Shown: positions 1 through 64,000 of the stretch, piece after piece | How positions within the stretch are numbered: the stretch's first letter is position 1 | Layout: every line of letters begins with the position of its first letter | Notes under the pieces: model-generated | What the model saw: only the letters and a program-made list of their open reading frames with translations | Told to the model about the DNA's origin: nothing | Database searches by the model: none | From: Kondoa malvinella | Lineage: Eukaryota; Basidiomycota; Agaricostilbomycetes; Agaricostilbales; Kondoaceae | DNA: 64,000 nucleotides | NCBI GenBank assembly: GCA_039545315.1 | Contig: BCIM01000012.1 | Location: 353,396-417,395 of the forward strand | Direction of reading: 5' to 3' | Position numbers and translations under genes: made by a program

Positions 1-1438
1 TCGATACTTTCTGCAAAGACAAGATTCGAGAACAGCGAGCCAAAAAGGCATCAGGACAGGAAGCGAAAGCGGATGTACGTGATGCATCCGAGTACCAGCC
101 TATGTTGATTCATTGCGTCCTCGCATACAGCCTGAACAAGCATACCGCGCACTACTGGTCGCGGAAGTCACTTCGACCCGAGCGCATTGGGATGATTTCA
201 AGCTCAAATTCAAGAAAGACAACCGATTCAGGTCATTCGGCAGGGACGATCGAGAGCGAGAAAAGGCGTTCAAGAGCTGGTTGAGGGAACTGGGCGAAAG
301 TGCGTAGACAGTACTCTTTTTGGGCTCACGCTCATAAGGTATCTGTCTGGCACAGTCAAAAGAGCAGATGCAAAGAAAGCGGAAGAGAAGTTTAGCCAGC
401 TACTGCGTGAATCGCAAATCTCGGCGGATACTACCTGGTCTGAAGTACGCTTACTTCTTGCCCGGACGGATCAAGCTGACCATTCTGTAGGTTAAAGCCT
501 CGATATCGAATGATCCTCGCTACGAAGCAATACGCTCCTCGTCACAGCGAGAAGATCTGTTCAAGAAATACCTTGCATCTCTTGCTGAGCAAACGGACGA
601 ACCAACATTAGACAAGGCTCAGCAAAAGAAAGATCGCGCTTTAGCAAGTCTGAAGGAGCGAGAAGCTCAAGTTGCAGCACAACGAGCGGCGCAAGAAAGA
701 GTCAATGACAAGTCTAAGTTCTCAGCGGGTCGAGATGAAGCTGAGCGAGAATTTCAAAGTCTGCTTGTGGATGCGGTCAGAGACCCGAGTGTTTCTTGGG
801 ATGAAGTCGCTCCCGGGTTGTCGAATGACCCTCGCTTCAACTTGCCTGGGCTGACGCCTCAATTCCGGTTACACCTCTTCCGCACCCATATTGAACAATT
901 ATCGTCGAAACGGCTGGGTAGCCTCGAATCAGTCTTTGCTGCACTTACACCTCGACTCGATGCGTCTTTCGACCAAGTCCTGCCCAAACTGAAAGAAGAC
1001 GCTCTGGTACAGCGGCACGGCTACTCCGAAGCGAAGCTAGAAGATCTCTACATAACATGGCAGCGCAAAGCCAAGCTGCAAGCGAGAGATGATCTGCTTG
1101 CCATGCTCAAGGAAAACGCCTATGTAGAGTTCTGGGGAAGATTATCAAAGGAGGCATCGGAGAAGCGCGTGGCGGAAGGCATCCCCGAAGACGAAGAGAC
1201 TGCAGAAGCGGACCAGGTTGATTTGAAATCGATGAGTCAGAAATTTGACCTCAAGCAGGCTAGCGCCGTCCTGAAAGTAAGCAACCCGGACGCTGAGCAG
1301 TCAGATCATCGCTTACGTTTGCAGAATGACAAACGCTACCATGACATGAGTTACGATCCCGAAACAAGGGACCACTGGATCAGGCAGTATCTGCAAGAGC
1401 TTTCAGCCCCTTCGATGACAGTGCACCAGAAGGAGTAA
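1..1438 (+). CDS. FF-domain protein, TCERG1/Dre4-like (3' part)
   Basis: The gene enters from the left edge; only its C-terminal part is present. Around 110-305 a reading frame carries a typical FF repeat (aromatic and charged helices, with HWDDFKLKFKKDNRF). After at least one intron near 450-490 the frame continues from about 740 to the TAA at 1436-1438 with further Trp/Phe-containing FF-like helices (EFWGRLSKEASEKR, DKRYHDMSYDPETRDHWI). Proteins with WW domains followed by FF repeats (human TCERG1/CA150, fission yeast Dre4) couple RNA polymerase II elongation and splicing, binding phosphorylated CTD through the FF repeats. The WW part would lie outside the window. Prp40, which has a related layout, is an alternative; the acidic tail and repeat spacing favour the TCERG1 type. 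The gene is convergent with the zinc-cluster gene that follows. Confidence 0.7.
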
Positions 1439-1701
1439 GTTGATCAGAAAGAGTAGGGCTATTGCATCTAGTATCTTGTATGCAGTTGCAACGATTATAT
1501 GCGATTGTATCTCTTCTTACAAGTGTGATGGATATGCTTTCTACGAACGACCTGGACAGAGACTTGGGAATCTGGACATCTTTATTTCTCTTCAACATCT
1601 TTACTTCTTTTGTTATCATCTTGAACATTTTGATCCACTATAAACGACAAGCCTATCACGACGCGATCAGCCATGCTCACGGACTGTCGGGAGTCCTGTA
1701 C

Positions 1702-4700
1702 CTAAACGCCTCTTGGACCATAACTAATGCGGTTGCGAGACATGAGCAAACCGAAGGAGCTACTGAAGAGGTTGCAGACTTACTCAAAGAAATTGAGGGA
1801 ACAGAGCTTTATAAATACAGTGTTATCGCAAGCGATAGCGTCAAGTCGCCGCAGTGATTCTTTGTCCAGGTGCTGAGGGGTTAAAAGATTGGCCACACTT
1901 TGATTGCGCGCTGTGCCATGTAGATGAACAATTGCCAGCTGCTGGGAGTCAATATCTGCTAGGAATCGAGCTATCGATGGCCCATGCGACCAGGAAGCAG
2001 CTTGAACACCGGTATGGCCAAAGAGCTTGACGAATAATGATCGCATGTTCTGTGTGTCGATCTGACCAGGCAATACGAGAGCGAGTCGCAGCAAGCAGGA
2101 TATCGCGAGACCGATACTGCAGTAGTCATAGTCGAAAGCGAGAGGGGAGTCTGTGCACTTTTGGGCCAAGACTGACGTTTCGATGGTGCGAAGGGCGCTT
2201 TCGAGGACAATCATGGCTGAGCTGAGCTGCTGAGGATCTTGTAGTATAGCATTGCCGTCAGCAATTGGCCAGACTGTGAAAAAAAAACTTGTCAGCATCG
2301 TATCGACGCAGCAAGATAGTAAACCCACTAGCATGCGCATGTATGAACATTTTTGCGAAAGTCTGGGCCAATTCTAGGTGTAGGGGCGAAGGTTCTCCCG
2401 GCTGAGGCACTCTTCCTTCTTCCATCCACTTCCACGCCTCAACCCATCGACTGCTCCACTGATTGTACTGGGAATTGTAGTGCTGGACAGTAGCAATTAC
2501 GTTACCGTCTGGCGAAGCGTTGATAGTTGACAATTCGCCAAGATCGCCCTTCATTTGTGCCAATAATGCTATCAGTTCGACGTGAGCGCTGAGGAGGAGA
2601 TCGCATTCTCGATCCGTTTTTTGTGATGATCGAAGGACTGCGCATTGTCGAAGTACCAGCTCGCGAGACGTGTGTACAAAGACGGGCTCTTGTGCGCAGA
2701 TTGAGAACCTAATTTGAAACAATGAGCACCATGCGCAAGTTGACCGCGGTACGGCTTACAGATGCGAATAGAAGAAGATGGTCAGCCAGGCTCGACCTTT
2801 TTCGATCAGGATAGCTTCGTCAGATTGACCTCGAAGTGATGGGTCGGTTAGCTTGGCGAAAACCGAATGTAGACCAAGTTCATGTGCGATACTGCAGACC
2901 GGTCGGCATAGAATAAACTCACAGCAAAGGCTTGCTTACCTGACTACATGAGCAGCCAACTGAGGTTTGCAATGGTATATCGCAAGAATCGCAAGACCCT
3001 TGACTATACAGTTGATCAGGAGGAATCACTATACAGCAGAGACAGATCTGCTTACAGTCGGAAAAGCTGGCGGCTTCGCCATTGGCATCTCCAACGAATA
3101 ACAACGCCCTGCCCAACTTTTGAGCTTCCGCAGCGCAAAGGGGCCATTGAGGTTTCTGATTGTATCCGCGTGCCACCGTTGCGCAGACTGCAGCGAGGAT
3201 GAGCGGAGAATGCTGGAGTGAAGTGCTGAATGCTGGATTATTCTGCCACCCCAATCGATTTGCGTATATGTCGATGAAGCTACAAAAGATGTCAGACTGA
3301 GTACTTCCACGAATTCGTCCTGCATACCGAGAATAGTAGCGAGCGGCCAGCGCTTCTGGCACTATTCCTTTTGTGACAACATTTTCCGACGGTAAATCTA
3401 TTCCGGAAGCATGTATGCCAGGATTCTCCGTATGATCTGGGTACAGCGGAGGCGGGCTAAGCGCTCTGACTCGTTCGTCGGCAGGATTGAGCAGAAAAGT
3501 CCGTATCGACATTCGATGACTTGATCGAGCTTGTTCGCCTGGTGTATCGCATATCGCGCGTTTTCTCTTTCGATTAGGCATATCATTTATTTGAGGTGTT
3601 CCTGATACCTGTCGCAAGGCATGAGGCGAAAACGTTTGTTGAGGTGCATCGGGCAAATGCATTGTTTGCATGGGCTGCATCGACTGCATGGGCTGAAGCG
3701 GATGCATAGTAAGTGGTAGACTGGGTGTTGGTATTGACATGCTTTGCGGTGTTGGCTGGTGTTGCTGACCAAACATGGCATTCGGAAAGGGCGTCTGTGC
3801 TTGGCTAGCAGGATACATATACGACGAGCCGGTTGTCGCAGGATGTCCGCCATATGTCGGAAGCGCGTATGAGCTTGCGTCTGTAAAGCCTTGCAAGAAC
3901 GGTGCCCGAGATGGTACTACAGCCGAAGAGAGTTGCGGAGGGTATGTAGCATTGCGTATTCGAGGATCGAGACCATATGCACTTGGGAAACCTCCATAGG
4001 CTTGCATGACAGGATGATTTTCTGACCTGTCCAGGCCATTTTGTTGTGGAAGACTAGGCATGTTAGGCACATGGAAGTCGATTGACGAATGACCATTGCT
4101 TGTTGGTGGCTGCATAGGTTGTGGTGTTCTGTAAAAGCGCGGGATTGAGCATCCGCAGCATAGAACGTCAGTATGTACCCTAACGGCTTTTCTGAAGGCT
4201 GAGGTCGCTTAGCCGCGGGCTCGTAGACACAATCGACTCCGTTTCTCTGGCAACGCGTGCATGGACGCCCTCCACTGCATTTCATCTAGCATAGAAGAAT
4301 CGGTACAGCAAAGCATAGAAACATCAGCCAAACTCACCTTTTGATGGCGCTGTAATCGTGCGCACCACAGTCAGCCTCATCCTATCGCTCATAATATAAA
4401 GCCCGGGCATGAGAGCGACAGAGAAGAATGTTGCCATAACGGGCCAAGAGGAAACCGGCATAGGAGAATTGCATGACTTTGGCATGATTTGTGCGCGGAT
4501 ACCGGAAGGCACGTTAATTCCGCCTTCCGGAGCGGGTAAGACGGCGAGTTGAGATAACTCACGCATAGCTAGAAACAACGAACAAGCATCAGTACGCCGT
4601 GTCCCCTCGTTGCAAAGACTCGAGAGAAAAAGTCGCTCACCAGACATGCCATTGACGTTCTCGTTCGTTTCGCTGCTGGCGCCTTGTTCGCTCCATTGGA

Positions 4701-4736
4701 ATTGAAAGGAGGAGCCGCATTTTCGTAGCCCGACAT
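1702..4736 (-). CDS. Zn2Cys6 transcription factor with fungal_trans domain
   Basis: A binuclear zinc-cluster regulator acting in the nucleus. The proposed start ATG is at 4736 (MSGYENAAPP). The cluster is rebuilt from four exons: 4641-4736 ending in Cys-Leu, a 6-base exon 4563-4568 (Leu-Cys), a 12-base exon 4338-4349 (Arg-His-Gln-Lys), and an exon starting at 4285 (MKCSGGRPCTRCQRNGVDC). Together they give the spacing C-x2-C-x6-C-x5-C-x2-C-x6-C with a basic run before it. A Pro/Gln/Met-rich linker follows (short QPMQSMQPMQTM repeat near 3660-3700), then a basic stretch RKRKR. About 2000-3400 encodes helices of the fungal_trans (PF04082) type. The C-terminal end is uncertain: one frame stops at 1780, but a donor there (GTAAGT) can splice to a TAG at 1702-1704. 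The target genes cannot be told from sequence. Confidence 0.8.
4563..4568 (-). other. 6-base micro-exon inside the zinc cluster
   Basis: Read on the minus strand, CTATGC is preceded directly by an acceptor (TTTCTAG, with TACTGAT as a good branch site upstream) and followed directly by a donor (GTGAGT). Including it in phase 0 supplies Leu and the second zinc-binding Cys. Skipping it would remove that ligand without shifting the frame. Confidence 0.6.
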
Positions 4737-5118
4737 TGATGCAATCGACTATGCACACTGGCGCTCGAGATAAACACGTCGCAAACTGTTTTTGCGATGA
4801 GGTTAAAGGGTGCCTGAGCGCTGAAATGTGTCTCTGGTCCTACCTTCGCTCGACAGAAAGGGACGGAATTCAGCACAACAAGCTTTTGCACATGGTAGAA
4901 TACAAAGAAGAAGAGCTCGCTCTCGGATAAACCCTCACCGCAAGACCAGAAGACGTCTTCTCAGAATGACATTGCGCTTCACTTGTCCATACTTGGTCAT
5001 CGTCCCTAGAGCCCGTAGAAGGAAGCTTCTGATCCACATGATACCTGCTCATAACGCGGAATGAGCGACAGAAGACACAATCTAGCGCATCAACTCACTT
5101 CAATAAGCCTCTACCACT
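4737..5118. other. intergenic, upstream of zinc-cluster gene
   Basis: About 380 bases separate the proposed start of the zinc-cluster gene from the stop of the acyl-CoA dehydrogenase gene, both on the minus strand. It should hold the promoter of the former and the 3' end of the latter. No convincing coding frame was seen. Confidence 0.4.
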
Positions 5119-7625
5119 CTACAACTTGGCTCCCATGATTTGAGCAACCTTGATCTGCTGCCTGACACCGAGATCTATCGAACACGGTCAGTTCTTGGAA
5201 GAGAATGCACCAGCAGATGGATGTACCAAGCATGATCTGCGAAATGCTCATCAGTATATAAAGTGCAAGATTCAGCGAAGGCATACCTCTTCGCTACCAC
5301 CAGGAATCGAGTCTATCGAGCGTGACGACGATGACATCAGTCAAAATGCGACCAATACCTTAAAAAGTGGACAAACACGCTCGAACCTCTCTGTAGAGAC
5401 GTTCTACTACTCCACCTTGACCTCCTTTGGTACTGAGTATAGATGTGAGCAAAGCGATATCTTGCAGTGGCCGCAGACTTACTAGGCAAGACCGCCAAAG
5501 ATCTAGAACACAATTGTCAGGGACAGTAAATTACAACTTGGCAAGCACTTGCCTGCATGGCTTCAGCAGCGCAATATGCCATGGTGACAGTTGATTGAGC
5601 TTTCAGAAGAGCGACTTGTCCTCCTCCGCTGTACCACAATCAGCTTCATACGTACAGCTAAATGTTCTCGCTTACCGCATAGTGAATTCCTCTGGACTGT
5701 AGACGGTAGTCTGGTAGATGAGACTCTCGAGCCAAGCATGCGTCGATTCGACTTGTCTAGCCATGTGCGCGAGCTTGTTACTGTAGGACAGTTAGTAGTC
5801 CCCTATGATAGCAAATTGAGACGAACCGGATGACAGGGTGATCGCGAAGCAGAGTACCGAAAGTTTCACGCTTGCTTGCGTATTTGATGCATTCTTCGAG
5901 GAGCACACGGGAGAATCGACTGGCTTGAATAGCGATACTGTTGCGAGCTACATTAGCATAATGAACCACGACATGACAATGAGCTTACCCTGGAAGGAAT
6001 CACAACCCGCGAATCAGCTCAATGCTCAAGGAAGTATGCTCGAGCCTAACCGATACGTTCGCCATTGAACTGCAACAGCAGTGTAAGTAAGCCGCTGCCA
6101 ATTCAAAGTCTGTACCCACATTGCTCACTGCAACACAAAAAGGCAATGTAAGTAACCCGCTATCAATTGAAGGTTGGACCCACTGATAAGCTGGAAACCC
6201 TTGTTCTCTTTGCCAACTGCCACAAAGCGTCAATAACAAATCCCGTTTGTAATACTGTAAGCTTACTCAAGTTGGCAACAGGAACTTTCACATCCCTACC
6301 CATCAAACATCAGCTCAACTCCTCGATAGCTCAATCACAAAGCTCACTCGAAAGTAATGTAACTCGTTCCGCTTGAAACGACACCCATACAGTCCATTCG
6401 CCGAGTAGTAACACCAGGAAAGTCTTTCTCGATCAAAAGTAGGGAAACGCCGCCCATACCTTTACCGCCGGTGCGCACGGCGACGGTAAAGTAGTCAGAC
6501 CAGATGCCGTTGCTGTATTAGATATGAGCAAAGTCGTAAGAAAATACGCATAGGAGCGTACGTGATCCATTTCTGTAAAACAGATTAGCTCTAAGCAAGA
6601 CTAGCATGAGTTGAATTACGCACCTTTTCACCATTGACAATGTAATCCTTTCCATCTTCAGTCTTCTTTGCGGTAGTAGTAAGGTTTGCAACATCAGATC
6701 CAGCAGAAGGCTCAGCTACAGCATATCAGCTAATCCCTACATCCTAAGTTAGAGGACATACTGATAGCGAGACAAATACGCTTCTCTCCGCGCAGGACAG
6801 GCGCAACGACTCTTTCTTTCATCTCTTCGCTGCCGAAATGGATGACTGGTGGCAGACCAATGCCTAGACCACCGAGTAGACCCCAGACGACGCCTAGGAT
6901 CGTATTCAACATTACAACGCAGTGCTCCCTAAACAGACATACCTCCAGAACCACATCGGCATAGCTCGTCGGTGACGATGAAACTATCTGCAAAGGGCAT
7001 CAGTCTTTGTCAAGGGCGGCGGCGAGCTGTCTTACGGAACCCATCCCATTCCTCTGGCTTAACGTTACCAGGGACAGGAATGCCCTTGGTGTATTTGGTA
7101 GGCCAAGTGTTACCGACAACCTTTGACCAATCGTCAATCTCGCTCTGAGCAGACGTAAGAGAACATACACTAGACAGAATACCAGCAGCACCAGCTTTGA
7201 GCATGAATTCTTGAGGCAGCTGTTCCAGCCCTTAGTCAGCGATACTCCAGAACAAGCCAGAGCTGGGACCCTTACAATCTTGTCAGCTTCCCAATCGTCT
7301 ACATTTTCCATGATTTCATTCTCTGTAAACTCGCGAATTTGCTTGCGCAGTCTGCGATGAGAGTCATTGTAGTAAGGCGAAGCTGTTCGCTAAACGTGAG
7401 ACCCAGAAGATAGCTCGTTTGAAGGGGAAAGCGCACCCCAGTCTTGGTACCAGAGAGGGTCTCCGAATGCTATATTGACCGTGTGAGTCAGATGCTGTAG
7501 GCGTACAGTGCGCGGGGAGACTGACGAATGCCTTCGCCAAAGAAGCTATCATCTTCTTCTGCTTCCTCCTCGTCTGGAGCTTGCTGATCCTTGGGCACAG
7601 TCTCTTTGGCAGGTGAAAAGTCCAT
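5119..7625 (-). CDS. acyl-CoA dehydrogenase (fungal, no cytochrome b5 domain)
   Basis: A flavoprotein of the acyl-CoA dehydrogenase family, which introduces the alpha-beta double bond into acyl-CoA (mitochondrial or peroxisom-associated beta-oxidation). The start ATG at 7625 gives an acidic N-terminus ([14 protein letters not shown]), followed by [10 protein letters not shown] and [14 protein letters not shown], which are typical of the N-terminal helical domain. Then come [19 protein letters not shown], the FAD/substrate-side strand [18 protein letters not shown], a middle beta-domain ending GTSYITF, and the C-terminal helical domain ([62 protein letters not shown]). It ends with a LGVRQ-containing tail; the TAG is at 5119-5121. 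The gene has at least nine introns of about 50 bases. Some fungal relatives carry an N-terminal cytochrome b5 domain; none is present here. Substrate chain length cannot be told. Confidence 0.9.
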
Positions 7626-7736
7626 CGTTGGTTGTATAGAAGTCTCGCGAGTCGTCGATGTGAAGGGAAGAGCCCAAATGGAGTGATAATCAGCTCGCGA
7701 CAAAGTGAACGTGAAATAAGCCGTCAAAAGGAATCA

Positions 7737-8487
7737 CTATTGGCATGATTGTCTAGCTCTCCTATCATACTCCTCAATCTCCTCCATTGCTCTCCGCACG
7801 CTGTTACCCTCATCTTCCAAAACCACCACATTACCCTGAACAGCCATGCCTTTTTGCAACCAATTCAATCGCTTTCCTGCAAACGCAGCAGGTCGTACAA
7901 TAGCTCCTGTGCCCACGTATTCGATCACCCAAGTGAATCGTACGCCAGCGAGATGAACAGTCGCTTCGGCCAGAAGCCGTTCTCGAGTCTTCATATACTT
8001 GTCTACGTCGTATTGACCTCGGCTAATCGTGTAATGGGTACCAGAGATGGCTAAAGCATCGCGAGGAAGAGGTTTGGCTGTAGTAGGGTATTCATCTGGC
8101 GTTTTGAGGCAATCTTGGCAGCCTAGCAGGTTGGATTGCTTGTACCCTGTACGATTGGATGCAATGAAATGAGAAAGAATCTCAAAGCACAGTATCAAAA
8201 CATACAGATGTATTGCTTGGAAGGACACTCTTCAACAACCCAAAGACGTTTGCCTTGTTCGGACACTTTTCCTTTCTTGCTAAGGATGTCAGCTCTGAGC
8301 ATGAAAGTTTCACATTCCATACGGGTACCAAGGTATGCGAGTCATCATGCTTGGGCATGTGTACATGTTCAGGCTGAGGTGATTCTTCTCTGACCTGCAG
8401 TATTTGTGAGATATGCGGCATGCCTGGCAACACGAAAACACGACTGACCTTTGACACTGGCACGAAAGCAGGAGCGTTTGGGTTCAT
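7737..8487 (-). CDS. small protein with N-terminal PAM2 motif, otherwise unknown
   Basis: The start ATG at 8487 encodes MNPNAPAFVPVSK, which matches the PAM2 motif (x-N-x-x-A-x-x-F-x-P) used by proteins to bind the MLLE domain of poly(A)-binding protein; Met takes the usual Leu place. The first exon ends at 8449. Further exons give an acidic, His-rich linker, GKRLWVVEECPSKQY, and, after an intron, an exon covering about 8150 down to the stop at 7737. That exon has two Cys (GCQDCLKTP), mixed alpha/beta-like sequence (HLAGVRFTWVIEYVGTGAIV) and a final charged helix. The protein would be about 200 residues. I recognise no domain beyond PAM2. Its stop lies only about 110 bases upstream of the acyl-CoA dehydrogenase start. 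A role with mRNA or poly(A)-binding protein is inference from the motif alone. Confidence 0.65.
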
Positions 8488-9766
8488 GGCTATGATGGTT
8501 CAGAGAAGAGATTGTAACAGGGAGTAGAAAGCAGGAGATAGACAGAAAGTTCTGCTGTGACTGTACCATCTACCGTGCCATTCATTCGGAAATTGCACTG
8601 AAATTCGATCTTGACGCACGAGCAAAAGACAGGTACGAATGAGCGAGGGTGAGAGCGCAGACAGACGCAGTGCTTTTAGATCATCGGTCCACATACCTGA
8701 TTGCGACCTTCAGCAAAGTCGCCGAAAAGTCTACTTGAGACATTCGTTCTTCCCCGATATGCTCATTGAGCAGGTACTCTTATGCCCCAATACGACTGGG
8801 AGGAGAGCAAGTGGCCTTGTTCAGAGAGAACGTAAGCGAGTTGACAAGATACAACCAAGCCAAAGCCTTTCAGCGAGGAGAAGCCAATGCGATGCCAGAG
8901 CAGTGAACACAACAATCGTTCCTTGCTCAGGCGGATGCTTCTCAGGCCCTGGGCACGCAGAATTCGCCGTATTTCAGTGGAGCTCGAGCACTCGAAGACA
9001 CGTCTGGAGAGTGTTGCAATCAACCGCAAAGCTGGCGAGGATCCTTGTGCTGCCTGCGTACTGCGAGCAGTCTGTGTTGCGCTTGTTTTCATGGTCGAGC
9101 GTGCAAGAAAGGCAATTGGCCAAATATCGAAGTGCAGCCTGCCGTTCCAAGAGCAGTCAGGATCGGTCGCGTACCCGTATTCAATGGTCTACGGTCGGTC
9201 GAGCGCAGAATGTGCAGTTGCTGGATTTCTCCCCGAGGCCTCATCTGTCGCCTGAAGTTTGCATGATGCTTCGTTCTCGGCTTGATGTCTGTCATCCATT
9301 GTTTGCTTGATACTGTGTTACGATGCCAGCCTGTTGATGACGCTGTGCTGAGTCGACCATCAACATCCCTCTGCTAGCCTTCCAAACATTTCATCATTGC
9401 AGTTCGGACGGGCAAACAACTAGAAGGCTGTATATGTTCAGCCTTTTGCCTCTCTTTCTTCTGTTTCTCACTCAGGGTCTGCTTGTCTCGAGTGATAAGC
9501 CCGTCAAATCAGTAATCAGTACATCGTCCGTTCCTATTCAGCTGTACCTCAATTTCGTCAACGTCAAGCCGTTCCAAAGGAAGCAAAAAGGCATCGACTG
9601 TCTCCCTTCTCTCCTCATCACATCACTTCACTTCACACTTCCATCTGCAATCACCTGTAACATCTTCCAGAGTAAGCTTTCGTTCACAACAACTCGAGCT
9701 CGAGCTAATGCCAGCACTTGAATAGCATCGATACCGCTCATCTATCACTTCACATATACCAACAAG
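8488..9766. other. divergent intergenic region, no convincing gene
   Basis: This lies between the minus-strand PAM2 gene and the plus-strand gene at 9767, so it should hold both promoters. Open frames exist (plus 8639-9310, minus 8763-9092), but their composition is poor, they show no family signature, and the plus frame lacks a credible splice structure. From about 9430 to 9766 the plus strand is rich in C/T runs with CTTTCTTCTGTTTCTC-like tracts, as often found in fungal leaders and promoters. A short palindrome ACTCGAGCTCGAGCT lies near 9697. Confidence 0.4.
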
Positions 9767-10600
9767 ATGTATGCACTCCCTCGTACACCAGCTCTACACG
9801 CTTCGCCAGTGCTCAACTCCTACTTCGAACATGCGTTAACTTCGACCACTCGCATCATGCCTTCGACTAGGCTAGCCAGCAGCAGTCCTGCTACCGCGTT
9901 CACCGTCTCGTCTCCCAAGAACACTACTACTGCTGTCTTTCGTACCACCAATCGACCTGGCACTCCTCTGTACACTCCACCTTTAAGCTCTCCATCATAT
10001 TTCCCAACTTTGCCAACTGTACAAGACAAAGCAACCATCACACCACACAATACGCCTTTCTTCGGCAACATTTCCAGCTTCTCATCCAGTCCCAAACTCG
10101 GATCAGCTCATTTCAACGAGTCACACCACAAGATCGCTGAAGAAGAGACAACCGACCTCTCTTCTCAGCTCTCCGGTCTAGGTCTGGGTATTGGCAATTT
10201 GCTCGGATCCAATACGACTGTCTTTCCGTCCGCCAACAATAACACGCCCTTTACCCGCAAACGCCAAAATCGACCCAGCTTCGCCCATCGAATTTCCAAC
10301 ATGCCTATGCCTTTGGCCGAGCTGTGCTTACCAAAGATGAAAAGAGCTGCTTCAAACGTTTCGACAACCAGCATGAACTCAGAATGTACCGTCACTGCTG
10401 GTTCAGAGGAGGTTGTAAAAGTAGAAGCGTCTAGGCCGGCCATTCGCTGGGCTTCATCAGCGCTGAGCGTTGCGGGTAGATCTCAGAGAAAGGGAACTCC
10501 TCATCCGGGAAAGATGGTCAGTTTGTCTGTCAATACTGTTTTGTGCACCCTGCTGATACCTATTACTTAGTCGTGGATCGACGATGACGAGATTGCTTGA
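9767..10600 (+). CDS. Ser/Thr/Pro-rich protein, unknown
   Basis: Exon 1 runs 9767-10516, an intron with canonical ends runs 10517-10570, and a 30-base exon 10571-10600 ends in WIDDDEIA and TGA; total 780 bases, 259 residues. The protein is rich in Ser, Thr, Pro and Asn with many SP and TP dipeptides (possible proline-directed kinase sites), a Gly/Leu patch (QLSGLGLGIGNLLG) and a basic stretch near NTPFTRKRQNRPSFAHR. It has no signal peptide or membrane segment and is probably largely disordered. The acidic C-terminal WIDDDE patch is added only by splicing. No family was recognised; a regulatory or cell-cycle-type phosphoprotein would fit, but that is a guess. Confidence 0.7.
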
Positions 10601-10728
10601 TGCAGTCTCGAGGCGAAGAGGATCATCCAGAAGTGCTGTGCATAGTGTGATCAGGTGTACAGTGTACCGGTCCTCTCTTCGCTTGTAATAGTTTGGTCAT
10701 TGCAAATATATATCGTTCATACATCTCT

Positions 10729-13708
10729 TTAGTGCTTAGCACCCGCAAACAACTTCTTCATGAAAGCTTCGTTGTTAGGCTTGCGGCCGAGGAAGTCTTC
10801 GAGCGTGTCCATCGCATCTCTTGATCCGCCGGGGTACAAAACCTTATCGCGGTAACGCTTACCAGCCGCTTTGCTCATTGGATCTTTCTGGAAGACCGTT
10901 GCATACATATCGGCAGAGTAGACTTGAGACCACTATCGCCAAGCAGCATTAGTTTTTGTTCCGGCATCGAGCACAGCAGCGTACAAGATATCCGTAATAA
11001 CCTGCATCATATCCTCCTGTAACTGGACATATACGTGAGCGCACGAACTTACCACTGAGGAGTCTTAAAGCTCACGATGCGCGAATGATGTTTGACCCGG
11101 CGAGACAGTGCCTTGCCCATTCGTAAGGCAGATCTCTTCTCTCATCTTCTCATACAGCTCGGAGATGTTGTGCGGCTTCTCTGTTGACTCGTACCAGTTT
11201 AGAAGCGACAATAATCAGTTTAGGTCTAACAAACCGGTCATGGTGTGCAAGTACATGTCGAATGAGCCTAGACTCTATCAGATCATCATACATGAGGTAG
11301 AGAAGAGCAATCACCGAAGAATAGCTGGCGGAGGTTGAAGACACCTTGATTGTGCTCTTCAGACTTGACGATCTTCTTGACTGCATGCGAATCTCAGCCA
11401 AAGCGGCGAGAGATTGACACTCGAGCGCACTAAGATCTTCCGGCAAAGGCTCGCCAGTCTCTACATGCGCGCTGACTCGCTGTAGAATGGATGTCTCGAA
11501 TGTCCAGTTCTCAAGCATTTGAGAGGGTGCTTCGACAAAGTCCTGAACAGTCATGTGTCAGACAGAACAAGGCAGAGTCCGAGTTTGCTCACTCTTTCGA
11601 CATTGGTACCACTGAATCTCGAAAACTGGGTGCTGGAACACAATCCACTAGAGAGAGTTTAGCTTTTTTCTTGTATGTCTGATGAGACATCTGGTCTTAC
11701 TGGAATGCATGTCCCATCTCGTGGAAAAAGCTATTTGTAGGGACATGACATTCGTGAGCCAGATTATTGCTGTAGAGACATCATACGTACGTAACCACAT
11801 CGTTATGCATCATCGTCCTACACAAACATCAGATGTGATGAGTCCGACTGTCGGCGATACTTACGCAGGTTTACCGCCAGTAGGCTTGGCCAAATTTGCG
11901 ACCATGCTGACCATCGGGTAAGAAATGCCATCGGGAGTAGCACAGCCTGGACTAGATGCAAGAATTAGCTTCTAGCACCCGCGAGTCGCTGCAAAATCAG
12001 TTACATCAATCCCCAAACAGCTGCATGTCCGTCTGAGCAGAAGCCATGAGTGACTATAGAACACCAAAAGCTAGTTGACAAACACTTGTTCTCGCGAGGG
12101 AACAGGCTGACACTTTTCAGCTTTGGTATAGCGACAGCAAGACAACTCACTCGAGATGCATATAGCCAAGGAAGCCTTCAGCACCTTGATCCACCTTCTC
12201 CGCATCGAAGACGGCCCACTGGCTTGCTTCGTCTTGCCATAATTTAGCTCCTTCGATCTTGAAGAACTTGAGAGACAGTAATTCTTGATAGATGTTGAGG
12301 ACTCTGTGCAGAAAGAAATGGTCAGTATCATTCCTACATCTGTTCCAGGATTCGACTAGCTCTTTGATGACCTTCTCCACGGGAAAGTACTTCTTGACGA
12401 GTTCGTTATCGAGGTCGAGGTCCTTCTCTTCAGACAGCCTGCTGTAGTAGCGATAATCCCAATGGCGGAAGGAACTTGTTTGATGATTAGTTTCACGCTG
12501 AAGTAACTTGTGTGAGCTGTCTCACTTGTCGAAAGGGATTCCTTGCTCTTTGGCTTCTTGCTCCTTGAGTGCCATAAAAGCGCGAGTCTCTTCTTTGCCT
12601 AGCACCGTAACCTTTTCTTTCAGATCTGCGAGAAAGCTGAGAACCGTTTTGTCGTCCTTGGCCATCTTGGTCTGAATAACCACGTATTGCCCTATCAGAT
12701 ATCGATTCCATAAGTAGCAAAAAGAAAAGACATACCTCGAGCTTGAACTGAGCCCAATTCTTGTAGCCTAAAAGTGCAGCACAATCTTGGCGGAGCTCGA
12801 CAATCTTTTCAAAGATGGGAGCGTTCTGCGCCGAACGATTCTCGTAGCCTTGGGATGCTCTTTTCCTAGTCTCTTGACGTTTGGCATAGTCAAGCACAGG
12901 AATAACATCTGGGGTCTTGAAGCTCATCGAGTAGACTTCCTTGCCTTCACTGTTGGTAGATTTTGGGAAACCTTCGAGTACATCCGCAGAGACGCCTTCG
13001 AGCTCTTCAGCTGTGAATTCTAGCTTGCCGTTTTCTTCGTTGCAATTCTTGTTGAATTCAATGCACAGCTCGGAGATTTCCTTCTTTTTCACCATCAATG
13101 TTTCGCGCTTGTCCTCTGGGAGATCTAGACCAGCTCTTTTGCGATCGAGCTAATCGAGCTGCGTCAAGAGAAGGCTTCAGACAAATATTTATGTACTTAC
13201 GAGCTCCTTTTCCAAAAAACGCTTCTCTTCAGCAGTAAGCTTTGACACATCGGTATTCTTTTCAGCATGCTTGAGCGATTCAAAGACATCCATTCGCATG
13301 CCAGCGCCAATACCATAGTCTTGACTCTTCTTGCTAGAGTCAACAGCAGCATCACGGACTGCTTTGTCTGTCGAGACGTATTGCATAAAGTCGGCGGGAT
13401 TCAGCTTGATTTCTGATGCGAGATCAATGTTTGCCATTGCTCGCAAGACAGACTCGAAATTGCATTCTTCTGGCTTGAGCGCAGCAATCTTGTTCAAGCC
13501 TATCAGAGGCTATATGAGCCTAATCCGCTTGCGAAGATGCGACTACCAACCTTCCTCATGCGCTTTGAGGGCATCAGAAGTGGTCCCAGCGATGTCATCA
13601 GCTGAGAAGGACCATGTTGGAGGTGGTACAGGAAGAGGAGGGCCTGGCACTATCGCTCAGCACGGCACAAATGCTTAACACAGGTAGCACACAGTTTCCG
13701 TTGTTCAT
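10729..13708 (-). CDS. PRD1: M3-family metallopeptidase, thimet oligopeptidase/saccharolysin type
   Basis: A zinc oligopeptidase that cuts short peptides in cytosol and mitochondrial intermembrane space (yeast Prd1, mammalian thimet oligopeptidase). The zinc site HEMGH lies within FFHEMGHAFQ near 11700-11735, and the third-ligand region reads DFVEAPSQMLENW near 11520. The N-terminus from the ATG at 13708 reads MNNGNLPGPPLPVPPPTWSF, as in the family. Helical N-domain segments follow at 13200-13500 (LNKIAALKPEECNF, RMDVFESLKHAEKN). The C-terminus has SQVYSADMYATVF, YPGGSRDAMDTLEDFLGR and ends KKLFAGAKH, stop 10729-10731. At least eight short introns are present. The upstream frame stays open without ATG and looks like a mitochondrial presequence (see findings). 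Confidence 0.93.
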
Positions 13709-14022
13709 GCTTATACTGAACGAGCGGTGACAGAGAGCAGTCCTTATGGCAGGAGATCGCAAAGAGACTAAGGAGAAAGCAGTGTTGCTTGCACAGGATG
13801 ACGCTGCAGCTGTACGAAGCACCGCACTGCTGATGGACCTAACGGATGGAATGTTGATTCTGCTGGTTTTTGGGTATAAGAGAAGGTGCGTTCTGCGGAG
13901 GTATCAGAGCCGCTGTGGTGCTGCTTCGAACGGGTATATTTGGCAGACTGGTGGTGAGGAGGAGACAGTTCATAATATGATGCGTCGTCATGACAAGTCT
14001 GAACAGCGCATATGCAGTACAG

Positions 14023-16489
14023 CTACAGAATCTCCATAGCTCCTCCTTCTTGCTCCTTCTGCCTCTTTGCTGCTCTCCTCGATTTCTTCCTTGCGCGTGC
14101 CTCTGCCTCTTCCCTCTCTTCGCGTTCTTCCACAGTCTCATCCAGCTCATCCTCCACACTGTGCACTGCCAGCCCATAAGGTTTGCTCTCCTTCATTACT
14201 TCTATGGCAGTCTTTCGATCACAGTCTTGATCTTCTTGGATGAGATGAACGGCAGCTTCGGGTACAAGAATACGGCGAAGGTAGCCTTCGACGTCTATTG
14301 GGCGTGCGAGGTGGTCAGTGAGAATGTTGGTCTGGACCATTGTGACTTGGAGCTGATTGTAGATCGCTTCGAAGCCGAGTGCGCCATAGCTAAAACGAGA
14401 ATCAGCATTAGCTACTGCCTGCCTTTCATTGCGTGTCGACCCACTAGCCAGGTATCTCTGATTCAAAGTCACTCACTGTCATCCGGTGACCATCGAATCA
14501 GCTTAAGACTGATCGATACGCGAGTGGCTCACATTGCGACATGATGCTCCTCATATTGAATCGACCCTTCTTGGTCCACTGCTCAATCGCATCCGCCTTG
14601 TAAGGGCTCTCCAACTTTCCCTGCATGACCAGCAGCAACACATCTGTGCAACCTTTCGCCGCAACTCGCTTCTTGACCAGATTGAAATCAACCTCGTCTT
14701 CCCCTGGCCAGCCTCTCGCTTCACCCATTGGCATGACGAATGATTCTTCCCTATGTCGCCGACATAGCGTCGCTGTATCGGCAGAGGGCAGATAGAGACC
14801 ATCTGGATTAGACATTGTTGGCCGTTTCTTTGCTTGAGGGGAAGATTTGCGCATCTCGAGAAGCTTCCTCAGTCGGGATGTCGGATGTCGAGGTAAGCAT
14901 TCGTCGCAGAAGGGACACAGGGGCAGCGAAGGATCTACTATCGATCAGATACGAAACAGGATCAGACAAATTGACTTACCCCGCTGAGTGAACATGAACG
15001 AATCATCCATGTCGTCTATTTCATGATCGGCAGGTTCCGGCACCTGATCTACATCCGGAAGCTGATCGTCGAGCTCAGAGCTGTCGGACAATATCTGTCC
15101 GACATCCGGTATTTGAACTCGAGGGTGTTTGCCTTTGCCTTTAGGTTGAGGATCTGGACTTTTCCTAGATGGTTTCGCTTTGATAGCTCGTTTCTTGGCA
15201 GGCTGTTCTGGTGTCGACGGCATGAAATTCTTGATCTGCGCTTCCAAAATCTGGTCATCGGACGGAAGGAAGCTCTTCATCCGTTCTTCGATGCTGACGA
15301 TAGATGCGACACTGGTCGTGGTTGATGTTGCGGTAGTATGCATGATTTCGAGATCCGAGTCTTCGGTAGATACGTCTATTGAAGTATGGGTTTTTCCCTT
15401 CTTTTGCTTTGGCGAGCTTGGAGGTGATCCGGCACTGTCGAAGTATGAGTTTCTTCTATACAAATTATAGAGCAACAAACGAGGAAGGCAGGCACCAATC
15501 AGCCCCGTGTACATCTGTCGAGCGAGCTCGCTTCTTTGATGACCGAGAGGTCGTAGAACTGACACTTGCTCTGCTTTCTTTGTCCTTTTGCTTGGTTTTC
15601 TTGTCATTCTTAGCCGGAGAATTTATAGTAAGACAAGAAATGCTGGTATCAGGGGGAGGGGTCTCGCTATGCTGCTTGGTATTGCTTGTAGACTCTTTCG
15701 AAGACTTTGTTGCTAGCGGTATCCGCTCTTTTTTCGACGAAGCTCTTGCTAGGTTTTTAGCTTTTCTTGTCTGGTCTTCTCTTATTCTGGCTTGCCGCTC
15801 CGCTTCCGTGGCCGCGACAGCTGCACGCTTGCTTGGTGGCTTGAACATATTGCTCGTCTTCTTGGGCGAAGCTGACAACACTGGGGTTTTCCTGACAATC
15901 GCAGGTCGTGGAACTTTGGGCTGCGAGTCGGGTTGCGAGTCCGATTGCGAGTCGCGCGTAAAATCAGCTACTACTCCAGGGAGCGTAGACTTCCATGTGC
16001 TAAATAGCTGGCTTTAGGTTGTAACGCATCGTAGGCGTGAGATACTCACGAAGCTTTTGCCTCGTATGGTTTGTTCTTCTTTGGAGGCCCAGCAAAGACC
16101 AGCGGTGCAGGCAGATCATCACTCTCGTCTTCTTCAGGTATCTTTTGGCTTTCAATCTCTAGCTCGGGAGCGATGTCTGGTAAATAATCGTCCTGCTCGT
16201 CTATTTCTTGATAGACACGTTTCTTTGGCTTGTTTCTCGGTTTGGGTTTGATAAAGATTTCAGGAGAAGTAGAAGGTCTAGCAGGCCTTTCAGCTTCGAC
16301 AGCGCGGCCTTTGTCTTTGTCAACCTTTTGCGATTTCTGGTCGAATCTAGCCAGATCCCGCTGAGCTGGGGCATTCTTTGCAGGTCCAGTGCTTTGAGAC
16401 GACTGAGGAGCAGCGTTCGAAGGTCCTCTGCCAGGTCCAATGTGTGAAGATCCAACGTCGAGCAGATTGTGGCCTTTGTGCGGCGCCAT
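14023..16489 (-). CDS. RTC4-domain protein (restriction of telomere capping type)
   Basis: The C-terminal part matches the RTC4 domain (PF14474). It opens with LCPFCDECLPRHPTSRLRKLL near 14870-14930, then RRHREESFVMP and GWPGEDEVDFNLVKKRV, and ends with the fold's closing block YGALGFEAIYNQL, YLRRILVPEAAVHLIQED near 14250-14400. A charged basic tail follows; the TAG is at 14023-14025. In budding yeast, Rtc4 was found in a screen for suppression of telomere capping defects; its biochemical role is unclear. The start ATG at 16489 (MAPHKGHNLLDVG) opens a long disordered N-terminus of about 450 residues rich in Lys, Ser, Pro and acidic runs, with a (DSQ/PDSQ) repeat near 15940. Several introns of 50-60 bases interrupt it. 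Confidence 0.85.
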
Positions 16490-16674
16490 GATTTCCTGCC
16501 AGATCAAGGCGAGCAGCGCAGACAAGCACGGCAGAAAATGCTTCCACAGTCAGTTCGGCATCCCCAAGCGGAAGGATGATGGTCGGGTGATGTCAAGTAT
16601 CAAGAAAACAACAAACGCGAATAGCGCGTCAAAGTAAAGTACATTAACCTAGCGTGTCCGTGTAGCTGTCAGTT

Positions 16675-18689
<2,015 letters not shown>

Positions 18690-18693
<4 letters not shown>

Positions 18694-18704
18694 GTAGCGC
18701 GCAT
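18690..18704 (-). promoter_or_regulatory. four-codon uORF overlapping chitinase start
   Basis: On the minus strand ATG CGC GCT ACA TGA (18704 to 18690) ends with TGA sharing bases with the proposed chitinase ATG (ATGA overlap). It could lower or condition translation by termination-reinitiation, if the transcript starts upstream of it. Confidence 0.35.
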
Positions 18705-19471
18705 GGGTGGGTATCGACGTTGTTGAAGTACCGAGTGGAAATTGTCTTCAAACGGTCTCAGTCTGGATACAAGCGAACTTCAATAAGATGCTGCTAAAGA
18801 TACGCAAGAAGGAAATGCTAGGCGCTCTTAAATTCCAAGATGTGGTGTTCGCTCAAAGTTTCCTTGCCCTGTCAAGTTGCCATCGTTGTTCCAACAGCTA
18901 TCGACTATCCTATGCCTTTGTGGGCGCTCTTTCATATCTGTCGACAACTATCAATATCAATCAAGGCCTTATCGAGATCTGGAGGCGAGGTCTGCGGTGC
19001 TGTCCATCTTGTGCTTGAATATCGTCGCGAGCCGTCGCCTTCTCGCATCGAAAATGTTGCAACTCATCCTCATGGTTTCTGTTGTCATAGACGAGATGGT
19101 TCGTTTGACTGTGAAGATGACTTCTATCCCTTTGAGACTTCCGACACCGGTTTGTCAAGCCAATGATGAATTAATGCCTCTCTGTAAATCGTCATCCTCT
19201 ATATGCTGGACAATTTTCCCGCCGACTACGAAGCATCCCGCTGGGCGGAGACTTGCCGGATGGCTGTGTAGATCGTCTACGCTGCTTACCTCCGTTGCTG
19301 TTTGCGACCACCATCTGGCATTCTAGATCTTCGCTTGCGATTGAGCCGACAACTCCAATGTACGTGAGAGCTCGTCGTTGAACCAAAACTGACCTGCCAA
19401 ACATTAGCGGGTACTGCTCCGAACTATTCTTCTGATCTATATTCATATTCGAATTATTGCCCTTCAGCTCA
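18694..19471. other. weakly coding stretch, no recognised gene
   Basis: Upstream of the chitinase on one side and of the tandem paralogue pair on the other. On the plus strand about 18840-19166 has a frame with Cys/His/Asp-rich sequence (PHGFCCHRRDGSFDCEDDF), and 19196-19269 has another with YMLDNFPADYEASRW, stop 19267-19269. They could be exons of one small gene, but no clear donor/acceptor pair joins them and no family is recognised. The rest should be promoter sequence. Confidence 0.25.
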
Positions 19472-20804
19472 ATGACTGCAATGCTGCCTCCACAGACTGC
19501 TGCAAGTCGACTACAAGCGGCTGCCTATGCTAGTCATTCCGTCATGAAGTTAGAGCCGAACTTTGGCACCGCTTCGAAAGGCATTTCATGGAATGAGTCT
19601 ACCATACTGTACCCTGCGCGGATATATATTCCAGGGAAGAAGGAACCTCGAGCCTGCTGGGTCAAAATCTTCTTTTCGGAGGACGCACAGGCAGTCAAGC
19701 ACGCCGCTGACCGAATGGGCTACGCCTTTTGGATCTCCGAGAACTCCAATGAAACACTTGCCCTGATTCCAGAGCTCTATCGACGTTATGAGGTGGCGAA
19801 TCTGCCAGGTTATCACGCATGAGTGTTCGAACGACATCCAGAGTCAATGGTATGTGCCTGCTGCTTCCACTACCCGGAGTGATGCTGATTTGATTTGATT
19901 TGATTGGTAGTCTCTGATTGAGGCGATTCAGAAGCATCCAGATCTTTGCCAGCATGCTTCGAGCCACAACTACGACATCGGTCGCGACCCACTATTATAT
20001 ACAATCATTGCAACATACTATCAATGCTGGATGCGTGGACTCGTTCATCTTGGCGACTGGCAAAATAGCATCCGCATTATTTATATCAAACAAGAATATA
20101 AGAATAAGCCCATGAATTTTGTGCCCGTGATTTCGGGCTGGGAGAACAGTTTGTGCATCAAGGGTCTCGGTTCAACCGAAAAGCTTTCGATAGCCTACAA
20201 GACTGCTATACTGGATAGCAAGGATTTTCCCTTCTGCCAACGACTTGAATATCAAGAGCACGTTATCACGAAGGAGTTGGACAATCGCGGTAGCACAGTG
20301 CCTGACACGGAATTGAGCCAAATCAGAATATCCAACGCAAAGCAGATAGAACGTCTACTGTGAGTCCATGTCAGGTCCCAAGAGCAAAAGGGTGACCTGT
20401 CGCGTAGCCTCAGACTTGTGCATTCCGACTGCGTGACCTGGAGCCTGTGTGTTTGGCTATCCGAGACGGCCACTGCTGCGACAGATTCTGCAATCCACAA
20501 CACTCATCTGAAGAGCAAGACTGCGGGACTACAGTTTGATCGAATCCTTGATTTGACCGGGATTACAACAGAGGAATTCTTCTCTATCTGGAAGGGCAAC
20601 TTGAAGGGTAAAGCTTTGACTGTCGCAAGCGCAAAAGGCAAGGCTCGCACAACTCAGAACTTACCTTGTGGCCACGAACATCCGAAGCCTGCATTTCCTC
20701 AGTGGCACGTCGCTAAGAAGACCGACGTTTGTCAACCGGACATCAGGTATCGAGAAGTTGGACCTATGCAACCGTTCAAGGATTTCTTCCATAGATATAC
20801 ATGA
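19472..20804 (+). pseudogene. tandem-family copy A, possible kinase-fold relative, in-frame stop
   Basis: From the ATG at 19472 the frame encodes Tyr/Trp-rich sequence (LYPARIYIPGKKEPRACWVK), then ALIPELYRRYE. It meets TGA near 19819 and continues in the same frame with VFERHPESM. After an intron (to 19910, containing a TTGAT repeat) comes a long exon to about 20360 with WMRGLVHLGDWQNS and FVPVISGWENS, then, after a second intron, an exon ending at the TGA 20802-20804. The order of blocks (Lys in a strand, hinge-like PELYRRYE...VFER, then an HLGDWQNS loop and a VISGWENS strand) resembles protein kinase or aminoglycoside-phosphotransferase folds with key residues altered; that is inference. 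Copy B, next door, lacks the internal stop. Copy A is thus a pseudogene, a readthrough gene or carries a sequencing error. Confidence 0.5.
19886..19905 (+). repeat. (TTGAT)n microsatellite in an intron
   Basis: Four consecutive TTGAT-type units lie just before the acceptor of the first intron of copy A. No function is implied. Confidence 0.7.
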
Positions 20805-21365
20805 ACAGGTCAGGAACTTGGAAGCTATTAATCGCAAAGCTATTCTCTTTCATCTCAATATAATATACATATGACTCTTCTAAAGAGCTATCAGAGTAGC
20901 ATCACAGGACCTCTGTCAATTTCACCTTCTCCTGGTGACAGGTTGAGGTTAGACCCAAACAATCTATGCCCTCATGTGTACTCATCGATTGAAATGAATC
21001 CCGGAATGCTCAGCCTGCTCAAAGATACCCAGGCTTCTCGCGATCAGTGTCACCACCGCTGGCTTGTCGTGTCCGCGTAAAGATGAAGTGTCACAACGCT
21101 ACAGTAATCTCCACGCTGGCGATCAAACGTCTTCCGGAGCGCTACAAGCAATAGATACGTCGGCTATCAGCAGAGCTGGATGCAAACAGCGACTTGATAC
21201 GGTCGGTCATGACTCGAAGCTCGATTCTTAATTGGCAGCATGACCTGATCTCTGCTTTACCTGCCTCAGCTGTCCGTCACTCGCCTTGTCCATATGACTC
21301 TGTTCTACCTCGAGCGTGCCTTTGACATGTAATGCTCCCCGAGCGGTTGAACAAAGGATGTTTGA
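20805..21365. other. intergenic between tandem copies A and B
   Basis: About 560 bases, probably the 3' end of copy A and the promoter of copy B. A 69-codon frame at 20871-21080 shows no family features. No repeat shared between the two flanks was noticed by eye. Confidence 0.35.
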
Positions 21366-22589
21366 ATGGCTATGCATCTCGCCCATCAGTCCAAATCTCA
21401 GGTCGTCTTGCAACCACGATCGGTCTTTCATCTACTCTGCTCAATTCACTTAATGGCGTCTGCATCTGCATTTGCATCCCACCCTTCACTAGCCCCGTTA
21501 TGGTGCAAGTCTCCCTATTCTTTATGGAGACTCGAAGACGTCGCCGGAGCCGGCTGGTCTCCTATCAAGGACGGATGGATCCGCAAGGTCGTCTACAACT
21601 CCGCGTCTGGGGATAAAAAACCTGCCTGGCTGAAGACTGAACGAATGGACGCAAACACAGCCACTGTGGCTGCGGCAATGCTGATGTATGCTCATCTTAT
21701 GCATCAAAGAGGCCCTCAGAATCTGGCTCTCGTTCCTGACTTCTACGGCCATTATGAGTTGGGGGAGAACCATTGGGCTTTCGTCGTTGAAAGAATGGAA
21801 TCCCTCCAGGTATGCCTGTGATCATGCTCAGTACACCCAGGCGCTGAATGTGCCCTCTGCAGTCGGTGTCAGCCGTAGCTGAGGAACTTAAGGATCACCG
21901 TAAGGACCAAGAGCTTCGGGGCTTGTTTGACAAGATCGTTGTCATAATCCACTATTTCTGGGACAATGGCCTCGCTGCCTGTTGTTCTGTTCAAGACATT
22001 CAAATTCAAAAGATCAAGTACCCTTTAGATTTAGCCAACAAGTTCACCGGCGTATCATACAAGCCCGTCATATCTGGCTGGGATCACAGTCAATGTTTTC
22101 ACCGCCAAATCCACATGTCGGACATCAACAAGTGGGTCAATGCCACTCATGCAACGCAAGAACATGCAAATTCGGGAAGTACCAATGACGACCATCTTTA
22201 CCAGACGTATCTCGACACGGTGGTGCGGCCGATCCCCGAGACCGAATTCACCAGGCCACAGCTTCAACATGCAAATCTGGAATTCTTGTCTGCTCTAATG
22301 TTGGTCAAACCATCCGCTGCAGTACAGCCACTGATAGGAATACAGATTGGACGTCTTCGGGTATAACACAGCAACAGATAGAGCTCTGCAGTCCTTTGAA
22401 GAACGTCACCAACGACCCGAACACGAGGGAGGAGGCAGCCTTATTGGGCATCTAACCGGCAAGACCATAGCGGAAGTCATCGAACATGTCGGTCAAGAGC
22501 ATCGCAAGCGGCAGGCGTCCCAGGCGAACACGGGCAAGGCCAGAGTTTCCAAACCTGCTGCCAGTAACGCAGGAAGCAGGCGCAAATGA
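21366..22589 (+). CDS. tandem-family copy B, unknown, possible kinase-fold relative
   Basis: The start ATG at 21366 (MAMHLAHQSK) opens exon 1, which contains GWIRKVVYNSASGDKKPAWL, a long Ala/Met helix and ALVPDFYGHYELGENHW, then AFVVERMESLQ. An intron (about 21811-21861) joins to SVSAVAEELKDHRKDQELRG. Later blocks are IHYFWDNGLAACC and YKPVISGWDHSQC. A second intron of about 45 bases near 22300-22345 leads to the last exon with LTGKTIAEVIEHVGQEHRKR and a basic tail, TGA 22587-22589. Copy A shares the VISGW block, the hinge-like ERxxES region and the C-terminal LTGxT motif, so they are duplicates. The HxD and DFG positions expected of an active kinase are not seen. There is no signal peptide and I recognise no family. 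Confidence 0.55.
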
Positions 22590-22751
22590 TGCGATAGGTC
22601 TACCCGGCATGGACGCTCTTTTCTTGATTAACCTGTACATACTATCATCACTATGCATCTTCCCTCTTGTACAGCGAAATACCTCGCCTGACCGTCACGA
22701 CAGCTTGAAATCTTCGCGACTATCTCTTCTTGTACCCACCCAAGCGCTAGC

Positions 22752-23760
22752 ATGGCAGACGTGTCGTACGCCTCTCATAACGCGTATACTGCTGCTCTAA
22801 TGCTGTCTACAGAGATCCAGCGTGAGCATAGCGCGTCTCTGTGCTGCTAGACGAAGAGCTGAGCAACGCAAAGAATCACGAAAGCATATGACGATGTCCG
22901 GGACGACAAGGTGTGTCTGACATACGCAGGGTGATGCTATCACTGACTGGAAAGCGTAGATAGCGACTAAATGGCTCATGCTGACATTCAAGGTGCGCAC
23001 CGAATACAACGCTGCATGCTCTAGGCTGACACGCAGTAAACACAATCAGGATGAGAAGAGTAATACCTTGCAGCTAGAATCCACAGGCGAAGGCTCGCTC
23101 GATGAGGTACGTCTGTGATGCACAGGTCATGATCCGACTCATGAACCACACTTTGCTAATGCTGTGGCAGATACAAGGTCTTCTCAATGACGAGAAAGCT
23201 TCCTTCATCTACGCTAGGATAGTCAGCTTTTATCTCTCAGCTCTGCGTTTGAACGAGCTGATGCTGCGGCGCAGTCGTACGCAAACGACGTGGAATCCAA
23301 GCGCGAAAAGTTCTGCTTGATTACATGGATCGGTGAGGTATGTATTCAAGTCTGCGTTGCCTTATCTTGCTTAATTCGCTTTATAGAACGTAAAGGTAAT
23401 TTAGCTGCATATCTCTCCGGCATCTGGATTGATGTGACTGTGTTCCAGGTGATGCGTAAAGCGCGTCTATCAGTACAGAAGGCGGACGTGCAGAAAGTAA
23501 TCAGAGCGTACAGTCTGGAAGTAAGCTGTCAGCATCTATATCTTGGCATGATGCTGAAGAAGTGAAGGTCGCTGCGTCGACGAAGGAGGATCTGGAGGAA
23601 TCGGCCATTGTGACCAGGTAGCTCCCCTTTGTGAAGCTCCTCAGCTCCTTTGCAGAGCTAACAGCTGTGTCAGATTACGCAAAGCGGGAGGAGCCTCTGT
23701 AAGTCTCTGCCTGATCTTCTTGACTGCTCATTTAAGCTCGCACAGTATGATCGCACCTGA
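22752..23760 (+). CDS. coactosin-like actin-binding protein (ADF-H domain)
   Basis: Twelve exons: 22752-22765, 22813-22821, 22874-22910, 22960-22992, 23050-23106, 23171-23221, 23275-23337, 23387-23395, 23449-23520, 23568-23617, 23674-23698, 23746-23760. They sum to 435 bases, 144 residues, close to human coactosin (142). Family landmarks are all there: start MADVSDPAITKAYDDVRDDK, WLMLTF, KREKFCLITWIGENV, RKARLSVQKADVQKVI, and the end RLRKAGGASYDRT. Coactosin is a one-domain ADF-homology protein that binds F-actin and opposes capping. Two exons are only 9 bases. Intron 22993-23049 is 57 bases, a multiple of three, and has no stop in frame, so its retention would add 19 residues. Each junction has GT...AG ends and the total stays in frame, which supports the model strongly. 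Confidence 0.93.
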
Positions 23761-23856
23761 TTTATAACTGCACATACTCATCATACAGCTGTACTTCATC
23801 ATTGGCAGGGTAGACTTGCATATTGATAGCGTTGACTTCCTTGATTCGTGACCACC

Positions 23857-24903
23857 ATGAACGCCTTAGCAAACTCTAAATTAAAGCCTCGCAAGCTCAC
23901 CAAGCGTTCCAAGACGCAGCAAGCAGCGCTCGCAGCTGAAAGACAGCCTAGTCCATCAGCCTATCCGGGCTTCAGTCCAACATCATCTGTCTACTCGCCC
24001 GGTTCCTCTATGGACCGACCCTATTTCCCGCCTGTAGCATCCACTTCTCGAGTACCTGATGCACTCAAAGGCGTTCTCGGCATCAGCGCAGCCACACTCG
24101 CTGCCAAAGTAAGCAAGAAGCATCTGGCACTCAAAAACCCAGAAGGCAAGACCTCATCTTTACGAGCTCAACGGAAAGCCAAACAAAAAGCTGAAAAGGA
24201 GAAAGTATTGAAAGCGAAAGTGAGAGGATATAAAGTGAGAGGGTTGGTACCTAAACCTGAAAGACGAGTTGGGAAAGCTTTGGATTATGCTACGGCTCAA
24301 GGGTTGAGGTGTTTATGGTTGGGCTATATCAGCGAAGTGCTTGGTTTGGCATTGGAGGGAGGGAGTCAAGATGTAAGCGAGAGTGAGGGTCAGGTGGATG
24401 CTGTAGAAGAGAGGGTGGATAGGTATCATGCGCTACAGCAGGGCTTTACGCAGGTTCAAGTGCAGAGTTGGCATACCAAGTTGGTCAAGGCTGATTATCA
24501 TGGTGCATTGATCAAAGGTACGCTTTCTCATGTAAGATCTGTGATTTGGGCTGACACGCAAGTGTAGTGAAAGAATCTACGAACGTGTCAATTGTTGGTA
24601 TGCAAGGCATTATCATACAAGAGACAGAAGGGACTTGGTCTATCGTAACGCGCAAGAATGCCATCAAAGGTCAAGTCTCCCCCAATGCTATACTTGCATT
24701 TCTGAAATATGCGAGCAGTCCTACCAAAACACGGCACCATCTTTACGCTCACACTTACGCTGAAGTCGACACCAGACGCGCCGAAACGAGAGCTCAATTT
24801 CGATCTGTCTGGTAATCAATTCAGTCACAAGGACAGGGTAGGCAGGAAATGGAAAGCTTCCACTCTATCCGAGTTTAGCCCAGATACCGCAATGTACTTC
24901 TAG
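23857..24903 (+). CDS. POP4: RNase P/MRP protein subunit POP4 (Rpp29)
   Basis: POP4/Rpp29 is a core subunit of RNase P and RNase MRP, which process tRNA precursors and rRNA in nucleus and nucleolus. Exons 23857-24517, 24568-24669 and 24719-24903 sum to 948 bases, 315 residues. The N-terminal half is basic, Ser/Pro-rich, then Lys-rich (QRKAKQKAEKEKVLKAKVRG). The conserved Sm-like barrel is spread over the exons: LVKADYHGALIKVKESTN, VGMQGIIIQETEGTWSIVT, then NAIKVLPKHGTIFTL. The tail (FSHKDRVGRKWKASTLSEF) also fits the family. The ATG at 23857 has a strong context (ACCACCATGAAC). It follows coactosin by about 100 bases on the same strand. Confidence 0.93.
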
Positions 24904-24994
24904 AATGCCTGTATACAGTGTACGCACTCTAGCAGCCGACTTCTCGCGCGTGTCTCCCGTCGAAGGTTACTTCTCATCCGCCGTGTCTTTAGAA

Positions 24995-26373
24995 ATGAAG
25001 TTCTCGATATTCTCCCTTAGTGTAGCAGCTCTAGCTTGCGTCTTCACAGGTTGGTCTCTTGTCCATTATCGAATACAATGTCGAGACAGAATTCAAGAGC
25101 TGATTCCATGTCTAAAGCCAATGCGGCTGATGTCAAAGGACCTGTCATCACCAACAAGTACGTAGACACCTCTCTCTTCCCATAGTCAAAGCTTATAGAG
25201 CGCGCAAAGGGTCTACTTTGATATCAAATCCGGTGAACAAGATCTGGTGCGTTTGTCGCAGTTGTCATGCTAGGTCCCTGCTTAATTCGCTTTTTATGCT
25301 TAGGGTCGCATTGTGATGGGTGAGCATCTCCATTCCCTTCTGTCCGTGCAGTACTGATGACGAGGCAGGTCTATACGGCAAGGTCAGCTATCGCGTGTTC
25401 CCAAACAGCATCAGCTGATATCTCCTCTACCACTTGCTTAGACTGTACCCAAGGTATGTAGCATCTCCTTTACTGTTGTGCTAAGCTGACTCGATCCGTA
25501 CAGACGGCAGAGAACTTTCGTAAACTCGCGCTTGGATCTGAAGGTTTCGGTTATGAGGGTTCTGCTTTCCAGTGAGTCTTTGATACATAGTCAGAAAGAT
25601 GATTTTGATGTGCTTTGGTAGCCGTGTGATCAAGGATTTCAGTGCGTTAGGCATTGTCGCCATTGAGTTTTCGCTCATTATGATGGCTGTCGTCGCGCAG
25701 TGATCCAGGTATGCGGCCTGTGCATCTGTTGACTATCTGCTGACATTGTTCATCTCCCTAGGGTGGTGGTCAGTCGTTCTCTGCTCACTCTTCAAGCCAT
25801 GCCTGACACTGCTCGCCAGACTTCACCAGAGGTGACGGAACAGGCGGAAAGTCAATCTACGGCGCCAAGTTCCCAGATGAGAACTTCAAGCTCAAGCATG
25901 AGGGTCCTGGTACATTGTCTAGTCAGTCTCTATCTGCCTCGATAGGAACTTGCATTGATGCGTCGGTGGGCAGTGGCCAACTCTGGCAAAGACACTAACG
26001 GCTCGCAATTCTTCATTTGCACTGTCAAGACTAGCTGGTTGGATGGTATGTCTCTCCACCTTCTTTCTTTGCTGTCAGCTGATGCATGTAACAGGTCGTC
26101 ACGTCGGTATGTCTGTAACTCGCTTCCTAAACGCGACGCTGATGGGTTGCAGTCTTCGGACGTGTCATCGAAGGCATGGACGTCGTCAAAGCTATCGAAG
26201 CCGTCCCTAAAGGACCAGGCGACAAGCCCAAGGAACGCGTCGTCATTTCCAAATCTGGTGAACTCGACATGCCCGAGGAACAGTGCGTCTACTTCTTCCT
26301 TGTCTACGTGTATTGATCCTGGTATAGGACCGACGAAGAGGGCAAGCCTGTCCCATACAGAGGAGAGCTCTGA
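24995..26373 (+). CDS. ER cyclophilin (cyclophilin B type), stop in readthrough context
   Basis: A secretory-pathway peptidyl-prolyl cis-trans isomerase. The ATG at 24995 gives a signal peptide ([18 protein letters not shown]). The domain contains [55 protein letters not shown] and TSWLDGRHVVFGRV; the catalytic Arg, Phe, Gln, Trp and His of active cyclophilins are all present. The C-terminus KPVPYRGEL, whose last residues only loosely resemble HDEL-type ER retrieval signals, precedes TGA at 26371-26373. Splicing is extreme: more than a dozen exons, including ones of 7 bases (GGTGGTG), 8 bases (TGATCCAG) and three of 12-16 bases. After the stop the frame continues with a transmembrane helix (next entry). 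Confidence 0.92.
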
Positions 26374-26478
26374 CTATTTGCACTCGCGATATTTGTCGTT
26401 GCTGGAGTTTTGGCTTGGCAATGGCATATCAAGCGAGCACAATACAAGGTGGTCAATGCGTACGATTTGAGTGCTTGA
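26374..26478 (+). other. in-frame extension after TGA-CTA: membrane anchor
   Basis: Directly after the cyclophilin TGA the same frame reads 34 codons to a second TGA at 26476-26478. Residues 1-17 are a transmembrane-like helix ([17 protein letters not shown]), followed by a basic cytosol-type tail (HIKRAQYK) and VVNAYDLSA. The stop is followed by CTA, giving UGA CUA, the best known context for programmed readthrough in animals and fungi. Seen directly: frame, context and hydrophobic segment. Inferred: a minor, membrane-anchored cyclophilin isoform. Confidence 0.6.
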
Positions 26479-26591
26479 AATGGAGGCAAATGCATATGAT
26501 ACAAGTGACTTTGAGCTACATTATAGATTGTGCTATCCCTCTATGCATTGTGTTGTTCTCTATGTGTCGGGTAAGCGAAATTGATCTAAAG

Positions 26592-27825
26592 CTACAGCAG
26601 CTTTTATAAGCGAGACGATCGTATCATTGACTGGCGTAGGTATTCCGTGCTGCCGGCCAAGTTGACAGATATAGCCCTATGAAAAGTCAATGAGACGTTA
26701 AGCTAATACAGCGCACCAGACTCACGTTGATAAAGTCACTGCGACAGATTATCAGCTTCAGCCTGCTCGTGTGAACGCGAAGCTCACATTTCTGTCGTTC
26801 TCTCAGCAAGGATATCACCGCACATGCTGGATATGTTTTCTCCCATCGGTATCAGATTCCTAAGCATCTCTTCCGATAGCGCCTCAGCTGACATCTCTTC
26901 CCCTTCCATCACATTAGGTAATTCTGCAGCAAAGACCCTGGTAGCTTCATATATAATCGACCGAGCTAATGACTTTGTGTCTTCCGATCTCAACAGCATT
27001 TCATTGCGCACCCGAAGTAAGGCAGTCAACGGGTTGACAGTCGCGTTCATGAGCAGCTTTTTTATTCTTGTTCGCTGAAATTCAGGCCAAGGTATACAGC
27101 AGATGTTGAGTTCTGCCAGTGAGTTGAGTATTTGCGATACGGCCTGAAAGTCGTCTTTTTCTAGTTCTGGTGGTATTGAGTAAAGAACTTGACCTTTTGC
27201 TGCCCAGATTGCATGCAGATTCGGCTTGGGGGCTTTAATATACTTGATAGCTTCATCAGAAAAGGGCAAGAGAATGATGTGTGCACATACTACGCCTTGC
27301 ATGATTGAAGTAGGTATCAGCCGTGGTGTGCATCCATTTGTAAAGACTTCCGATCGGAGTTTGTCTTCGAGACCCATGCCATTCCTGTGAGCGAGGTCAG
27401 AGAAGAAGATATAGGAGAGATGAGGCCATACTGCAGCAGAAGAAGGATGGAAGCTTGAGAAAACCGAGGCGCAAGCTGCTTGAGGAGCGAAACTGATGCT
27501 TGGGCTTTGCAGCAGACAAGCAAAAGATCTATCGCTTCAGGACTGGAGAGTGACTCCTCGCGGAAGTTCGAATGGATGGTAGACGAGCCGTTGCTGTCCA
27601 ACGTGATGGACGACAGAAGTGTATCGTTCCGCGTCAACAGAATTGGGTCATAGTTGGCTAGCCGTAAATGATGAGCGAACAGAGAGCCGATGCTAGTGAT
27701 GTGTGAAGAAGGGCTTCGTGCATAGAAGGACAGCTCACGAGCCCACTTGAACAGACAGAAGTCAAACCCAAAATCGTCCACGGCAAAGCAAGGCGCTTAC
27801 CGCCCAGGATTCGTATGGATAACAT
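26592..27825 (-). CDS. PAN5: ketopantoate (2-dehydropantoate 2-) reductase
   Basis: NADPH-dependent reduction of ketopantoate to pantoate, for pantothenate and coenzyme A synthesis. The ATG at 27825 starts MLSIRIL. The Rossmann motif LGVGSIGSLFAHHLR appears only if a 7-base exon (TGGGCTC) is included between two introns. It is followed by LRLANYDPILLTRND and LLLVCCKAQAS. The C-terminal domain has VNPLTALLRVRNEMLL, preceded by a KKLLMNAT segment with the family's Lys and Asn, and after two introns DFINGYICQLGRQHGIPTP; the TAG is at 26592-26594. Fungal genomes carry several PanE-like paralogues, so the exact substrate is not certain. It is convergent with the cyclophilin gene; about 110 bases lie between the readthrough stop and this stop. 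Confidence 0.87.
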
Positions 27826-28454
27826 ATTGTGTGAAATTGCAGCAACCAAGGAAGGTGGAAATGTTGACGAGCTGCCTGCAAGCCGTCTTCACCAGATCTG
27901 TGACAGTCGTCGAAGCTAGACAAGAGTCGTACAGCAGAACTCGCGCAGGAGTTCACTCCAGCCGGGCGAAGACGTAGACTTCAAGTCCTACAAAGCAAGA
28001 CACTCGCATCTTGCCAGTTTCGCCAGAGCATAGCAGCTTGATCCGGATTGGATCGCCTTGAGACGCTTTCCGCGCCTTGCCTTGAGTTTTGACCAGGTGT
28101 CACGACTCGCTGAACGCGCATTGATACCCTTTGTTGCTGCTGCTGCGTATACCCTCTCGCTTCATAAGATATACCTTGACAGCCCTGTGAATTGGCTGCG
28201 CGTGGATTCCGACGCGAATTTGCAAGCATAGGCCATTGCGTGCAAAGCGCGCTGACGGATTCGAAGGACTGTACGGAGTGTCAAAAAGCAAGTCTACAGG
28301 GGCTCGCTAGCGGTCGTCGCGTCTCGGTGAGCCATTTCCCGCTTTGTCGTGTAACGCCTGAAATTGAGCAGATATGGTAGAGACACGAGCTTCCTAGCAA
28401 GAAGCCTGCAGGACATACTCGACTCGAATCATATCGCTGTCACCGGATCCGCCT
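27826..28454. other. divergent intergenic region
   Basis: About 630 bases between the start of the ketopantoate reductase gene and the first F-box gene, expected to hold both promoters. A minus-strand frame at 27981-28229 contains a run of five Gln from a CTG repeat near 28130-28145; it has no family match and no convincing start. No tRNA-like structure was found. Confidence 0.35.
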
Positions 28455-29525
28455 ATGAACATGATCTCGAAACTCGCCCCAGAGGTTCTGCAGAACATCT
28501 TCCTGCATCTGGACAACTCTCAAGAAGAGGGCCACAAAGCTATCTTCAGCTGTCTCACTGTCTCAAAGTATCTCTATCAAGCTATGCGAGGTGCCCCTCT
28601 GCTGGATAGTGTCATCATTCGACACACAAGGCAAATTCCCCAGCTGGTCACTTATCTCACAAAGAACCTGGTGCAAGCTCGGTATATCAAAGCCCTACAT
28701 TTCCGCATCCAAAAGACGAATTGGGTCGATGCAAATACAACGCAGGGTCGGATTCGCTTGACCAACGACATATCCCCAATATCCTTTTTGCTCAATCTGT
28801 CGAACAACGTGCGCCGTTTGTTCGACGTACCAATCCTCGCTGGTCGCTACGACGAGGTGCTCGACGCTATGCTCGGACTGCCTGTCCTGTTTGCACTATC
28901 TTGCGAAGAGTATCGCGTCGCTTCGGACGGTCTGCTGCGTGTTCTGGATTGGCATGATGTCCATCGCCTGAGCTGCAAGCTAAAAGGACATAAACCATTC
29001 CTACGGCTCATCGGATACCAAGTGACATCGTTGACATCGGCACCCGGCTTGTAGGTCATTTTGAAAGAATTAAGTTCGTCTCTTCAGCTTACACATGCGC
29101 AGGGCTGTTCAAAGCTTACCTTACCGCCCCTGACTCTCCTCGACCTGTACAATACCGATATCGACGTTTCAGCCTTTCGAAATCTTCTACAGTCTTTTCG
29201 AAGTCCACCTGGATGCCTCGGCATCAGATTGTATCGTGGTCTCGATGCCGACGAAATGTTAGACGTCATCACAGAATATATTCCCAAATTGTGGAAATTG
29301 CGAATATACAGATCAGGAAAAGGCCGCGGAGCTCCTATTCGCTATGATTACCTGGCTGGCCTGCCCAACTTACAATATCTGTACCTTCGAGGAGACTGTC
29401 TGGCTTGGGATAGCCTCCAACACGTCGGACCCAAGCTTAAGAATTTGAACATTTCATGCTGCGAATTATCAGCTGCACACATTGCGACTCCTCAGCTTGC
29501 AGGTGCGAAAGATGATACAGAATGA
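28455..29525 (+). CDS. F-box protein with leucine-rich segment (copy 1)
   Basis: The ATG at 28455 is followed by an N-terminal F-box-like helix set (MISKLAPEVLQNIFLHL, then CLTVSKYLYQAM), which would bind Skp1 in an SCF ubiquitin ligase. The rest alternates hydrophobic strands and helices as in degenerate leucine-rich repeats (LTLLDLYNTDIDVSAFRNLL, GLPNLQYLYLRGD, VGPKLKNLNISCC). One intron, 29022-29087, contains an in-frame stop and joins RLIGYQ to LTHAQGC. The frame ends at 29523-29525, but a donor just before (GCAG|GTGCGA) leaves the real C-terminus open. It faces the next F-box gene, and the two coding ends overlap. The target protein cannot be inferred. Confidence 0.7.
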
Positions 29526-30840
29526 GAGCGAAGTTGTCGCAGTTTTGGTCCATTCTCGCGCATGTTGAATAAGCTGATCGGCTGTATAGGTGTACTGGCA
29601 GTTTGTCAGATCGACATTAAGGTTGAATCCTTGCAGTACTGGCCAGGTACGGCGATCAAAGACCCAGTTGAGCTTGCGTAGATTGAGAGCCAAATCGTTG
29701 GAATCCGCCAGTTCCTCCTCTGAATAATTACCGTCCCCGTCATCTACCCTGCCTCCGAGCACCCAAATGACAGACGACAGACAATCTTTCACACGACTGG
29801 AAGGTCACACGATCCCTTGTTTGAATTTGCGTAGAGTCAACATGGCGTACTTGAAATTGAAGAGACTGGATGTTCGGAAAGATTTGTTGGAGAACGTGCA
29901 AGTCTCTCGAGAGTTTGACTTCATATACATCCATATACAGATTGACGATTGTTCTGGCAGAAGTGATTTGATTGCCGGTAGGAGCGAGGTCAGGAATGCT
30001 GCCGATTTTAATTCGCGCCGTAGTGATAGTCGAAATCGCTTCAATGGCCGAATACAGCTGACAGAGATCAGAAGAGGTCGTCTGATTGTACGAGCAGTCG
30101 AGGCTCAGCGAAGACAGACTGGGTGTAAAATGGGGTTCGCCAATACGCCGATTCAAGAGGGGTGTAAGTAGCGGCATCGGTTTGAAAATACCTTGCAGAT
30201 TGAGGGCTTGCAAATTGGTTGCCATCGAGATCAGGGAACCAAAGCAGTCGAAGTCGAAGAATTCGGCGTCCTCGATACTGGTGATGGATAAATCTTTAAG
30301 GCTTTTGCTTAGAGGAAGGGCTGCGAGTTCTGCTGAAGCTGCGAGTACTAGAGGCCTGCTAGGAAAGTAGTCCATACTGTTGTCGAATTTGATGTCGAGT
30401 TTTTCCAATTCTGGGCATAGTTGCAGCATACTGGGAAACAAGCGAGAGCCTCCTTCCAGACTTTCCGACCACGCCACAAAAACACTCGCATCAATATCCA
30501 ATGTCAGGTCCCTGACTAAAAGTCCGTTGTCAGAACTGCCCAAGACGTCGCACAAGTCTGACGGCTCTGCAAAGTCGAACATGTGGATAGTACTGTAGAG
30601 AATTGGGCGAGCCAAAGAAGCGAATTGAATCGACACTCGACAAAGACTGGCCAGCGTAGCGCTATCATCCCTGCTCTTTGATGGATCGAAGTAGGAAAAG
30701 CATTCGAGCCAGATTTCCACAGGCATTTGCTTTGTGTTCCAGCCGCCCCGTTGCTTCTTGATAGGATGTTGTAGCCGAGGTAAATCGGGATCACGAGAGG
30801 TTGCGACAGCTTCTTTGCGAAGGCAAGACTTGCATGTCAT
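29469..30840 (-). CDS. F-box protein with leucine-rich segment (copy 2)
   Basis: The ATG at 30840 (MTCKSCLRKEAVATS) starts a long exon to about 29762. The F-box lies near residues 35-85 (MPVEIWLECFSYFD, then LCRVSIQFASLARPILYSTI). Leucine-rich strands follow (LRDLTLDIDASVF-like, CPELEKLDIKF, LKDLSITSI, LQALNLQGIF, LSSLSLDCSY). An intron of about 43 bases (GTGCTC...TTCAG) joins the exon to EEELADSNDLALNLRKLNW, stop 29469-29471. It is probably an SCF substrate adaptor. Its sequence differs from copy 1, which it overlaps tail-to-tail by about 57 bases, so these two are not recent duplicates. Confidence 0.72.
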
Positions 30841-31347
30841 CTAAACGTTGATGTTCTTTTAGCACTGGGACACGAGCCAAATGAATACCGACCTTATTTC
30901 CACTTCTGTCAATGAGTGTAACACGATGGCAGGTAATAGCTTCTGTCACTTCGTCGAGGAGAAGCACGAAAGGACCTTGAGGCTCGCACGCTAGCCGGAT
31001 AGACAAAAGAACGCTTGAACAAAACCGTGCCAGGCAAAGAGGACAGGCTAAAGGGAGAGCTACTGGATCGTATAGCTCTTTGTCTAATGCTTCTTAAGAA
31101 TTCATGGGGCTGTCACGAGCCTTGTAGATGCAATGACATCGAAGTTGATTTTAAGGACAAGTCTGGCGACCAGTGCAGCTGCACGATGTTCGAGACCACT
31201 GGACACCACAGAAAAGCTGTTTCTTTGCTCAGAGTATTCGGCGGGCAGCGTTGGTGGACATGTGTTGGCCGCAAATGACTTTCTCGCGCTAATCATAATG
31301 CTATTTGTGCAGATCTTATTATACAGTGTGACGATGCCAAGAGTCCT
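30841..31347. other. intergenic, upstream of F-box copy 2
   Basis: About 500 bases between the start of F-box copy 2 and the end of the MFS transporter, both on the minus strand. Short frames on either strand (plus 31015-31278 and 31133-31396) have no recognisable features. Expected to hold the promoter of F-box copy 2. Confidence 0.35.
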
Positions 31348-33642
31348 CTACGCCTGCTCTTTGGGCTTCTCTGACTTTTCTTCTCCTTGCTGTTGACTTG
31401 CGCCCATCATCTGTTCCAGCACTTCAGCTGCCTCCCTAGCATACTTGCACTGCCGCCTGACTCGTTCGCCATACTTGTAGAACAACACAGGGAAGGGCAC
31501 TATGGACGTGCGATCAGCCTACATCTGCGTAAAGACGCGGAGGACGTACGACAAGCAAAGGCTAAGAAAGCTGGTATGGCGGATGCCCATTGCAGACCGA
31601 GATTGTTGTACTAGCAAGCATGGGCATGAGCAAAGTGGGACCGAAGAGGCTGCCGACCTACCATCTGAGTAGTAAACCTGTGCAATTTCATCAGCCAAAC
31701 GTCTACAGCAAAGCAAGCTTGTCTCACAGTGGGAAAGCTGCACCGAACAAGCTTCGAAGCACTGAATTTGCAGCCAACACCGACGCAGCATACACCACAT
31801 ATGAGTCCACGCTACATTGCTTGTCAGTCAAGACGCATAACGACACCGAAGCGCTTGCTTACAGATAGTTCATGAGCGCCAGGAAGACCAGACACATTCC
31901 AAAGCCAAATGGTACTGATCCGAGCATGCTCACGATCCAAGGAGTCGAAGGAGCGCATGAAGCAGAGAACCAAGCCAAACCAACGACCAGCGCAACACTG
32001 CCGACGATTGCAGGCGGTAGCCGTGTTTCTGGCGGTGCTCTTCCTCCATGCTCTTTTGATACTCGGACGTAACGAGGATTTTCATAGAAGATGATGTAGC
32101 TGACACCGACCATGATGCCGATGGCGACTGGAATGAAAGCTAGACCGCCAACACCAGGTGACCAGCCTCTTGCGACCTGGTATACTTGAGGAAAAGCAGA
32201 GAAGAGCATATATCTGAGGGAAAGGTCAGCCGAAACCTCAAATGTATCAGCAATGCGGCCGCTCACAGGGTGCCATAGATGATTGCCATGTAGATCGACA
32301 GAATGAAGACGATGGGCTCGCGGAATAGCAAGATCGGTGGGCGAGACAAGGACGTCTTCAAAAGATCTTTGATGACCAGAGGCTTCTTTTCGTCCATGTT
32401 AGCCCGGTAGTATTGGCCAGTGACCTTCTGCAGGCGCGCAGCTCGAGAGCGCAGTATAGTTGGCTGCAGAAAGGTCAATTACGCTAAGAAGTCAGCTTGA
32501 TCAGATACTGACCGCATACTGTGATCATTGCAAGCACATATGAGCTTAGAGGCCAAGGGTCGGGAACCAGACTTACGGTTTCAGGAATAAAGAGGATTCC
32601 CAATATGGTCAAAATAGCAGCAAAGATGCCAAGCAGCGCTTCAACCCATCGCCATCCAGCTGCAGCACCGAGGAACCCGCCGGCTATAGGTCCAAGAGCT
32701 GGGCCGAGAACTGAAGCCGATTAAAGGTACACATGAGCAAACAAGATCAATGACGCAAACGCAGGCGGACGTACACGGAGCAGCCGCGAAGCTGGAATAA
32801 ATTAGGAGCGTCGAGTAGTATGATCGCGGGAACTCACATAGCCATACCAAGTCCTCGTTGATCGGCTAGAAGAAGATCCGGCATTCTCAGCTCACATTCC
32901 GCTGGAGCAGGAGCTTTGCATACCTGAAAGCAGGTCAGCAACAGTGCCTCCTGCATTGGTGAGTGGACTAGATCCGAAAGCCCCAGCGAGGAAGCGAAAG
33001 ACGACCACTTGAGCTATGCTTTGTGATGCGCAAGTAACGGCATTCCAAAGAGTGAAGAATATGTAGGAGACGATGAAAGTATTGCGCCGGCCCTATTAGA
33101 CGAAAGGTCTTGTCAGAGAGTCTCGTATGCATGGTCTGGATGACGAACAAAGACTTCTGATGCGGGTGCCCCTATCACATACAAGCGATCAGTCGTCGGA
33201 GACACAGCATGAGGAGAGGTCGGTACATAACAAAGGACCAATAGCGAAACCCAGCACGAAAAGACTGACTCCTAACACCAACACTTCTTGACTAGTACCC
33301 GGAAAGTCGCGCGCCAGACTCTCAACTGCGCCGGAATATGCACTACTTGCTAAAGCTACCGCTAGTGTACATACTGCGCAAAGCATAATGATCGACCATT
33401 TCTTGCGCGGGCTATAAGTTTGAGGGTTTTCTGGGTCGTCATCAATCCACGAAATGATGAAGGGATCTTGTTCAGTTCCGCTGCCTTTGTACGGATGATT
33501 GAGTATCGCGTCGAAGGGAGTTGTGCGTAATCTACAGGAGATTAGTTCAGGAGACGGATAAAGTCAACAAAGCTTACCGCCATGGCCGTTTTGGTAGCGT
33601 GTTTCTTAGGAGCTCCTCATTCGACATCGAAGACGCGCCCAT
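31348..33642 (-). CDS. MFS transporter, drug:H+ antiporter (DHA1) type
   Basis: A 12-helix proton antiporter of the kind that exports drugs or polyamines at the plasma membrane. The ATG at 33642 ([12 protein letters not shown]) precedes a cytosolic N-terminus with [22 protein letters not shown], the usual DHA1 lead-in (D-P-x-N-P-x-x-W type). The first helix block [20 protein letters not shown] and [12 protein letters not shown] follow. The C-terminal half shows [29 protein letters not shown] loop sequence and [16 protein letters not shown]. The C-tail ([17 protein letters not shown], then [15 protein letters not shown]) matches the family; TAG 31348-31350. Many introns. The substrate is unknown. 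Confidence 0.85.
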
Positions 33643-33857
33643 TCTGGTCTGCGAGGATAACTTCAGCTTGGTAGACAGAAAGAAAGAGCAGCTTTCAGGT
33701 GTCATTGCTCAAATTTGATCGGGCGCCCGCGTAAAAAATAGAGGTGCCGAAACATGCCGCTTATCAGTTCGGACGAAGTACAGAGGATACAATCACCCGA
33801 TCGGCTATGCATGCTGATGCTGTTCAGCAAAGGATAGCTCATTCGCCTGTGAATTCT

Positions 33858-34441
33858 TTAGCGAAGCCCGAGTGTTTGGGAAGAAAACTCACTAAAAGAC
33901 CGCTTGACATCTGTTTGTCGAGCATCGTCCACTACAGTAGAGTACGCATTCTGGTTGTGTTTGCGCTTATCAGTATTCTTTCTGGTCTTCAGACCAAGCT
34001 TTTTCAGCTGGTATTTGTAGTATTCTTCGGCAATGGATTTTGCATCATCGCGGAAAAGGATGGCCTGAGCTTGACTGCCAGGTGCAACGCAAATACTGAA
34101 GCTTCGGGTAGATAACAGTAGGCTTGACGTCGTGTACTGTTCCCAAGCTGGATGTAATCGGTTTGACATTTTCTTGCTCTTGTCTGACTTGCACTTGAGC
34201 TGCCCGTGAATCTCCTCATCTTGTTCTGAAGTTTCCATGACACTGCCATGCAGCCTCGTTCTCTTGATCTAGCTTAACCTGACTCATTCTCATTCAGATG
34301 GTGCTGCAGGAAACTCTCAGAATGATCAATGTGAAAACAGAAAATGAGCTTACGGGCCTTCGACTGCCTGCCTCGCCAACCAATAGCTGTCACCCGCATG
34401 CTCGCCTTCTTGGCTTTCGAATCCTCACGCTCCCGAGTCAT
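33858..34441 (-). CDS. small basic protein, unknown
   Basis: A possible start ATG at about 34441 gives MTREREDSKAKKASMRVTAI. Two introns of about 50 bases keep one frame open through NENESEQDEEIHGQLKCKSD to a strongly charged end (RDDAKSIAEEYYKYQLKKLG, KTRKNTDKRKHNQN), stop 33858-33860. Between about 34090 and 34170 another frame also reads like protein (TVHDVKPTVIYPKLQYLRC), so an extra intron pair may exist there. Lys-rich composition suggests a nucleolar or mitochondrial small protein, but no family was recognised. It lies between the MFS transporter and kynurenine monooxygenase. Confidence 0.4.
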
Positions 34442-34450
34442 GACATCCGC

Positions 34451-34910
34451 TTGAATAAGGTTTAGATCTTTACTGATCTTCCATCAGTCTATATGCTAGT
34501 AGCTTTCGCTCCTACTGCTCCTGCACCTTCACTAGAAGCCAGTTTGATTGCTTCCGGATCTTTGTTAGCGCGTTAGCAACGTAGCATCCACAATGTTCAC
34601 TGTTCACAGATTCACAGGTCACGGATGAAGGAGAAAGACGTTCCCGTCTAGTACTACTGCCTGCGAGCTGCAGCTGTCTTCCGTGTCGTATCCTGCGTCT
34701 AGGCGAGGCGTTCCTGTAGCCTTGTAACGGTACGCGTTTGTTTGTGCGGTCCCTTGCAGAGCATACTTCAAAGCAGATACAGAGGCATCTTGCAGAAGCA
34801 GGAATACGTTCGTGTGTAGTAGAGGAGCGCTACTCATTGCGCTGAACACTGAGAATGACTTGCAGAGGATCGCGATAAAAGTATACTTGTTTTCACAGCA
34901 ACAGCGAGAA
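34451..34910. other. divergent promoter region before kynurenine monooxygenase
   Basis: About 450 bases between the small basic-protein gene and the ATG at 34911. Frames on the minus strand (34619-35071) are shadows of the kynurenine monooxygenase gene. No regulatory motif could be assigned. Confidence 0.35.
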
Positions 34911-36591
34911 ATGGAACAGAAGCAAGATCGCAAAGCCGCAGTGATAGGGGCCGGACTGGTTGGCTGTCTAGCAGCAGCAATGTTGGCCAAACAAGGATGG
35001 ACGGTCGATTTATATGAAAGTCGTGCAGGTGAAATTATTTCCCTCGTGCAATGCGATGCGGTATCGGGCACTGATTACAGCTGCCCAGATCCAAGACAAG
35101 TTCAGAAAACGACAGAAAGAGCTCGATCTATAAATTTAGCGTTATCGCCCAGAGGCATCAATGCGTTGAAAGCGGTCGATCAAGATTTCGCTCAGGCTGT
35201 CCTTAAAGGCCTGATACCTATGAAAGGGCGAATGGTGCACACTAGAGATGGGCAGAAGAACTCGCAGGCGTATGGCATTAATGGAGAGGCGAGCGAGTCA
35301 ACTTGCATCGAAGTACAATCAGCTAAGCGCAGCGCAATACAGGCTATAAATTCCATTAGCAGGACGCTACTCAACAACTCTCTCCTGGATGAGATAGAGA
35401 AGATGCCCTCTGTCTCTGTTCGCTTCAAACATAAACTCCTTCGAGCGGATTATGAAGCGGGAAAGCTGACCTTCTCGGCTGATGGCGAAAGCTGGGAAGA
35501 AGTAGTCGACTTTGTCGTCGGCTGTGATGGTGCCTATTCAAAAGTTCGAGAACAGCTCATGCGGGCAGTCAGGTATGTTTGTTCCAATTGCGTTTGATCA
35601 ATGGTCATCTAGATCCTTCAGGATGGACTTTCGTCAATTCTACATCCCAGACGTTTACCTGGAGCTCTCAATACCGCCTGGACCAGTCGATCCCGTCACA
35701 AAAGAAGCTACCTTCTCCCTCGAGCCTGATCATCTACACATTTGGCCTCATCATAAGTACATGCTTATTGCTCTAGCTAACGAGGTATCTTTCGCACACT
35801 TGCTACGATCAGACTCATACTGATGTTGCGTAGGACAAATCATTCACTTGCACACTTTTCGCGCCTTTCGACACTTTCGCTACTCTGAAAACAAATGAAG
35901 AAATCTTGACCTTCTTCCGCAATTCGTTTCCCGACGCATTACCACTTATAGGCGAGGAAGAATTGCTGAGATGCTTTGCCGAGAATCCACAAAGCCCTTT
36001 GATTACTGTCGAAGTAAGTCATCCGATGTCAAGATAAAAAATGGCTCTGATACGGCTGGCCAGTGTTATCCGTATCATCATAAAGATAAAGTAGTCGTCA
36101 TTGGCGATGCTGCTCATTCCATGGTCCCCTTCTACGGTACATCTATCCCATCCGATAAGCATCTAGTCTAAATCTTGCGCTTAGGCCAAGGAATGAACTG
36201 CGGTTTCGAGGATGTCCGCGTTCTGCAACGACATCTCCTCGCATATCCTACCTTATCCGAAGCTCTAGCGCAATACTCGATCACCCGCCAACCTTCCCTC
36301 AAAGCGATTCAGAAACTCGCTCTGGACAATTATACAGAAATGGCATCGAAAGTCATTAATCCTCTATATCTACTAAGAAAGAAGACGGATAGTCTACTGA
36401 CGAGAATACTGGGAGAGAAAGTTTGGTGCCCTTTATATACAATGGTGACCTTCAGGGATGATTTGATGTATTCCGAAGTGATTGAGAGGGAAGAATGGCA
36501 GCAAAAAGTACTTTCTAGAGGTCTAGGTGTGTTTGGCGCAAGTCTTTTGGCTGGCATAGGCTTTGGTGCGATGAGATATTTAAAGCGGTAA
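34911..36591 (+). CDS. BNA4: kynurenine 3-monooxygenase
   Basis: FAD-dependent hydroxylation of kynurenine to 3-hydroxykynurenine in the tryptophan-to-NAD pathway, on the mitochondrial outer membrane. The ATG at 34911 leads to the FAD motif [20 protein letters not shown]. An intron at 35029-35088 (60 bases, no in-frame stop) interrupts YESRA and DPRQ, after which [13 protein letters not shown] follows. The second FAD motif is [14 protein letters not shown], the substrate-side strand [14 protein letters not shown], and the third motif [10 protein letters not shown] joins to [10 protein letters not shown] after an intron. The C-terminal hydrophobic segment ([20 protein letters not shown]) with a basic end is the membrane anchor; TAA 36589-36591. 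It is convergent with the second zinc-cluster gene. Confidence 0.93.
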
Positions 36592-36707
36592 TGTTACAGT
36601 ATTCATAATGCATGCTCAGCAGCTTTGTCAAGCAATAATGTTACAATGTCAATAATGTCCATGTTTCGTCATACAATCATCAAAGATGTTCCTGTCTATC
36701 GCTCCTG

Positions 36708-38920
36708 TTACAAGGTGGTCGAAGCCAGAGTTTCTAGCTCCGCGCGATAGGCTGTCAGTGCGATGATGCGAGGTGCCATGTCGGGCCACGAGAAGCTGAA
36801 GGTCTGGCATGCAGTAATTACAGCTGTGACCAGCTGCATCTTACGCTGGATGGTGTAGCCAGCGTCGTGGACGAAGCACAGGTCCATCGTGCCGCCATCC
36901 ATGCATCCGTTTTCTTCAGCTGAAGGAGCGGCGCGTAAGTGAAGGATCCATTCGTCGATATCGGATTGAAACAGTTGACTCGAGGTCGCCAACGTGATGT
37001 TACCTGAGAACGAGAGCATCATCTGCGATAATTGCTCAGATCAAGGCGAACAACACATGCGATTATCGAACCTCCATATGTTCGGCCATCGCAACAGCTG
37101 CTTTCTGAACTCTTTTCTGAGCCTGCTCGAGCATAGCTTCGAAGCCGGGCTCTTTGTGTCGCTTCAAGGTATTATAGCACGCAAGATTGAAACTCGCCAA
37201 ACAGCATCGAGCTAGTTCGAGGTGTTGCTGAAAACAGTTGGTTCGAATGAGTCAAGTCGATGCTTCAATCGTGTGCACGTACTTTTGCTGGAGTATCCTT
37301 CACTAGCATATGTCGAGCGTTGTCCGTCCATTCCAACAGGGCATCGCAACGTGACCAAAAGCTCACGAAACTTTCGACTTTCAAAGATTTCTTGCTTGCT
37401 TGTATGCCGGTGATAGTAGAGACCAGAGACCTCCCAAGACTAATGATCTGAAACCACATTCGCTGCGCGAACTTGCCAACGCTGACTATGTTCGTACTAT
37501 TGGTCTGTACGAGTCTGCTAGCGAGCTGAAAGCACTTACTTCTATCCGAAGGGTCAGCCGCTATATCTTGCACTATCTCAATAGTGAGATCATCGTCCTT
37601 GTAGTGAGCTTCGAAGAGAAACAAGTGTAGATCGTCTTCTGTTACTTGCAACCCTCGGCCAGTCTTGGCAGAAAAGAGGGCATCCGATACACACAGAGCT
37701 AGAGATTGCGTTAGAATCGCCGAGAATCGCCGAAATAGAGAATGTGGACTGACCGTAGTCGGCCATCCCTGAATACAAAGAGTCACAAGTATCAGAGGCT
37801 CGTCCGTCTTCGTACAGCTGGCGCAAATGAGATATGGCTGAAGCAGTCAGTTGTCTTGATTGACTCTCTTTGCTCTTGTCGGTAACTAGAACAGATCATC
37901 AACATCAAGTGAGGCGAGCTAGGTTCACTGGACGAACAAAGGTAGAAAGATCCTAGCAAATAGCGTGCAGCTATCGTCCCCGCTGAAGGTGCGATGAACA
38001 GTCCACCTTGATCCAATTTTCTCTCTGCTTCCGTACACAGCTGTCGACAGATTTCATTTCTCCTTCCACCAATTGGGCTGTGGTCGACATGCAGGTCACT
38101 GGAAGACGAAGTGTCCAGGTTGGAATCGATGACTGTGGGATGATTTGTGACACGACTTGCTATTGCTAAAATGACCGCCAAGAGCGCTTGCATAGGTGTA
38201 TCTAGAGAGCTGCTTCTATAGCCGGCAGCCGCAAATCGATATCGAAGCTCGACAAACTATTGTAGCATCAACATGGGCCGACCTTGAGTATCTGAACGCG
38301 CTTACATTGACACATGGCTGGATGATATACGCGCAGCGGTAGTAATCGTCCACCAGCGATGCACAAAGGGTCGCTTGTAATTGCGTATCGTCCAAGCGAG
38401 AAGCTACAGATGCGGGAGATAGAGAGCTTCTTGGACTTCCTTCCCTGATGCTGCCGCACTGCGCTCTTGCCGCTTGAATACGGTCTCCAGCTCTATCGCC
38501 ATATTTCCGCTTGCCTTTCGGTTTAGGTGCGACAGGCAGACAGCGAATGCCTTTCTTCTGGCATGCTGTACAGGCGTCCTCTTCATTCGATGTTGGCCTG
38601 ACACACTTGACGCGTCTCATTCGACACCCAGCGCACGCCGCTGTTCCATTAGTCGGAGGCTGTCTTGCGGCAGTTGCTGATGGTGATGGTGCAAAAGACA
38701 ATGCGTCCTGGCTTGGCCCAGGTGTGACAGTAGCGGAGGAAGATGCCAAAGATGCACGAGTATGACTTGGATATGCCTGCAGCATGTGTGGTGCTACTGA
38801 AGATATTCCGAGTGGAAAGATAGCAAGTTGCTCCGCGCTTTGTGCGAAATTGAAGTTAAACTCTGTCTGGCCATCACTATCGCCAAAGCCAGGCCAGCCG
38901 AAGGGGTAGCTTGAGTCCAT
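36708..38920 (-). CDS. Zn2Cys6 transcription factor (second)
   Basis: The first ATG in frame is at 38920 (MDSSYPFGWPGFGDSD). After a Ser/Ala/Pro-rich stretch the zinc cluster reads ACAGCRMRRVKC, then ten residues, then CTACQKKGIRC, followed by a basic region with PKPKGKRKYGDR. The long C-terminal part (38400 down to 36708, several introns) is helical with Cys and aromatic residues as in the middle homology domain of fungal regulators (LCASLVDDYYRCAYIIQP). The final exon has TLATSSQLFQSDIDEWIL and WPDMAPRIIALTAYRAELE; stop 36708-36710. It neighbours kynurenine 3-monooxygenase, but adjacency alone does not show that it controls that gene. Confidence 0.8.
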
Positions 38921-39234
38921 GCTTGCGATACCAGTAAAGTATCCGGCTGTCGAGTCTTCTCTATCGACCAATCCGACGCGAAATGTTTGGAGCCCGCCGT
39001 GTGCAGTATTGATGCGTCACAGTGAAGCTGTCCTTCGGCCGGTCGCACTTGGGATTCCAAAGCCCGATGAATGCTGCGCGAGCACCGACGAAATGCAGCG
39101 AAGGGAGCGAAACGGACAGCGAGACTATGCAGCGCCCCCAGTAGTACTAGTAATATCTTGTGTTCTTTCTTCTATGTCTTGCTCGCTTCAATATCTCCCC
39201 TGCCTTTCGTTCTGTCCAACTTGAGGTCGTTGTC

Positions 39235-40773
39235 ATGTCGAACCTATTTAGCTGCTCTTTCGTGAATGATGTCGTCGGATCTAGCAATCTCTGCACAGGC
39301 AAGATAGAATACGGCACCTGTGAGCTATGCCCTCGTCATAGCTTCGAGTCTTGACGTGCTCCTTTCAGACGGTTTCCTCATCAGCCAGGGAGCAGCATGG
39401 GCAGGTCGTCTGTGCCTCAGCAGAGCCGCTCTGATACTCATACAGTTCTTCACCATTGCATTCGCCGTCTCCCTTCTGCTTCATATCGGTCAGGCGGTGC
39501 GGTATCGCGTAAGCCATCGTGGACACGATTTCTTGATTGCTCAGCTGGTAATAGACCTGGAGTCTCTTGTGGACTGCCGCAGCGTGCTCCTTATCAGAAA
39601 TGCTTGGGTGGATTGCTAGATTGGAGAGCGCTTTGTGAGCTTGTTTCAATCCTTGCACCTACGATGTTTAGATTCTTTCACAGATCGGTCGAATGGTATT
39701 CTCAATCTGGCGGTTACTGTCCGTTGTCACCTTATACCTCCCATCACCCTGACTCTTTCTTAGACACCGTGCCCGATGACACTTGGTTTCTCAGTGCGGT
39801 TTCTTTACATCGGATTATAAGATACTCATCCTTTGTCATAGTGCAAATATCCACTCTCATCATCGGGCCTGCGTTCCTGGCAGCGTAAGCCTTCCTCTTC
39901 TTCGCCTGTAGTCGCGATACCTAACACACAGAATAGAACGTGTTACATTATACTTGGCTGGCTCATCCACAACCTAGGCGAAGAGTATTCCCTTCTACGT
40001 CCTCGCACATATATCTGGCTGTCAGTCTTTCTCTTTGTCCAAAGCGAACTGTCAATTGAGACTTGTATGAAGATTCGTATCAGGCGACATCTTATCATTG
40101 GTCATTGTCAGTCGTGCAACTTTGTATGGCCTTGACTAACACTACCTACAGCAAGCTGCCGGAGGTGGTGTAGCTTCCAGCGCAAACACTCAAAGCCTGC
40201 AGAATACCGGGGCGTGGATCATGTTCGGTGGTGAGTAACTTTCCACTCGTGCCTATTGCGTGTACTAAGCTAGCGTAGGAATCGTCTGGCAAATCGTCGT
40301 AATGGCTGGCTTTTTCATTGTCATCACCAATTTCATCTACCGACTATGGAAATGCCCAAACGTAGATGTCGAGATCAAGCCGAAACTTTGTATGTTGTTC
40401 TGCTGGGTCCATAGCGAGTCTGAGCGTCTTGTAGTGCTGGCGGCTATCTACGTGTCAATGGTCTTCGTATTCATTCGATGTGCTTATCGAGTGGCAGAAC
40501 TTAGTCAAGGTGAGCCGCTTGCTTCCTTTCGAGACATCTCCCTAACATGTCGTGCAGGCTGGGATAGCGCCATTATTCAGTGAAGCTCACCAATTCTCTT
40601 TACATCCAATGCTGATGCTTCATTATAGTAATCAAGCACTCTTCAATGTTCTCGATGGTGCAATGATGGTTGTCGCGGTCTACATTATCAACATCTTCCA
40701 CCCAGGACGACTCTTGAACCGCAGATCTGGCTCACACTCGATCAAGTCAGACACGATGGAGTTGAAGGCATGA
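39235..40773 (+). CDS. RTA1-family membrane protein (lipid-translocating exporter type)
   Basis: The RTA1 family (yeast Rsb1, Rta1, Rtm1) are seven-helix proteins linked to sphingoid-base export and stress resistance. Landmarks from N to C: EYGT, FAVSLLLHIGQAVRYR, LWTAAACSLSEMLGWIARL, a luminal loop with an inserted Pro/His/Asp-rich stretch, FVIVQISTLIIGPAFLAA, CYIILGWLIHNLGEEYSLL, then the signature IQAAGGGVASSANTQ near 40150-40200, MAGFFIVITNFIYRLW, VLAAIYVSMVFVFIRCAYRV and LFNVLDGAMMVVAVYII followed by HPGRLL. The proposed ATG at 39235 (MSNLFSCSF) is uncertain. Stop 40771-40773. About eight introns; several acceptors were chosen by family conservation. Confidence 0.85.
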
Positions 40774-40857
40774 GAGCAGAGCTATAACCCAAACATAGAG
40801 GATTGAAGGACCTTTTAAAATCGTATCTGTACACTTCATTACATAGTAGAAAGCATC

Positions 40858-42116
40858 TCAGTCTTCCTCATATTGCGTCTCATCATCATCGTCCACCGTT
40901 CGATCAGGTAGATCAGGCCAATCAGATCTCAAATCATCCTCCAAGCTTATTTCCGCATCCCCGTGTTCTTGCGATTCAGGAATCAAGATTCGTCTTTTTT
41001 TCTTTGCGCTCTTTTTGGCACTCGTCTCACTTCGTAATGGATTCAAAAGCTTCCTGGGTGTTGTTGGTGCGTTAGGTGAATTGTTTGCGGGAGAGAAGAG
41101 ATGATCAGTTTGCTGATTTGGTTCGTTACGTTTTCGCTTTTCGGCTGATGATGGACTTTGAGCTGGCTGATGCTTTGGTTGGATAGGTACAGCTCGAGCA
41201 GAAGTAGAAATAGAGGGCAGAGGAGGCAAGTATATGCCTTGATCTGATGTCGCAGCTGCTGGCAGTTGTGGCTGGAATGTAACAGCTGCTCTCATCCTCT
41301 GTGCTGATTCTGTCGATGATAAAGATGAAGCACTCTGATCTGAACGATTGGCCAAGCTCGAACTGTTCCTCGATTCCGGGATTGAGCTGGATGATCCTGC
41401 TGATGCGGACGTATTCGAGAGTGAGCTCGGAGGATTAGGATACGTCTGAGTTGCTCGAGGAACGTTGGTAGAGAGCTCAATGACATGCTGTAAGAGAGGT
41501 GCAAGCTGAGCAAGAGGTTGAACGGCAGCTTGAACGGTTTGTAATTGCTATAACGGTATCAGTCGATGGTTGTATACTAGTATAAAAAGGCTCTTTACAT
41601 GAGTAATCGTCTTGAGCGACAGTTCTAGTCCATCAATTCTGCTGTGTATCCGAGTGTGCGCAGTTTCTACATCACGACCTGATGCATGATCTCTTGATAT
41701 GCTGTCAGCAGCTCATACGACGACTCACCTTGCATCTCGACAGTATTCTGCAATCGCTTTAAGCCAGCTTGCAACTGTTGATCCCGAGCAGAGCATTCCG
41801 CTTCGAACGCTTTCGCGCGTTCTCCTTGCTCAGCAGACACAGCATCATTCGACGACTGTTGCTCTTTTACTTGTTTGCTCAAATCCTGCAGCTGATCAGC
41901 AGAAGCATCAATTTTGGACACAAAGCTATCGAGCAGCGAGTTGATTGCTGTAGACTGCAACAAGATGCGCGTTTGGACACTTTGATCCAGTAAAGGAGCT
42001 GGAGGAGGCTCGACTGGCTCTTTTACTGCTACGGCTTTGGGCTTGAGAAAGGTATATAATGCTGAAGGACGCGACATGCTCAAACGCGGTTGTTTGTTGT
42101 TGACCGAGGTACTCAT
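40858..42116 (-). CDS. coiled-coil protein with disordered basic tail, unknown
   Basis: The ATG at 42116 (MSTSVNNKQPRLSMSRPS) opens an exon with a central coiled coil (INSLLDSFVSKIDASADQLQ, then QVKEQQSSNDAVSAEQ and ECSARDQQLQAGLKRLQNTV). After two introns (near 41660 and 41560) further helix (QLQTVQAAVQPLAQLAPLL) leads to a Ser/Pro/Asn-rich disordered tail. That tail holds two nuclear-localisation-like basic patches (EKRKRNEP; KKSAKKKRR) and a very acidic end (DDDDETQYEED), stop 40858-40860. The layout (coiled coil, then basic and acidic disordered tail) occurs in chromosome-axis and kinetochore accessory proteins, but no specific family could be recognised. Confidence 0.6.
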
Positions 42117-42219
42117 GCAAAAAATTGAAGGATGCTATTACACAGATGAAGTGTCTAATGAATGGACTAAGTACAGCGTGCTGGGTATCTTTGTAGAGGG
42201 TATAGAGATTGACAGGGCA

Positions 42220-43620
42220 TCAGATCAGAGTGAGGGTGAGCAAAGCGACGAGCAGGCCAAGACCAGCGGTAAGGCTTCCTCTAGTTGCTGAACCGACAGG
42301 AATCACGGTAGCTATAGCACGCATCAGAAGTGCTCAGGTGATTGCGGTAGCGACTAACGGTATACACCATTTGGACCATCAACCATCGAAGTAGTCATAC
42401 TCTGTTCGCCCGACTTGCTGGAAGACTCTTCATCCTTCTGCTGAGCAGGATCAATTGCACTTCGGGTGATCTGCGCTTCTTTTCCTTCCGTAGTAGAGCT
42501 ACCAGTCTCGATTGGACCCATCGAAATGCCAGAGACAGCACTGTACGAAGGTGCATCCGGCCAAGCTGTCATATCGGGTACGTACGCGTCGAATTCAGCT
42601 GTGCCGTTCTCCCATAGGAACCAAGAAGCGCCAACGAGCTATACCCGTAATTCAGCATCATCAACCGAGTCAGATGGTAAAAATGCCTACCTCGCCTAGA
42701 CCAGTCTTCTCCCAAATCTGCTTCATCGGTTCTCCTTGCGCTGAACCAGAGATGGTTTCCACTTGATAATCGAAGCCTCTCTCTTGTTCAAACAGCAAGA
42801 AACCATATCGATGTTGACCTGATCCTTCTGGACCTTCGACCGTCGCATATTCCACTAAAGAAACAATGAGCTTCACTCTTAAGCTTTGTAGATCTGTCTC
42901 ACGGGATGGATCGCCGCCAATGAGTCGGCCAGCTATATCTTTACCATCAGGATCGATAGCCCTTTGTTCTTCATCAGTGGCGCTCTACCCAAAGTCGAAA
43001 AAAGGACGCACTCAATAGTCATGTTACCCTGAATCCAATGAAGCCAATTATCACCAAACCCGCCTTCTTCTCTGACCGCACCGATATCCGCTACTCTGAA
43101 AATCAGCAAAAGAAAAGGGTAAAAGAAGCAATCTTCTGAACTGACCAAAAAAGAGCGTGTATTCTTTATCACTCATTTCAGGTTCATAATCGTACGTGGG
43201 ACTAAAGATGATGCTGCTAGGAGGTTCATTACCGACTTGTTGATCCGTCATAATTTGACCATTCAATACGCGGTTCTTGCCATATTGAACATAGAGTGTT
43301 CCTTTAGCGTTCAAAGTAAAGCCGAAACCAATGCTGTTCATTATAGGCGTTGTACCTAAACCCCAGGCTTCGTATTCTGTTGGAAAGATTAGCCAGAAGT
43401 ACGAAGAGAGAAGAAGAATGTACCTTTATTCACTGTAGCGATCATGCTGTCGTTCGAGGACCATTGACTAGCGATTCTTCAGCTCTATCAAAGGAGAAGG
43501 AGAGATGACATACTGATAAGGCGACTCTATAGCTGAATCAGCGGAAGAAGTCGAGCTGGGCTGAGGAGCAGCCGCTACAAGAGCGAGGAAAGGCAGGAGA
43601 GATAAGTAAGTCTTGTACAT
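42220..43620 (-). CDS. PEBP-family protein, secreted and GPI-anchored
   Basis: The ATG at 43620 gives a signal peptide (MYKTYLSLLPFLALVAAAPQ). The core matches the phosphatidylethanolamine-binding protein fold: SSIIFSPTYDYEPEMSDKEY, TLFF, then after introns GDNWLHWIQGNMT (the family's LHWL block) and EGSGQHRYGFLLFEQ (the GxHRY block). C-terminal to it is a Ser/Thr/Glu-rich stalk (about 42380-42560), ending in VIPVGSATRGSLTAGLGLL plus further hydrophobic residues, stop 42220-42222: a typical GPI-attachment signal. The canonical DPDAP ligand loop is not obvious (VADIGAVREEGGFG lies there), so lipid binding may be altered. At least eight introns. Confidence 0.72.
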
Positions 43621-44792
43621 GCTGAGAACGTCGATCTGATTGGAAGATGGGTGGGAAGAGAGAAGAAGAGAGCTCAGCTGGTCTCGAGCCGGTCATCGGA
43701 AAGAGAGATGAAAGGGAAGGGCTTGGCTATCGGCTTGATAGAGAAGCTGCCGAGAGCTAGCCTAGATAGCACAGCGCAGGTATCTATAGGACAGGCGAGG
43801 GAATGGCGAGCCAGTGAAGATCAAAGTGAGACCTTTAAGTCGAGCAATAGATATTGAGATATACTAGCGACGTCCTTCTTTTCGTAATCAAAGCTCCAGA
43901 AGCTGGAAGAGAATCTAGAGCCGATCAGGCCGCTGCATTCAGACCGAACAGAGCAGAAGCATCTGCGTGACGCAGAGAGTTTTCGATAGAAATTCTGCTC
44001 CGAAGCATGATCCGCATAGAGCCATTGAGCATGTTAGAGCGACTTCTGTACTCTATGTTCATAACCATTCCGATTCTTCGCGCATGATATCATGCAAACA
44101 AACAGCTTAAGGGCAACATCCGCGAGATAGTGCCTTGAGCGCTGTGAAGCTGAGTCACTCCAAGCGCCAAAGCAGATTCATTCCCTCTTCTGGTCTATAC
44201 CGGAGCAGATAGGGTAACTGTCTCGCTTTGAAGGGACATGTTCCCGGTAGATCTTGCGTCGATAGAGCTCCGAGTACTTTTGCGAAGAGATACTCTATCA
44301 AACTAGCCCGTGATGACGCAGAGCCAGCAAGAGAGTCTTGAGAGGCCGCACAAGGTCCGCGTTAGATTGCCTCGAGGTTCATGTTTGGTCAGATGATTGT
44401 CGCGATATTAGCCATAGCAACGAATTTTTGACTATTGCCAGCGTATTTCGCCTATATAAGCAGCAGCTAGACTCGGGAATGCAGACGGCCCTTGACTCTG
44501 TCGTTGCCTGGCGGCTTTTATGGAGATCTGCGCGTGTTCCTGAGATGAAAACAAAGCTGCAGTGACGGTGTATACTCGATATAGCTCAAGACGGCAACAA
44601 GATGGCAGTCCAGTACTCCTTTTGAGGCTGTCTGGGAGCAACGAATATTCTATCGGACGCCAAGGGGTTTCACTCAGACCGCCGCCTCACCAGATTAAGC
44701 CAATACGTTGACAAATCACACTTGTGCTCGCACACACCCTTGTGCACAGCTTTCATCTTGCTTTTTAACGACCTGCTACGACGACGACCGCA
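43621..44792. other. long intergenic region
   Basis: About 1.17 kb between the divergent starts of the PEBP gene and the small basic-protein gene. The first 250 bases are G/A-rich on the plus strand (GAGAGAAG tracts), i.e. C/T-rich leader sequence for the minus-strand gene. A 75-codon plus frame at 44338-44565 has no recognised features. No repeats or RNA gene were seen. Confidence 0.35.
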
Positions 44793-45184
44793 ATGTTCGG
44801 CTTTAGATTCAACAAGTCGAAAACCCAGCCATCCAAAGAACCGCTGTCCTATGCAAAGAAAGCAGAAATGATTCGCGAACAGCGACAAGTCTTGACTGCA
44901 TTGAGCGCGGCTGGCTTCATTACGTTGAGCCCGGAAGAACCTGCTGCAAGAGCTGAGCGGAGGCAACGAAGGGAAAGGCGGAGGGAAAGGGAGGAGGCTA
45001 GACGATTGGAAGAGAGACCTGCGCCGCCTCGTACGTGTTCTTGCAGTCTTCAGCTAGAGCCCATGCTCAAGAATTCAAGCAGAATATCGCGCTTCTATAT
45101 CAGCAGATGAACGGATCCTCGATTCCGCGCCGAAATCATCATAGCACCACAATCAGGACGAACAGTAGTATATGGACGGGATGA
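44793..45184 (+). CDS. small basic protein, unknown
   Basis: The ATG at 44793 gives MFGFRFNKSKTQPSKEPLSY, an amphipathic helix (KKAEMIREQRQVLTALSAAG), then a very Arg/Glu-rich helix (ERRQRRERRREREEARRLEE). A donor at about 45031 (GTACGT) and an acceptor about 41 bases on (CTCAAG) would join to FKQNIALLYQQMNGSS and a polar end, stop 45182-45184, about 115 residues. Without splicing the frame stops at 45108-45110. The charged single alpha-helix pattern suggests RNA or scaffold binding; no family was recognised. Confidence 0.5.
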
Positions 45185-45287
45185 GCAGACGATCTATTAC
45201 GAACATTGTACAATTCTAGGCATGGCAGTAAACGATATTGATACCCCTCATGTGTAATACTACGTGTCCAATTGGCCGAACGATGCT

Positions 45288-46469
45288 CTACGCGATGCAG
45301 GTGCTAGAGGAGGTCTCCACGGTCTATGCCAGGATCAGCCTCATCAGATAGCTCAGCGAACAGACTTACCCGTACCCCACACCGTAAGCAAACTCGATCC
45401 CTCGCTCAGCGGTATAAGCTGCCAAAGCCTGCCTAGCCTCCTCATCTACGTTCTGTTCGTAGTCCAGAATGTACGCCATGAGCTTCTCCAATTTCACCGG
45501 TCTTTTCCTCTCTTTCATCCATGCCAATAGATCCGCACACAGACTAGCTTGTAAAGCAGTGATGCAGGTCAGTTCCAATTCCTTGACTTGGGAAAGTTGT
45601 TCCAGCTTGAGAAGATCCGAATTGAAAGTCGCTCCACTCAAAGAGAGGGATTTCAGAACGCCAGCTTTACAGTTGGAAACGATTCGCTGACCGACTAGAG
45701 AGTCTTCTCTTCCTCTAGAGTTGTGCCAAGCTATATCCATCTTCAACTCGGTAATAGTAGATCCAGTACGAGCCAGAGCTTGATAGACAGCTTCATCCGA
45801 AGGTGCATTCGCGACCATGAGCGCCAAGTCGACAGTTTGTAATATTTCCATCTTTCCGAAGAGATGGATGAAATGGGCGTCTAGGATCTCGCATGTCCCC
45901 AGAACCAGATTGGATAGGTAAGGCATCTCTAGTGGTTCCATGTCGACAGCGTCTTCGGACGTAAGCGTTTCGTAGATCCCGCTCAAGGCCAGACTTTGTA
46001 GCCGAGGTGCCCAGACAGCTAGAGCAGGTAAGATTCGTTTGATAGGTATTCGAGCTGGCATTGTTGATAGAGAAAAGGTAGTGATCAAGGGTAAGGAGAT
46101 CAAAGAATCGAAGAATTGACAATCAATGGCATTGATGCTGTCCATCCAGCAGATCCGAAGGGAGCGCAGAGTCTTGCAGTGAATGATAAGAGGTAGTAAA
46201 ATGCTGTCAAGAGGGTCGCTTGGTGTTGTTGCTCTGAAAATAAAGTCCGGGCCGAGTTCGATGGATTTGACTTGAGATCTAAGAGAAGGATGCTGATCTA
46301 GCGTATCAACTAGAGCAGGACCAGTGATATCGCTGATGGTGGCTTTCTTGTAAAGAACTGGCGTGGATGCGGCCTGGAAAGACCGACTGACGACTTGTGC
46401 GGATAAGAGATCTGGGTCGTCCAGGAAAGAACAGATGGCTTCTGCTATTTCAATGCTGAGCTTGTCCAT
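45288..46469 (-). CDS. F-box protein with leucine-rich segment (copy 3)
   Basis: The ATG at 46469 (MDKLSIEIAEAICSFLDDPD) begins directly with the F-box (LLSAQVVSRSFQAASTPVLY). Leucine-rich strands follow (CKTLRSLRICWMDS, WAPRLQSLALSGIYE, MPYLSNLVLGTCEI, VLKSLSLSGATF, VKELELTCITAL). The long frame ends GVGYG then TAA at 45366-45368, but this stop lies inside a donor (GG|GTAAGT). An acceptor at 45304 would add a last exon 45288-45303 giving YG-TCIA. Copy 4 has exactly the same arrangement and similar length and strand order, so the two are paralogues. It is probably an SCF substrate adaptor. Confidence 0.78.
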
Positions 46470-46622
46470 GATGATTTGAGCGATATAGGGTAAGACAAGA
46501 ACAGCAATAAGCGTCAAGACCGGTAGTCATTTTAAGCGCGACAAAGGGAATTGGAAGACCTCTTCAGCCACGTAAGTAAGCATCCCTCGGCTCTGATAGC
46601 TTCGAAATAGATAAGTGACATA

Positions 46623-48600
46623 TTAAGCATAGCTAGCTCTGCACTGACCTAAAGGAGCGCTTATTGTTCGCGGCTGTCGCTTGTTAAAAGGCCGTAAAGT
46701 TCCCTGTTGGATGACATCAGGCCGGCTACCAGTGCCAGCAAGTGAAATTGGCCCGCTGCAGCTAGTCTGAGGGTGCGGATTCAGTTGTGGATACAGTATC
46801 TGACATGAATTCGTCAGCGCTTGTTCCGCGTGCAAAGGCGCTGGACTGACCAGCTGTTGTCGTTGCTCCTGTACACTTCATGTGCTTGCCTTCGAGATAA
46901 GTTCCATGTTGAAGTTGGGAGCAAAAGAACGGAAAGCACTCCGTGAGCCTTGCGTGTACATCTTCACAACCTCGGAAGAACGTCGCGCAGCCACAACGAG
47001 AGAATCAGAGACAAGGGAAATTTGAAGAGAGAACGGTAGCCTTTCCAATTTGCAGATTGATAGCAAGCCAAAGCACATGCCGTATCATTTTGCAGTACAA
47101 GACTTGATAGTACTGCACGCGCACCAGCTTGGGGGCTCAAGCACGTCCAGAACGACCTCTTTTCGCTAAACCATGACAATGCCTCGAATGACCGGCCTGC
47201 CATGCGGCCTAGTTCTTCAAATCAATTTCGATCTTGCATTAGACTCGAAAACTTGCCTTTTGACATGCAACACTGCAACAAGATGCAGTAGCGCATGCGG
47301 AACAAACTTTTGAATGGTGCTTGGGCGCGCGCACCGATGGCTGCCTTTCCGCAATGGGTACAAGCACAGATGTTGACTTTCGGAACGCATCAAAAAGCCG
47401 TCGAAATTGTAAGTGGGGAGAGACTCACACGGTTTCTTCAAATACTGTTGATCTACGACGCCTGGGACACCGTTCTTTCTTATTTCGACAAGTTTGTTCA
47501 TTAAGGACGAGAAAGTGGGCCGATGCTCCCATCTCGAATAGAAGCCGAATTTCCAGTCTGACCATTCCGTTTCGTTGTCTCCTTCTTCCTCAACGTATTC
47601 GCAAAGACCAAAGACGATCGAAGCAAGCAGCAACATTTCGCCAAGGCTGAATACCGGATCCTGATAGCCTTGGCCGAATTCATGGAATCTTTGGAACACG
47701 AGCATCATAGGGAAGGTCTAAGCTTGATGAATGGATGCGCTGGAATTGCGTATGACGGGAAACTTAGCCGCTGCATCGATGTACTGAACTTGCAGTTGCT
47801 GAACAGCTTGCTCAGTTTCACTGGAATTTCGAGTGCAATTCAAGTGAAATTCGTCGTAGAACATCTGCAAAAGGTGTGGAAGGGCTTGATGTAAATAAGG
47901 GGAATTGGTGAGCCGGCAATTATCACTTAGTTGAACAACCTGTGCGGCAGAGAGTCACGCCTCGAACAAGCGCCTGTATCAAAGTATACGGACCAAGGCA
48001 AACATTTTCAGACAGATACTAATGATACGAATCAAGATTGAACTGGGGTAGCCTTTCCAAGCCTGAGAGTGGGCAAACAGGCGACGCAAAGTCCAGGCAG
48101 CCTGCATCTGCGATAGCTCTCGGACACGCAAGTAGTGTTGACCATAGCTTCACGAGCAGCCCGCGATAGCCAAACTTCGTACGTCTGCAGAAGCTCTTCG
48201 AAGTGCTCGGCAAGAAGAAGCCTGACGATGATGGCGTCGGCTACACTGCGTCTCACAGTATGGCTGCCACACGAAGCAAATCAGCCAAGTACATGTGCAC
48301 ATACTGAGCAGCCAAACGAACCTCATGCCGAGCGGGTTGCCAATATGCCATTCGATAGAGTCGCAGGCTCGCGTCTTTTTGCTTGGTATAGGAAAATATT
48401 GGGCCATCCATATCCTAGCCCAAGTGACTTTCACGTCGTCAGGCGGCAGCATCTTCAGGGTTTTCGCTTGTAACATGCCGGGATCAATCATTTCCTCGCG
48501 CCGTCCAAACATCTTGAGCATCTCCTCATCCAACTCTGTCAACTCGCCGTCCATCTCTTGCTTCTTCTGTGGTATCCCTGATGTCACGGGTATTCTTGTG
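46623..48600 (-). CDS. multi-exon gene of unknown function
   Basis: Between the two F-box paralogues the minus strand holds a chain of protein-like exons: MDGELTELDEEMLKMFGRRE near 48480-48550; a helical block RHEVRLAAQYVHMYLADLLR near 48280-48340, then VADAIIVRLLLAEHFEELLQ and TYEVWLSRAAREAM to 48140; ALPHLLQMFYDEFHLNC near 47850; HEFGQGYQDPVFSLGEMLLL and WSDWKFGFYSRWEHRPTFSS near 47500-47690; KLERLPFSLQISLVSDSLVV near 46990-47060; and a Pro/Gln-rich end, stop near 46623. Intron positions are only partly resolved, and it may be two genes. The helices recall the middle domain of fungal regulators, but no zinc cluster was found. I assign no function. Confidence 0.4.
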
Positions 48601-48757
48601 GTTGGTATGCATGAAGATACGCGTAACGCGACTTCGACGCCAGACAGCCGCGATGATGAAACCTCCGGTACAGTCTAACAGGAAGATCTGAATGCATAAG
48701 TCTACGATATGTTATAAGCCGCGCAGGCCGTGAGTAGCATTACATCAGCGGAGGTAA

Positions 48758-49940
48758 TCAAGGGACCACCGCCTCGCTCGCAGGTGTTCTAGCAGAAGGA
48801 ACCCAAGGTCTACCCAGTCCGCTCATTAGGCGGGACAAGGAATCAAAGATGTTTCACTCACCCATAAGCAGCCGAATCCGCAAAGGCGATGTTTGTCTTG
48901 CCCGTCAACCTCTTTAGAGCTTGCACGTCTGCCTTGTTGGTGTCCTCCTCATACCCAACAAAGCAAGTAGTAAGCGTTTCGAGTCTGCAGAGGCGATTAT
49001 CCTTCGCGAGCCATCGTACAATATCGCCATGATCAATCGCGGAGATCCAGCTCAGGTCTAGTTGCTTGACTTGACGCATCTGTGGTAGCTTGAACAGAGC
49101 AGGTCGAAAGATCTGGCCATGAAGCTCGAGAGATTCTAGGCGACCAACAGTGCATTGCGACACAAGATCCAACCCAAGCTGGAATTCACCGCCTTCTTGT
49201 CCCACCCAAGCTTGCTCTACGTGTAAGCTACGAAGTTTGCTCAAACGGTTCTTGAATGTTTCGTGGACGATATATTCCGAAGGGGCGTTAGTTTCCATCA
49301 AACCCAATTTGAGATCCCGAAGAGCTTTAGTCTGCCCAAACATTCGGAGGAACACATGATTGAATATGAAGCAATCTTTAATTTCGAGAGACTTTAGCTT
49401 GGGTAGATGGATCGCAGTTTGGGAGGCGGTGTCAAGGTCTTGGTCGGGCTGACAGAAGCCTTGTAGCTTGAGCATTTCCAGCTGTGGTGCCCAACGACCT
49501 ACAGCTGGTTTGAGGGAGCCGACGGAAGCTATTCCAGATGATACTCGTAGAGTGAAAGAAGTAATATGCGGTAGGTTTGACAAGCGGTCGAAGAAGGCGG
49601 ACTCTTTGTCCGCCAGGTTGCCCGAGTAATGGATATCTAAAGAGCGTAGACGAGGGCAATGATCCAATAGAGGGAAAAGCTGGGCCCTCAAGACTTGCTT
49701 GTTGATTGCTTTGCATCCTGCGAATAAAAGAGATCTGACCAAAGGACGAATGGCCGTATGAATCTCCAAAGTATTGATCAGAGATGACGCTTGCGTCTCG
49801 TTGCCGGCAGACCCGTGCTCGTAGAGGAGGCTTGTCGAGGCAGCGGCGAAAGTCTTACAAGTTAATTGTACGGCAGGCAGAGTAGACGCAGGCAGACAGG
49901 CAAAGATGTCGATGAGTACTTCGACACTGAGAGTATCCAT
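48758..49940 (-). CDS. F-box protein with leucine-rich segment (copy 4)
   Basis: The ATG at 49940 (MDTLSVEVLIDIFACLPAST) opens with the F-box (VQLTCKTFAAASTSLLYEH). Leucine-rich strands follow (CPRLRSLDIHYSG, WAPQLEMLKLQGF, LPKLKSLEIKDC, LRDLKLGLMETNAPSE, RLESLELHGQIF, VKQLDLSWISAI). The long exon ends AAYG then TGA at 48858-48860, with the stop inside the donor GG|GTGAGT. An acceptor before 48788 adds an exon 48758-48788 reading YG-TPASEAVVP. Shared motifs with copy 3 (WAPxL, ANAPSDE versus TNAPSEY, the YG end and last-intron position) show common origin. SCF adaptor by family. Confidence 0.8.
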
Positions 49941-50312
49941 CTCTGTAGCTTGATGGCTGGAAGCGAAGGGCGGTCTAAGAGGTCACCTTCGCGAAGCTTG
50001 ATAGGAACAAAGGGATAGCAATTCCATTTGGGACAATTCTGGGTAAAAGGATAGCAGCTGTATGCTTGGCTGCTTGCCCAGGACAGGCTTCCTGTGACCC
50101 AGCAGGTTTCTCTCTTGAGCTTCGAGATGCCATGGAAAGCGAATTCAAGTCAACCACGAGCAGGCGCAACGGACGAGTACGATCTGTGCATAGGCGAGAC
50201 AAAAGCACAGCGAAGGCGTAACAGTATACTAGGCCCTCTTGTATAGTAGCAACTTGAGAGTCGTGGTGAGTGGACGAGCAAAACGCAAAACAATAGTGAC
50301 AGGTACATTGGA
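49941..50312. other. intergenic between F-box copy 4 and APP1 gene
   Basis: About 370 bases with the promoter of F-box copy 4 and the 3' flank of the phosphatase gene. A minus-strand frame (49975-50316) is without recognisable features. Confidence 0.35.
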
Positions 50313-52961
50313 TCATGGCTGAAGACCTCGCTGCTCCATCGCCTGCCGTATAATCTCAACACCCTCCGTATGACACTCTTCACCCGACCGGAAAACGCGA
50401 AAGACGACATTATCAGGTATCCTGTCGGCACAATCAGCACGTGCACCAGGCCAGACCAAGATACGCACTTCTCCTCCGCATCAGCTATTCGCTTGTAAAA
50501 GCCAGTGACAAGGCGAGTGAGAGAGAAGTCATCATTCCGCAGCGGGTTGTTGGGCGAAAGGAAATCGGTGTCTGTATCGGAAATACTTTCCGCTCGAGGA
50601 CGACCAGCATGAAGGACGTCCGGCATATAGTCAGAAGCTTTACGAGTAGGCTTAGGCGGTCTGGTCGATGTTTTGCTTGATGAAGATCCGACATCGCTGA
50701 AATTGAGTAGTGAATTTCGCCGTGATAGAGAAGGCATCTTGACCGAAATAGGAGTAGTGACATCCCTGTTCACTGTGATCAGTATAGCACTTTTCTCAAA
50801 AGACGTATGACCCACCGCAAGAAGATGGCTAAGACTCGACCAGGATATTCTGCTGCTATTGTGCTGTACAGCTCGAGATCTTGTTCGCCAGAGTCGCCGA
50901 CCTGTATGCCAAATATGTCTCTGAGATGCCGACGGCAAATTACAAGCGCATCACGCACCAGCACAAATTGCGATTCTGGAAAGCTTCGCAGAATCTCCTC
51001 GACGTTCTGCCGCTTGCGGTCACTTGCAGACTCCCACATGCCCGAAAGTAGACTAGAGCCTTGACCATATTCTTTGAGCTTGACTTGGCCATCTGGTAGC
51101 CCGACGGATTTCATGAAACCAACAATGACTTCGCTGAGCTCCCACTAGCGATCGAGGGATCAGCATTAACCAATAGGCCGCGCGAAGCGATACTTACAGG
51201 TCCATTCGAGACATCTGCTGTTGCTTCAGAATTGGTCTGCCTAGCGGGAAGCAACACTCACAATGCATCCCGGCGCCTTGTCTCATCATGGCATTGTACC
51301 ATTCCGCCATCCCGCTGACCGATATCCGATCATATGGCAGACAAAAGACTGTCCTGAAGATTGATCTTGTTCCACCAAGAATATGCGTATGTTTGCATGT
51401 ATCGTCAATCTGCCTTTCGATCAGCATGAAACCTAATGAACACCCCAGCACTCACATCTGATATCACCCTCGGTATGCCAGGTCGCATGACAGTCAACAA
51501 GCTCATATCCGCTCGACCCGTTGCATCCGCAGCCGTAGCATCCTCATCACTCGGCAACAATTCAGTAACGACCCTAATCTTTTCATCCACCCAATTCTCT
51601 TTATCGCCCACATCAAGGTTGATAGTCTGTTTAAACCCACCACCAGCCTTAGTCAACACTGTACCCCTTGCTAAACACCGATCTTCCTCCGTTCCTGAAG
51701 CACAACGAAAGACTGAAATCCGCACACGACGACCTTCTAATTTCTGACTGAAGAAAGCTCGAAGTCGTTCAGATAGATTAGCGTGAAGGTGCATCATGTC
51801 GAGACCTTCGAAATCAATGTGCGAAATTGTAGAAGCTGTAGAAGGTTTTCGAACGACTTTGGAAGTGATGCGTTGTCGGACCGATCGACTGCCATTTGAA
51901 TCGAGCGAGGAGATGGAAGATGTGTCTGACTGTGCTTTCGAAGGTGGGATAGTAGGGAAAGAATGCAAGTCATCTGGTGTGAAATTGGAATGTCGGAGTG
52001 GTGAAGGTTTCTCTAGGTTTGCGGTTAAGGCTGGTATATCGGAAGCTCGTTGAGCTGGACCTTGTGGTCGCGCTGGTCCGTTTGTAGGTCGAGGTGGTAT
52101 CGGCGGTACTTCTCTGGACGTGATCGTTCTTTGTGACTCTACTGACGATGGTTCAAGGGTCGGCGCGTAGAGTTTGGGAGTCTCGGAAGCATATTCATCT
52201 TCCGAATATTCATCTGGCTCTTCAGTCAGGTTCAAAGAATTCATCATTCGATCAACCTCATCATCGTCTGCGTCTTGTCTGATTTGGCCCAATGCGAGAA
52301 GTTGATCTGGAGTATTCTTTCGAGATGGTCTTTCCCTTTCAAGAGCGGTATTGTGCTGCCTCTTGATTTCAGGTGCTCCGCTAGCTTCTAGATCGCTTGC
52401 TGGAGGTGCAGCAGAAGAAGGTATCTTTGAAAGACCAGCAAATTGTCGGGCGATAGATACAAAGACACGCTGCGTGCGAGTTGCTTGATCGAGCGGTCTT
52501 GTGCGAAAGGCATAACCAGATATCTCCACATCAAGATGAGGCGGGCCACCATTCTGTCTGTTTCGTAGCACAGCATAACCAGGAAAGGATATGCATCGTT
52601 CTTCTGTGTATGCCTGAGCTTTGCGATCCTCCCTTCTTTCAGACGTAAAGTAGCTGCCCCATCTTGCGTTACCTCCTGCAGCAGATGGCAGAGCAGAGTT
52701 GGCTAGACTGTTCCACGCTCTGCTGCGTGTCGAAGGTCCTTCTGCACCATCAGGTGTGGTAGGTCTAGCGAAGTCTTGAGAAGCGGTCGACAATCGTGCT
52801 GAGAAGTTTGACAATTGGCTTGCTGCACCCTGACCGACTTCTCTTGATTGCAATAGTTCGGATCCTTTATTCAACACAGATGCTCCTTTCCCTAGGACCC
52901 TGCTTCTGAAGCTGCCGTTGCTGTACATATTGGGTCTTGACGGTTGTCCGTCTGTGCTCAT
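50313..52961 (-). CDS. APP1: APP1-type phosphatidate phosphatase
   Basis: App1 is an Mg-dependent phosphatidate phosphatase of actin patches and endocytic membranes (DUF2183 domain). The ATG at 52961 (MSTDGQPSRPNMYSNG) opens a large exon. The N-terminal domain has SFPGYAVLRNRQNGGPPHLD and RTQRVFVSIARQFAG, a disordered Ser/Pro/acidic insert follows, then LSERLRAFFSQKLEGRRVRI. The catalytic motif is completed across an intron: RVISD joined to IDDT gives DIDDT (DxDxT), then LGGTRSIFRTVFCLPYD, GMAEWYN, GLPDGQVKLKEYGQGSSLL and, after an intron, LVGDSGEQDLELYSTIAAEY. The C-terminus is a long disordered tail with PPKP motifs and a final block VVFRVFRSGEECHTEGVEII, stop 50313-50315. The proline-rich segments could bind SH3 proteins, as in yeast; that is inference. 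Confidence 0.92.
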
Positions 52962-53149
52962 CTTGACATTGGTGTACGCCAACAAGGGCCAGGTATACTT
53001 GCTTGCGACGGCGTGCCCACCGAGCTACGCTTGGTATTCGACGTTTTGGGAAGAGAAGTCATCACGTCACTCGGACTCTTGGATTGCAACAGCCTGCATG
53101 CTTGAGCCGCGCTGATATGCGTGCTAGCCGCGTCCCAATCATATTTCAT
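52958..53149 (-). promoter_or_regulatory. 63-codon uORF overlapping APP1 start
   Basis: An ATG at 53149 opens a frame that ends in TGA at 52958-52960, sharing bases with the APP1 ATG (ATGA). If the transcript includes this region, initiation at APP1 would need leaky scanning or reinitiation. An intron in the leader could remove it. Confidence 0.35.
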
Positions 53150-53432
53150 CTGTCTCTGTGTGCCCGCTGTTCAAGTTCCGCCGCTGTTGCATTGTACATC
53201 CTGCGGCATCTCCATGGTCGAGTCGACATGCCAGTATCGCCTTAAAGCAGTCCCAGGCTTCACTTTTCATCTCTCTACCCTCGGAAGCTCGTGGCATATG
53301 TACCGTCAAGTGATCGAACTAGCTCGTTTCCCGCCCGGAAGTTGCCATTTCATTGGTTGAGCGGAGTCTTTCTTTTTGACTCCGCAACCGGGTCCTATTT
53401 GCTTCTTCTTCTTTCCCTACAGTCAAAGCAAA
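53150..53432. other. divergent promoter region APP1/siderophore transporter
   Basis: Short region between two divergent genes, with C/T-rich tracts just before the transporter ATG (CTTCTTCTTCTTTCCCTAC). No iron-regulator GATA cluster (HGATAR pairs) stood out by eye. Confidence 0.35.
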
Positions 53433-55721
53433 ATGACACAAGAGCTCGAATGCACCGAGAAATTACCCAAAGATGCGCCCAACAAAAAACCAAGCAAGGG
53501 CGTAGAGCGCATAGAGGCACTTTCAGCTTCAATATCCAATTGGACTAGAGCATGGATCTTTGCTTCCATCTTTCTTCTTGCGTACGCCTATCGCCTGGAC
53601 TCGCTTGTTCGCCGGACAGTACGTGTCTTGAAGCAATCTGATAAACTCTGGTTGATGATAATGATTCTAGTATGAAGCGACTGCTACTGCTGCCTATTCG
53701 AAGCACACACTTCTCACTACCGTCAATGTCTTGCGCGGAGTTATGGCTGCGGTTGCGCAACCTACTTTGGCCAAATTAATGTACGTCTAAAGTCTGCTTT
53801 TACCTGCTGATACTCATACACACCGAACAGGGACGTCTTTGGTCGCTTCCAAGTTTTTCTCATCTTGATCACCTGCTACTTGGTCGGAACGATAGTCATT
53901 GCGACATCTAATTCTGTTCAAGGGTTTGCAGGTGGATCTGTGATCTACCAAGTCGCTTGGACAGGATCTATTCTGCTTTGTCAAGGCAAGCTTTTGCATG
54001 TCTCTACAAGCCCTCTAATCAAAGTGCAAATAGTATTGGTCGGGGATCTGACTTCTCTTCGTAATCGTGTCTTGGCTTCCTTCCTTCCAGCTGCTCCTTT
54101 CATCATCAATTGCTGGGTGTCTGGGTCAGCTACACTTCCTCTCCTGCTTCATCACCTCATTGATGTAAACAGAGACGTCACACAGGCCGTTCTTGGACCT
54201 GCAGGTACTGGCATTGGCTATCCAGGTTGGCGATGGGGTGCGTTATATTTCTCATGCATCTGGTCTACTCTTATATTCCGTATAGGTATTGGCATGTTTG
54301 CTGTGATCTACTTTGTCTGCGCTATACCACTTTTACTCGCCTTGATTTGGTCGGCACGTCAAGCTAAGAAATCTGGCCTCAAGGAAGAGCTCATGCCAGA
54401 TCGACCCTCGCTTGCTAAGCTCTTGGTAAACCTCTTCTGGCAGCTAGATGTCATTGGCATTACTCTGCTAGCGCGAGTTCCCTCGTCTCGCATCCAAGTC
54501 TGGTCTGATTGTTCAGATTAGGGCTGCCCTCTCGCTGATACTTGTGCCATTCACCATCGCCAAAGGAAATTCAGATTCTTGGAAAGCTCCGCACATTATT
54601 GCCATGCTGATCGTTGGCATCTGCTGCATACCTGTATTGGTCTTCTGGCAAAAACGAGCACCTTTCCCTTTGATTCCATTAGAGCTGCTCAAGAATCGCG
54701 GTATATGGGCTGCGCTACTTTGGGCTGCTACTATGAATGGTATGTGGTGGATTCAAGGAAGGTATGTGAAAGTCACGTCATATCTTGATAATTTAGCTTA
54801 CGTCGGTTGTTCAAGCTACCTTTACACTGTGCTCGTCGTGGCGGTTGGTCAATCTACAGCTAGTGCGACACGGATCGCAAACATTTTCTCCTTTTCATCT
54901 GTCGTGTCCGGCATCGCTTTGGGTTTTGCCATCAGAAAAGCACGACAGCTGAAGATCTTCATCATAATCGGCGTGGTGCTCTTGTATGCCTGTCCGGTCT
55001 GCTTATGCTTGAGCTGATCTAACATGTGCATTAGCATGGTAGCCTTTGCCTTGCTCATCAGGTATAGAGATGGTCTAGATGCATATGGAGGAATCATAGC
55101 AGGAGAGATTGTACTTGGTATCGGCGGTGGGTTCTGCGTGGTAAGCTATCTGCTCTGGCTTGCTATGGAAAGCTGACATCTCGAAAGTATCCTACGCAAG
55201 CATCCATTCAATCAAATACCAAACATGAGCATCTAGCAATCGTGACTGCGTTATACTTCGCCTGCTACAGTCTTGGTCAAGCTTTGGGATCAGCTATTGC
55301 TGGTGCTATTTGGTCAAAGTAAGCACTGTGATCGTCTCGTCGGATCAAGCTCATGCTCGGACAAAACAGCCTTCTCCCGTCCCAGCTGGCTCAAAGGCTC
55401 GCTGACCCAGAAGTAGCAGCTCAAGTCTACGCTTCGCCCTTCCTCGCTATCCGAAATTATCCAATGAGGTCGATAGAAAGAGAAGCCATCATCGCAGCGT
55501 ATGGTCATGTCCAGCGACTGCTTTGCATCACCTGCCTGGCTCTCTGCGTGCCTCTACTCGGCCTAACACTGTGTCTGCGGAACCATCGCTTGACAGATGA
55601 ACAGTCTCTTGGTGAATCTAATCTGATCATCAAGATACGCCAGGGCGAGCCAGGCAAGGAGGAGCTTCAAGCGCGGAATGACAAAGAGGATGACGAAGAG
55701 ACCGCGGCCGACGAGAAATAA
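53433..55721 (+). CDS. MFS siderophore-iron transporter (SIT/ARN family)
   Basis: A 14-helix MFS proton symporter taking up ferric siderophores. The ATG at 53433 gives MTQELECTEKLPKDAPNKK, then RAWIFASIFLLAYAYRLDS. The SIT signature block follows an intron: YEATATAAYSKHTLLTTVNV, RGVMAAVAQPTLAKLMDVFG. Others are VLVGDLTSLRNRVLASFLP, APFIINCWVSG, DVTQAVLGPAGTGIGYPGWR, FWQLDVIGITLL, FPLIPLELLKNRGIWAALL and FCVYPTQASIQSNTKHEHLA. The last luminal loop (SPFLAIRNYPM, then EREAIIAAYGHVQRLLCI) is characteristic of the family. The cytosolic tail is acidic and ends EETAADEK, TAA 55719-55721. About ten introns. The specific siderophore cannot be told. Confidence 0.9.
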
Positions 55722-56204
55722 AGACACAACAATGTTATTACATCTCCAATTGTATTACTGTAACAATCGGTATTCGGAGAAATGCACAAGTCCGAATTCA
55801 AAACCTTCGCAGAACCTTAGACTTGCCCTGTGACTTCTACTAGAAGATCAAATTCGGCGTTACTCTGCCAGATTTAGATTGCGAGTGCATAGGAGACATA
55901 TCTCTGCTCACTGACAGAATGCACAAACGGTATGACCAATACTTTACAGCGACACTGGAGATCCATTCTACTTTCCGTCGTCCATTTGGGGCAGTCCAAG
56001 CCGTTTGCAACATCTATAGCCGATCAGAATCTGCTGGTGGTGTGTTAGCGAAGCTGATCTCCGAAGGAAATAACTTACTTGAGCAGGAATGGACGCATCA
56101 CTAGAGAGACTCGGAAAGGACAGGCTTCAATTCTCTTCTCGCCTTTCTCTCCTTATAGTCTCGCTGAATAGTTCTCCAGCGCTCGTCCGAGATGAGGAGC
56201 ATGC
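55722..56204. other. intergenic, convergent 3' region
   Basis: About 480 bases between the ends of the siderophore transporter and the minus-strand gene at 56205. Short frames (plus 55919-56104) lack recognisable features. No terminator-like or repeat element was noticed. Confidence 0.35.
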
Positions 56205-56768
56205 TCAAAACGGCTCCGGTCGCACATAATCAGGATTTCTCTTCTTGACCAAATGCGCAGCCACAGATCCTGCCGGCGCTCGTTTCGTGACTCGACAAAG
56301 CACGTCACGCTCGATGACCGCTTTTCGTAGACCGCTCTGCCTAGTCTCTTGTCTGTCAATGTCGAAATCAAGCTGCATTTGACCGGTATCAAGATTGACC
56401 GCCTGAGCATCTTGGATGGTAAACAGAGGCCCTTGTGATGTGTTACTTTCAACAGAGTCGTCAGAGAGACTAGAACGAGAAGATGTAGAAGACGACTGAG
56501 AGGTAGAAGACGAATGGGAGGAACCGCTTCGGTTGAGTTCAGTGGCCGGAATCATGGTCTGTCGGAAGTCAATGCTTGGATTCGATGTTGACCATATGAA
56601 ACTGGCAGGCAAAGGTCCATAGTGGGAGAGAGGCGTTTCGAGATGGACTTCTAGAAGTTGCATACCGCTCTGATATCGCAAAGATCCGGATGTACCAGTC
56701 CTCGAAGACATGATTTTGCACAAGAAAGCGACATCTATGAGCTTGTGTTTGTTCAATCCAGTTGCCAT
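56205..56768 (-). CDS. hypothetical protein, Ser-rich centre
   Basis: An open frame of 187 codons from the ATG at 56768; a second ATG (MSSRTGTSGSLRYQSG) lies 19 codons on. Strand-like sequence (MQLLEVHLETPLSHYGPLPA) precedes IDFRQTMIPATELN, a Ser/Thr run of about 25 residues (SSSTSQSSSTSSRSS-type) and a charged end (LDFDIDRQETRQSGLRKAVI, VKKRNPDYVRPEPF), stop 56205-56207. A short coding stretch upstream (near 56800-56890: WPAVTYLYFDLGEGQP) may be an earlier exon. No family was recognised. Confidence 0.5.
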   Translation of the reverse strand: MATGLNKHKLIDVAFLCKIMSSRTGTSGSLRYQSGMQLLEVHLETPLSHYGPLPASFIWSTSNPSIDFRQTMIPATELNRSGSSHSSSTSQSSSTSSRSSLSDDSVESNTSQGPLFTIQDAQAVNLDTGQMQLDFDIDRQETRQSGLRKAVIERDVLCRVTKRAPAGSVAAHLVKKRNPDYVRPEPF

Positions 56769-56937
56769 TATTGAGATGTCTTCATTGGCTCATTTGAGCC
56801 CACGGGATACACGGTTGGCCTTCTCCCAGATCAAAGTACAGATAGGTGACAGCGGGCCAGACAGGCAGAGCAGGCGACTTCGAAGACACATTTGACATAT
56901 GAAGCTCGACGAAAGATTGCGAGACTTTGTGGTGCGC

Positions 56938-57153
56938 TCAGGAGTCTGGGCGAGATGACGTCTTTCTGAGGTTCTCAAGTACGTATGTGAGTGAAGCAAT
57001 GGTCGCCCGAAGCCTAACTGCTGCTTGTAATTCCGTAATTTCAGATGCCTCTCTCTCAGGTACAGCCAGCAAGGGACGCCCTGCAGATGAGTACAATATC
57101 AAGAACAAGGAAGAGACTAGCTCTGATGTGAAATGAAAATGCATACTGTACAT
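56938..57153 (-). CDS. small hypothetical protein
   Basis: The ATG at 57153 opens 71 codons: a hydrophobic N-terminal segment (ELVSSLFLILYSSAG) that could be a signal or anchor, then a charged amphipathic helix (REASEITELQAAVRLRATIA, SLTYVLENLRK). It could be an independent small protein or a 5' exon of the gene at 56205-56768. No homologue was recognised. Confidence 0.35.
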   Translation of the reverse strand: MYSMHFHFTSELVSSLFLILYSSAGRPLLAVPEREASEITELQAAVRLRATIASLTYVLENLRKTSSRPDS

Positions 57154-57521
57154 ATCTACACTGTGCTTGATACAATCTGCTTGGCAGAAGTCACTGATTG
57201 TCCGTTCTCGCCGTCGTCCAGCTCTGCATACTACTCCTAGAAGGTTCTTGCACCGTTATCCGCGGCACATTCTGCTGCTGCTGCGTTTCCAATTCCTCTG
57301 CGCCATAAAAGGAATTCTCCGGTTGATCCGTATGTCGAGGTTGCGCATCCGGCCAACTGGGCGTAATTGTATCTGTAGAGGTGTTGAATTCGGAATATGC
57401 GTCTAGCGTAGGGGAATGTTGGTGCGAGCCGTAGTTCTTTGCTGAGTTTGGGGTAATGTGCGTGCGCGAGTCTAGATGGTCTAGACCGGGCCTATGTCCA
57501 GCAGCATGGTGCGCCGAGAAG
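57154..57521. other. intergenic, no gene seen
   Basis: About 370 bases downstream of the TVP38 gene with no convincing frame. A weak plus-strand frame (57167-57406) is Arg-rich and probably not coding. Confidence 0.35.
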
Positions 57522-58796
57522 CTACAAAAGTATCAGCAAGGATTTGTGCCAGCATAAAAGGAAGCCCGACAGATCGGAAGTTTGCGGTTGAGCAGGTAAT
57601 AGGAAAGCAGGCTGTATCTTGCCTTCTTCTGCTTCTCTTCGTTCTTGCTCGATGATGGGACGCCATTTAGCCATCGCGCGGTATATATACCAGGCGCAAC
57701 CCAATGTGATGACGAAAGAAAGCACCAAGACGGTGTTTGTGATAATCTTGGATGTGGTAGAGCGATCAGAAGCCTGTTGTTCCGATCAGAAGAGCGACTG
57801 CGGTTTGAAAGGGGTAGAGTGTACCTCTTCATCGAAAATGTCGCCGAGATAAGTGACTTGAAGTTGTTTCGGTAATGTGAGGAAAGTAGCAAGGAAGAAA
57901 ATTGGGAAGGACATGCCGCTAAAAGCCTGTGACGAGTCTGAGCACAACGTGGAGGCTATTTCAGTAGTACATACGAATAGTGGTGTTGTCAGATGTGCAG
58001 GAATAGCTGACAAGCGCGCCAGTCTGTCTCTGCATTAGCCGAAGGCATAATAACTTATCAGAATACTCACAATATCATCCGGAAGCCGCCTTCGTTGATC
58101 ACTCTGACCATACATGCATAATTGATTTCTCTTCTCTCCCATTTGGCCGCTCTAGCCATGCAGAAATATCGAAACATGATATAATTGCCTTCCAATCATT
58201 GAGCCAGGCCATACAGTTGTCGAACAGCATACCTATTTCTCCCAGTAATGTTCCAGCTGCTACAATGCCAAAGCCGACTAGAGGGATGCCTGGGTCAATG
58301 CATATCGAAAGCCCTCGAGCCTTGCTCACCCCATGTGCCCCATACTACGCCGCACAGTATAGCTATTATTTCATGTCCGAATAGTGCTAGAGTAGATATG
58401 AGACAGCAGAAGCTCGCAATGGGATGCACACTTACGAGGGAAACTAATCACAAACAGAATGACGATCGGTATCACCCAGCCAGCCTTCATAGCCTGCAGC
58501 TTCTGGGCGAATGGACGCATCCACATGACAATTTGATGATGATAGACTGTCATAAGAGCCGCAAACACGAGCACGAATACAAAGAGCAGGTGCCATTTGA
58601 GATACTTGAGCTGGAAGAATTTGGCTACAGACCATTCCCCAAAAGCAGTGTCGACTGTTTTGTGGTACCATTTGACCTTTGGCTGTCGTTCAGAAGCCAA
58701 AATAGGCTGATCGTGACTTTCGCTTTGATCCAAGTTGATGGTCGAGGAGCTCGCTATGCCGTGATGCGGTGGGTAGTATTGACTGGCATCTGTCAT
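57522..58796 (-). CDS. TVP38: Golgi membrane protein TVP38 (SNARE-associated/DedA family)
   Basis: TVP38/TMEM64 proteins are polytopic Golgi membrane proteins with the DedA/VTT fold. The ATG at 58796 (MTDASQYYPPHHG) starts a polar N-terminus, then YLKWHLLFVFVLVFAALMTV, HHQIVMWMRPFAQKLQAMKA and GWVIPIVILFVISFP. The Gly-rich core follows after introns with FGIVAAGTLLGEIG and, later, ARLSAIPAHLTTPLF, FSGMSFPIFFLATFLTLPKQ and VTYLGDIF. The last helix (LVLSFVITLGCAWYIYRAM) leads to a charged tail (WRPIIEQERREAEEGK) and an end at 57522-57524. About seven introns. Confidence 0.85.
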
Positions 58797-59026
58797 TGGT
58801 ATACTCCTGTTGAGGCGGGCCAAAGGGGGTATGATTGTCTTTCGGTATATGTCGTCGTGTTTTGGCAAGTCAGCGGAACGCGCAATCGTGTTCACCGAGG
58901 CACACGAGATACAGCCAGATCTGACAGTTGATCTGATGGTAGACTCAGCAATACAGCTCTGACACCAAAGAGTACACCGTTCATTCCGACTCTCATTATT
59001 AGCACAGTGATCCCTCTCGCCTTGCC

Positions 59027-60234
59027 CTATATCTCTCCGGTTCTCGCCTTGCTCACAACTGTCGATCCACCCAACTTGCAGAATGAGCTAGGAAGCACAA
59101 AACCACCAGGATGCGACGTGGTGATCTCCGTCAATCCATTGTTTTGACTGCCGCGAGATGATTCCGACCGCGAAGAAGTAGCTTGCACGTATGTGTTCAG
59201 ATCAGGTGAAGTCGACATGGCTAGGTTTGTTGTAGTGAGGGGACCAGGGCGGGCTAGAGGTTTGTTCGTGCTGGCTTTGGTGCCGGTGAAAGTAGAACGA
59301 GAGATATATGATGGCGAGATGGATTGACATGTGACTGAGGGTGTGCCGGTACTGAGTAAGTCGAATACTCTCGAACTACCCATTGTCGATGCTTTCATTG
59401 ACGCAGGAGGTAGACCCGCACGAGAAGGTGTCGCAGCGCTGAGAAGAGAAAGACCTCTAGAAGAAGCTTTGATAGATGCTGGAGCAGGTACTTCCAGTCG
59501 AGCTGTCGACTTTGAGAGTTTCGAATGACCGGAAGAGTGTGATTTGGTTGAATGAGATTTCGCAGATCCGCTCGAACCGCTTCGAGAACTTGTTCCCCTG
59601 CTGCTGCTACTCCGACTCCCACTTGATGAAGTACCAGACGATCGAGTAGAAGAAGAGCGAACGATGCTGGTTGAGCCATCGGACTTCATTGGCAAGTCGC
59701 TGATAGATTCAATTTCTGGCCAATCGTAACCTGATTTCTCGCTGAGCAATCCGCCATGGCTGGAATGCGAAGGGGTTGTGCTAGGTGGGCGAATGCACCA
59801 AGTCTTTCGCTTCTGCCGAAAATACCGAATACGCCAGACAATCAAGCCGACCGTCAACAGTAGAATTACGCCGCCAACTATCGCACCGATCAAGATTGGA
59901 GAGGGTCCACTCTTGTCGTCGCTTGGTATATCTGCGCTGATTTGTGCAGCTTCGGCTTCGTCTGTAGCAGATGCCGGACTTTGGGTGATAGGAGTTGTCT
60001 TCTTGGCTACAGTCTGGGTGACGGCATCTGCTTTACTGTCTGTGCTTGTAGTCGACAACGAGCTAGGGAGAGCAGTCGTCGCTGGTTCTTCTGTAAAGTA
60101 GGATGCTAGAGCCAACAATGAGCGTTCGGACTCGTAGAGGATACCTTCGACTAACTGGATAGGGCATTTCCTTGTGCATCTACATAGATCCGCTGCAAAG
60201 CCACAGTGACAGTCTGCGTTGTGACGTCCGCCAT
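59027..60234 (-). CDS. single-pass surface protein, Cys-rich ectodomain, Ser-rich tail
   Basis: The 5' end is unresolved (the frame opens upstream without ATG). Near 60170-60220 it shows a Cys-rich piece (ADCHCGFAADLCRCTRKC). An intron probably links QLVE to EEPATTALPSSLSTTSTDSK. After a Thr/Ala/Asp-rich stalk comes one transmembrane helix (PILIGAIVGGVILLLTVGLI, then VWRIRYFRQKRK with a basic stop-transfer). The cytosolic part holds PEIESISDLPMK and a Ser-rich low-complexity region of about 60 residues (59520-59680), then a Pro/Ser/Thr tail ending SKARTGEI, stop 59027-59029. The topology resembles fungal wall sensors and other single-pass surface proteins; no named family was recognised. Confidence 0.6.
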
Positions 60235-60274
60235 GAAGTCGGTATGAGGCGGTCGGTGGTCGAGAGCGATACAA

Positions 60275-60779
60275 GGCTCGCAGTAACGCACAGAAGATGT
60301 CCGTTCCGATTCATGATTCCGTCAGAAGAAAGATTCTTCGACACAAAGACTCGTCGGTTCAGCGATAAGGCTGCGGTCTGCGTAGGGTCGTAGGTAAACT
60401 GAGTAGGACTGGCTTTGTGCTCTTTACGAGACTTCAAGGTAAAACAACAACATGCTGGATAGGTATAGACAGAGTGTAGAATTCGAAGACGGCTTCTGAT
60501 GGTCATCCAGCTAGCGATAAGGCGACCATTTGACTATATGAGAGAACGCTGTCCTTCATATCTTCAGAATCGCCTGCAATTGCATGCTTTAATGATAACT
60601 GGCACGCCATGCAGCCCGACGACGGCAAAGTGCGTGCATGTAGGGTCTAGACTCTACGGTGAAGGTATAAGCAGCTCTGGTATCTTCGATATACAGATGT
60701 TGTAGCCCTTTCATTGGAACATCGAAAATGCTGTAATACAAAGTCGCCGTCCATGGACTCCATGAAACCCTATTCTTCC
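60275..60779. other. intergenic or unresolved 5' exons of the surface-protein gene
   Basis: About 500 bases. Minus-strand ATGs near 60320 (MNRNGHLLCVTASLVSL, signal-peptide-like) and 60506 could start the surface-protein gene, but the splice pattern could not be settled. Otherwise nothing recognised. Confidence 0.3.
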
Positions 60780-61880
60780 TTATTCTTCATGCTTAGCTGG
60801 CAAAGTCTGCTCAACATAAGTAACTTCACTCTTGGCTTCAATCATAGTGCCAGCGTGACCTTTGTCCTGTAAGACCTTTTAGTCAGGGTGCGATGAGGCA
60901 AAGTGTTTAGCTTACGAAGAGCAGATCGACTATCACAAGAGATCAGTCAACATTCGCAACCTCGGGAAGAAATCACTTACTCTCTTCCAAGCTCCTGCCT
61001 TTAGTCTCGACGTAAAAGAAATACATGATGGGTACGAAAGAGGCATTGAAGGCGAAGAACATGGCGTAAGTCTAACAGCGTTGTGATGAGCTCACGTCGG
61101 CCGACAGCGTCAATTCAGCGGCTCACTCTCCATCCAATGTTGGTGATAGCGATAGGGAAGATTTTCACGACAGCGCTGTTTGCCCAAAAGTCAGCACCTT
61201 GCAACACGATTATAGAAAAGGCGTACAAGTTGATGATCCAGTTGCAGAAAGTAGCCAGAGCGGTTCCTTTTGCTCTGATGCGCAGAGGTAATACATTGAG
61301 ACTCAGTGCTTTACTTACTGGCTTGGGAACCGGTCGTGAACGCGCCCATGTAGAGGAAAGCCATAACGACAGCAGCGAAACCACAAGCTCTGGCGTTGGA
61401 AGCGCCAGTATCGATTTGATGCGTCAATCCGGTCACTGAAAGAGATCGTCAGGTCTGGTAGATAGGAAAGGGGAGAAGTCGCTTACTGACAGCAAAGATG
61501 GCGGCCATGAAGGAAACCGAGTAGAGGAACAAAGGCTTTCGTCCCCAAGAGTCGATGAGGAACCAAGGAATAAAGCTAATCATCTATATCAGGATATGCG
61601 ATACCTTTCAGATGGGAAAGACATACGATGCGATGAAGAACCAGGTGAAGAGCAGACCTGACAACAAAGCGGCGAGGGAAGGACTAAAGCCAAGAGATTG
61701 CGAGAAGAGGAAACCGGCATCTATACAGGCATGTGAGCTGCCATCAGCTATTGGTCACAGCAGCGTTTACAGTAAATGATCGCGTTGATACCTGGAAATG
61801 TATATCAGTCCTGAAACGTAATTTGGATAGAATGAGACTTACCTCCGAGTTGTTGGAAGAATTGGACGGAACAAGCAAAG
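60780..61880 (-). CDS. MFS sugar transporter, C-terminal half only
   Basis: Sugar-porter family proteins have 12 helices and about 520 residues. Here the second half is clear on the minus strand: VQFFQQLGG joined to INAIIY (helix 7), FLFSQSLGFSPSLAALLSGL, FIPWFLIDSWGRKPLFLYSV with the RKP loop, FCNWIINLYAFSIIVLQGA, then TYAMFFAFNASFVPIMYFFY, the family end VETKGRSLEEID, and a C-tail ending TLPAKHEE; stop 60780-60782. Upstream of about 61880, where helices 1-6 and the GRR and PESPRW motifs should lie, I find no such sequence on the minus strand. Instead a plus-strand frame with ambiguous bases begins. The gene is truncated, rearranged or broken by assembly error. Confidence 0.72.
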
Positions 61881-61889
61881 CCATCAAAG

Positions 61890-63766
61890 TGGATGACAAC
61901 CTCTATCTTGCTTTCATCCAAACATCAGCTAGAGATTCTCCAACGATAGCTGGAGCGTTCTCGGAACATATATCATCGCGCGCATCGGGGCTCTCTTCTG
62001 GACCGACCTACCACGTTCGGCGAAGGGCGACTGGCACAAGCAGGCAGAAGGCCTACCAAATTCGACCTCTCCGAGTTTGCAACCCAGCAAATCAACGGCC
62101 GGTCACATCTAGACAGATTTGGAAGATCTCATACTGATTGATCTTTTCCAACTTCTACGCAACAAGCTCTTTGGTAACCTTCAATCGCACGTTGTCGACA
62201 ACTTTCAAGGCATACTCGATTCTTGGGTAGAAGACCTGCTGTCCACCAAGCTGGAGCGATTGTCAGCTCGCCGTCAAAGTCAAATAGCTATCCGCATCAA
62301 GACCTACCTTCAGCCTACCTTCATCAAAGACGGCCTCGGCTTGCACCAACTGAACATCGATCATCCAGCTTGGCGTCTAGACTCTGGGCATCTGCTTTCT
62401 CGAAACCTCAGGAGCTACTTGTGTCACTTGACACAACCGATGTTTGAACTACTATACTGGTCGCTTGCTGATACTGTNAACGGCTACAACNCGATCCCTG
62501 CNGCCCCTCNCGCACCTCCCGGTGGGCATCTGACGACCAGAGAGATCCAGACTCGAGTCAGCAAATTTCACTCCTGGTCATTCTTGCTGGGAGGCAACGA
62601 AGGTCTCATAGTTCGCATGCTACCGGCAATGCGATTCGCGCAGCTCAGCCGCTTCACCTTTCGAGGTTTGGATCCGGACGAAAAAGGAAGCTTGTCGGGA
62701 CCGACGTTCTTATCGATGAACAATGGCTTTAGGAGCGAACCACTGTACCTCGACTTCCTCGCGTTTGTCGGCAGCATTGTTCCAGCGCTGCGACTTCCAC
62801 GAAACGGTATTCCCGCCATTCCGGATGCAAGACTGGCTATCAACTTCGGAACTGTGAGTTCAGCACCATACATTCTAATTGGCAGGACTAATATATCGAA
62901 AACAGGCGGCCAACCCGAATATGGCAGTCTCGAGCCCAACCAACGTCCGTGGGGTTAGATCGGCGATCAAAAGAAACAAAATCAGGGTGTCCTTATGGTT
63001 TCATTACTTCGCCATCGCTGAACGATGCAGCAAGTTCGATGCAACAGAGCAAACATATCGCAAGTATAGATACCCTTTCAAGCTAGAGCGAATTGGAATT
63101 GCTATTACTGGCAAGTTCAGGTTCCTCGTCACAGTCACTCTTCAGAGGCCGAGCAATACGATGCTACAAGCTCAACCGCACCGTGCGCATCACCTGTTCC
63201 ATCCGGTATCAACTATTCATGAAGAGATCAAGAACAAGCTTGTGCCTCATCCCGATTCGGTCTACCCTGGCACGGACAATACCGGTTCCATCTCACATCT
63301 ATCTAGAGCGCCTATACTGGTGCCGAGTCACGTCAACAACCGGCCAGTCGCAGGCGGAGACTTTGGACAGAAAGTACACGTCGCCATGATTTTCGCGCAT
63401 CAAGCAACAGCTCATCAACAGATGGTGGACGATATAGCGGCAGCTCATCAGGCTCTAGTCACCAGCACGATCAGTCCAAGCCTTTCGCAAGAACGCTGTG
63501 AGCGTGCTAAAACAACCTCCTTTGCTGCGACTCGAGTCAAAGTCAAGAACGCCCACACGCAATGTGCTATCCTTGCTACTCGCTCTAGACAACAAGAGAC
63601 TGCCAAGCGAAGAAACGATCGCGCTTACTGGGTTCAGCAGGGAAGCGAAAACAAAAGCGTGGACAAACGCCTCGACGATATGCGAGCGCACCGACATTGT
63701 GAGGCACTAGAATGGCACCTCACAGAGGCTGGTAGAAGTAGAGATCGTTGTAGACATAGCGCATAA
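61890..63766 (+). CDS. unidentified multi-exon gene with ambiguous bases
   Basis: Protein-like frames run along the plus strand. After a probable acceptor near 62110 comes a helix-rich exon (EDLILIDLFQLLRNKLFGNL, VEDLLSTKLERLSARRQ), PMFELLYWSLADT, a Pro-rich patch with four N bases (62478, 62491, 62502, 62510), HLTTREIQTRVSKFHSWSFL, LPAMRFAQLSRFTFRGLD and ALRLPRNGIPAIPDARLAIN. An intron (about 62850-62906) joins to NPNMAVSSPTNVRGVRSAIK. The last long frame to the TAA at 63764-63766 has Ala/His/Gln-rich helices (HQATAHQQMVDDIAAAHQ) and a basic coiled-coil end. The 5' limit is unknown and no family was recognised. Confidence 0.35.
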
Positions 63767-63914
63767 GAGTATTCAAGCTCTCGCTTGAGGCTAAAAGCAG
63801 GTCTTGCATTTACAGGTACCGAGAACTCGAGAAAGCAAGAGATAGAATAGGAGCAGAAGTACAAGCAGCAGTAGCTGTAGCTGTAGCAAGGACAGTAGAG
63901 TACAGTGTTAGGAT

Positions 63915-63999
63915 CTGAAAGAGCTTTCTCGTTATGAATTGTATATTGCATGTACAAGATCCTAATCACCTGAAAGAGCTTTCTCGTTATGAATTGTAT
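63915..63999 (+). repeat. 30-bp direct repeat, two copies
   Basis: The 30-base unit beginning CTGAAAGAGCTTTCTCG and ending GAATTGTAT occurs at 63915-63944 and again at 63970-63999, period 55. The spacer contains TTGCATGTACAAGATCC. It reaches the window edge, so more copies may follow. Just upstream, 63860-63885, AGCAGTAGCTGTAGCTGTAGC is a short trinucleotide-like tract. Confidence 0.9.
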
Positions 64000-64000
64000 G

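Follow-up and report, generated by a model that had tools for sequence, protein, structure and literature searches.

A UGA-CUA stop codon followed by a predicted in-frame membrane anchor in a cyclophilin B-type gene of Kondoa malvinella: a candidate for translational readthrough

Results

The coding region of a cyclophilin B-type peptidyl-prolyl isomerase gene of Kondoa malvinella terminates at a UGA codon that is followed directly by CUA and by an open, in-frame extension beginning with a putative membrane anchor. Judged by its context, this stop codon is likely to be leaky. Programmed low-level readthrough, generating a minor and putatively membrane-anchored form of the isomerase, is the reading that we tentatively prefer, at somewhat less than an even chance; functional readthrough is only narrowly favoured over a tail produced by chance, the choice between function and chance being close to even. 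The gene lies within a window of 64,000 nucleotides (contig BCIM01000012.1, positions 353,396 to 417,395), to which unprefixed positions refer, and its features are collected in Table 1.

Table 1. Features of the cyclophilin gene and of the sequence following its first stop codon
Feature	Position	Strand	Basis or remark
Cyclophilin-B-type peptidyl-prolyl isomerase gene, ATG to first stop	24995..26373	+	15 exons; hand-made spliced model
Exon 1, start of likely cleavable signal peptide (last signal residues from exon 2)	24995..25049	+	sequence reading
Last intron, GTGCGT...TATAG, 45 nt	26283..26327	+	spliced model
Coding part of last exon, up to RGEL	26328..26370	+	spliced model
Stop TGA (26371-26373) then CTA, short readthrough context	26371..26376	+	sequence; context tested in U. 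maydis (PMC4207609, available part)
In-frame extension, 34 codons, without in-frame ATG	26374..26475	+	codon list
Predicted membrane-spanning segment, first 19 tail codons	26374..26430	+	Kyte-Doolittle mean 1.94
Basic flank HIKRAQYK and short end VVNAYDLSA, cytosol-facing by predicted topology	26425..26475	+	sequence, charge count
Second stop TGA	26476..26478	+	codon list

The gene model was drawn by hand from the sequence, without transcript data, and contains 14 introns of 45 to 68 nt, all with GT-AG boundaries. Its spliced product, read to the first stop, is 212 residues long with YRGEL as the C terminus, and the N-terminal 21 residues resemble, by eye, a typical signal peptide. A Pfam match to PF00160 covers residues 36 to 189 of this product (E, 8.4e-51) and, among 161 matching solved sequences, the top one was a cyclophilin B (E, 2.4e-79), in agreement with the cyclophilin B-type identity proposed in the first-pass annotation. 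At least nine further cyclophilin loci are present elsewhere in the genome (19.09 Mb in 20 contigs). The convergent neighbour at 26784-27536 (-) matches PF08546 (1e-15), the C-terminal domain of ketopantoate reductase, and only about 305 bases separate the end of this reading frame from the second cyclophilin stop. Three F-box-like reading frames, all on the minus strand, occupy 29743-30837, 45369-46523 and 48861-49979; two of these also have leucine-rich-repeat matches, all of the matches being below the Pfam cut-offs. The density of short introns, together with a match to a fungal Zn2-Cys6 domain that was likewise below its cut-off, points to a fungal and probably basidiomycete genome.

The first-pass annotation had described a TGA-CTA stop, a 34-codon open frame, a hydrophobic anchor, an HIKRAQYK flank and a second stop, and every one of these elements was found in place. 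The tail, scored with the Kyte-Doolittle scale and the biological hydrophobicity scale, opens with 17 uncharged residues and has a best 19-residue Kyte-Doolittle mean of 1.94. The side of the helix predicted to be lumenal is acidic and the side predicted to be cytosolic is basic, a pattern that fits the positive-inside rule. As a likely signal peptide and a lumenal isomerase domain precede the acidic stretch and the helix, and a basic flank follows, a type I membrane protein is predicted for the extended product. Folding of the RNA from 26371 to 26478 (+) gave -33.9 kcal/mol (z, -2.09), and 5 of 200 shuffled sequences were equally stable. The annotation had also called UGA CUA a supported readthrough context, and this claim holds for the TGACTA at this site: in Ustilago maydis reporters, a UGA with CU(A) after it was enough for readthrough (Stiebler 2014, PMC4207609), and UGA-CUA alone gave 1.5% readthrough in human-cell work (PMC4132726). 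The base immediately after CUA is U (CUAU) at this site; many reported cases have G there, and this difference was counted against readthrough.

Searches for relatives of the tail were negative within their scope. No match besides the tail itself was obtained in the Kondoa genome at E values of up to 10, in a search limited by its first-pass sensitivity. A tail-peptide pattern matched 594 stretches in GTDB genomes and 34 stretches in viral contigs, none of which was a relative, neither collection being meant to hold fungi. Nothing was detected when the window was scanned for Rfam families and tRNAs.

Routes to the tail that avoid reading through the TGA were enumerated. Ten donors from position 26153 onwards, starting in the last large exon, were combined with acceptors up to the second stop, giving 50 donor-acceptor combinations with introns of at least 35 nt; five GT dinucleotides inside the last intron were left out. 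None of the 50 enumerated introns bypassed the TGA while keeping the hydrophobic stretch. The first AG past the TGA sits within the stretch, at 26407, and so no AG acceptor can join the stretch whole. By eye, use of another acceptor, 33 nt inside the last exon, would preserve the frame and still run into the TGA. A separate reading frame started by its own ATG was ruled out, there being no in-frame ATG in the tail. With no such ATG and no enumerated splice that skips the TGA and leaves the stretch intact, the routes left are readthrough, which is the straightforward one, and editing of the stop.

The frequency of such tails was assessed with all 4936 stop codons present in all frames on both strands of the window, the cyclophilin site included. 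A 19-mer as hydrophobic as that of the cyclophilin tail occurred within 22 codons of 11 of these stops. A helix-like stretch was defined as a 19-mer that begins no more than 8 codons after the stop and has a mean of at least 1.6; 50 stops qualified, 23 of which also had a net charge of +2 or more after the stretch. Hydrophobic in-frame tails therefore lie behind 0.2 to 1% of window stops. The context TGACT was found at 165 stops and TGACTA at 31, and 2 of these 31, the cyclophilin stop included, were followed by a hydrophobic stretch. TGACT and a helix-like 19-mer coincided at four stops: the cyclophilin stop, 54049 (+), 46529 (-) and 704 (-). Only the cyclophilin stop among these had a net charge of +2 or more after the stretch; 46529 (-) also reads TGACTA, but an F-box-like reading frame starts in the sequence that follows. 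In sequences generated by a first-order Markov model, an equally hydrophobic tail followed 8 of 22705 stops with the composition of the window and 88 of 29522 stops with the composition of the cyclophilin 3' flank.

Per-genome expectations were derived for an assumed 7000 genes, on the premise that the features occur independently. On this basis, TGACTA with a hydrophobic tail and a basic flank would arise at about 3e-5 per stop, or about 0.2 per genome, before the signal peptide is taken into account, and the looser combination of TGACT and a 19-mer (3 others among 4935 stops) would arise about 4 times per genome. The pattern GAR-CTN-TGA-CTA was found at 14 sites genome-wide, compared with 38 for a reversed control pattern, and these sites mostly lacked an established gene end; 5 of the 14 were open for at least 19 codons, and a hydrophobic stretch followed the cyclophilin site only. 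The combination of stop and tail is thus unusual, yet not beyond chance for a reader scanning many genes. The earlier argument that a random 3' flank would seldom encode an anchor of this kind stands for a single gene, given the 0.2 to 1% of stops above, and is weaker when the whole genome is considered. As the feature was chosen post hoc by a reader of many genes, its rarity encourages more work without proving function.

Codon usage of the tail was compared with two training sets. Against highly expressed genes (34 Pfam-matched pieces, 2770 codons), the synonymous codons of the tail appeared non-coding-like: only 3 of 149 coding pieces scored equal to or lower than the tail, and all 36 overlapping cyclophilin windows scored above it. 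The 13 scored codons of the cyclophilin's own last exon scored even below the tail in this comparison. Against ordinary reading frames (10 of the 19 window reading frames of at least 230 aa, 3541 codons; 7 of them matching Pfam at an E of 0.01 or lower, the other 3 not), the tail was within the coding range, with 159 of the 194 pieces scoring no higher (P of background, 0.061), such frames barely differing from background. Because the two training sets disagree, codon usage was dropped as evidence; codon choice provides no support for the tail as coding sequence.

The end of the short form was compared with ER retrieval signals. The canonical retrieval motif is K/R/H-D/E-E-L, which is frequent in ER cyclophilins and not required. 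RGEL departs from this canonical end, and three other ER-type proteins of the genome, two of the thioredoxin family and one of the HSP70 family, end in RDEL, KDEL and RDEL. As RGEL differs from the RDEL and KDEL ends of these ER-type proteins, retention of the short form may be weak and anchoring could be of consequence. Elsewhere in the genome, a KDEL-TGA-CTA sequence (SAKDEL, then LVIV and a stop) on the minus strand at about 1501-1512 of locus L078 (G000:C6:1019728-1019739) is a candidate leaky end of an ER-type gene, with an extension of 4 residues only.

A TGA-CT stop was absent from all seven other gene ends inspected (GAPDH, TPI, RPE, two PDI-like, one BiP-like and, by eye, PGK). The stops and following bases were TAA-GGC for TPI, TGA-ATG for RPE, TAA-ATC for GAPDH and, by eye, TAG-ACG for PGK. 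These four enzymes have reported readthrough isoforms in fungi, and the lack of TGA-CT at any of them in this genome was counted against readthrough. The GAPDH gene (L019 1720-1970; G000:C2 ~1201296-1201546) reads, by eye, AHMAKA, an intron and then a tiny last exon, DKNAKL-TAA; the PTS1-like AKL end depends on splicing and recalls the cryptic peroxisomal GAPDH of other fungi. The triosephosphate isomerase gene ends in KSNKL-TAA (L029 ~1880-1903), a possible weak PTS1 that is encoded directly, without readthrough.

Discussion

The cyclophilin stop lies in a leaky context, its open in-frame extension carries a predicted targeting feature, and neither an enumerated splice nor an internal ATG provides another route to that extension. 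Among the points counted in favour of readthrough were the exact TGA-CTA in frame with the predicted anchor, the published activity of this context, the rarity of the joint features, the positive-inside charge pattern, the departure of RGEL from the RDEL and KDEL ends, the slightly better RNA folding relative to shuffled sequences and the predicted helices gained by readthrough in Arabidopsis. If readthrough does occur at this site, the signal peptide would take the chain into the ER and most ribosomes would terminate at the UGA, presumably freeing the lumenal 212-residue form ending in RGEL. In perhaps a few percent of passes, as published tests in U. maydis and in human cells suggest, a near-cognate tRNA would decode the UGA ahead of CUA. 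The 17 uncharged residues would then be expected to halt translocation, yielding a type I membrane protein with a lumenal isomerase and a cytosolic HIKRAQYK flank. This anchored minority may hold isomerase activity at the membrane or translocon, the RGEL form being less firmly retained.

The principal competing explanation is that the TGA is an ordinary stop, perhaps slightly leaky, and that the 3' flank encodes a hydrophobic tail by chance, any long form being noise or degraded; we consider this a serious possibility, only slightly less likely than the preferred reading. It draws on the frequency of hydrophobic in-frame tails after window stops, on the several TGACT sites with such a tail expected per genome of the assumed size, on codon choice, which leaves the tail unmarked as coding, and on the presence of a plausible C terminus, RGEL, ahead of the extension. 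Against chance stands the full set of features, comprising TGACTA, an immediate anchor, a basic flank, an early second stop and a likely secretory host, which has the low expectation of about 0.2 per genome even before the signal peptide is considered. An improbable alternative is that the ancestor was a single-chain anchored cyclophilin that acquired a nonsense mutation in this lineage, the tail being a remnant, or relatives still having one chain. The tail continues the frame cleanly, like a former coding part, and a putative transmembrane domain is described for yeast Cpr4, which belongs to a different cyclophilin group of fungi (PMC1618848). The stop falls, however, directly after an ER-retrieval-like xxEL end, fitting an original stop, and the Cpr4 group is separate, containing only Saccharomycotina among the sixteen fungi of that survey (PMC1618848).

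Production of the long form by alternative splicing or RNA editing, rather than by readthrough, appears very unlikely. As regards splicing, none of the enumerated introns skips the TGA with the hydrophobic stretch intact. In favour of such a route, other cryptic isoforms in fungi reportedly arise by alternative splicing, and the PTS1-like AKL of the GAPDH gene of K. malvinella is supplied by a tiny last exon.

Readthrough-made dual localisation is already known, as are predicted readthrough membrane anchors in plants and flies. A literature search covering titles and abstract openings in one library found no report of a readthrough cyclophilin. The metabolic enzymes of U. maydis and humans described by Stiebler 2014 share with the Kondoa gene a UGA-CU(A) context and a short in-frame extension that would relocate part of the enzyme pool; in that report the extension carries a peroxisomal PTS1 and was experimentally tested, whereas the cyclophilin tail would be a putative membrane anchor on an ER enzyme (PMC4207609). 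In having a predicted anchor that readthrough would add, the Kondoa gene resembles extensions in Arabidopsis and Drosophila. These studies list 8 of 144 Arabidopsis readthrough products with a predicted gained transmembrane helix, the helices recurring in two or more further species (PMC9293766), and eight Drosophila extensions with predicted transmembrane domains, 6 of which had negative PhyloCSF (PMC3840789). The last figure indicates that membrane-type readthrough tails can arise without constraint. These cases differ from the Kondoa gene in being non-fungal and derived from ribosome profiling, and the genes are apparently different, the eight fly genes being listed by alias and the eight Arabidopsis genes left unnamed in the parts of the reports available (PMC9293766, PMC3840789).

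Fungal cyclophilin B orthologues (Group G of Pemberton 2006, PMC1618848) have in common with the Kondoa protein a cyclophilin domain, and they carry an N-terminal signal peptide, a feature that the Kondoa sequence resembles by eye; the available portion of that survey mentions neither a membrane anchor nor readthrough for them, whereas the Kondoa cyclophilin has a predicted anchor past its stop. Saccharomyces cerevisiae Cpr4 (Group H) is described there as a cyclophilin of the secretory pathway, and its transmembrane domain is putative, like the anchor in Kondoa. The anchor of Cpr4 is predicted within one continuous chain, as far as that portion goes, while in the Kondoa gene a TGA splits the domain from the tail (PMC1618848).

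Returning to the readthrough interpretation, we propose, more speculatively and with rather low confidence, that UGA-CUA might act as a fixed-ratio switch providing soluble and anchored ER prolyl isomerase from one mRNA, with the RGEL form directed towards secretion and the anchored minority at the translocon. Should RGEL act only weakly in retrieval, the short form would escape from the ER, and isomerase would be kept there by a small anchored pool. The fungal readthrough cases compared here add peroxisomal signals. If the readthrough interpretation is true, dual targeting by leaky stops would extend to the secretory pathway, with readthrough serving as a membrane-anchoring device, and the cyclophilin gene of K. 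malvinella would offer an easily testable single-gene case with one stop codon, one predicted helix and one folding enzyme.
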